DNA of 42,736 nucleotides from Moraxellaceae bacterium (lineage in GTDB: Bacteria; Pseudomonadota; Gammaproteobacteria; Burkholderiales; Rhodocyclaceae). The stretch is taken from assembly GCA_031119205.1 (NCBI GenBank), contig JAVHYF010000022.1, positions 12,632-55,367 of the forward strand. The letters are read 5' to 3'. Below, piece by piece: positions 1 through 42,736 of the stretch (the stretch's first letter is position 1; every line of letters begins with the position of its first letter). A program made the position numbers and the translations under genes. Under the pieces are notes generated by a model. The model was not told the origin of the DNA. It saw nothing but the letters and a program-made list of their open reading frames with translations, and did not search any database.

Positions 1-1763
1 TTCACCAGGCCGACCATGCTGTAGGTCTGCACGAAGTTGCCCCACTGCTCGCGGCTGACCGGATCGATATCCTCGGCCAGCAGGCCGAGCGTGCTGCAGC
101 ACTTCAGCAGCTTGTCGAAGCAGGCGTGCGCCTCCTCCTTGCGGCCCAGCGCATCCAGTGCGTAGACGTACCAGAAGGTGCACACCAGGAAGGCATTCTC
201 CGGGTGGCCGAAGTCATCCCGCTCGACGTAGCGGTAGATGAAGTCGCCATGCTTCAACTCCGCCTCGATGGCTTCCACCGTCCCGGCGAAGCGCGGGTCG
301 TCTGCCTTCAGGAAGCCGAACTCGTGCATCAGCAGCAGGCTGGCGTCCAGCACGTCGCCGCCCCAGAAGGCCACAAAGGCATTGCGCCCCGCGTCCCAGG
401 CCTTCTCGCAGATCTCGGCATGGATGCGGTCGGCATGCGTACGCCAGAAGGTCGCCGGCTCCTTCAGATCCAGCTTCACCGCGATGCGCGCCAGCCGGTC
501 CGCCGCCGCCCAGCACATGATGCTGGAATAGGTGTGCACGCGCTTCGAGCCACGCAACTCCCAGATGCCTGCGTCCGGCTGGTTGTAGGTCGCCAGGGCA
601 TGGTGGCCCAGCGGCTCCAGCTGGCGGAACAGGCTTTCGTCGCCACGGTGGCGCAGTCGCGCATCGAAGAACATGTGGGTCGCCGCCAGCACGGCTGAAC
701 CGTACACGTCGTGCTGGATCTGTTCGTAGGCCTGGTTGCCGACCCGCACCGGCCCCATGCCGCGATAGCCCGCCAGTGCCGTCGCCTGCCCTTCGTACAA
801 CGCGCTGTGGCCGCTGATGCCGTACACCGGCTGCAGCACCCCGCCCTCCGCAGCGGCCACCACGTTGAGGATGAAGTTGATGTAGTTCTCCATCGTCGTC
901 GTGGCGCCCAGCCGGTTCAGCGCGTTGACCACGAAGTAGGCGTCACGCAGCCAGCAGTAGCGGTAGTCCCAGTTGCGGCCTGACCCCGGGTGCTCCGGGA
1001 TGGACGTGGTCATCGCCGCCACCACGGCGCCGGTGTCATCGAAGGCATTCAGCTTCAGGGTGATCGCCGCGCGCATCACCTCATCCTGCCAGTCCACCGG
1101 CACGAAGATCGTACGCACCCAGTCCTTCCAGTACGACACCGTCTCGTCCATGAAGCGACGGCCGACGTCTTCCACGCTGCCCTGCACGGTCTCGTCCGGC
1201 CCGAAGATGAGCGTCACCGTGTCATGCAGGTAGGTGTAGCGCTCCTCCACCAGTGCATTGATAGAGGTATTGGTGGTCAGGCGGACCACCATCTGCGGTC
1301 CGACGTAGCGCACATGGTGACTGCCCACCGTCACCTCCGGATCCAGCTCGCCGTAACTGAACAGCGGTCGCACACGGAAGGCGACACGCGGATTTCCGCT
1401 CACACGCCGTACACGACGCACCAGCATCATCGGGTGGAACATGCGGCCGTTCATCTTGAAGCGCGGCGCGAAATCGGTGATCTCGATGCAGGCGTCGTGG
1501 CTGTCATACAGCCGCGTCACCAGCACCGCGGTGTGCGAGATGTACTCCTGCTCGGCGCGCGCGAAATCCGCCAGCAGGACCGAGCAGGCACCCCGTCCTT
1601 CAGCCGTCCCGTCGCTCCCGCCCACGGGTGACAACAGGCTGCAGAACACCGGGTCACCATCGAAGCGCGGCAGGCAGGCCCACACGATGCTGCCGTTGCC
1701 GTCGACGAGTGCGCTGATCGCGCTGTTACCGATAAGGCCGTTTTCAAGCGATGCCGTTTGCAT
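1..1763 (-). CDS. GH15 family glucoamylase/trehalase-like protein (C-terminus cut by window edge)
   Basis: Cytoplasmic glycoside hydrolase of family 15 (COG3387 type), expected to release glucose from alpha-glucans or trehalose. The ATG at 1763 has an AGGTGA ribosome-binding site just upstream; the frame is open to the window edge, giving 587 codons of a family usually about 600 residues long, so only the last few residues are missing. There is no signal peptide. The family signature RNWDYRYCWLRDA lies near residues 262-274, ENAFLVCTFWY further on, and GLLAEDIDP near 560-568, which matches the family's catalytic-base region, followed by WGNFVQTYSMVG. The gene is divergent from otsA-otsB, so it may turn over trehalose or a related glucan when the Ots pathway is off; that link is inference. 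The exact substrate (trehalose, maltodextrin, isomaltose) cannot be read from the sequence. Confidence 0.9.
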   Translation of the reverse strand, partial: MQTASLENGLIGNSAISALVDGNGSIVWACLPRFDGDPVFCSLLSPVGGSDGTAEGRGACSVLLADFARAEQEYISHTAVLVTRLYDSHDACIEITDFAPRFKMNGRMFHPMMLVRRVRRVSGNPRVAFRVRPLFSYGELDPEVTVGSHHVRYVGPQMVVRLTTNTSINALVEERYTYLHDTVTLIFGPDETVQGSVEDVGRRFMDETVSYWKDWVRTIFVPVDWQDEVMRAAITLKLNAFDDTGAVVAAMTTSIPEHPGSGRNWDYRYCWLRDAYFVVNALNRLGATTTMENYINFILNVVAAAEGGVLQPVYGISGHSALYEGQATALAGYRGMGPVRVGNQAYEQIQHDVYGSAVLAATHMFFDARLRHRGDESLFRQLEPLGHHALATYNQPDAGIWELRGSKRVHTYSSIMCWAAADRLARIAVKLDLKEPATFWRTHADRIHAEICEKAWDAGRNAFVAFWGGDVLDASLLLMHEFGFLKADDPRFAGTVEAIEAELKHGDFIYRYVERDDFGHPENAFLVCTFWYVYALDALGRKEEAHACFDKLLKCCSTLGLLAEDIDPVSREQWGNFVQTYSMVGLV

Positions 1764-1854
1764 GCGTTCACCTTTCTTCTTGTCGCAACACACTGATTTT
1801 CGGTCTAAAACACAATTCGATGGAACTGTCGCTGCTGCGCAACATCGAATTTTT

Positions 1855-1878
1855 GATCCGCCCGCATGCTGGCGGATC
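1855..1878. promoter_or_regulatory. Inverted repeat in the GH15/otsA divergent promoter region
   Basis: GATCCGCC (1855-1862) and GGCGGATC (1871-1878) form a perfect 8-bp inverted repeat with an 8-base spacer. It lies in the 162-bp gap between two divergent genes, about 50 bp before the otsA start. It could be an operator or a hairpin in the otsA leader. There is no T-run, so it is not a terminator. I see no convincing -35/-10 pair in the gap. Confidence 0.45.
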
Positions 1879-1925
1879 ATGGGCCTCCCAAAAATAACCA
1901 CAGCCTGTCGGAGCATTCCTACACA

Positions 1926-4160
1926 ATGAAATCACTCCGCCTCCAGCTGCGCTTCCTGCTACCGCTGGTTCTCCTCTTGGTCATCGCTGCCTATGTCACG
2001 GTTCCACTCGTCGACAAGCTGACGCTGCGCTGGTTTCTCCGTGACCTGGACGTGCGTTCCGCACTCATCGCGGAGAACATGACCAATACCATCGTAGAAA
2101 CACCGGAAGTGCCGAGCCAGCGACAATTGCAATCGGAGTTCAACCGCGCCATCCGCGATGAACGGATTTTCGCCATCGGCCTGTGCAATGCCGACAACAA
2201 GCTGACCAACAGCACCGCGGCATTTCCGCAGCGGCTGGACTGCACGCAGGCCAGGGAGGCTGCCGCGCAGTCACCTGCCATCGTCACCCTGCCGCGCGGT
2301 GACGTGCACGTCACCGTGGTGCCACTGACCCTGCCCAATCTCAAAGACGGGCGCCTGGTCGTGCTGCATGACCTCAGCTACATCCATCTGCGCAGTGCCG
2401 ACACCCGGCGCTACCTGATCATGCTGTTCGTCGCGCTGGGCTGCGGTATGGCGCTGATCACCGTGCTGGTGGCGCACATCAGCTGGCGTGGCTGGGTGGC
2501 GGGCACCAAGGCCCTGCTGCGCGGCGAAGGCCTGCTCGAACCCTTCCGCCCACCACCCGAGCTGCAGGTCGTGGCGACCGACCTTCGCGAGATGCTGCGC
2601 GAGATGGACGAGGAGCGGCGATCACGCATGCACCAGGAGGACTGGACGCCCGAGCGCCTGCGCCAGCTGCTCAACACCGACATGCGCGGCGAACAGGTCA
2701 TCGTGGTGTCCAACCGCGAGCCCTACATCCACTTCAAGCGCGAGGAAGGCCTTGAGGTCCAGCGCCCCGCCAGCGGCCTGGTGACCGCCATCGAGCCGGT
2801 GATGCGTGCCTGCTCCGGCACCTGGATCGCCCACGGCAGCGGCAGTGGCGACCGCGAGTCGGTGGACCACAACGATCGCGTCATGGTGCCGCCGGACGAC
2901 CCTTCCTACACCCTGCGCCGCGTATGGCTGACCGAGGAGGAGGAACAGGGCTACTACTTCGGTTTCGCCAACGAGGGCATGTGGCCCCTGTGCCACCTGG
3001 CTCACGTGCGCCCCGTCTTCCGCCTCTCCGACTGGGAACACTACAAGGCGATCAACCAGCGCTTTGCCGACGCGGTGGTGAAGGAGGCCCGCACCGAAGA
3101 CCCCATCGTGCTGGTGCAGGACTATCACTTCGCGCTGCTGCCGGATTTGCTGCGCGCGCGCCTGCCCAATGCCACGATCATCACCTTCTGGCACATTCCA
3201 TGGCCGAACCCCGAGTCCTTCGGTGTCTGCCCCTGGCACGAGGAGATCCTCAAGGGCCTGCTGGGCAGCTCCATCCTCGGCTTCCACACCCGCCAGCACA
3301 GTCGCAACTTCCTGGAATCGGTGGACCGCTTCCTGGAGGCCCGCATCCGCATGGAGGAGTCCACGGTCTCCTTCGCCAACGACCTGACCCAGGTGAATGC
3401 GTACCCGATCTCCATCCACTGGCCGTCCATTGAGGAAAGCTCGCAATGGCCGTCGGTACAGGACTGCCGCAGCGACCTGCGCAGGATGCTGGGCGTATCG
3501 GAGGATCACCTCGTCGCGGTGGGTATCGATCGCTTCGACTACACCAAGGGCATCATCGAACGCTTCCACGCGGTCGACCGGCTGCTGCAGAAGCACTCCG
3601 AGCTGAAGCGCCGCTTCACCTTCGTACAGTTCGCCGCGCCGACGCGCAGCTCGCTGGACGAATACCAGCTGTTCGTTCAGCAGGTGCATACACTGACCGA
3701 CCGCATCAACGCACGTCACGGTGACAGCAGCTGGCAGCCGATCCGCCTGATTGCCGAACACCAGAACAGCGACGAGGTGACGCGACATTACCGTGGCACC
3801 GACTGCTGCGTGGTCACCAGCCTGCACGACGGCATGAACCTCGTGGCCAAGGAGTTCGTGGCCGCGCGGGACGATGGCCACGGCACGCTGGTGCTGAGCC
3901 AGTTCGCCGGTGCAGCGCGCGAGCTCAACACCGCGCTGATCGTCAATCCCTACGACGTGGAGGAGACCGCGGACGCGCTGTATCGTGGCCTCACCATGAG
4001 CCGTGCCGAGCAGGCCGAGCGCATGCGCAGCCTGCGCACCATGGTGCGCGAGGACAACGTGTACCGCTGGGCCGCCCACATGCTGCTGGATGCTGCCCGC
4101 CTGCGCCGGGCCGAGCGGGTGAGCGCGCGCATCGTGTCGCGGGAGGCGCGCACCGCATGA
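1926..4160 (+). CDS. otsA: Membrane-anchored trehalose-6-phosphate synthase (GT20)
   Basis: Makes trehalose-6-phosphate from a nucleotide-activated glucose and glucose-6-phosphate. I take the ATG at 1926 (744 aa); an upstream in-frame start would add 20 residues ahead of the membrane segment. Residues 8-30 form one transmembrane helix, about 31-160 a probable periplasmic domain, and 163-185 a second helix. A HAMP-like, charged linker follows (about 186-250), and the GT20 catalytic domain starts at about 256. Family residues are present: R263 in SNRE, GMWPL near 351-355, D399 and H401 in QDYHF, H423 in FWHIPWP, R536 and K541 in DRFDYTKG, and D635/E642 in [10 protein letters not shown]. Ordinary OtsA is soluble and about 470 residues, so the first 250 residues are an added sensor-like module. 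The gene overlaps otsB by 4 bases (ATGA), implying translational coupling. Confidence 0.92.
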
Positions 4161-4921
4161 GCCACCTGTTCTCCCCGGAGGGCGATCACGCCCTCGACGA
4201 GATCGTCACCCGCAAGCCCCTGCTCGCGCTGGATTTCGATGGCACCCTCGCCCCCATCGTGCCATTGCCCGAAAACGCGCGCACACCGCTGTCCATCGCG
4301 CGCGTGCTGGCACGTCTTGCGGAACTGATGCCGGTGGCGATCGTGACCGGTCGCGCGATTGCCGACGTCACGGAACGCCTGGGTTTCTCGCCGCATTACA
4401 TCGTGGGCAACCACGGCGCCGAAGGCCTGCCGGACAGCGCCGTCAGCGGCGCTGCCCAGACCGTCAACCGCTGGCGGCGTGCGCTGAACCAGGATTTCGC
4501 GCCACGGCTGGATGCAGCGGGCGTGCTGGTGGAAGACAAGGGACACTCCTTCTCGCTGCACTATCGCCTCGCACGCGACCGGGTCACTGCACTCGACGCC
4601 ATCCAGGCCACGGTCTCGGCACTTGAGCCCACGCCGCGGGTCATCGATGGCAAGTTCGTCATCAACCTGTTGCCGGAGGGCGCGCCGGACAAGTACCGCG
4701 CCGCCGTGGAGCTGATGCGCGTCGCAGAGTGCGACACCGTCATCTTCGCCGGAGACGACATCACGGATGACCTGGTCTTCGAGCAGGCCCCGGCAGACTG
4801 GCTGACGATCCGCGTCGAGACCCGCGACCACCATCGCGCCCGCTTCCATCTCAATCACCAGAACGAAGTCGCCATCTTCCTGCAACGTCTGCTGAAGAGC
4901 CTAGAGCGACACCGCACCTGA
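4157..4921 (+). CDS. otsB: Trehalose-6-phosphate phosphatase
   Basis: HAD-superfamily phosphatase that removes phosphate from trehalose-6-phosphate, completing the two-step OtsAB pathway. It has 254 residues, typical of the family. HAD motif I is LDFDGTLAP with D26 as nucleophile and D28 as acid/base; the acidic metal-binding motif GDDITDD is at about 199-205; VTGR (63-66) and GNHGAEG (84-90) match family positions. The protein is soluble with no signal peptide. The start codon overlaps the otsA stop, so the two are one operon. The phosphatase product may be free in the cytoplasm while its substrate is made at the membrane by the fused OtsA. Confidence 0.95.
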   Translation: MSHLFSPEGDHALDEIVTRKPLLALDFDGTLAPIVPLPENARTPLSIARVLARLAELMPVAIVTGRAIADVTERLGFSPHYIVGNHGAEGLPDSAVSGAAQTVNRWRRALNQDFAPRLDAAGVLVEDKGHSFSLHYRLARDRVTALDAIQATVSALEPTPRVIDGKFVINLLPEGAPDKYRAAVELMRVAECDTVIFAGDDITDDLVFEQAPADWLTIRVETRDHHRARFHLNHQNEVAIFLQRLLKSLERHRT

Positions 4922-4948
4922 TCCCCCAGGCACTCCGGAGAGCATCGA

Positions 4949-6052
4949 ATGAAGGCAGCGCTGTACATCCGCGACCACAACTCCCTCGAACAAGTCATCC
5001 TCGCACTGGGCGTAGGCGCAGCAGCGCTGCTGGCCCTGCTCTTCGTCCGCCGCATCCTCAGTGCCCGCCTGCATGCACGCGCAGTGCAAAGCACGGCCAT
5101 CTGGGACGACGTGCTGGCGGAAGTGGTCGGCTCCACGAAGTTGCCTTTCCTGCTGTGGATCTCGGTCATGGCGGGCCTCACGCAGATCGAACTGCCGCCC
5201 TCCGGCGAAGCCCTGCCCTACAAGGCCATGATGCTGCTGCTGATCCTGCAGGCCGGCATCTGGGCCAGCCGTGGTGTGGCCACCTGGATACGCAAGCGCC
5301 TTGAGCACAGCACCCAGGCGGGCGACGGCGCGGCGGTCACCAACTTCGGCGTCATCGCCTTCATCACCCGCCTGGCGATCTGGGTCATCGTCCTGTTGCT
5401 GCTGCTCGACAACCTGGGCGTCAACATCACGACCCTGGTAGCGAGCCTGGGCATCGGTGGCGTGGCCGTGGCGCTGGCCCTGCAGAACGTCCTCGGCGAT
5501 CTGTTCGCCTCGCTGTCGATCGCCATCGACAAGCCTTTCGTGGTCGGCGACTTCATCATCGTCGACGACTACATGGGTACGGTGAAGCACGTCGGGTTGA
5601 AAACCACGCGCATCCAGAGCCTGTCCGGCGAAGAGCTCATCTTCTCCAACAACGACTTGCTGAAGAGCCGCATCCGCAACTATAAGCGCATGAACGAACG
5701 GCGCATCGTGTTCAGCTTCGGCGTCACCTACGACACGCCCGCCGACAAGCTGGAGGCCCTACCCGGCGAGGTCCGCGCCATCGTCGGAGCTCAGGACGGC
5801 ACCCGCTTCGACCGCGCACACTTCCGTGGCTTCGGCGCATCGAGCCTGGACTTCGAGGTCGTCTACTTCACGCTGGACCCCGACTTCAACAAGTACATGG
5901 ACACCCAGCAGCGTATCAACCTTACCTTGATCCGCCACCTGCAGAGCAAGGACATCGCGCTGGCCCTGCCGACCCAGACCCTGCGCGTCCTCGGCAACGC
6001 CCCGCCCCCCCTGGGGGAACGTGCGGCTGCGCCGCAGATCGCTCCCGGCTGA
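4949..6052 (+). CDS. MscS-family mechanosensitive ion channel
   Basis: Small-conductance mechanosensitive channel that would open under membrane tension on osmotic downshock. It has 367 residues with about five hydrophobic segments. The last of these is the glycine/alanine-rich pore helix (TTLVASLGIGGVAVALALQ), followed by the MscS beta domain (VGDFIIVDDYMGTVKHVGLK and FSNNDLLKSRIRNY). The ATG at 4949 has GGAG about 9 bases upstream. It is 27 bp after otsB on the same strand, so co-transcription with otsAB is likely, which groups compatible-solute synthesis with release. It is longer than E. coli MscS (286 aa) because of extra N-terminal helices; a precise subfamily is not assigned. Confidence 0.9.
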   Translation: MKAALYIRDHNSLEQVILALGVGAAALLALLFVRRILSARLHARAVQSTAIWDDVLAEVVGSTKLPFLLWISVMAGLTQIELPPSGEALPYKAMMLLLILQAGIWASRGVATWIRKRLEHSTQAGDGAAVTNFGVIAFITRLAIWVIVLLLLLDNLGVNITTLVASLGIGGVAVALALQNVLGDLFASLSIAIDKPFVVGDFIIVDDYMGTVKHVGLKTTRIQSLSGEELIFSNNDLLKSRIRNYKRMNERRIVFSFGVTYDTPADKLEALPGEVRAIVGAQDGTRFDRAHFRGFGASSLDFEVVYFTLDPDFNKYMDTQQRINLTLIRHLQSKDIALALPTQTLRVLGNAPPPLGERAAAPQIAPG

Positions 6053-6063
6053 CCTCCGCCCGG

Positions 6064-6092
6064 CCCGCTGCGCCGCCCATTGGCGCAGCGGG
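6064..6092 (+). terminator. GC-rich hairpin after the channel gene
   Basis: CCCGCTGCGCC (6064-6074) pairs perfectly over 11 bp with GGCGCAGCGGG (6082-6092) around a 7-base loop, 12 bases after the channel stop codon. Only TT follows, so as an intrinsic terminator it is weak. It may instead attenuate read-through or protect the 3' end of the upstream message. Confidence 0.45.
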
Positions 6093-6124
6093 TTCCGCTA
6101 ACGCATCGTCATGGACGATAATCC

Positions 6125-7288
6125 GTGACGAGCATGAATGCGGACTTCTACCTCATCCTCCTGAGCGACTGCCTGCTGTCGGTCGTCCTGCTGGGCCTGT
6201 TCTGGTACGCAGCGCAGATCGCGCGCGGACTGCGCGGCATCGCGACCTGGGGCGCCGCACACCTGACCTACACCCTGGGTGCGGCACTGCTCGACGGGTC
6301 GCTGCAGTTGATTGCCAACGGCCAGGCCGTGGATGCCTGGCTGCAGACCCTGATCCGTATCGGTGGACTACTCGCCTGCGGCGGCATGGCGGGCCTCGCG
6401 CTGGCCGTTGTGCAGTTCGTGCAGCAGCGCAGCCTCACGCGTGTGGAACTGGCACTGATCCCCGCCTGCCTCGCATTCTCCCTGGCCGGCTGGCTGTGGA
6501 ACACCCCGGAAGCCCAGGGCGCCGCGATGAGTGCGGCGGAAGTGCTGAGCCTCATCCTGATCATCTGGCACCTGCGCGAGCTGAACAGCCGCCCCGACGT
6601 ACTGCCCGCGCGCCTGATGATGGTGGGCTGCGGCCTGCTGATGCTGCTCTATGGCCGCGACCTGCTGTCCGCCCTGTTCGGCACCTACCTGCCGAACGCC
6701 CCCTACGTGCAGGCCGACCTGTCCATCTGGTTCATGCTCAATTTCTGCATGCTGATGCTCACCAGCTTCCGCGTCGCGGAAAGCCTGCGACAGAGTGCCT
6801 TGCTCGACCCGCTGACCGGTGCGCTGAACCGCCGCGGCCTTAACGCCGAACTGCGTGAGCGCATGAACCGCCTGCACGAGAGCACCGGCATGGCGATCAT
6901 CGCGCTCGATCTCGATCACTTCAAGGCGGTGAACGACACCCACGGCCACGGCATCGGCGATATCGTGCTGCAGCAGTTTTCCGACACCGTGCGCGGCAGC
7001 ATCCGTGGCGAAGACCTGTTCGCGCGGCTGGGCGGCGAAGAGTTCGTCATCGTCATGCCGGACTCCCGCCAGGGCTTCCCGCAACGACTGGCGGAACGCA
7101 TCCGTGCGCAGATCGCCATGCTGGAGTGCGTCCCCGGCGTGCCGCTACGGGTCACGGTCAGCATCGGCGTGTGCCTGTCACCCCGCAAGGCAGAATTCTC
7201 GCTGCTGATGCGCATCGCCGACGAAGCCCTGTACGACGCCAAGCACTTCGGCCGCAACCGGGTCGAGGTGCGCCATTACATGCCGTGA
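6125..7288 (+). CDS. Integral-membrane diguanylate cyclase (GGDEF)
   Basis: Makes cyclic di-GMP from two GTP. Residues about 8-215 hold a series of hydrophobic helices (roughly six to seven) with no recognisable ligand-binding domain. The GGDEF domain follows, starting at DPLTGALNRRGL (about 228). The active-site motif is GGEEF at 303-307, a catalytically competent variant. An RxxD inhibitory site (R294-D297) lies five residues ahead, so product inhibition is expected. The GTP-binding region DLDHFKAVNDTHGH (262-275) is intact. The start is GTG at 6125; an ATG at 6134 is an alternative, and neither has a strong ribosome-binding site. What the membrane region senses is not visible. Confidence 0.92.
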   Translation: MTSMNADFYLILLSDCLLSVVLLGLFWYAAQIARGLRGIATWGAAHLTYTLGAALLDGSLQLIANGQAVDAWLQTLIRIGGLLACGGMAGLALAVVQFVQQRSLTRVELALIPACLAFSLAGWLWNTPEAQGAAMSAAEVLSLILIIWHLRELNSRPDVLPARLMMVGCGLLMLLYGRDLLSALFGTYLPNAPYVQADLSIWFMLNFCMLMLTSFRVAESLRQSALLDPLTGALNRRGLNAELRERMNRLHESTGMAIIALDLDHFKAVNDTHGHGIGDIVLQQFSDTVRGSIRGEDLFARLGGEEFVIVMPDSRQGFPQRLAERIRAQIAMLECVPGVPLRVTVSIGVCLSPRKAEFSLLMRIADEALYDAKHFGRNRVEVRHYMP

Positions 7289-7332
7289 GGCATATGGCAT
7301 ATCCGCCCCGCACACCGGCGCTGCGGCAGGAC

Positions 7333-7366
7333 AAGAAAAAGGGCAGACCGCGGTCTGCCCTTCTTT
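7333..7366. terminator. Bidirectional intrinsic terminator between the GGDEF gene and parC
   Basis: A perfect 20-base palindrome (7341-7360, half GGGCAGACCG) is flanked by AAGAAAAA on the left and TTCTTT on the right. It lies between two convergent genes and has a U-tract for both directions, so it can end both transcripts. Confidence 0.85.
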
Positions 7367-7391
7367 CATCCTGCGATGAAGTGCCGGGAGG

Positions 7392-9788
7392 TCAGGCGCC
7401 GCTGACACCCGTCGGTTTCACCTTCGGCGCCAGCACCCCGCCCTTGCGCGCACGCTTGCCGCGACAGGCTTCCAGTGCCACGCCCTTGACCACTACTTCG
7501 GTCTCCTTGCCACCACGACCGGCCCCGAAGACCTTCACGGCATCAGTGGGCGGGCAGCACACGCCGACCAGCTCTTCTTTCTCGTCCAGGCCCATCAGGA
7601 TCATGCCGCGGCCACGCGGCATCACCTTCAACTCGGCACGCGGGAAGTACAGCAGGCGCCCGTTACCGGACACGGTGGCAATCCACTGGCCCTCGGCACG
7701 GGCCGGGGCCAGCACCGTCTCCTTGTCCTCCATGGTCATGAAGGCCTTGCCGGCGCGCTGGCGGGTCACCAGCTCGGAGAGCTTGGTGATGAAACCGTAG
7801 CTGCCGCTGTTGGCAAACAGCCAGTCGCTGTCCGGGTCGGTACTCAACGCCTGGGCGATACGCGCACCGCTCTGCAGTTCGATCAGCGTGGTGATCGGCA
7901 CACCGTCGCCACGCCCACCCGGCAGATCGGATACCCGCACGGAATAGGCGCGACCCATGGTGTCGATCAGCACCAGCGGCCAGGCCGTGCGCGACTCCGC
8001 TACCAGGAAGGGGCTGTCACCGCCCTTGTAGCTCAGGCTCATCGGGTCAATGCCGTGCCCCTGACGCGCGCGCACCCAGCCGTTCTTCGACAGGATGACC
8101 GTCACCGGCTCGTCCAGCACCACGGCTTCCACCGCGGCAACCGGCGTGGCGGCTTCGATCAGCGTGCGGCGGTCGTCGCCATGCTTCTTGGTGTCCTCGG
8201 CAATTTCCTTGAGGATCAGCTTCGTCATCGCATTGCGGTTCTCGAGCAGCTCCACCAGCCCGGTGCGCTCGTCGCGCAGGGTGGCCAGCTCCTTCTCGAT
8301 GGCGATGTATTCCAGCTTGGCCAGCTGGCGCAGGCGGATTTCGAGGATGTCCTCGGCCTGAGTCTCGGTGAGCCCGAAGCGTGCGATCAGCTCGGCCTTC
8401 GGCTCGTCGGCCTCGCGGATCACCTTGATGACTTCGTCGATGTGCAGCCAGGCGATCTGGCGGCCTTCGAGGATATGGATACGGCGATCCACCTGACCCA
8501 GGCGGTGGCGGGTTCGACGCTCCACCGTGTCGAAGCGATAGCTGATCCATTCGCTGATCAGCGCGCGCAGGCCCTTCTGCCCCGGCCGACCATCACGGCC
8601 CACCACGGTGAAGTTCACCGACACGGAGGACTCAAGGCTGGTGTGCGCCAGCAGCACACGCATCAGCTCGTCCGGCTCCTGCGTGCGGGTCTTCGGCTCG
8701 AACACCAGGCGCACTGGCGCCTTGTCGGACGACTCGTCGCGGGCGGCGTCCAGCACGCCCAGCACCAGCGCCTTGTTGTTCTTCTCGTCCTGCGAGATTT
8801 CCTTCTTGCCGGCCTTCGGCTGCGGGTTGGTCACCGCCTCGATTTCCGACAGCACCTTGGCCGCCGACACGCCATGCGGCAGCTCGTCGATGATCACGCG
8901 CCAGGCACCACGCGCCAGTTGCTCGATGCGCCAGCGCGCACGCACGCGCAGGCTGCCGCGGCCACCGTCGTAGGCTTCGCGGATCGCCGCGGCGGGCGAG
9001 ATGATCTGGCCACCGCCGGGGAAGTCCGGGCCGGGCAGCAGGGCCATCACTTCGTCCAGCGAGGCGCTCGGCTTCTTGATCAGCAGCGTGGCGGCCGCAG
9101 CCACCTCGCGCAGGTTGTGCGGCGGGCATTCGGTCGCCATGCCCACGGCGATGCCGGATGCACCGTTCAACAACAGCATCGGCAGACGTGCCGGGAAGAG
9201 CTTTGGCTCCTCGAAGGCGCCGTCGTAGTTGGGCACGAAGTCCACCGTGCCCATGTCGATCTCGGACAGCAGCAGCTCGGCGATCGGCGTCAGGCGCATT
9301 TCGGTGTAGCGCATCGCCGCCGCACCGTCACCGTCGCGCGAACCGAAGTTGCCCTGACCATCGATCAGCGGGTAACGCAGCGAGAAGTCCTGCGCCAGGC
9401 GCACCGCGGCGTCGTACACCGACTGGTCGCCGTGCGGGTGCAACTTACCGATGACGTCGCCCACCACACGGGCGCTCTTCACCGGCTTGGCGCCCGGCAC
9501 CAGGCGCATCTCGTGCATCGCGTACAGGATGCGGCGCTGTACCGGCTTCAAGCCGTCCTCGACCTGCGGCAGCGCGCGGCCGCGCACCACGCTCATGGCG
9601 TAGGCCAGGTAGGCGCGCTCGGCAAAGGCGGCGATCGGCAGATGATCGTCGGGCAGTTCCTGCAGGCTGGGCGGAGCTGGCGGCGCGGGCGGCGGCGCCT
9701 CGGCCACGACGGCAGCTACGGGCAGGCTCTGGTCTTCGAACAGGTCGGGACTGTCGGCGTCGGGCTCGCCGGGGAGTTCAGGGTTCAT
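7392..9788 (-). CDS. parC: DNA topoisomerase IV subunit A
   Basis: Breakage-reunion subunit of topoisomerase IV, which decatenates daughter chromosomes. I choose the ATG at 9788 (798 aa); a TTG nine codons upstream is a poor alternative. The first 45 residues are an acidic then proline/alanine-rich tail that is probably disordered. The winged-helix/tower core follows, with catalytic Tyr161 in AAMRYTEM. The quinolone-region motif reads [11 protein letters not shown], with Gln122 where E. coli ParC has the Ser80 hot spot and Asp126 where it has Glu84. The C-terminal third carries the short ParC-type beta-propeller repeats. It is not GyrA: the long GyrA C-terminal domain is absent. The partner parE is not next to it in this window. 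Confidence 0.93.
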
Positions 9789-9921
9789 TCGTGTCGGTGC
9801 AAGGCAGAGGAGCAATCAGGCGGCCATGCATGGAGAACTGCGGCGCACGGCCGAGGCGGATTCTCGCACGAGGCCGGGCCACGCGGGCAGTCAGCGCCCG
9901 TCAGGAATCCGTAAGGAGTTG

Positions 9922-9951
9922 TTGACGTTGTCAGACAACAGGGCCTATAGT
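9922..9951 (+). promoter_or_regulatory. Candidate sigma-70 promoter driving the intergenic small RNA
   Basis: TTGACG (9922-9927) and TATAGT (9946-9951) are good -35 and -10 matches separated by 18 bp. Transcription would start near 9958. No protein-coding gene follows on this strand; the next signal is the terminator at 10121-10150. The spacer holds a palindrome described separately. Confidence 0.65.
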
Positions 9952-10025
9952 CCGGCTCATAGAGCGCTGAAAAACAAGGAAAATCTATTCTTTTGACCGA
10001 TCTGACAACCAATTGATCAGACAAC
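9928..10025. promoter_or_regulatory. Operator-like TTGTCAGACAA palindrome and related repeats
   Basis: TTGTCAGACAA (9928-9938) is a perfect odd palindrome that exactly fills part of the promoter spacer. Related half-sites are TCTGACAAC (10001-10009) and TCAGACAAC (10017-10025), set 16 bp apart. The shape resembles operators of FadR-type GntR regulators (TTGTCnGACAA). A protein bound at the first site would block RNA polymerase, so repression is the natural reading. No GntR gene lies in the window. The two downstream copies would also be present in the transcript. Confidence 0.5.
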
Positions 10026-10150
10026 TTCGATTTTCAGTGCCGCCCGGATTCCGGCCCCCACTGCCGGTCACGATGTAGTACCCAGTGGTAGTAGTTCGTA
10101 GTTTCTGTGTTGCCTCCTTTAAGCCCGGTGCCTTGGCACCGGGCTTTTTT
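9958..10150 (+). ncRNA. Candidate intergenic small RNA, about 190 nt
   Basis: This stretch has no plausible reading frame (its only ATG is followed at once by TAG), yet it lies between a good promoter and a strong intrinsic terminator on the same strand. Predicted folding by eye: stem 1 pairs GCGCTGAAAA (9964-9973) with TTTTCAGTGC (10031-10040), including one G-U pair, around a large loop. Stem 2 is CCGG/CCGG (10044-10054). Stem 3 pairs CACTG..GGT (10059-10068) with ACC-CAGTG (10080-10087). An unpaired CCTCCTTT (10113-10120), complementary to ribosome-binding sites, sits directly before the terminator hairpin. These are hallmarks of a base-pairing regulatory RNA. It does not resemble 6S, tmRNA, RNase P or SRP RNA. 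A Shine-Dalgarno-blocking trans-acting RNA is my inference. Confidence 0.6.
10121..10150 (+). terminator. Strong plus-strand intrinsic terminator of the small RNA
   Basis: AAGCCCGGTGCC (10121-10132) pairs over 12 bp with GGCACCGGGCTT (10135-10146), followed by a T-run to 10150. On the minus strand the hairpin is followed by AAAGG, so it is a poor terminator for modC. It therefore argues for a transcript arriving from the left. Confidence 0.85.
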
Positions 10151-11238
10151 CATGCGGCAAGGGCAACACTCTTCACCTGGGCGATGACCGCCATGCCAGC
10201 CGCGAGGCCGAGCTGGTCGCGGGAGCGACGGGTGATGCGGGCGAGCAAGGGCGTGCCGCCGTCGGCTTCCAGCCGCAGCAGCACCCTGTCCGGCCCCTCC
10301 TCCTGCATGCTCAGGACGCGCGCCGGCAACAGGTTGGCGATGCTGCTGTCGCTGGCCGGGCTGAGTGCCACGCTGACGTCGCGCGCCAGCACGCGTGCGC
10401 GCACATGCCCTCCCACCGCGATGTCCACACGGGTCACCCACAGATGGCCGCCAGCGAAATCCAGGCGAGACAGGTGGTAGGCCCCGTCATGCAGGCCTAC
10501 CACTGCCTCGATGAGCACGCCGTTCTCCTCGCCCAGCGGCAACAAATCGCCCGTCTCGTTCAGGACGCGCGCCGTCGGGCCGCTAGCAACGACCCGGCCG
10601 GCGTCCAGCACCACGGTGTGGTCGGCCAGCCTCGCCACTTCGTCGATGGCATGGCTTACATACAGCACCGGGATGGACAGTTCGGCATGCAGGCGTTGCA
10701 GGTACGGCAGGATGGCCGCACGGCTGGCGAGGTCCAGCGCCGACAGTGGCTCGTCCATCAACAACAGCCGCGGACTGGCCAGCAGGGCACGGCCGATAGC
10801 GACGCGCTGACGCTCGCCACCGGACAGGCCTTCCGGACGGCGGTCGATCAAGGCGGACAGGCCCAGCCATTGCACCGCCTGGGCCATCTCCACGCGGCGC
10901 TCGGCAGCAGCGACCCGGCGCATGCCGTATTCCAGGTTGTCGCGCACGGACAGGTGCGGGAACAGGCTGGCCTCCTGGAACACGTAACCCAGCGGGCGAC
11001 GATGGGTCGGCAGGCGGACACCGCGCGCGTCATCCTGCCAGGCCTCGTCTCCGACCTGTACACGCACGCCCTGCGCCGCCTGCAGGCCCGCCACGACGCG
11101 CAGGCAACTCGTCTTGCCACTGCCGGAGCGCCCGAACAAAGCCGTGATGCCGCGTCCGGGCAGCACGAGGTCCACCTGCATCGAGAAACCCGGATGCTGC
11201 AGGGAAAACGCAATACGGACGCTGCCGTCAGAGGACAC
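10150..11238 (-). CDS. modC: Molybdate ABC transporter ATP-binding protein
   Basis: ATPase that powers molybdate uptake through ModB. I take the GTG at 11238 (362 aa), preceded by GGGAAG and overlapping the modB stop by 11 bases; the ATG at 11259 is the alternative. Walker A is GRSGSGKTS at about 36-44, the Q-loop lies in YVFQEASLF, the ABC signature is [10 protein letters not shown], and Walker B is [12 protein letters not shown]. The C-terminal part (about 225-362) is a regulatory region with a TOBE/MOP molybdate-binding domain, the usual ModC layout. Last gene of modE-modA-modB-modC. Confidence 0.94.
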
Positions 11239-11899
11239 GGGTCTTCCCGTTGAGGGCATGCAATGCGAGGAGCACGAGGAAGGAGAACAGCACCATGCCA
11301 CCGGCCAGCCAATGGGCCTGCGTGTACTCCATCGCCTCGACATGATCGTAGATCGCAACCGACAGCACCCGCGTGCGCTCAGGGATGTTGCCGCCGATCA
11401 TCAGGATGACGCCGAACTCGCCCACCGTGTGCGCAAAGCCGAGGATAGACGCGGTGATGAAGCCGGGGCGCGCCAGCGGTAACACAACGCTGCGGAAGCG
11501 GTCCCACGGCCCGGCCCGCAAGGTGGCAGCCACCTCGATCGGCCGGGAGCCGATGGCCTCGAAGGCATTGCGCAGTGGCTGTACCACGAAGGGCATGGAA
11601 TACAGCACCGAGGCCACCACCAATCCGGCAAAGGTGAAGGGCAACAGGCCGATGCCCAGGGCCTGCGTGGTCTGCCCCACCAGGCCTTTCGGCCCCATCA
11701 GCAACAACAGGTAGAAGCCAAGCACCGTCGGTGGCAACACCAGCGGCAAGGCCACCACCGCCCCGACCACACTCTTGAGGCGCGACGGCGTGTGGGCCAG
11801 CCACCACGCGATCGGCGTACCGATCAGCAACAGCAGGACCGTCGTCAGACCGGCGAGCTTCAGCGTGAGGGTGATAGCGGAAACATCGGCAGGCGTCAT
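11228..11899 (-). CDS. modB: Molybdate ABC transporter permease
   Basis: Inner-membrane channel of the molybdate transporter. It has 223 residues with five to six hydrophobic helices; the EAA loop that contacts ModC is visible as [25 protein letters not shown], here about residues 122-146, with the conserved glycine. The helix [21 protein letters not shown] opens the protein. The 13-bp gap to modA and overlap with modC fit a single transcript. Confidence 0.94.
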
Positions 11900-11912
11900 G
11901 CGCTAAGGCTGA

Positions 11913-12689
<777 letters not shown>

Positions 12690-12697
12690 TCAATCCT

Positions 12698-13519
12698 TCA
12701 ATCCACTACGTTGAGAATCACATTCGACGCGCTGAACAGCGCGCACAGGGGCGTGCCTTCAACGATGCCCAGCACCCGCTGGCTCTCGCGTGTCACTACC
12801 GCCACCACGCTCTTGCCTTGCCCGATGTCCAACGTCACCTCGACATTCACCGGGCCTTCGACGATGCGGCTAACGCTGCCCTGCAGCCTGTTGCTCACCC
12901 CTACGCGCGCGTCGGCATCCGCCAGCAACACTGACGAGGCCTTGACGAGCGCGACCACCGTCGTGCCGATGGCAAGGCCAAGACGTTCGGCAGATTCACG
13001 CGTGACGATGGCGATGAGCTCGCTTCGGTCGTCCAGCCGCAGCTGGACCTCGTACTCGACGTCGCCGCCGCGCAAGCCGACCACCGTGCAGGCGAACTGG
13101 TTGCGCGCGCTGGTGCGCAGCGCCATGCGGCGCAGCAGCCGCTGGAAATCGGCCACGCTGCCCGCCTCCGTACCGGCGAGCTCGGCGGAGAGACGATCCA
13201 GCGCGCTCTGGTACTCGACCTCCACCGCGCGATACAGCGCCACGATGCGACGCCCGTAGTCGGTGAGCTGCGTGCCGCCGCCCTGCCGCCCACTGGACAC
13301 CCGCTCCACCAGGGGCTGATCGGCCAGGTTGTTCATGGCATCCACCGCATCCCAGGCCGCTTTGTAGGAGAGCGGCACATGCGGCGCCGCTTGCGAGATG
13401 GAGCCGTGCTCGGCAATCGCTTCCAGCAGGCGGATGCGCGTACCGCCCAGGAAGTTACCGAGGTCCGTAGCGACCTCCAGGCGTCCGACCAGCCGAGTCG
13501 ATCTGGATTTATCGTTCAT
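12698..13519 (-). CDS. modE: Molybdate-responsive transcriptional regulator
   Basis: DNA-binding sensor that represses molybdate uptake genes when molybdate is bound. It has 273 residues: an N-terminal winged helix-turn-helix (GTRIRLLEAIAEHGSISQAA to about residue 110), then two tandem MOP domains (about 130-195 and 205-270) that bind molybdate. The proposed ATG at 13519 has no clear ribosome-binding site and follows TATATAG, so a leaderless or downstream start is possible. First gene of the mod operon, so it probably controls itself together with modABC. Confidence 0.93.
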   Translation of the reverse strand: MNDKSRSTRLVGRLEVATDLGNFLGGTRIRLLEAIAEHGSISQAAPHVPLSYKAAWDAVDAMNNLADQPLVERVSSGRQGGGTQLTDYGRRIVALYRAVEVEYQSALDRLSAELAGTEAGSVADFQRLLRRMALRTSARNQFACTVVGLRGGDVEYEVQLRLDDRSELIAIVTRESAERLGLAIGTTVVALVKASSVLLADADARVGVSNRLQGSVSRIVEGPVNVEVTLDIGQGKSVVAVVTRESQRVLGIVEGTPLCALFSASNVILNVVD

Positions 13520-13587
13520 TTCTATATAGGAACAGACAGGCAGCCCGCCCGCAGAACTCTGTCAGGCGGCAACCGTGGCTTCAGCCG

Positions 13588-13618
13588 GTAAATTACCATT
13601 TACTTACGTATATTGAAA
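13588..13618. promoter_or_regulatory. AT-rich inverted repeat upstream of modE
   Basis: GTAAAT (13588-13593) and ATTTAC (13598-13603) form a 6-bp inverted repeat, followed by TTACGTATATTG. It is an AT-rich island in GC-rich DNA, 70-100 bp upstream of modE, and carries TATA-type half-sites as ModE boxes do. It is the best candidate for the mod operon promoter/operator, but it does not match the classical ModE palindrome well. Confidence 0.35.
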
Positions 13619-13648
13619 ACAGCCCCCCGCATCGAAAGCTACGCAGGC

Positions 13649-13675
13649 AAAAAAATGCCCGCGCAAGCGCGGGCA
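13649..13675 (-). terminator. Intrinsic terminator of the acetylesterase gene
   Basis: TGCCCGCG (13656-13663) pairs with CGCGGGCA (13668-13675) around CAAG, with seven A's on the left that become a U-tract on the minus strand. It lies 70-95 bp after the CE12 stop codon. A second hairpin (GAGAGG/CCTCTC, 13681-13702) sits in between. Confidence 0.75.
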
Positions 13676-13743
13676 AATCCGAGAGGCGGAGCCCCACCTC
13701 TCGCAGCAGCTTGTACCGCCTCGTTGCAGGGGCGGCGGGATCG

Positions 13744-15300
13744 TCAGTTCAGCAGTGCCTGCAAGGCGGCCAGGTCAGCGCGGGCACTGGCCTTCACCCC
13801 TGTCGCTACCAGCTCTCCAACCTTCTGGGCCCCCTGGATCTGGAAGTGGGTGTTGTCAGGCTTCGCGATGTTGCCGGTGGTCGCGGGCGTGTAGTACGGG
13901 TAGGTCAGTTCCGAAACCGCCAGGTAGTAGCTCAGCGAATCCGTAGCCGGCGTGGCCAAGCCACCGAAGAAGCTGATGCTGGCAGCATCGACGTCCACCA
14001 CCGCCACATCCTCGGCTGCCGCCAGGGCCAGCACCGCCGCCGAGTAGTCACCCGGGTACGCCCCCTTGGTCGTGACGTGCGATGCCCTGAACACACCACT
14101 GCTGGGCCGGCGCGTCACCGGCGTCAGCAGGACAGGTGTGGCGCCTTTGGCTCGGGCCATGTCGACGTATTTCTTCAGTGACTTGCGGAACGAGTACTCC
14201 TGGCCAGGCTTGCTGGCGGTCACCGCGTCGATTCCCGCCTCCGTGCCCGGGTAGGTGCACAGGTTGGCAATGTCGATCTCGTCGCGCGCCACCGCCGGCG
14301 TGCTGCCACCGCACTTCTCGTCGTTATGGCCGAACTGGATGAACAGGTAGTCGCCGGCCTTGATGTTGTCCTTCACCAGCTGGAACCAGCCTTCGTTGAT
14401 GAAGCTGCGCGAACTGCGGCCGGATTGCGCCAGATTCATCACCTGCGCGGTGGCACCAGCCTTCAGCTTCTCGTGAAAGCGCTGGCCCCAGCCCTCTCGT
14501 GGCGCCACCTTGCTTTCGTAGTTGCTCGCCGTCGAGTCACCCACCACGTAGATCGTCGTCCCCGAGAAAACCGTACTCGGGGTCTCCCACGTCAGCGGAT
14601 AGGTCGATGCCAGCGGCATGTAACGCTGATCGAAGAGATCCGTCGTGGTGTACGTGCCGGTCGCAGATTCGTAGCCGCGGTTGCTGCGCAGCAGGTCCAG
14701 CACCTTGTCGAAACTGTCACCCACGACCATCTTGATGGAGACCGGATCCAGCGTGGCGGCATTGCTGATCCCGGCGGCAGTCAGCGCCGCCTGCACCAGC
14801 GCGCGGGTATCGTTGGTTGCGGTAGTAATCTGGGCCGGGGTGATGCCTGCAGTCCTGCCCTGCGCAATCAGCGCGGGCACACCCTTCAGCGCGTTGGCGG
14901 AAGCCACGTCAGAAACAATGCGGTCAGTCAGCTGATTGACGTTGGCATTGGTGCTGCCGCCTGCCGTCACCGTAGCGACAATGGAGGTCAGCTCCAGCAC
15001 ATGGCTGTCAGTCTGCCGGGTTGCAACGATCAGCAGCGGCGGCGTCATTCCGGTTACATCCACGGAGTAACTGCCACTGGCTGCCGCGGTCGTGCTTCGC
15101 ACGACGCCGTTGGCGTCGTAGACCTTGATGGTCGCACTGGCCATGGCCTTCCCGGTCGCGGCAACACCGGTCAAGGTGGTTGCACTGGCCGCTGGCGCAG
15201 ACGTGGTGGCGCTGTCGCCACCTCCACCACAACCCGCAAGTGCAATAGTCGTCAGAACGGCCGCAACAGAGCGTCGCAGCGTCATTGCTGTGTAGTACAT
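13744..15300 (-). CDS. Rhamnogalacturonan acetylesterase lipoprotein (CE12, SGNH hydrolase)
   Basis: Would remove acetyl groups from rhamnogalacturonan so that pectin lyases can act. It has 518 residues from the ATG at 15300, with a GGAGGAGG ribosome-binding site. A signal peptide ends in lipobox LAGC with lipidated Cys24, so it is probably anchored to the outer membrane. Residues about 40-110 look like a carboxypeptidase-regulatory-type beta domain and 115-220 are alpha-helical and unassigned. The CE12 domain starts at about 248: GDST (nucleophile Ser256), QSGRSS (292-297), GHND (324-327) and DNTHF with Asp482/His485, completing the SGNH set. Plain CE12 enzymes are about 250 residues, so the N-terminal half is extra. 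With the PL1 lyase nearby it suggests use of pectin. Confidence 0.88.
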   Translation of the reverse strand: MYYTAMTLRRSVAAVLTTIALAGCGGGGDSATTSAPAASATTLTGVAATGKAMASATIKVYDANGVVRSTTAAASGSYSVDVTGMTPPLLIVATRQTDSHVLELTSIVATVTAGGSTNANVNQLTDRIVSDVASANALKGVPALIAQGRTAGITPAQITTATNDTRALVQAALTAAGISNAATLDPVSIKMVVGDSFDKVLDLLRSNRGYESATGTYTTTDLFDQRYMPLASTYPLTWETPSTVFSGTTIYVVGDSTASNYESKVAPREGWGQRFHEKLKAGATAQVMNLAQSGRSSRSFINEGWFQLVKDNIKAGDYLFIQFGHNDEKCGGSTPAVARDEIDIANLCTYPGTEAGIDAVTASKPGQEYSFRKSLKKYVDMARAKGATPVLLTPVTRRPSSGVFRASHVTTKGAYPGDYSAAVLALAAAEDVAVVDVDAASISFFGGLATPATDSLSYYLAVSELTYPYYTPATTGNIAKPDNTHFQIQGAQKVGELVATGVKASARADLAALQALLN

Positions 15301-15324
15301 CGCCTCCTCCAGTTTTTTTGATGC

Positions 15325-15344
15325 GATCCGGGTCGTGCCGGATC
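15325..15344. promoter_or_regulatory. Inverted repeat upstream of the acetylesterase gene
   Basis: GATCCGG (15325-15331) and CCGGATC (15338-15344) form a 7-bp inverted repeat with a 6-base spacer, 25-45 bp before the CE12 start and within its likely leader. The facing T-run (15313-15319) reads as A's on the minus strand, so it is not a terminator for that gene. It may be an operator; the other end of the 137-bp gap shows nothing clear. Confidence 0.35.
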
Positions 15345-15437
15345 GTCGGAGGGCGATGTTAGGAAGCGGGCCTGCGGCCTGTCTTGACCGGGATTGCTAT
15401 TCTGCCGCCATGTCTGGCAGGGGGCCTCGCAGGCAAC

Positions 15438-16247
15438 TCAGGGGCGCACCGGCACGAACAGCTCGAAGCTGCGCTCCTGCCGCGCCGGCAGGTAAGCCGC
15501 ATTGTTGAAGCGTCGCAGGACCGGCGCATCGACAACACGACGACCTGTCTCGCGTCCGATGCGCTCTGCCAGGCGAGACAAAGGCGGTGCATCGTAGCCA
15601 CCATCCACGCTCAGGAGTGCATAGTCGCCGGCCGGCAAGCATGTGACATCCAGCCCTGGCAGGCGGATGCCGAGCGGCTCGGACTGCAGGGCGGCCTGCA
15701 GCTCGACGTCATCGCACCACCGTTCCACGCCGCCCCCCAGATGCACCGACCAGCCCTTGCGCCGCTCACGTGGCAGACCGGCCATCATGGCGCGGGCGCG
15801 CAGCTCCTCGAAGGGCTTGAGGGAGTCGTCCATCCGGCCCCGGAAAGCGATGAACTGGATGGCGATCTCGCCCATCCTGACGATGCGCAGGGGCATGTCA
15901 TCCACCTGGCGGCGCTGGACACGTGATGGAGGCATACCGTGTGCGGCACGGAACGCGCGGGAGAAAGCCTCAGCCGAGGCATAACCGCACTCCAGCGCGA
16001 GATCCAGCAGGCTACCGTCGAAGCCCCGCTCGATGCGGCTGCGCGCATCCAGCAAGCGCAGGCGACGCACCCGCGCCAAGGGAGTCTCGCCAGCGTAGTC
16101 GGCAAAGACCCGCTCGAAATGGAAGCGCGACATATGGGCCACCTCCGCCAGTTCATCCAGGCAGAGCGGCTCATAGAGGCACGCGTCGATGTGGTTCGCA
16201 ACCTGGCGCAGACTGCCAAGGCGGCGCGAGAACTGGGCAAGGTTCAT
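15438..16247 (-). CDS. AraC-family regulator with GyrI-like effector domain
   Basis: Transcription factor of 269 residues. The AraC/XylS helix-turn-helix pair is at the N-terminus (about 15-115: LDELAEVAHMSRFHFERVF and LLDLALECGYASAEAFSRAF). A GyrI-like (SOUL/BacR type) domain fills about 120-269, a fold that binds small hydrophobic molecules in relatives such as Rob. This order, DNA-binding first, is the Rob/MarA-like type rather than the sugar-responsive AraC type, so its place between pectin genes does not prove it controls them. There is no clear ribosome-binding site before the ATG at 16247. Confidence 0.88.
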   Translation of the reverse strand: MNLAQFSRRLGSLRQVANHIDACLYEPLCLDELAEVAHMSRFHFERVFADYAGETPLARVRRLRLLDARSRIERGFDGSLLDLALECGYASAEAFSRAFRAAHGMPPSRVQRRQVDDMPLRIVRMGEIAIQFIAFRGRMDDSLKPFEELRARAMMAGLPRERRKGWSVHLGGGVERWCDDVELQAALQSEPLGIRLPGLDVTCLPAGDYALLSVDGGYDAPPLSRLAERIGRETGRRVVDAPVLRRFNNAAYLPARQERSFELFVPVRP

Positions 16248-16372
16248 GGCGTGGGACGGCCGGACAGGGAACAGACGGACCGCAAGCGACTCGAGTCGTC
16301 TCTCTGCGTGTCCGCCTGAAAAGGATAGCGGTTACGCCGGCGCCATTTCGTATATTTTCCGGCCGCGCCCGC

Positions 16373-17050
16373 TCAACGCAGAACTGCCGCGCAAGCGTCC
16401 TCTTCAAACCGCTTGGCGACCTTGCGCTGCTGCTCCTTGAGGCTCTCGATCTCTCTGGCGCTGGCGCCAGCCCGTTGGCGCGCGGCTATTTCACGCAGCC
16501 TGTCATCCAGCGAACGGCACGCCAGCAACAGGGCACGTGTATCAGATGCCGACGGCCCTGTGGGCACGGGGGCCTGCTCGGCCGGAAACTGCCGCACTGG
16601 CGCCGTGGCAGGAGACGCCGCGCGACCGGGATCCAGCGCGTCAGCCTGCGCGCGCAAGGCGCTTGCCTGCGCTTGCCGGGCCTTCTCCTGAACACAGTCG
16701 GCCTCCACCTCGGTGCGTACCGACGCCGAGGAACCACGCCGCCGGAAGACTTCCTCCACCAGCTGACGTGACGCACCGGCCTGCAGCTGGGTGTCCGCCA
16801 GCACACGCTCCAGACTGGCGCCGCCCTCCCTGGCCCACATGATCTTCTGGGCCGTTACACCACGCTGTACGCACTCCTTGTCACCGGCAGTTCCACTGCC
16901 GGTCTGCGACGACATCTGGCCGACAACCTTGCCCTCCTGCTCCTGGCAAGGACGATCCTGATACGTGCTGCCACAACGGTACATCTTCTGTGCGTGCGCA
17001 GGCAGCGAAGCCCCCAGAGCGACGAGCACGGCAAGGAGTTTCAGGGTCAT
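16373..17050 (-). CDS. Secreted DUF4124-type protein, function unknown
   Basis: 225 residues from the ATG at 17050. The signal peptide (LKLLAVLVALGASLPAHA) is followed by QKMYRCGSTYQDRPC, the short two-cysteine DUF4124 motif common in betaproteobacterial periplasmic proteins. The middle is rich in Ala, Gln and Arg, with a proline/alanine stretch near 140-160, and the C-terminal 50 residues look like a coiled coil (REIESLKEQQRKVAKRFEED). Two more cysteines (CRSLDD and EDACAAV) could make a disulfide. No enzymatic motif is visible. It reads the same way as its neighbours, but a strong terminator separates it from the pectate lyase upstream. Confidence 0.7.
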   Translation of the reverse strand: MTLKLLAVLVALGASLPAHAQKMYRCGSTYQDRPCQEQEGKVVGQMSSQTGSGTAGDKECVQRGVTAQKIMWAREGGASLERVLADTQLQAGASRQLVEEVFRRRGSSASVRTEVEADCVQEKARQAQASALRAQADALDPGRAASPATAPVRQFPAEQAPVPTGPSASDTRALLLACRSLDDRLREIAARQRAGASAREIESLKEQQRKVAKRFEEDACAAVLR

Positions 17051-17083
17051 GACATTCAAATGGGATGGAGAAGCCTCAAGTAG

Positions 17084-17122
17084 AAACAAAAAACGCCCGG
17101 GGAGGCAAGCCTCCCCGGGCGT
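17084..17122 (-). terminator. Intrinsic terminator of the pectate lyase gene
   Basis: A perfect 14-bp stem (17093-17106 with 17109-17122, arm ACGCCCGGGGAGGC) has a 2-base AA centre and an A-rich left flank that becomes TTTTTTGTTT on the minus strand. It starts 20 bp after the stop codon. Confidence 0.9.
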
Positions 17123-17142
17123 CAGTACATGCCTTCAGGCAA

Positions 17143-18540
17143 TCAGAACGGTGCTACACCCGTCGCTGCCCACGGGTCGATCTTGCCGACACCGGCGTTG
17201 GCCGGCACGGTCGTCGGCAGGCTGGCCGGGTTTGCCACCGTGTAGGTGTAGTAGGACGCCGGGTCGAACGCCGAACCACGGGTCTGGAAGGCACCCGAGT
17301 TATCCAGGATGTTGTTGCGCTGGACGATGTCGCCCGGGCCGGATTCGGCATAGCCGACCAGCGTCGGGAACGGCACGTTCTTGAAGTAGTTACCTTCCAC
17401 GACCAGCTTGCCTTCCATGGTCGAGGTCGCGCCGTAGGTCACGTTGTTCAGGTAGTAGTTGTTGAACACGTGCACTTCGCCGAAGCGCAGGCGCGGGTGA
17501 CGGCTCATCGTGCCATCGAAGAAGTTGTTGTGGATGGTGGTCTTCAGGTAACCGGTGTCGCCCGACGCGCTGTCGCTGTGACCGATCAGCATCGTCTTGT
17601 TGTGGTTCTTGAAGTGGTTGTTGCTGATGGTGATGTGGCTGGTCTGACGGGTGATGTCGAACAGGCCATCGTGGTTAGTGCCTTCAGGATCTGCCACGGG
17701 GCCATCGGTGAAGGTGCAGTGATCCACCCACACGTGGTGCGTGTTCTGGTTGATCTTCAGCGAGTCATCCGGCGCATCTTCGAACGTGATGTTGCGGATG
17801 ATGATGTTCTGGCGCTTGTAGATCTCGAAACCGCCACCGGTCAGCTTCGCACCCGGCAGACCCATGATGGTCTTGTCGGAACGCAGCGGCACCATGCCAC
17901 CCATGTTGATCGTGCCGTCGATGAAGATGACCAGGCGCTCGTTGGAATCGGTCAGCGTACGCAGATCGGTCAGGTTGTTCACCTTCACCGCACGACCGCC
18001 GGCACCGCCCGTCGTGGTGTCCAGGCCAAAAGCCGGAATCGCCGCGAAGCCCATCAGACCCGCGGGCGGCACGCCACCGGAGCTTGAGGAACTGGACGAA
18101 GAACCCGTGCCCGACGAGCTGCTGGAGGACGAACTGGAAGAGCTCGACGACGAACTGCTGGACGAGGAGCCGGTACCGCTCGACGAACTGGAAGACGAGC
18201 TGCTCGATGAGGACGAGCTCGAAGAACTCGAGGAGCTGGACGAGGAGGAACTGCTGGACGACGAGCTCGACGAACCGCCCGAACTGCCGGACGCAGAGCA
18301 CTCGTTCACGCCGCCGCCGATGCGGCCGCCGAAAGTGGCTTCGTTGCAGGTGAAGCTGCCGCTCAGGACCTTGTAGAAGAACTGGTCGGCGCGGCCGAAA
18401 GCCACGTTGGTATTCGCCGCGACCGTGGCGGTCTTGCCCTCGGTCGTGATGGTGACGTAACCACTCGGGCGGTTGGCCGCGAGCACGCCGGATGAAAGCG
18501 CAGCGGCCATGAGGCCGAGCACCAGATGCTTGGTGTTCAT
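17143..18540 (-). CDS. Secreted pectate lyase (PL1) with polyserine linker
   Basis: Cleaves polygalacturonate by calcium-dependent beta-elimination outside the cell. It has 465 residues from the ATG at 18540, with GGAG 6-9 bases upstream. Order: signal peptide (1-22), a small two-cysteine domain (23-81, GYVTITTEGKTATV...SGSFTC), a linker of about 73 residues made almost only of Ser with two Gly-Thr-Gly breaks (82-154), and the PL1 parallel beta-helix (155-465). PL1 landmarks are VWVDHCTFTDG (about 270-280, calcium-site aspartates), SHITISNNHF, and RHPRLRFG (347-354) holding the catalytic arginine. The small domain resembles carbohydrate-binding or adhesion modules seen on such enzymes, but I cannot name the family. 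Likely induced with the CE12 enzyme, although each gene has its own terminator. Confidence 0.92.
   Translation of the reverse strand: MNTKHLVLGLMAAALSSGVLAANRPSGYVTITTEGKTATVAANTNVAFGRADQFFYKVLSGSFTCNEATFGGRIGGGVNECSASGSSGGSSSSSSSSSSSSSSSSSSSSSSSSSSSSSSSSGTGSSSSSSSSSSSSSSSSSSSGTGSSSSSSSSGGVPPAGLMGFAAIPAFGLDTTTGGAGGRAVKVNNLTDLRTLTDSNERLVIFIDGTINMGGMVPLRSDKTIMGLPGAKLTGGGFEIYKRQNIIIRNITFEDAPDDSLKINQNTHHVWVDHCTFTDGPVADPEGTNHDGLFDITRQTSHITISNNHFKNHNKTMLIGHSDSASGDTGYLKTTIHNNFFDGTMSRHPRLRFGEVHVFNNYYLNNVTYGATSTMEGKLVVEGNYFKNVPFPTLVGYAESGPGDIVQRNNILDNSGAFQTRGSAFDPASYYTYTVANPASLPTTVPANAGVGKIDPWAATGVAPF
18079..18297 (-). repeat. Polyserine-linker coding repeat
   Basis: About 73 codons of nearly pure serine inside the pectate lyase. 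The codons mix TCG, TCC, AGC and AGT rather than repeating one triplet, which suggests selection for the protein sequence and limits replication slippage. Two Gly-Thr-Gly breaks split the tract into three. The opposite strand reads as a long Glu/Asp/Leu-rich frame that is not a gene. Confidence 0.9.
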
Positions 18541-18721
18541 TTTGTCTCCTTGAATTATCTTTCTATGCAGACGCCATCCATTGCGGACGACGCCTGGACG
18601 AACCCCGTCACGTCGCATCGTGGCGACACGCGGGATTTGTCTTACATAGGATGGAAGCTCGACCCGTCCGGGTCAAGTGCGCTGCGTCAATCGGCGGCGT
18701 ACGCTGTTGTTAATCGCGAAT

Positions 18722-19183
18722 TCAGCGAATTTGCAGATCCACGACCACCACCGCGTCGTACCCCCGCCAGGTCAGCGGAATGACGAAAGGCCGCGTCGCA
18801 CCACTGGCGCGGATGGCCATGCCACGGCCACGACGTGGCACCGATATTTCCAGGCCTTCGCCCAGTTCGCGCCGCGCGCGGCCCGAGAACGTATTGGCGA
18901 TCTCACCCACCAGATCCAGATGGTCTTCCTCGCTGTACGTCCCCTCACCTGTCACCAGCAACAAGTGGGACAACATGCCGCGCGGTGCGGAGAAGTACAG
19001 GCAGCCACGCCAGTCGCCGCGGACGTCGATGATGCCGGTGTAATCGAAACGTGGCAGTTCGCTGCGCGGATCGGCGAGATAGGCCGAGCGCACATCGGCG
19101 CCATCTCCGCTGGAATGCGCGAAGAAGTGCGTCACCGAGTCCACGAAGGCACGCAGTTCGTTCTCTTGCAGTTCAGTCGTCAT
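18722..19183 (-). CDS. CheX-like CheY phosphatase
   Basis: 153-residue cytoplasmic protein of the CheC/CheX/FliY phosphatase fold. The phosphatase helix is DLVGEIANTFSGRARREL (about 89-106), with the Glu and Asn spaced E-x2-N as in CheX. The YTGIIDVRGDWRGCLYFSAP segment is the family's beta strand. It is the last gene of a minus-strand operon after the CheY-like regulator, 22 bp away, so its target is probably that regulator. A role in turning the signal off is inferred. Confidence 0.8.
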   Translation of the reverse strand: MTTELQENELRAFVDSVTHFFAHSSGDGADVRSAYLADPRSELPRFDYTGIIDVRGDWRGCLYFSAPRGMLSHLLLVTGEGTYSEEDHLDLVGEIANTFSGRARRELGEGLEISVPRRGRGMAIRASGATRPFVIPLTWRGYDAVVVVDLQIR

Positions 19184-19205
19184 CGCTTCCCTGTCCCGAC
19201 CCGCC

Positions 19206-19574
19206 TCAGTCTTTCATCAGTTCGCGCAAGCTGCCCACCAGTTCGGAATTGGTGAAAGGCTTGTGCAGATAGCCGTGCGCGCCGCACATCAGGGCCTGCA
19301 GCGCAGTCCGCTTGTCACCCAGCGCAGACACCACCAGGATGCGGACGTTATCCGACATCAGGACCAGACGCTTGATGCAGTCGATACCATCCATCTCCGG
19401 CATCGTCAGGTCCATGGTCACGATGTCCGGACGATGCTGCGCGAACAGCGATACAGCCTCGCCACCATGACGCGCCATGCCCACGATGTCGATACGCGGC
19501 AGGTCAGGATGATTGGCAAGCTGGGCAATGCGGTTACGGATGATCGACGAGTCGTCGACAATCATCATCCTCAT
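19206..19574 (-). CDS. CheY-like single-domain response regulator
   Basis: 122-residue receiver domain with no output domain. The acidic pocket is D7/D8, the phosphorylation site Asp55 (VTMDLTMPEMDG), the switch residue Ser83 (VVSA) and Lys105 (HKPF). It starts with ATG at 19574 and overlaps the stop of the kinase gene by 4 bases, so the two are translationally coupled. It most likely takes phosphate from the membrane CheA-like kinase and is dephosphorylated by the CheX-like product. Its downstream partner (flagellum, pilus or enzyme) is not visible here. Confidence 0.9.
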   Translation of the reverse strand: MRMMIVDDSSIIRNRIAQLANHPDLPRIDIVGMARHGGEAVSLFAQHRPDIVTMDLTMPEMDGIDCIKRLVLMSDNVRILVVSALGDKRTALQALMCGAHGYLHKPFTNSELVGSLRELMKD

Positions 19575-21643
19575 GCCGTTGCCATCCCTGCCGGGCTCGC
19601 GACACCCGCCGGAAATTCGACGCGGAATTCCGTGTACTGCCCTGGCTGCGTAAACAGCTTGAGATGGCCCCCGATGCGCCGCACGGCCTCCGCCACCACG
19701 TCCAGCCCGACGCCGCGACCAGCATGTTCGTCCAGCTTTTCCGCCGTCGTGAAGCCGGGGCGGAAGATCTCCATCACCACCTGCTTGTCGGACAGGCTCG
19801 CCAGCGCCTCTTCCGAATAGCGACCAGAGTCGCGCAGGGCTTCGCGCAGCCGTGGAGCGCTGAGCCCGCGACCGTCATCGCGCACGGACAACGCGTAACG
19901 CGACGGACCTGCCGGCAACAGGGCGATCTTCACACGACCTTGCTCCGCCTTCCCGGCCGCAGCACGCTCCTGCGGGGTCTCGATGCCATGCACGACCGCG
20001 TTGCGCACCAGCTGCGAAGCAATGGCGCGCAAGGCACTCGCCGCCTGCGGCGCCAGACTGTCCATCTCGTCCAGCGCGATGTCTGTATGCACTGTCTTGC
20101 TGTACTGACCTGCAACGCGCTGGGTCAGCGACGCCAGCGCATCGCTCATCTCGCGTTCGCTCGCAACCGCAGCCGGCGCCTTCACGAACTGCGAGACGAT
20201 CTTGCGCAGCCACGCCGTCCGCTCGAACAAGGCCTGCAGGTGCACCGACACCCCGATCAACTCCTCACCAGCGAAGTTGTCGCGGCCCCGCAGCCCGGCC
20301 AGCGCGGCTTCAAAAGCCTCACAGTCGCCCACCACGAAGTCCAGCTCCAGCGTCGCCGCGTTGCCCTTGATGCCGTGGATGCGACGGAATACATGATCAA
20401 TCAGGCGACGATACTCCCCCGTGCGCCCCTCGACGGCCTTCAGACGATCGTTCACATCCAGCAGCGCCGTCTCGGTATCCGAAATGAAGTTCGACAGAAC
20501 GCCGGGTTGCAACTGCATCAACTGCAGTAGCAGGCCAAGCTGCCGTTCGGCATGGTTGCGAAGGCCTTCGATTTCGCCGCGCAAAGCCACCACCGCAGAC
20601 ACATCCGCCACCGTCACCAGCAAGTGCGACAGCTCGCCGCCCACCACCACGCGGTTCAGGTCGAAGCTCAGGTGGCGCACGCCGTCCACCGTCCCCACCG
20701 CCACTTCACGCAAGGGATTGAGGTCGCGCACGAGGGCAGGCTTGACGCGATCCCCCATCAACAGACGCGCGTAGTCCAGCGCCATCTGGTGATCCTCCGC
20801 CTTCAGCATGCCCTTGAGCACGGTCGCAAAGTCGTCACCCGGCGAGACTTTGCGGCCCAGCAGCTTCTCCAGTGACGCAGACGCCTGCGATCCGATGCGG
20901 AAATCGCGGTCGATCAGGAACAGACCTTCCTGCACCGTCGCCAGGATTTCCGCGGTTTCCCGCTGCGCGGCCTCGACCCGTTCATCGCTCGCGCGAAGCT
21001 GACGGATGAACTTGAAGAGAATGAACAGGAAGTTGGCCAGGGCCAGCGCGATGCCGATGGTCTGCACCAGCCGCAGGCGCTCGGCCTTGGCTGCAGCCAC
21101 GACCTCGAGACGCACGGTCAGATCATTCATCAGCTTCAGCAAACGCGCGTTCTCGCTGCGCGCCGCAAGCGCAGCCTGCTCCGCGATCGCCGGTAGCGGA
21201 GCGCCAGTCGTCACTGCAGACAGGGTCGCCTTGTACGGCGCCCACATGATCGACGCCTCCTGCAGCACGCGCTGTCCCTCTGCGTCGCTCACGGCATTCA
21301 GCACGACGGGCTTTCCATCCGCACCGGGCACTTCGCCACCGTTGATGAAGGCTTCGAGCGTACGGTCGAACAGCGCGACCGCCCCCTTCAGTTCCTCGCC
21401 GGTGGCCTTTCCGTCTTCACCCGCCTTCAGGTCCGCATCCAGCGCCAGTGCCGACTTGGCCATGCGCTGCGACAGCATGCGCTGACGACCGGACAGGTTG
21501 ATCGCCACCGCGTCCGCACTGATCTCGTAGGAGGTGTAGAAGTTGAGCAGCAGCACCCCGAGGTCGAACACCAGGAAGCAGCCAACCGCCAGCATGATGG
21601 CGCGGTACTTACCAAGCAGGGCTTTGCCGAGAAGGGATTGCAT
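19571..21643 (-). CDS. Integral-membrane CheA-like histidine kinase with PilJ sensor domain
   Basis: 690-residue hybrid of chemoreceptor and CheA. TM1 is at 14-36. A periplasmic PilJ-type domain (about 45-185) carries the NLSGRQRMLSQRMAKSAL signature of nitrate/type-IV-pilus sensors. TM2 is at 194-214, followed by a coiled coil and PAS-like domain (225-350). A histidine phosphotransfer domain has His423 in RRIHGIKGNA. The HATPase domain has N-box Asn548, DDGRG at 589-593 and GRGVG at 642-646. The protein ends right after the ATPase domain, so the CheW-like domain of true CheA is missing. The kinase can therefore sense and phosphorylate without CheW or a separate receptor. The ATG at 21643 lacks a strong ribosome-binding site. 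First gene of the kinase-regulator-phosphatase operon. In the 293 bp between it and tRNA-His I see only the terminator at 21892-21928. Confidence 0.88.
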   Translation of the reverse strand: MQSLLGKALLGKYRAIMLAVGCFLVFDLGVLLLNFYTSYEISADAVAINLSGRQRMLSQRMAKSALALDADLKAGEDGKATGEELKGAVALFDRTLEAFINGGEVPGADGKPVVLNAVSDAEGQRVLQEASIMWAPYKATLSAVTTGAPLPAIAEQAALAARSENARLLKLMNDLTVRLEVVAAAKAERLRLVQTIGIALALANFLFILFKFIRQLRASDERVEAAQRETAEILATVQEGLFLIDRDFRIGSQASASLEKLLGRKVSPGDDFATVLKGMLKAEDHQMALDYARLLMGDRVKPALVRDLNPLREVAVGTVDGVRHLSFDLNRVVVGGELSHLLVTVADVSAVVALRGEIEGLRNHAERQLGLLLQLMQLQPGVLSNFISDTETALLDVNDRLKAVEGRTGEYRRLIDHVFRRIHGIKGNAATLELDFVVGDCEAFEAALAGLRGRDNFAGEELIGVSVHLQALFERTAWLRKIVSQFVKAPAAVASEREMSDALASLTQRVAGQYSKTVHTDIALDEMDSLAPQAASALRAIASQLVRNAVVHGIETPQERAAAGKAEQGRVKIALLPAGPSRYALSVRDDGRGLSAPRLREALRDSGRYSEEALASLSDKQVVMEIFRPGFTTAEKLDEHAGRGVGLDVVAEAVRRIGGHLKLFTQPGQYTEFRVEFPAGVASPAGMATA

Positions 21644-21891
21644 GCAGAGGGCTCCGGTCGATGATGACTCGCAGCGCCATGTGCAAAAAACAGGCCATGC
21701 CCAGGATGGGGCGTTCTGCGTGGCTGAGCACGCCTTTTGAGTGGCAACGCACCGACCGTGGGCGCGCGGATTGGTTGCATGCCCGAAGTGCGGGCACGCA
21801 TATCCCCGTCATGTCTCGATCCAGATATAGCGGCCCGGAGAGGATCGCTGGATCGATGCATATCGCCCCGACGCGAGAAAGCAACGACGTA

Positions 21892-21928
21892 AACGAAATT
21901 GCCGACCTCGAAGGTCGGCAATTTCGTT
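21892..21928 (-). terminator. Long hairpin downstream of the tRNA cluster
   Basis: A perfect 17-bp stem (21892-21908 with 21912-21928) has the 3-base loop CGA and ends in GTTT on the minus strand, 8 bases after the tRNA-His 3' end. The U-tract is short, but the long stem probably ends the tRNA transcript. Confidence 0.75.
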
Positions 21929-21936
21929 GAAATACT

Positions 21937-22013
21937 TGGGGCGATGGACGGGGATCGAACCCGCGACAGCCGGAATCACAATCCGGTACTCTACCAACTG
22001 AGCTACCACCGCC
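21937..22013 (-). tRNA. tRNA-His (GTG)
   Basis: Cloverleaf with acceptor GCGGTGG/CCATCGC (one G-U pair), an extra 5' G at position -1 opposite C73 as expected for tRNA-His, D-arm TAGCTCAGTTGGTAGAG, anticodon GTG in CCGGATTGTGATTCCGG, T-arm GGTTCGATCC and encoded CCA. Third in the Pro-Arg-His cluster. Confidence 0.97.
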
Positions 22014-22058
22014 ACCGATGGTCATCGCAACCTTGCGGCTGCGCCAACCAGAACCGAG

Positions 22059-22135
22059 TGGCCTGCCCGAAGGGAATCGAACCCCTAACCTACGGCTTAG
22101 AAGGCCGTTGCTCTATCCAGTTGAGCTACGGGCAG
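22059..22135 (-). tRNA. tRNA-Arg (TCT)
   Basis: Acceptor CTGCCCG/CGGGCAG, D-arm TAGCTCAACTGGATAGAG, anticodon TCT in ACGGCCTTCTAAGCCGT, T-arm GGTTCGATTCC, discriminator G and encoded CCA. It reads AGA codons, rare in this GC-rich genome. Second in the cluster. Confidence 0.96.
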
Positions 22136-22201
22136 ACTTCCTGACACCCTCTGCAGGTCACGGGCCGAACCAACAGGCACCATGCTTCAACTACCAAAAA
22201 C

Positions 22202-22278
22202 TGGTCGGGGTGGAGAGATTCGAACTCCCGACATCTTGCTCCCAAAGCAAGCGCGCTACCGGACTGCGCTACACCCCG
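22202..22278 (-). tRNA. tRNA-Pro (TGG)
   Basis: Acceptor CGGGGTG/CACCCCG, D-arm TAGCGCAGTCCGGTAGCG, anticodon TGG in CTTGCTTTGGGAGCAAG, T-arm GAGTTCGAATCTC, discriminator A and encoded CCA. First tRNA transcribed, 67 bp after the fadD stop codon, so it may share the fadD transcript or have its own promoter. Confidence 0.97.
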
Positions 22279-22345
22279 AGAGGCGAGATTCTAGGGGAAC
22301 TTGCCCGCTTTCGTCAAACGCTGCGCTGCAAGAAGTGCAAAGAAA

Positions 22346-24025
22346 CTATGCGGCCTTGGCCGGTTCGTCACGCAGGGCACGGCGCAGTATCTTGCCGACA
22401 TTGGTCTTCGGCAGCTCGGTGCGGAATTCCACCTGCCGTGGCACCTTGTATCCGGTCAGGCTCTTCTTGCAATGCGCGATGACGTCTTCGACCTTCAGGG
22501 CCGGATCGCGACGCACGACATAGAGCTTCACCGCCTCGCCGGAATGCTCGTCCGGCACGCCGACCGCGGCAACTTCCACGATGCCGGGGTGAGTGGCCGC
22601 CACATCTTCCACCTCGTTCGGATACACGTTGAAACCGGACACCAGGATCATGTCCTTCTTGCGGTCAACGATGCGCACGAAACCCTGCTCGTCCACGGTC
22701 GCCACGTCCCCCGTCTTGAGGTAGCCGTCTGCGGTCATGACCTTGGCTGTCTCTTCCGGCTTGTTCCAGTAGCCACGCATCACCTGCGGACCGCGCACGC
22801 ACAGCTCGCCGGGCTGGCCCAGCGGCACCTCGTTGCCATCGTCATCGCGGATGGAGATTTCGGTTGATGGCACCGGTTGGCCGATGGACCCGTTGTAGGC
22901 AGTGATATCCAGCGGGTTGATGCACACGGCAGGCGAGGTCTCGGTCAGACCGTAGGCCTCGCGCAACGGAATGCCGGTGATCTGCTGCCACTTCTCCGCC
23001 ACTGCACGCTGCACCGCCATGCCGCCTCCCAGCGCGCAACGCAACTCGGAGAAATCGAGCTGCGCGAACTCCGGCCTGTTCAACAGCGCGTTGAACAAGG
23101 TGTTCACACCGGTGATGGCCGTGAACTTGTGTTTTCCCAGTTCCTTGATGAACCCGGGAATATCCTTGGGGTTGGTGATCAGCACATTGGTCGCGCCGAT
23201 CTTCATGAAGGTCAGGCAGTTCGCGGTCAGCGAGAAGATGTGATACAGCGGCAACGCCGTGATGATGGTCTCCTGCCCTTCCCGCAGGCGGGGTTTGATC
23301 CAGGCATGCGCCTGCTGCAGGTTGGCCACGATGTTCCGGTGCGTCAGCACGGCGCCCTTTGCCACACCCGTGGTTCCGCCGGTGTATTGCAGGAAGGCGA
23401 TGTCGTCATGGGTAACATCGACCGGCTTCAGCGGCTGGCGACTGCCGTGTGCCAGCGCCTGCTTGAAACTGATGTGGCCGGGCAGCTGCCAGGGCGGCAC
23501 CATCTTCTTCACATGGCGCACCACCAGATTGACGATCAGCCCCTTGAGCCCGAGCAGCTCACCCAGGCTGGTCACCACGACATGCTTGATCCCCGTGGCA
23601 CCAATGACCTTCTGCAAGGTGCAGGCGAAGTTCTCCAGGATGACGATGGCCTCTGCACCGGAATCCTTGAGCTGGTGCTCCAGTTCGCGCGGGGTGTACA
23701 GCGGATTGCAGTTGACCACCGTGTAACCCGCACGCAACGCCCCGAACATGGCAATGGGATACTGCAGCGTATTCGGCATCATGATCGCCACGCGCGCGCC
23801 GCGCGCGAGCTTCAGCTCGTTCTGCAGGTAGGAGCCGAACTTCGCGGAAAGATCGTTCAGTTCGCGGTAGGTGATGCTGCCGCCCATGTTGAGGTAGGCG
23901 TCGCGATCAGCGAACTTCGCGACGCTGACATCGAAGAGATGGCCGAGGGAACGGAACTCGTTGATGTCGATCTCCGCAGGCACACCTTGCGGGTAACTCT
24001 TGAGCCAGACCTTTTCCATCTTCAT
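22346..24025 (-). CDS. fadD: Long-chain fatty acid-CoA ligase
   Basis: Activates fatty acids to acyl-CoA through an acyl-adenylate, for beta-oxidation or lipid synthesis. It has 559 residues from the ATG at 24025 with AGGAG upstream. ANL-superfamily motifs: [13 protein letters not shown] (phosphate loop, about 215), [22 protein letters not shown] (Asp that binds the ribose) and [21 protein letters not shown] (hinge), with the catalytic Lys near the C-terminus ([11 protein letters not shown]). Length and the N-terminal [14 protein letters not shown] are typical of proteobacterial FadD. No beta-oxidation genes are next to it. Confidence 0.93.
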
Positions 24026-24116
24026 GTCTCCTCGTCAGAGGTCGTTATGTTGTGTGTTGCAGCAAGTGGCCGCGTTGCCACCTGTCTTCGGTTTCACAGC
24101 GACGTCACGCTGCCTC

Positions 24117-24166
24117 AACAAACAAAAGGGCGGTGCCACTCACCTGCATGAGCCGGCATCGCCCTT
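24117..24166 (-). terminator. Intrinsic terminator of the CBS-domain gene
   Basis: AAGGGCGGTGCC (24126-24137) pairs with GGCATCGCCCTT (24155-24166) with one G-U pair and a 17-base loop. The left flank ACAAACAAA becomes a T-rich tail on the minus strand. It lies 26 bp after the CBS gene stop codon. Confidence 0.75.
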
Positions 24167-24192
24167 CCCGTCAACCTGTCGCTCGGCAGCGT

Positions 24193-24648
24193 TCAGGCTG
24201 ATGCCTCTTCATCATCAGACGGCCAGTTCTTGATGTAGTTCTTGAGCATCCGGTTTTCGAAGCCCTGTTCCTCGAGCATCGCCTTCGCCACGTCATGGAA
24301 GGAAACTACTCCCAGAAGCGTCCCTCCCTCCACCACCGGCAGATAGCGCTGGTGGTGATCGACCATCAGGCGACGCAACTCGTCCACACTCATTCCCGGG
24401 TTGGCGACGAAGGGCTCGCGGATCATCGCGTCCGACACCTTCGCTTCGCGCCAGCCCATGCCGGCCTTCGCCAGTGCGGCGAGCATCTCGCGGAACGTGA
24501 GCATGCCCACCAGCTCGCCACCTTCGAATACCGCCAGGGAGCCGATGTCCTGCTCGGTCATGACGGTAACCGCCTCCTGCAGGCTGCGCTCGGGCGCAAT
24601 GGTGTAGAGCACCTTGCCCTTGATGGCAAGAATTTCACTGACCAGCAT
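24193..24648 (-). CDS. Two-CBS-domain protein
   Basis: 151-residue cytoplasmic protein made of one CBS pair (about 8-62 and 73-128), a module that binds adenosyl nucleotides and usually controls a partner. Motifs are TMTEQDIGSLAVF-like and DHHQRYLPVVEGGTLLGVVSFHDV. No catalytic domain is attached. The ATG at 24648 has a GGAG ribosome-binding site. It stands alone between fadD and addA, so no partner is implied. Confidence 0.85.
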   Translation of the reverse strand: MLVSEILAIKGKVLYTIAPERSLQEAVTVMTEQDIGSLAVFEGGELVGMLTFREMLAALAKAGMGWREAKVSDAMIREPFVANPGMSVDELRRLMVDHHQRYLPVVEGGTLLGVVSFHDVAKAMLEEQGFENRMLKNYIKNWPSDDEEASA

Positions 24649-24790
24649 CTGCTTCTCCTTCGCCGTAACTTTTTTGTGTTCGTTGCGTATGCCGCAATGT
24701 TAGTCCAAGGCCACAGCGCGCGGAATCCGTGCTTTACGAGGAGTCACGACCGGGACAGCGTCCAGGTCGCCATACCTATCAGTATGGAAT

Positions 24791-27700
24791 TCACTCTAAC
24801 GTAATTTCTCCGCCCTGCGTGAAGACCAGCAGGCTTTTGAGCCTGCGCTCGGGAAACACCTGATGCAGGGCATCGCGGTAGCGCGCGAGCTGCGTCCGGT
24901 ACTCATCGAGCGGCGCGCTGGCAGCACTGCCGCTCTTGTAGTCCAGCAGCCAGATCGTCTCGCCATCGTCCACCCAGCGATCGATGCGACCGTCGCGACC
25001 ATCGGATGATACGTACGCCGTTTCATTGCCGGCGCGCAGATAGCGGGACGGATCGAACAAGGCCGCGAGTGCCGGACGCTCGAGGATCCGCTGTGCGGCC
25101 TGCGCGACATCAGGCTCAACCGATGGCAGCGGCCAGCCCATGCAATGTGCCTCCAGCCAGGCGTGCAACGCGGTGCCGAAAGCGAGCCCCAGCGACTCAT
25201 CCAGCGCGGCCGGTCTGGCCGCCATGCGCCAGCTGCCGACGCGCGGTACAGGCACGGCCTCGGCCTCATCCGGCGACGCGTCGCCCGCCGGGCGGGATAT
25301 CGCTGGTGCAGCCACCGCCGGCATCGGTGCCTGCAAGGAAGGATGTTCCTCCAGCACAGCGGCGATACGGCGATACGGCGTCATGGCGCTGGCGGCGCGC
25401 GTCGAGTCGATGCCGCTGACCAGCAGGACCTGTTGCGCACGCGTCATCGCGACATACAGCAGGTTCAGCTCCTCGCGCTCGGCGGCCGCTTTCTCGGTTG
25501 CGATGATTTCCGATCTGGAAGGACCAGCCTCGGAAAGTTTTCCCAACAGGGAGAAATGCCTGGGCGCCGTATCCTCAGCTGGCCAGTCCAGCGCGACGCC
25601 GTAGCCTTCGCCACTGCGCAGCGTCGCATTGGCATCGATCAGCCACACGATGGGCGCCTCCAGCCCCTTGGCGCCGTGGATGGTCATGATGCGTACGCGC
25701 CCCGCGTGCTCGCCCTCCTCAGCTCCGGCACCGGCTGCCACCAGGCCTTCATCCGGCGCCTCATCGTCTGACGCGGACAGGCGGCGCAACTCATCGACGA
25801 AACGGGTAAGGCTGGGATAGCGCCCGGCGTCCACATTGAGCGCCAGCTCCAGCAGGGCCTGCAGGTTCGCGTGCACGCCGGGCCACAGGGCTGGCGGCAA
25901 CGCTGCCCGAGTCCGCGAGAACCAGTCGGCCTCGTGGAAGATGCGGTCGATCAGGTCATGTGCAGGCAAGTGCGCTGCCGCACCCAGCCACGCCCGCAGA
26001 AGCGAGACGGCACGCACCAGCGAAGGAGCCCCACTCGACGTAGCCAACCGCTGCAGTGCAGGCCACCAGGAGCCCTCCTGCGCCGAGATCGCCAGCAGTT
26101 CCTCGTCGCTCAGGCTGAAGGCCGGCGTCCGCAGACTGTGTGCGAGATGGAGGTCACTGGCCGGGTCAGCAAGGAAATGCAGCACCGCGAGCAGATCCTT
26201 CGCCTCCAGTGTCTCAAGCAAGCCGCCGCGTCCCGGGCTGACGAAGGGAATACCCGCCGCCCGCAACGCAGCCTCGTAAATGCCGAGTTGCGTCTTGCGA
26301 CGGGTCAGGATCAGCACATCTGCATAGCGCGCGGGCCGTTCCCGACCTGATTTGTCACGCACAAGGACCCGCCCCGCCATCTCCGCGATACGTGCAGCCA
26401 GCAACGCAGCCTCCTCGGCTCGACGCAGGTCTTCTGCTTCGATGCGCGGCGTCACCAACGGATCACGCATGGCTTCAAGTACGGCCCCGGGCGCTTCGGC
26501 CGCGACGGCAATCAAGGGCAGTACCTCCACGCTTGCTGGCCAGTCTGAACGCTCGGCGGTCTGTGGCTCGAAGCCCGCCATATCGGCAGCGCTGCACACC
26601 GCATTCACCAGCGCGACAATGCCCTCGGCATTACGGAAGGTGTGCGCGTTACCGATACGGATCGCGCCGAACTCCGCCTCGAAGTAGTCGACCGCGGCAT
26701 CGAACAGCTTTGGCTCGGCGCGACGGAAGCGATAGATCGATTGCTTCGGATCGCCCACCAGAAAAACGCCGGGACGGTCAGCGCCCATGCCTTGATAGGC
26801 ATCCAGCCAGGCGCGCAGGATCCGCCACTGTAGCGGGTTGGTGTCCTGGAACTCATCGAGCAGGATGTGCCGGTAGCGCGCGTCCAGGCGCGCCTGCAGC
26901 CAGGCGCCGCTGCCTTCCCGTGCAAGCAAGGCGTCGATCTCGGCCTCCAGGTCGGAGAAGTCCATCACCCGGCGCGATTTCTTCAAGCCATCCAGCCGGA
27001 CCAGCAGATGCAGGCCCACGCGCATGGCATGCAGGTTCAACTCGCCGTTGCGTCGGTCCTGCAGGCGCCCCACGACGGCAATCATCCGCTCGCTCCCGCG
27101 CTGGTGCAGATCGAGAAAGCTCGTTTCGCCTGCCTCTCCCAGACGCTTGGCCTGCGCACTGGAGGATTTGCGTGCGCGCGGCTGGCCTTCCTTCGTCAGG
27201 AAGGCCGTGCGGATCGGTGCGAAGCAATCCGCCGGCAACTTGCCGCCGCGCACATCGACCACGGCCTGCGCCAGCGCGTTGCCAAGCGCCTGATCTCCTG
27301 CAGTGTTCTGCCCGAGCAGGCGTGCAAATGCCTCCAGTTCATCGAGGCAATGCGGCGCGACGCAGTCTGCGAACGGATCCTCCGCCGTGCCGAAGGTGTC
27401 CTCCAGCCAACGCTCCAGTGGCGCATCGATTTCGGTGCCGGCGCCGCCCAGCCGGTCAGCCCACACCCGCCACTCAGCCCGCCTGACGACGAAGGACTTG
27501 AGCAGCTTCCGCGCGCTGTGCGCACCGATCTGCTCGTACAACCAGAGCAGCGACTGGGCCAGCGGCTCTTGCGGTGCTCGCGCACAATCACCAGCAAGCT
27601 GTGCCCAGGCTTCGTCGAGCAGCACGGCCGCCGCCTCGTCGAGATTGCGACCGGCCAGCCCGCTGTCGAGTGGCGCCCCCGACAACAGTCTTGCGAACCA

Positions 27701-28075
27701 GCCGTGGAAGGTCGTCACCGTGATCGGTGGGGTGGCCTGCAGCACCGATTCGAACAAACCACGCGCCCGTGGCAGCGCAGCGCGTGCAGCGTCCACCGTC
27801 AGGCCACGCTCACCGAGCATGTGCAGGACGTGCTCATCGCTGCCAGTCGCCAGCTCCACCAGCACGCCGCGCAGGCGCGACTCGATCTCGCGCGCAGCCT
27901 TGCGGGTGTACGTGATGGCGAGAATCTCGCCCGGCTTCACACCGGCGAGCAGCAAGCGCAACAAGCGCGAGGACAACAGCCAGGTCTTGCCACTGCCGGC
28001 GCAGGCTTCGACCGCCACGCTGCGAGCGGGGTCGAGCGCCAGGAAGCGTTGCTGGCGGCGATGTTCAGCGCTCAT
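24791..28075 (-). CDS. addA: AddA-type helicase-nuclease (double-strand break repair)
   Basis: UvrD/Rep-superfamily 1A helicase with a C-terminal RecB-type nuclease, 1094 residues. It partners AddB to resect double-strand ends for recombination. Helicase motifs: Walker A ACAGSGKT (24-31), DEFQDTNPLQW (Walker B), VGDPKQSIYRFRRAEP, MTIHGAKGLEAPIVWL and LLYVAMTRAQQVLLV. The nuclease motif WLLDYKSG is near residue 1050. The GGAGG site precedes the ATG at 28075, and the gene overlaps addB by 11 bases, so the subunits are made together. The symbol follows the AddAB type; in some betaproteobacteria the pair is annotated only as UvrD/REP helicase and PD-(D/E)XK nuclease. Confidence 0.9.
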   Translation of the reverse strand: MSAEHRRQQRFLALDPARSVAVEACAGSGKTWLLSSRLLRLLLAGVKPGEILAITYTRKAAREIESRLRGVLVELATGSDEHVLHMLGERGLTVDAARAALPRARGLFESVLQATPPITVTTFHGWFARLLSGAPLDSGLAGRNLDEAAAVLLDEAWAQLAGDCARAPQEPLAQSLLWLYEQIGAHSARKLLKSFVVRRAEWRVWADRLGGAGTEIDAPLERWLEDTFGTAEDPFADCVAPHCLDELEAFARLLGQNTAGDQALGNALAQAVVDVRGGKLPADCFAPIRTAFLTKEGQPRARKSSSAQAKRLGEAGETSFLDLHQRGSERMIAVVGRLQDRRNGELNLHAMRVGLHLLVRLDGLKKSRRVMDFSDLEAEIDALLAREGSGAWLQARLDARYRHILLDEFQDTNPLQWRILRAWLDAYQGMGADRPGVFLVGDPKQSIYRFRRAEPKLFDAAVDYFEAEFGAIRIGNAHTFRNAEGIVALVNAVCSAADMAGFEPQTAERSDWPASVEVLPLIAVAAEAPGAVLEAMRDPLVTPRIEAEDLRRAEEAALLAARIAEMAGRVLVRDKSGRERPARYADVLILTRRKTQLGIYEAALRAAGIPFVSPGRGGLLETLEAKDLLAVLHFLADPASDLHLAHSLRTPAFSLSDEELLAISAQEGSWWPALQRLATSSGAPSLVRAVSLLRAWLGAAAHLPAHDLIDRIFHEADWFSRTRAALPPALWPGVHANLQALLELALNVDAGRYPSLTRFVDELRRLSASDDEAPDEGLVAAGAGAEEGEHAGRVRIMTIHGAKGLEAPIVWLIDANATLRSGEGYGVALDWPAEDTAPRHFSLLGKLSEAGPSRSEIIATEKAAAEREELNLLYVAMTRAQQVLLVSGIDSTRAASAMTPYRRIAAVLEEHPSLQAPMPAVAAPAISRPAGDASPDEAEAVPVPRVGSWRMAARPAALDESLGLAFGTALHAWLEAHCMGWPLPSVEPDVAQAAQRILERPALAALFDPSRYLRAGNETAYVSSDGRDGRIDRWVDDGETIWLLDYKSGSAASAPLDEYRTQLARYRDALHQVFPERRLKSLLVFTQGGEITLE

Positions 28076-30800
28076 GCCCGCCTCCGCTCACCCATTCCTT
28101 GCGGCACAGGCCGCGCATCTCGCACCAGGCACAGGCCCGCTCCGTGCCTTGAGCAGGCAAGGCAGCGCCGTCGTACATCGCGTTGAAGCTGCGGGTGATC
28201 ACATCATGCAGCTGGCCGGCACGTTCCTCGGGCTCAGCCAGTTCGGCGATGCCAAGCTCTTCGCCGTCCAGCGCCACATAGGCGGCCGATGCCACGTGCG
28301 TCCCGGCCAGCAATGCGTAGAACGCCAGCTGCACGTCGTCCGTGTCGGCCACCTGATCACGCAGTGGTTTGAGCGCTCGCGACTTGTAGTCGAGCAACGC
28401 CAGCGTGCCTGCCCCCGCATCGGAGCGTCCTTCATCCATGCGGTCGATACGCCCCTGCAGCAGCAGACTGCGATTGGCCCCAAGCTCGTGCTCCTGGGTA
28501 AGGACTTTCTCGCCCGCACGCCAACGCCATCCATCAAGCTCGCGGCCGCGCTGCCAGGCAAGGTAGTCCGCCAGTTGCTGCCGCCAGCGCAGCCGCCAGG
28601 CATGGTCCTGGAAGTTACGGCCTACCGCATCGCCGAAGGCCGTCTCGGAGATCGCATCAAGTGCTGCCAGCAGCTCGGTGTCGTCGTGTCCGGCCAGGCT
28701 CGGAAAGCGGGTATGAAAGGTGTGCAGGATGGCATGCAACTGCGTGCCAAAGTCCTGCTTCTCCATGCCTTCGCCCAGTTCGTCCAGCCCGGCGAGCCCG
28801 AGGACGTAACGCGCAAAGTAGCGATAGGGACAATCGACCAGGGTCTGCATGCCGGAGGCCGACAGGCGTACAGGCACGCGTGCAGGCGGAACGCACGGCG
28901 CGGCCTGAACGGTCGGCGCGATGTCGGGACTCGCCTTCGGGTCACGGCTGCGCACGGCGAGCGGCCGGTCGCTGCCACCCGCGAGGCCGAGCGCCGCGAG
29001 CAGCACCGAGACCTCGGTCGCAGGCAATACCTCCTCGTCGCGCCGCAATGACTGCCAGGCAATCACGCTGCGGTCCGATGCCAGCAGCAGGCCCGCCAGG
29101 TCCTCGCGCATGCGCTGACGCTCGGCACTTGCATCCGGCAGGCCCAGCTCGCGACGGACGCCGGCGTGGGTCAGCCAGCCGGGCGCGGTTGGCGGGGCAA
29201 GATGCTCGGTATCCGCGCCGATGACGATCACCGCCTCGAAACTGCGCAGCCGGGCCGCGGCAAGGTGGGTCATGATGATCGGGCTGTCGATCCGCTCGTC
29301 GCGGAACAGCTGCGCCTCCATCTGCCGGTTGAACCACACCCGCCACGCCGGAAAGCGGAAGCGTGCCTCATCCTGTGCCAGTTCCGCCTGCCGCATCTCC
29401 AGCCAGCCCAGCCATTGCTCACCAGCAGCGTCCTGCTGGATGTGCGGCAAGGCTCCCAGCAACTCCAGGCTCTTCAGCAAGCGCCGCAACCATTCAGCAA
29501 TGGTGGCGGATGACGAAGACATCATCAGCACACGCGCTTCAGCCAGGCGGTCGAGCAGCAGCTTCGCCGCCTCGACACCACCGCCTTCGGCGCTCGACAA
29601 GGCCTGTCGCAACACGTCCAGGCCACTGGCGATGTTGCGCTGGCGGATCAGGCGGTCGATGGCATCCGCGGCACGCCCGCGCACCAGCGGATCGATGTCG
29701 GCAAAGAGCAGCGGTGCGCGCAGAAGATCGATGAGCGCGCGATGCCAGGCATCCGTCGCCAATACTTCCAGCCAGGCGTCGACCACCGCCGCGACACGTG
29801 TCGTCACCATCTTCCAGCCGGTTTCGTCCTGTACCAGTACGTGCTGGCGCTCCAGCAAGGCGCGCGCGCGCCGTGCGGCGAGACGATCACACGCGACAAG
29901 CGCGATCTCGCGACGCCCTTCGCGCAACCACGCGAGCACTTGATCGGCGACTGCCTGGCCAAGATCTTCGAGGCTCTCTGCAGCAACCATCTGCAGACGC
30001 TCGCCCGCCGCCAGCACGGTTTGTGGAGACAGCGTGGCAGCACGATCACGCACGGGAAGCGCGTCCTCGACCGCAACTGGCCACGCGCAATCCAGCAACT
30101 GCGCCAGCGCACCACCTGCCAATTGGCGGTCGGGACGCAGGACCAGCACGGGTACGCGCGCAGACGCGACCTCGATCAAGTGCCGCAACGGGCCGGGCTC
30201 GGCGGATTCCAGCATCACGATGAGCGGACCATCGAGTTGTGCGACCCAGTTCCCCGCAGCGAGCAGGCGGGCAGCCGCATTCGAGGGCTTGCCCTGAGCT
30301 TCGGCCCGCCACAGCGTATTGACGACCCGCGCCTCGAAAGCCAGTGCCTGCGAATGCTTGAGCGCGAACGCCGTCTCAAGCCGCGCCAGCAATTCGGCCT
30401 CATCGTCGGGCAAGGCGACAGCGTGTTCGGTCAGTGTGTCGAACAACTGGGTCAGCTCGGCGACGACATCCCACAGCATGCCTTCGTCGAACCACTCGCG
30501 GCCGCGCAGCAGGGTGTGCAGGATCAGTTGGCGGCGCGCGTCCGGCAAGGCTTCCAGTGCGCCCTGCCAGGGTGCGACGAGACCGGAAAGCGTATTTGTC
30601 CGTGGCAACAACAGTGCCCCACCCGCCGCCGTACGCAATGCAAGGTTGAGCGCCGGCAGGAGCTTGAGGTTGGGCAACAACAAGCCGGCCGCAGACAGAT
30701 CGCCGGGACGCTCCTGCGCGCCCGCAAAGGCCAGGATCTCGCGGGCAGCGACCTGCAGGAAGCCCTCGTCAGGCGCGATGGAACGGGTGACCAGTGTCAT
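28065..30800 (-). CDS. addB: AddB-type PD-(D/E)XK nuclease subunit
   Basis: 911-residue partner of AddA. The N-terminal two thirds is a degenerate helicase-like region. The C-terminal third has LSASGMQTLVDCPYRYFARYVLG (first Cys), a LLDYKSRAL nuclease motif and the closing ACAWCEMRGLC, giving C-x2-C-x5-C. Together these four Cys fit the iron-sulfur cluster known to stabilise AddB-type nucleases. The start at 30800 has no strong ribosome-binding site. First gene of addB-addA, after the ferredoxin terminator. Confidence 0.87.
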   Translation of the reverse strand: MTLVTRSIAPDEGFLQVAAREILAFAGAQERPGDLSAAGLLLPNLKLLPALNLALRTAAGGALLLPRTNTLSGLVAPWQGALEALPDARRQLILHTLLRGREWFDEGMLWDVVAELTQLFDTLTEHAVALPDDEAELLARLETAFALKHSQALAFEARVVNTLWRAEAQGKPSNAAARLLAAGNWVAQLDGPLIVMLESAEPGPLRHLIEVASARVPVLVLRPDRQLAGGALAQLLDCAWPVAVEDALPVRDRAATLSPQTVLAAGERLQMVAAESLEDLGQAVADQVLAWLREGRREIALVACDRLAARRARALLERQHVLVQDETGWKMVTTRVAAVVDAWLEVLATDAWHRALIDLLRAPLLFADIDPLVRGRAADAIDRLIRQRNIASGLDVLRQALSSAEGGGVEAAKLLLDRLAEARVLMMSSSSATIAEWLRRLLKSLELLGALPHIQQDAAGEQWLGWLEMRQAELAQDEARFRFPAWRVWFNRQMEAQLFRDERIDSPIIMTHLAAARLRSFEAVIVIGADTEHLAPPTAPGWLTHAGVRRELGLPDASAERQRMREDLAGLLLASDRSVIAWQSLRRDEEVLPATEVSVLLAALGLAGGSDRPLAVRSRDPKASPDIAPTVQAAPCVPPARVPVRLSASGMQTLVDCPYRYFARYVLGLAGLDELGEGMEKQDFGTQLHAILHTFHTRFPSLAGHDDTELLAALDAISETAFGDAVGRNFQDHAWRLRWRQQLADYLAWQRGRELDGWRWRAGEKVLTQEHELGANRSLLLQGRIDRMDEGRSDAGAGTLALLDYKSRALKPLRDQVADTDDVQLAFYALLAGTHVASAAYVALDGEELGIAELAEPEERAGQLHDVITRSFNAMYDGAALPAQGTERACAWCEMRGLCRKEWVSGGGHER

Positions 30801-30883
30801 GCCGACATGCTGCCACGATTGGGCCGCATCGTTTGTCGCTGGATTGCCGCCTCAGCATGCAAACAGCTGCGCGCTGCGCAAAA

Positions 30884-30917
30884 ACGAAAAGGCGCACGCC
30901 CGTGGGCAGTGCGCCTT
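30884..30917 (-). terminator. Intrinsic terminator of the ferredoxin gene
   Basis: AAGGCGCAC (30889-30897) pairs with GTGCGCCTT (30909-30917) and an inner CCC/GGG pair lies in the loop. The left flank AAAAACGAA becomes a T-rich tail on the minus strand. It separates fdxA from addB. Confidence 0.8.
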
Positions 30918-30959
30918 CCTGTAGGTCCCGCTTGAACCGGGACGCTGGCAGAACGCGGA

Positions 30960-31283
30960 TCAGCGTTCCAGCAGATCCGTCTTGCCAGTCTTGTCACGCC
31001 ACTCGTCGGCATCCGGCAAGGGATCCTTGCGCTCCACGATCGCCGGCCATTTCTTGGCCAGCTCCGCGTTCAGATCCAGGAAGTGTTGCTGGTCCGCAGG
31101 CAGGTCATCCTCAGCAAAGATCGCCTCGGCCGGGCATTCGGCAACGCAGAGGGTGCAGTCGATGCACTCGTCCGGATCGATCACGAGGAAATTCGGGCCT
31201 TCGCGAAAGCAGTCGACGGGGCACACGTCGACGCAGTCGGTGTACTTGCACTTGATACAGTTTTCGGAAACGACGTAGGTCAT
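30960..31283 (-). CDS. fdxA: Seven-iron ferredoxin [3Fe-4S][4Fe-4S]
   Basis: Small electron carrier of 107 residues from the ATG at 31283 with GGAG upstream; an in-frame extension upstream is not needed. Cys spacing [17 protein letters not shown] and [15 protein letters not shown] matches FdxA-type ferredoxins holding one 3Fe-4S and one 4Fe-4S cluster. The C-terminal extension (about 65-107) is typical. The electron partner is unknown; the gene is monocistronic. Confidence 0.95.
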
Positions 31284-31430
31284 TTGCAGCTCCAGGCGGG
31301 GGACGCCAGCTCGGAATTCAGAGTGACGCGAATATACCGTGCTTTGAACCCGCCATAGCCGCCGCGCGGGGCATGGGTACATGAATTGCTGGCATTGCTT
31401 CACACCCGGGCGGGCCTGTCTGCGCTGCAA

Positions 31431-31463
31431 ATGAGAACGCCCCTCAAAAAGGGGCGCTCTCAT
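31431..31463 (-). terminator. Hairpin after comEA
   Basis: ATGAGA and CGCCCC (31431-31443, one mismatch between) pair with GGGGCG and TCTCAT (31451-31463). The loop holds a run of A's, so the minus strand has T's in the loop but only a short T-tail. Probably the comEA terminator; the rest of 31284-31508 shows nothing clear. Confidence 0.6.
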
Positions 31464-31508
31464 CATTTCTGCGCATTCCACCGGTGTGCTGCCAGCACCG
31501 GCTCCAGC

Positions 31509-31826
31509 TCACTTCTTGGCCGGTTCCTTCTTTGCATCCTTGGCAGCCGGTGCAGCTTCTGTCGTCGTACCGCCACTGAGGCTGATCTTGCCTTTCAGCT
31601 CGGCGTAGGTTGCGTCCCCGATGCCGTTGACGTCCTTCAGCGACTCCAGCGACTTGAAATTGCCGTTCTTCTTGCGGTGATCGATGATCGCCTTGGCCTT
31701 GGCCGGCCCGATTCCAGGCAGGGTTTCCAGTTCCTTCTCGGTGGCAGTGTTGATGTTCACGGCGGCAATCGCGACACCAATGCTTGCAACAACAGCGAAC
31801 AGCGAAACCAGCACTTTCTTCAGCAT
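31509..31826 (-). CDS. comEA: ComEA-like helix-hairpin-helix DNA-binding protein
   Basis: 105-residue periplasmic protein: signal peptide (1-21, VLVSLFAVVASIGVAIA) and one double helix-hairpin-helix domain (VNINTATEKELETLPGIGPAKAKAIIDHR ... LKDVNGIGDATYAELKGKI, quoted as two ends of residues 23-80). It ends in an Ala/Lys-rich tail. ComEA binds incoming DNA during natural transformation. The ATG at 31826 has AGGAG. Placement next to hldD is conserved in betaproteobacteria. No other competence genes are in the window. Confidence 0.9.
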   Translation of the reverse strand: MLKKVLVSLFAVVASIGVAIAAVNINTATEKELETLPGIGPAKAKAIIDHRKKNGNFKSLESLKDVNGIGDATYAELKGKISLSGGTTTEAAPAAKDAKKEPAKK

Positions 31827-31873
31827 GACAGGCTCCTTCGATGGTCTTGGAAATCCGGCCGGGCGTAGCCGGA

Positions 31874-32875
31874 TCAGCTACGGCCAAGCAACCAGGTAAC
31901 GTACTTGTCCACACCGCTCGACACGTCGTGGAACGGCGCATCGTAGCCGGCCTGCCGCAGCGCAGATACATCTGCCTGGGTGAAACTCTGATACTTGCCC
32001 TTCAGGGCGTCCGGGAACGGCGTGTATTCGATGAGGCCCTTCTGCTGCATGTCGTCCAGCGTGAGTGCTGGCAGGCCCTCGTGGCGGCGGCAGGAATTGA
32101 CCACGCCGAACGCAATGTCATTGAAGCTCTGCGCACGCCCGGTACCGAGGTTGAAGATGCCCGACTTCTCCGGATGGTCCAGGAAGAACAGGTTGGCATT
32201 CACCACATCGCCGACATAGATGAAGTCACGCAACTGCCCCCCGTTGGGGTAGCCGTCACAACCCTCGAACAGCTTCACTTTTCCCTCGGCACGGTACTGG
32301 TTGAAGTTGTGGAAGGCCACGGATGCCATGCGCCCCTTGTGCTGTTCGCGCGGCCCGTAGACGTTGAAGTAGCGGAAGCCGACGACCTGCGCCTGCAGCG
32401 CTGACCAGCGTTGCCGCAGCACGCGATCGAACAGCAGCTTGGAGTAACCGTAGACATTCAACGGGCCTTCGTACTGCGGCTCTTCGCGGAACACCTTCGT
32501 GCTGCCATAAGTCGCTGCGGACGAGGCGTACAGGAACTGCGCCTTGCTAGCCTGGCAGAACTCGAACAAGGCCAGCGAGTAGCGGTAGTTGTTGTCCAGC
32601 ATGTACTGGCCGTTGTGCTCCATGGTGTCGGAGCACGCCCCCTGGTGCAGCACGGCCTGCACCTTGCCATCGAAGGCGCCGGCCTGCAGCGCATCGAGGA
32701 AATCATGCTTGTCCAGGTAGTCGGCAACCTCGCAATCCACCAGGTTGCGGAACTTGTCGCCCTTGGTGAGGTTGTCCACCGCCAGTATGTTGGTGATGCC
32801 GCGTGCATTGAGCCCGGCAACGATATTCGAACCAATGAATCCGGCAGCGCCGGTCACGATGATCAGTTTGCTCAT
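31874..32875 (-). CDS. hldD: ADP-L-glycero-D-manno-heptose 6-epimerase
   Basis: Last step of ADP-heptose synthesis for the lipopolysaccharide inner core. It has 333 residues from the ATG at 32875, with AGGTAA upstream; the longer frame upstream is not needed. NAD-binding motif [11 protein letters not shown] is at the N-terminus, the catalytic YGYSK about residue 140, and substrate-loop motifs [16 protein letters not shown] follow. It is 29 bp after the heptose kinase gene, forming one operon with it. Confidence 0.95.
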
Positions 32876-32904
32876 GATTACCTGTTCAGCGCCCGGCTCG
32901 CGAT

Positions 32905-33849
32905 CTAGGACGCGAGTTCCCGGCGCAATTCGTCCAGCGACACCGTCGCGGTGCCAAGCTTGCCAACCACGATGCCGGCAGCATGATTGGAGAGGCGCAT
33001 CGCCTGCACCAGATCGCACCCGGCCGCGAGCATCACCGCCAGGGAGGCGATGACGGTATCGCCGGCACCTGAGACGTCGAAGACCTCCTGCGCCCGCGTT
33101 CCCTCATGCACGGCGCCATCGGGGCGGAACAGGCTCATGCCCTCCTCCGACCGCGTGACCAGCAAGGCATCCAGCGCCAGTTCCTCGCGCAGGGCCTGAG
33201 CCCTGGTTTCGAGGTCCTCATCGTTGCGCCAGCGCCCTACCACCTGACGCAACTCGCTGCGGTTGGGCGTCAGCAGACTGGCGCCACGGTAGCGGCTGTA
33301 GTCCTCGCCTTTGGGATCGACCAGGACCGGCTTTCCGACCTCGCGAGCAAACGCGATCATCTCCTGCACATGCGCTAGTCCGCCCTTGCCGTAGTCCGAC
33401 AGCACCACGACGTCATGCTGCGGAACCAGGGCCCGGTAGTCGGCCAGCTTCTCGTGCAGCACCTCGCGGTCGGGGGTGTTCTCGAAATCGATGCGTAGCA
33501 ACTGCTGCTGGCGGCCGATGACGCGAAGCTTGATCGTCGTCGACAGGCTGGCGTCACGGTGCAGATGCGCCGCGACCCCTGCCTCACCGAGCAGACGCTC
33601 GAGCGCCTGCGCCGGTTCGTCGTTGCCCACAACCGTCAGCAGGCTGCACTGTGCGCCGAGGCTCACGGCATTGCGCGCTACATTGGCCGCCCCGCCCGGC
33701 CGCTCCTCGCTGCGCGCGACATGCACCACAGGCACGGGAGCTTCCGGGGAAATGCGGTTCACTTCACCGAACCAGTAGCGGTCCAGCATCACGTCACCAA
33801 CAACGAGGATGCGGGCGCCACCGGTCTGGGGGACTTGCAGCTTGCTCAT
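32905..33849 (-). CDS. rfaE1: D-glycero-beta-D-manno-heptose-7-phosphate kinase (monofunctional)
   Basis: Ribokinase/PfkB-family kinase phosphorylating heptose-7-phosphate at C1. It has 314 residues with [11 protein letters not shown] (sugar site) and [14 protein letters not shown] (catalytic Asp). E. coli HldE fuses this kinase to an adenylyltransferase; here the C-terminal half is absent, so the transferase (rfaE2/hldC) must be elsewhere. The gene lies 11 bp after ugd. Confidence 0.93.
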
Positions 33850-33860
33850 CAGGTTTGTGC

Positions 33861-35183
33861 TTACTTGCGGCCGATGCCCTGGTACTCGATGCCCGCCTTG
33901 CGCGGCAGCTCAGGGCTGAAGATATTGCGGCCGTCGAAGATGACCGGCTGCTTCAGGCTGGTCCGGATGCGTTCGAAGTCCGGGCTGCGGAATTCCTTCC
34001 ACTCCGTCACGATGACGAGCGCATCGGACCCTTCCAGTGCCTGCATCGGATTCTCGACGAAGCTCAGACGCGCATCGTCGCCGAATACGCGCTTGGCCTC
34101 GTGCATGGCAACCGGGTCGTAGGCGACAGCGGTAGCGCCACGCTTGAACAGCTCGGCCAGAATGACGCGGCTCGGCGCTTCGCGCATATCGTCGGTGTTC
34201 GGCTTGAATGCCAGGCCCCACACGGCAAAGCGTCGGCCTTTCAGGTCCTCGCCGAAGCGCGCGATGATCTTGTCGACCAGCACATGCTTCTGGTGCTCGT
34301 TGGCATCCTCGACGGCCTTCAGCACCTTGAGGTCCTGCTCCACGCCACCGGCGGTACGGATCAGCGCCTGCACGTCCTTCGGGAAGCAGGAACCACCGTA
34401 GCCGCAACCGGCATACAGGAAGTGCCAGCCGATGCGCGGATCGGAGCCGATGCCCTGGCGAACGAGTTCGATGTCGGCGCCCAGCTTCTCGGCCAGCAAC
34501 GCGAGTTCGTTCATGAAGCTGATGCGGGTGGCCAGCATGGCATTGGCCGCGTACTTGGTGAGTTCGGCAGAGCGCACATCCATCACCAGCAGGCGCTCGT
34601 GGTTGCGCTGGAACGGCGCATACAGGGCGCGCATCAGGTGGATGGCCTGGTCGTCCTCGGCACCGACCACGATGCGGTCGGGGCGCATGAAGTCCTCCAC
34701 TGCGGCGCCTTCCTTCAGGAATTCCGGGTTGGACACCACGCTGAAGGGCACCTCTGCTCCGCGGTTCTTCAGTTCTTCCGCAATCGCAGCCTTCACCTTG
34801 TCAGCAGTACCGACCGGCACCGTGCTCTTGTCGACCACCACCTTGTAGTCCGTCATGTGGCGACCGATGTTGCGTGCGGCGGCCAGCACGTACTTCAGGT
34901 CGGCAGATCCGTCTTCGTCGGGCGGCGTGCCCACTGCGATGAACTGGATGGTGCCGTGTGCCACGGCACGCTCGATGTCGGTCGTGAAATGCAGGCGACC
35001 GGACGCGACATTGCGCCTGACCATCTCCAGCAGGCCGGGTTCGAAGATGGGAATGCCCCCTTCTTCGAGAATGCGGATCTTCTCGGGGTCTACGTCCAGG
35101 CACAGGACATCATTGCCCACTTCCGCCAGGCAGGCGCCTGACACCAGACCGACATAGCCGGTTCCTACGACAGTGATTTTCAT
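33861..35183 (-). CDS. ugd: UDP-glucose 6-dehydrogenase
   Basis: Oxidises UDP-glucose twice with NAD to UDP-glucuronate, a precursor of surface polysaccharides. It has 440 residues with NAD motif [12 protein letters not shown] (5-16), STVPVGT (120-126), and catalytic Cys266 in YGGSCFPKD. The position between lapB and rfaE1 is conserved in betaproteobacteria, suggesting coordinated envelope biosynthesis. Confidence 0.95.
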
Positions 35184-35231
35184 GATTGTGCTTCGCTCAG
35201 GAGAGAGGGAGGGGTAGGTGTCCAGCGCTAC

Positions 35232-36407
35232 TTACGGCGCCAGATCGAATTCTTCGGTCCGCTTCGGTGGGTAGGTCTCCCAACCGCCGCAGGCCGGGCA
35301 ACGCCAGTAGAACTGACGCGCCTTGAAGCCACACGCGTTGCATCGATAGCGCGCCACCCGCCGGGTATGACCGTGGATCAGGCCCTTGACCAGTTCGACG
35401 TCGGTGATGCGCTCGTTGGGGGCCGTATGCACGGCCGCCTCCAGCAGTTTTTCCAGGCCCAGCAAGGTCGGATTGCGCTTCAGCTCGTCGCGCACAAGAT
35501 CATAGGCAACCTGCGGGCCCTGCTTTTCCATTTCCCACTGGAACACGGCTTCCAGCAGGTCCAGCGAGGGATAGCGCTCCAGATAGGAGCGCAGCAAGGC
35601 GATGCCACGCTCCGGCTCGCCCGTTCGACGATACGCCTCCATCATCCGTTCCGCCACTTGGGACAGGAAGGCCGGATTCTGTTGCTCCAAGCGCTTCCAG
35701 GCCTCCAGCGCCTCGGCGTCGTGGCCTTCGGCAGCCAGCACGTCACCCTGCAGGATGGTGGCGCGGACATTCTTCTTCTGCGTATTCAGCGCATCCTGGA
35801 TGTGCTGGCGAGCCTCAGCGAGGCGACCATTGGCAATGTCGGTCGCAGCGATTTCGCAATAGAAGTTGGCGATCTGGCGCTCGATCTCCAGCTCGCCACG
35901 ATCGGGCAGCGAGCGCGCCATTTCGATGGCCCGCGGCCAGTCCTTTTCCTGCTGGTAGATCTCGAGCAGTGCGCGGGTCGCCTCCTCGCGACGGCCACTG
36001 TCACGCAGCTGCAGATAGACACGCTCTGCGCGATCGAACAGGCCGGCTTTGAAGAAGTCCTCACCGAGCTCGCGCATCGCCTGCAGCCGCTGTTCGCTGT
36101 TCAGGTCTTCGCGGTCGATCAGGCTCTGGTGGATGCGGATTGCGCGATCCACCTCGCCACGTCGCCGGAACAGGCTGCCCAGCGCGAAGTGCAGCTCGAT
36201 GGTTTGCGGATCGACCTGGACGGCATCCAGAAAGGCGTCGATCGCCTTGTCCGGCTGCTCATTCACCAGGAAGTTGAGGCCTTTGAGATAGGAGCGCGGC
36301 AGGGAGCGCGACTCACGCAACAGATGGCGGATATCCACCCGCGCGGCAAACCAGCCCAGGCCGAAGAAGATCGGCCAGGACAGTAACCACCAGAGTTCAA
36401 ATTCCAT
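35232..36407 (-). CDS. lapB: Lipopolysaccharide assembly protein B (LapB/YciM)
   Basis: 391-residue inner-membrane adaptor that controls LpxC turnover and links lipopolysaccharide synthesis with transport. It has an N-terminal helix (LWWLLSWPIFFGLGWFAARV), about nine TPR repeats (40-340), and a C-terminal rubredoxin-like metal knuckle CNACG...CPACGGW. It is 9 bp downstream of lapA. Confidence 0.94.
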   Translation of the reverse strand: MEFELWWLLSWPIFFGLGWFAARVDIRHLLRESRSLPRSYLKGLNFLVNEQPDKAIDAFLDAVQVDPQTIELHFALGSLFRRRGEVDRAIRIHQSLIDREDLNSEQRLQAMRELGEDFFKAGLFDRAERVYLQLRDSGRREEATRALLEIYQQEKDWPRAIEMARSLPDRGELEIERQIANFYCEIAATDIANGRLAEARQHIQDALNTQKKNVRATILQGDVLAAEGHDAEALEAWKRLEQQNPAFLSQVAERMMEAYRRTGEPERGIALLRSYLERYPSLDLLEAVFQWEMEKQGPQVAYDLVRDELKRNPTLLGLEKLLEAAVHTAPNERITDVELVKGLIHGHTRRVARYRCNACGFKARQFYWRCPACGGWETYPPKRTEEFDLAP

Positions 36408-36416
36408 GTGGATGGA

Positions 36417-36707
36417 TCAGAAAGCGTCGGGAATTTCGGTCGAAGCCTCGCGCGGCACAGGGGTGCGCTCGGAGGCCCGCTTGAGACGGCGGATCTCACG
36501 CCGTTGCGAGAACAGGGTGGCCACCGTGGCTGTCGCCCCCAGCACGACGCCGCCGGCAAACATCACCAGCATGACGACGACCAGCGGCACCTGCCATTCA
36601 GTACCAAGGAAAAAACGCACCGTCACGGCGCCGTCATTCTTGATGGCGAATCCGAGCAGGAGCAGGAAGAGGATGGTCCGCAGCGACCATGCAACATATC
36701 GCATCAT
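36417..36707 (-). CDS. lapA: Lipopolysaccharide assembly protein A domain protein
   Basis: Small two-helix membrane protein (96 residues from the ATG at 36707; 36704 is equally possible and a TTG further upstream is unlikely). TM1 is LRTILFLLLLGFAIKND and TM2 is VPLVVVMLVMFAGGVVLGA, joined by a short VRFFLGTEWQ loop, with an arginine-rich tail. It works with LapB. A strong terminator lies between it and ihfB, so it needs read-through or its own promoter. Confidence 0.88.
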   Translation of the reverse strand: MMRYVAWSLRTILFLLLLGFAIKNDGAVTVRFFLGTEWQVPLVVVMLVMFAGGVVLGATATVATLFSQRREIRRLKRASERTPVPREASTEIPDAF

Positions 36708-36736
36708 GGAGCGATTATCCGTCAACAGCCCGAAAA

Positions 36737-36766
36737 GCAGAAGGCGGCCGTTAGGCCGCCTTCTGC
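36737..36766 (-). terminator. Intrinsic terminator after ihfB
   Basis: A perfect 13-bp stem (36737-36749 with 36754-36766, arm GCAGAAGGCGGCC) has loop GTTA. On the minus strand it is followed by TTTT. It lies in the 82-bp gap between ihfB and lapA, inside what otherwise looks like a continuous operon. Confidence 0.85.
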
Positions 36767-36789
36767 TTGCTCCAGTGCAGGGACGCGAA

Positions 36790-37089
36790 CTACTGCGTCA
36801 CCGCTTCGGCGCTGTAGTCGACACGCTCCCTCAACTCCTTGCCGGCCTTGAAGTGCGGTACGTACTTCTCGGGCACCAGCACCTTCTCGCCGGACTTGGG
36901 GTTGCGCCCCATGCGCGGCGGCCGGTAGTTGAGGGCAAAGCTGCCAAAGCCACGGATCTCGATCCGATGACCGCGCGACAGGCACGCGGTCATCTCGTCG
37001 AGGACGACCTTCACGGCGAAGTCGGCGTCCTTGGTTCCCAACTGGGGGAAACGGGCCGCCAGCCGCTCAATCAGCTCCGACTTGGTCAT
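36790..37089 (-). CDS. ihfB: Integration host factor beta subunit
   Basis: DNA-bending nucleoid protein, 99 residues. It has the HU/IHF fold with the beta-arm [13 protein letters not shown] (IHF signature with the intercalating proline) and start [11 protein letters not shown]. It pairs with IhfA, encoded elsewhere. It is 17 bp downstream of rpsA, the usual arrangement. Confidence 0.96.
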
Positions 37090-37106
37090 ATGACAGACGC
37101 GGACGA

Positions 37107-38813
37107 TTACTGTTGCGTGCTGTTGAGCTTGGCCTTCAGCAGTGCGCCCAGGTTGGTCGTACCGCTGGACGCGTCAGCCCCGGACAGCTTCTGCATGGCT
37201 TCGTTCTGCTCGGCTTGATCCTTGGCCTTGACCGACAGATTGATCGAACGCGACTTGCGGTCGACGTTGACGATCATGGTCTCGATCTCTTCGCCAGCCT
37301 TCAGCACGGCCGACAGGTCTTCGGTACGCTCACGCGAGAACTCGGAGACACGCAGGTAGCCTTCGACATCACCGCCCAGATCGATCACCGCACCGCGGGC
37401 ATCCACGGACTTCACAGTGCCCTTGACCAGGCTGTTCTTGTCGTGGGTGGCCACGAAGGAAGTGAAGGGATCACCATCCAGCTGCTTGACGCCCAGCGAG
37501 ATGCGCTCCTTCTCGATGTCGATGGCCAGCACGACTGCTTCCAGCTCATCGCCCTTCTTGAAGTTGCGGATCGCTTCTTCGCCCGGCAGGCTCCAGGACA
37601 GGTCGGACAGGTGCACCAGACCATCGATGCCGCCCGGCAGGCCGATGAAGACGCCGAAGTCGGTGATCGACTTGATGGCACCCTTCACGCGGTCGCCCTT
37701 CTTGTGGTTCTGGCCGAATTCGTCCCACGGGTTCGCCATGCACTGCTTCATGCCCAGCGAGATACGACGACGGTCTTCGTCGATTTCGAGAATCATCACT
37801 TCGACTTCGTCGCCCAGCTGGACAACCTTGGTCGGGTGGATGTTCTTGTTGGTCCAGTCCATTTCGGAGACGTGCACCAGACCTTCGATACCTTGCTCGA
37901 CTTCAACGAACGCGCCGTAGTCGGTGATGTTGGTCACCTTGCCGAACAGGCGGGTACCCGACGGGTAACGACGGGAGATGCCCACCCACGGATCTTCGCC
38001 CAGCTGCTTCATGCCCAGCGAGACGCGGTTCTTTTCCTGGTCGAACTTCAGGACCTTGGCAGTGACTTCGTCGCCCACGGTGAGCACTTCGCTCGGGTGA
38101 CGGACACGGCGCCAGGCCAGGTCGGTGATGTGCAGCAGGCCGTCGATACCGCCCAGGTCCACGAACGCACCGTAGTCGGTGATGTTCTTGACGATACCCT
38201 TGACGATGGTGCCTTCCTGCAGGTTGGCCAGCAGCTTCTCGCGCTCCTCGCCCATGGTCACTTCCAGCACGGCGCGGCGCGACACGACGACGTTGTTGCG
38301 CTTGCGGTCCAGCTTGATGACCTTGAATTCGAATTCCTTGCCTTCGTACGGCGTGGTGTCCTTGACCGGACGCATGTCGACCAGCGAACCCGGCAGGAAC
38401 GCGCGGATGCCATTGGTCATGACGGTCAGACCACCCTTGACCTTGCCGGTCACCAGGCCCTTGACCAGGGTGCCGTCGGTCAGTGCGGTGTCCAGTGCGT
38501 TCCAGGCAGCGATGCGCTTGGCCTTGTCACGCGACAGACGGGTTTCGCCGAAACCATCTTCCAGCGATTCGATAGCGACCTGGACGTAATCGCCCGGGTT
38601 GGCTTCGACTTCGCCGCGGTCGTTACGGAACTCTTCGACCGGGATGTAGCTTTCGGACTTCAGGCCCGCGTTCACGACCACGAAATTCTGGTCGACACGG
38701 ACGACTTCAGCAGTGATGACTTCGCCAGCACGCATTTCCTGGCGATTCAGGCTCTCCTCGAACAGCGCGGCAAAGCTTTCGGCCATGGGAGAGACAGCAA
38801 AAGAGGTGGACAT
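37107..38813 (-). CDS. rpsA: 30S ribosomal protein S1
   Basis: Ribosomal protein that melts structured leaders and helps mRNA bind the 30S subunit. It has 568 residues from the ATG at 38813; an ATG at 38786 ([12 protein letters not shown]) is possible. Six S1 repeats follow, the typical ones containing [23 protein letters not shown] segments. There is no ribosome-binding site, as is usual for rpsA, where S1 itself controls initiation. Located between cmk and ihfB. Confidence 0.96.
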
Positions 38814-38830
38814 AGAGAGAGGACTCGATA

Positions 38831-38910
38831 CCGTGCAAGCACGGCGGGGTTGGGTTGGTTGTAAAACCGGAGCATCGCGGCGGCCTTGCACCGCCCGCGC
38901 TTTTCCGGGC
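38831..38910 (-). promoter_or_regulatory. Structured rpsA leader, possible S1 autoregulation
   Basis: Two hairpins lie between cmk and rpsA: GCCCG/CGGGC (38893-38910, loop beginning GAAAA) just after the cmk stop codon and CCGTG/CACGG (38831-38844) about 20 bases before the start. The leader lacks a Shine-Dalgarno sequence. In E. coli a hairpin-rich, SD-less leader mediates S1 feedback; the same role here is inferred. Confidence 0.4.
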
Positions 38911-38912
38911 CT

Positions 38913-39589
38913 TCAGTTGCCGGTCTTGCCGGCCAGTCGCTCGCGGGCGTGAAGAAGCACGAATTGCACGGCTTCGTCGATTCCCATGTGCGTGGTATCC
39001 AGCAACACCGAATCCGGGCCCTGCTTGAGCGGCGCAACTGGCCGTGAAGCATCACGTTGGTCGCGCTCGCGCAATTCGAGCACGAGACTGTCAACGTTAG
39101 CAGACAAACCTTTTTCGATCAACTGCTTATAGCGCCTTTCCGCCCGCGCCTCGGCCGAGGCGGTCATGAATATCTTGAGGAAGGCATCGGGGAAGACGAT
39201 CGACGCCATGTCACGGCCGTCCGCGACCAGTCCGGGCGTCTCGCGGAAGGCGCGCTGGCGCTCCAGCAAGGCCGCCCGCACGCCCGGCAGAGCCGCCAGT
39301 TTGGAAGCGGCATTGCCGGTTTCCTCCTTGCGGACCACCACGGAGACGTCCTCGCCTTCGAGAATGATCCGGCCATGGTTGAAGGACGCATCCAGCTGTT
39401 CTGCCAGAGGAACCAGCGACGCCTCGTCGTTCAGCGCCACGCCGCGCTTGATGGCTGCCAGCGCAACCATGCGGTAAATCGATCCGGAATCCAGCAAGTT
39501 CCAGCCCAACGCTTCTGCCACGCGCGTGGCGACCGTGCCCTTGCCGGAAGCGGTCGGACCGTCGATGGCAAGTACCTTGACCGGGTTCA

Positions 39590-39590
<1 letters not shown>
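38913..39590 (-). CDS. cmk: Cytidylate kinase
   Basis: Phosphorylates CMP and dCMP. It has 225 residues from the ATG at 39590, which overlaps the argS stop as TGATG. The P-loop is AIDGPTASGKGTVATR (8-23), and DGRDMASIVFPDA and the RxxRD-type lid RDQRDASRPVAPL are present. In most betaproteobacteria cmk follows aroA directly; here it follows argS. Confidence 0.95.
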
Positions 39591-42735
<3,145 letters not shown>

Positions 42736-42736
42736 G

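Follow-up and report, generated by a model that had tools for sequence, protein, structure and literature searches.

The 361 bases between the start of parC (9788) and the stop codon of modC (10150) raise the question of whether they contain a small RNA gene and, if so, what controls it. The window, meaning the whole 42.7-kb stretch of DNA that was analysed, lies on contig C59 of a 4.6 Mb genome with a completeness of 96%. The nearest relatives of its ParC protein were found in Uliginosibacterium, Dactylopiibacterium and Rhodocyclales MAGs (identity of about 79–84%), and the host was therefore taken to be a betaproteobacterium of Rhodocyclales. The local genes modE, modA, modB, modC and parC are located on the minus strand throughout and were identified by NCBIfam profiles above their cut-offs, modE by two domain models only. 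The features of the locus are as follows:

7392–9788, minus strand: parC, neighbouring gene (TIGR01062 above cut-off)
9922–9951, plus strand: sigma-70-type promoter TTGACG-18-TATAGT (10 of 12 consensus bases)
9927–9939, no strand: perfect palindrome GTTGTC-A-GACAAC in the promoter spacer, an operator of the GntR/FCD type (shared core)
9957–10151, plus strand: predicted small RNA of about 193 nt, its start inferred from the -10 (promoter, terminator, fold z of -3.3)
9964–10040, plus strand: 5' domain closed by the long-range stem 9964–9973/10031–10040 (10 pairs, z of -3.0)
9999–10025, no strand: two direct half-site repeats GATCTGACAAC / GATCAGACAAC, a possible auxiliary operator (repeat family D1/D2)
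10113–10120, plus strand: CCUCCUUU, an anti-Shine-Dalgarno-like single-stranded stretch (unpaired probability 0.97–1.0)
10121–10150, plus strand: intrinsic terminator with an 11-bp stem, a 4-nt loop and a T-run (hairpin 10121–10146, T-run 10145–10150)
10150–11220, minus strand: modC, neighbouring gene, start codon provisional (TIGR02142 above cut-off)

A first-pass annotation, made from the sequence alone, had proposed here an undescribed small RNA gene with a TTGACG/TATAGT promoter and an 18-bp spacer, a 12-bp terminator with a T-run, a 10-bp long-range stem and no usable open frame. A scan for promoters with at least 10 of 12 consensus bases and a spacer of 16–18 found only two in the whole window on both strands, namely the claimed one at 9922–9951 (+) and another at 22317–22288 (-). 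Three clustered tRNA genes (22278–21940) begin about 10 bases downstream of the latter. At a looser threshold of 9/12, shuffled sequences contained 0.2 sites per 1.5 kb. The terminator is likewise present about 190 nt from the promoter on the same strand; its 11 pairs with a 4-nt loop can also be read as a perfect inverted repeat of 12+12 with 2 nt between. The T-run comprises six T, the last of which lies inside the modC stop codon (10150–10152, minus strand). Only two places on the plus strand of the window, this one included, passed a filter of at least 8 pairs, at least 5 G-C pairs and at least 5 T in 8. In register on a strand without a gene, the promoter and terminator stand out clearly from the background. 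As had been stated, the terminator serves no other gene in its direction, both neighbours (modC and parC) being encoded on the minus strand.

Of the frames with a start inside the RNA, two (115 and 131 codons) extend into modC antisense, and all others have between 1 and 26 codons. Reading of the upstream bases by eye revealed no well-placed Shine-Dalgarno sequence before any frame inside the RNA; the nearest similar element is an AAGGA located 12 bases ahead of the TTG that opens a frame of 7 codons at 9993. The predicted RNA has a G+C content of 49% versus 64% in the window. Folding of the whole RNA was better than that of its shuffles (z of -3.3, 0/200 as good), and this signal resides in the 5' domain (0/300 shuffles as good), where the long-range stem consists of nine Watson-Crick pairs and one G-U pair. 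The RNA body without the terminator gave a z of -1.8 (17/300 shuffles as good), and the opposite strand folds at the level of chance (z of -0.2). The sequence elements of two further stem-loops that had been claimed are present, but these middle folds are no better than chance (z of -0.8, 60/300 shuffles as good). The stretch CCUCCUUU immediately precedes the terminator and is predicted to be unpaired, in agreement with its description as exposed; the occurrence of this 8-mer by itself is not unusual (one in the window versus 0.46 expected). The observation of a promoter, a terminator, stems, an exposed stretch and a lack of ORFs was thus confirmed.

The earlier reading had missed the palindrome GTTGTCAGACAAC located between the -35 and -10 elements. 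The 13-mer GTTGTCNGACAAC has no other exact copy in the genome, and with one mismatch allowed it was rarer than the reversed control (16 vs 23). Its core, TTGTCWGACAA at 9928–9938, occurs four times in the genome and the reversed control does not occur at all, with 0.6 occurrences expected at a G+C content of 64% and 2.2 at 50%. Assuming independent bases, the probability that the 11-mer core falls within an 18-nt spacer by chance is about 1e-6 at 64% GC and 4e-6 at 50% GC. In addition, the half sites GATCTGACAAC and GATCAGACAAC are found about 70–90 bases downstream of GTTGTCAGACAAC; the predicted fold of the RNA places them in a small hairpin, and a role as an auxiliary operator is possible.

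The same palindrome, TTGTCWGACAA, is bound by two published GntR repressors: LhgR, which acts on lhgO and has the footprinted site TTGTCTGACAA (PMC8206213), and AlkR, which acts on alkB2 and whose protected sequence ATTGTCAGACAAT extends over the -10 regions of that gene (PMC12042122). A study of the LysR-type regulator CrgA also contains the word, again at alkB2 (PMC6422896), and therefore the operator word alone names neither the regulator nor the ligand. The operators of AlkR and LhgR govern protein genes, whereas the candidate transcript is apparently non-coding. Their systems concern alkanes or 2-hydroxyglutarate, while the neighbours of the present operator point to a galacturonate/pectin regulon.

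These neighbours were read for 35 TTGTCWGACAA sites of the genus, comprising the four of the own genome and 31 others (8 genomes). The other three sites of the own genome are located before uxaB, before a gene for a Gfo/Idh oxidoreductase and between genes for an MFS transporter and an EarP-like protein, the last named by reading. The uxaB site lies 12 bases upstream of the gene, between kdgK and uxaB-uxaA. The UxaB protein was classified as a tagaturonate reductase (NCBIfam, 604 bits vs a cut-off of 359). The KdgK protein is below the equivalog cut-off (353 vs 400) and the altronate-dehydratase-like protein (UxaA) reached 360 vs 731 for galactarate dehydratase; in both proteins the Pfam domain is above its cut-off. 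By gene, 7 of the 35 sites are clearly connected with hexuronate or pectin, with examples in the own genome, G011, G074, G122 and G199. In G011 the operator also stands before uxaB in the same arrangement, by sequence reading, but about 105 bases upstream of the gene. Other genus sites were found 21 bases upstream of an oligogalacturonate lyase gene (PF14583), 262 bases upstream of a GH28 polygalacturonase gene and about 240 bases upstream of the gene for Edd, which is cut by the locus end and scores below the cut-off. Two more are located 63 and about 400 bases upstream of genes for MFS proteins of the galactonate transporter family, both of which score below the model cut-off. Apart from the five MFS and three MATE-like transporter sites described below, the remaining sites have mixed or ambiguous neighbours. 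A looser pattern, TTGTCNGACAA with any middle base, was not clearly commoner than its reversed control in the 8 genomes (48 vs 38 places). Judging by the genes that adjoin the operator sites, the inducer is suggested to be galacturonate or a product of it.

The locus thus combines its own promoter, an intrinsic terminator, a lack of ORFs and a predicted accessible pairing stretch, as is characteristic of genes for trans-acting small RNAs, with an operator at the promoter that recurs at galacturonate genes of the own genome and its relatives, as in a galacturonate/pectin GntR regulon. An operator in the spacer of a strong promoter, about 190 non-coding bases and a strong terminator used by no other gene are most simply read as an sRNA gene under a galacturonate repressor. 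We consider it probable that the stand-alone small RNA gene is real and new, and we favour, with some reserve, its assignment to the galacturonate/pectin regulon as a GntR-repressed gene whose product would act in trans at ribosome-binding sites. For what is likely an sRNA gene, this place in the regulon would be the new and testable point.

From what is read directly in the DNA, namely the promoter, the operator word, the terminator, the lack of ORFs and the operator common to galacturonate genes, we infer the transcription of the RNA, its repressor and inducer, its antisense action in trans and its targets as follows. A GntR-family repressor of the FCD type would bind GTTGTCAGACAAC between the -35 and -10 elements and block RNA polymerase. 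Once a sugar-acid signal had released the repressor, transcription would start near 9958 and end in the terminator (10146–10150), giving an RNA of about 193 nt that the folded 5' domain and the terminator would protect. Target mRNAs whose ribosome-binding sites are purine-rich would pair with its accessible UUGCCUCCUUU stretch, and their translation would be lowered during growth on pectin products. More tentatively, the RNA may be a lineage-specific, sugar-acid-induced anti-Shine-Dalgarno RNA under a core-promoter GntR operator that retunes many mRNAs during growth on plant cell-wall sugars; this broader role is possible, though we lean slightly against it. If the assignment is true, an RNA arm with a clear inducer would be added to the galacturonate/pectin regulon in Rhodocyclales, and the locus would be an example of a species-specific small RNA that a single operator joins to an old regulon. 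Even if the promoter alone proves real, a transcription unit with predicted induction by galacturonate would be left. The candidate does not represent a new class of RNA.

The first-pass annotation had proposed conservation across related genomes as a check, and the outcome was negative. A blastn search of 198 other family genomes revealed no homologue; the two matches of 28–29 bases covered only the terminator. A loose search of 41 genomes gave, among the matches listed besides the own locus, only scattered pieces of 15–43 bases, and no homologue was found in plasmids and phages. A covariance model built from the single sequence was then used for 61 genomes (60 relatives and the own genome), and no homologue was detected in the relatives: the own locus scored 250.4 bits, while weak matches, none above 30.3 bits and the lowest E-value being 1.9e-6, were obtained in 6 of the 60 relatives and at two further places of the own genome. 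Note that searches over 40 genomes were run with stricter filters, which lose weak matches. When seven matched loci were searched again, the seven alignments listed (5 loci) matched the terminator hairpin and skipped nearly all of the body. The matches of L256 and L257 comprise the hairpin and some bases just 5' of it, and L260 and L261 scored 13.8 bits by the covariance model.

The gap itself is not kept either. Three genus loci that were read upstream of parC have other neighbours, and the modC-parC adjacency was absent from 80 parC loci with flanks of at most 5 kb, some of them ended by contig ends; only 2 of the 80 had any distant ABC ATPase match. All 8 genomes of the genus sample are distant (ParC 79–84% identical), and strains or sister species may carry the RNA. 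Relative to the genomes searched, the sequence comparison indicates an RNA that is lineage-specific and young, or fast evolving. An undescribed sRNA gene is still the best reading of the locus and is strengthened by the spacer operator, but no conservation was seen across the searched species.

A typical pairing of the exposed CCUCC with ribosome-binding sites had also been proposed. The stretch is accessible, as described above, but genomic sites complementary to AAAGGAGGCAAC, searched as complementary 12-mers with one mismatch allowed, were not enriched (7, including the own locus, vs 8 for the reversed pattern). Because CCUCCUUU would fit Shine-Dalgarno sequences in general, it does not allow targets to be called. 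Among the six other complementary places, one overlaps a clear early coding region, that of a tssB-like gene (by reading). This gene of type VI secretion, on the minus strand of L265 (G000:C15) at about 1500, has 10 contiguous bases complementary to UGUGUUGCCU within its first codons, with a duplex energy of -21.4 kcal/mol. The match may be due to chance, and the gene is not claimed as a target.

The missing homologue, the absence of the modC-parC adjacency from the 80 parC loci and the lack of enrichment of complementary sites would all agree with a real operator-controlled transcript without function in trans, either recently born or decaying, for example the promoter and terminator of a lost regulon gene. 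Such an origin is unlikely, although far from negligible: none of 300 shuffles matches the fold of the 5' domain, the promoter, operator and terminator are all intact, and the accessible CCUCCUUU stands right before the terminator.

Another function would require nothing in trans. The unit could insulate or interfere, with transcription from the candidate promoter, antisense to the leader between modC and parC, opposing modABC read-through into parC. Any transcript reading through from modC to parC would be complementary to the RNA over its full length, and modC lacks a good terminator of its own here because the hairpin, read on the minus strand, is followed by only two T. In addition, a weaker minus-strand promoter-like site at 10008 (9/12, 15-bp spacer) could start a parC transcript. 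However, there is no obvious sense in linking galacturonate to parC or to molybdate uptake, and we regard this role as improbable.

A chance assembly of promoter-like and terminator-like sequences without any transcript would also leave no homologues, but it is very improbable given the shuffled promoter background cited above for 9/12 matches, the presence of only two 10/12 promoters in the window, the other one standing before tRNAs, and the low probability of the operator coincidence.

The first-pass annotation had recognised no known RNA family, and this is consistent with the Rfam searches. At the gathering score only three tRNAs were found in the whole window, and all 11 matches of a permissive Rfam 15 search of positions 9850–10200 were below the cut-off. 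The best of them was RF02278 (Betaproteobacteria toxic sRNA). The candidate is not a member of this family, and the idea of a divergent member of the S17/NcS27 kind is hardly credible: although the match includes UGCCUCC before a GCCCGG terminator, it reaches only 28.2 bits against a gathering score of 50, and the family consensus UGUCUCC and the middle hairpin with a second CUCC are not found, 23 model positions of that middle being replaced by one base. In addition, one member above the cut-off is present in all 8 genus genomes. Five of the seven genus genomes besides the own one have further matches of 27–28 bits, and 11 of 14 control genomes also gave matches that stay under the cut-off. 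The true RF02278 gene of the own genome is located at G000:C76:13579-13644 (+) (L235:1501-1566, 56.7 bits).

The candidate sRNA gene of the galacturonate regulon was further compared with described systems. NcS27 is an RNA of the same kind as bdhR1 of Burkholderia. According to the literature (PMC11722255, PMC10987360), bdhR1 belongs to RF02278, and the long form of S17 from Bordetella has about 190 nt and an intrinsic terminator preceded by a single-stranded stretch rich in C and U, like the candidate. In the same papers, pairing of the S17/bdhR1 type is expected to disrupt ribosome binding and is tied to transport and carbon metabolism (PMC11722255, PMC10987360). By analogy, the candidate may act like S17 or NcS27, by blocking ribosome-binding sites. 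It differs from S17, bdhR1 and NcS27 in its score below the RF02278 cut-off, the absence of the conserved middle hairpin, the sugar-acid operator held by its promoter and the lack of a copy in the other species searched.

A pectin repressor that controls an RNA gene is known from soft-rot enterobacteria, where the RNA rsmB is repressed by KdgR, a regulator of the IclR family and not of the GntR family. The rsmB RNA sequesters the protein RsmA, and nothing in the candidate suggests protein sequestration of this type. In one paper, KdgR is named as a pectin repressor and grouped with LysR-type regulators, and the repressor of rsmB is HexA, not KdgR (PMC7814964). The sense and antisense RNAs derived from E. 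coli uxuR are tied to hexuronate metabolism like the candidate (PMC10016265); they arise inside the regulator gene, whereas the candidate lies between genes as a unit of its own, under an operator of its own. A literature search revealed no paper joining Uliginosibacterium with a small RNA. For galacturonate, GntR and small RNA regulons, the papers retrieved concerned FNR and the RNAs inside E. coli uxuR, and among the matches listed there was no title on a hexuronate-controlled intergenic RNA.

An RNA-like unit under the same operator was observed in G011 (L165, G011:C8, minus strand, about 1515–1310; operator G011:C8:647014-647038). It comprises about 200 nt with an 11-bp terminator and is flanked by genes that were named, by reading, as msrA and a permease gene, and its spacing from the operator to the -10 element equals that of the own locus within one base. 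Its fold gave a z of -3.2 (1/200 shuffles as good). No similarity to the own RNA beyond chance was found (132/500 shuffles as good in local and 32/500 in global alignment). The permease gene begins about 60 bases past the terminator, and a leader or attenuator reading is therefore equally possible. Judged from its sequence, this locus could be a parallel of unproven homology, either an sRNA gene or a permease leader. In related species this operator may have come to control RNA genes that are not related to the present one, with the minus-strand unit at G011:C8:647014-647038 as a candidate. An operator with a terminator at such a distance was found at 3 of the 35 sites, namely the own locus and the minus strands of L165 and L170. 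The L170 unit is better explained by a leader of rimO or by the reverse side of an exuT-like promoter.

Among the genus sites, TTGTCWGACAA directly precedes what appears to be the same MFS transporter gene in five genomes (L117, L164, L173, L185 and L188), the identification being based on Pfam for L117 and on reading for the other four. In three genomes (L166, L179 and L190), it directly precedes a MATE-like gene (by reading). These MFS and MATE-like transporters may be unrecognised parts of the regulon. Across the family, the operator together with the -10 word was found in 33 of 395 genomes, and most of the 30 family loci that were read look unrelated (a transporter set, a selenocysteine-tRNA-like context and others). 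Outside the genus, L220 (G350) has the operator and the -10 word at position 1501 before a mannonate-dehydratase-like start (by reading), which suggests that the hexuronate operator may be more widely common to the family. Finally, on the minus strand of L175 (G199:C135), downstream of 1505, TTGTCWGACAA is followed seven bases on by the -10 element GATAAT. By reading, the frame behind this operator has the ribosome-binding site AGGAG and would encode a small hydrophobic protein (about 35 aa), which may be under galacturonate control.
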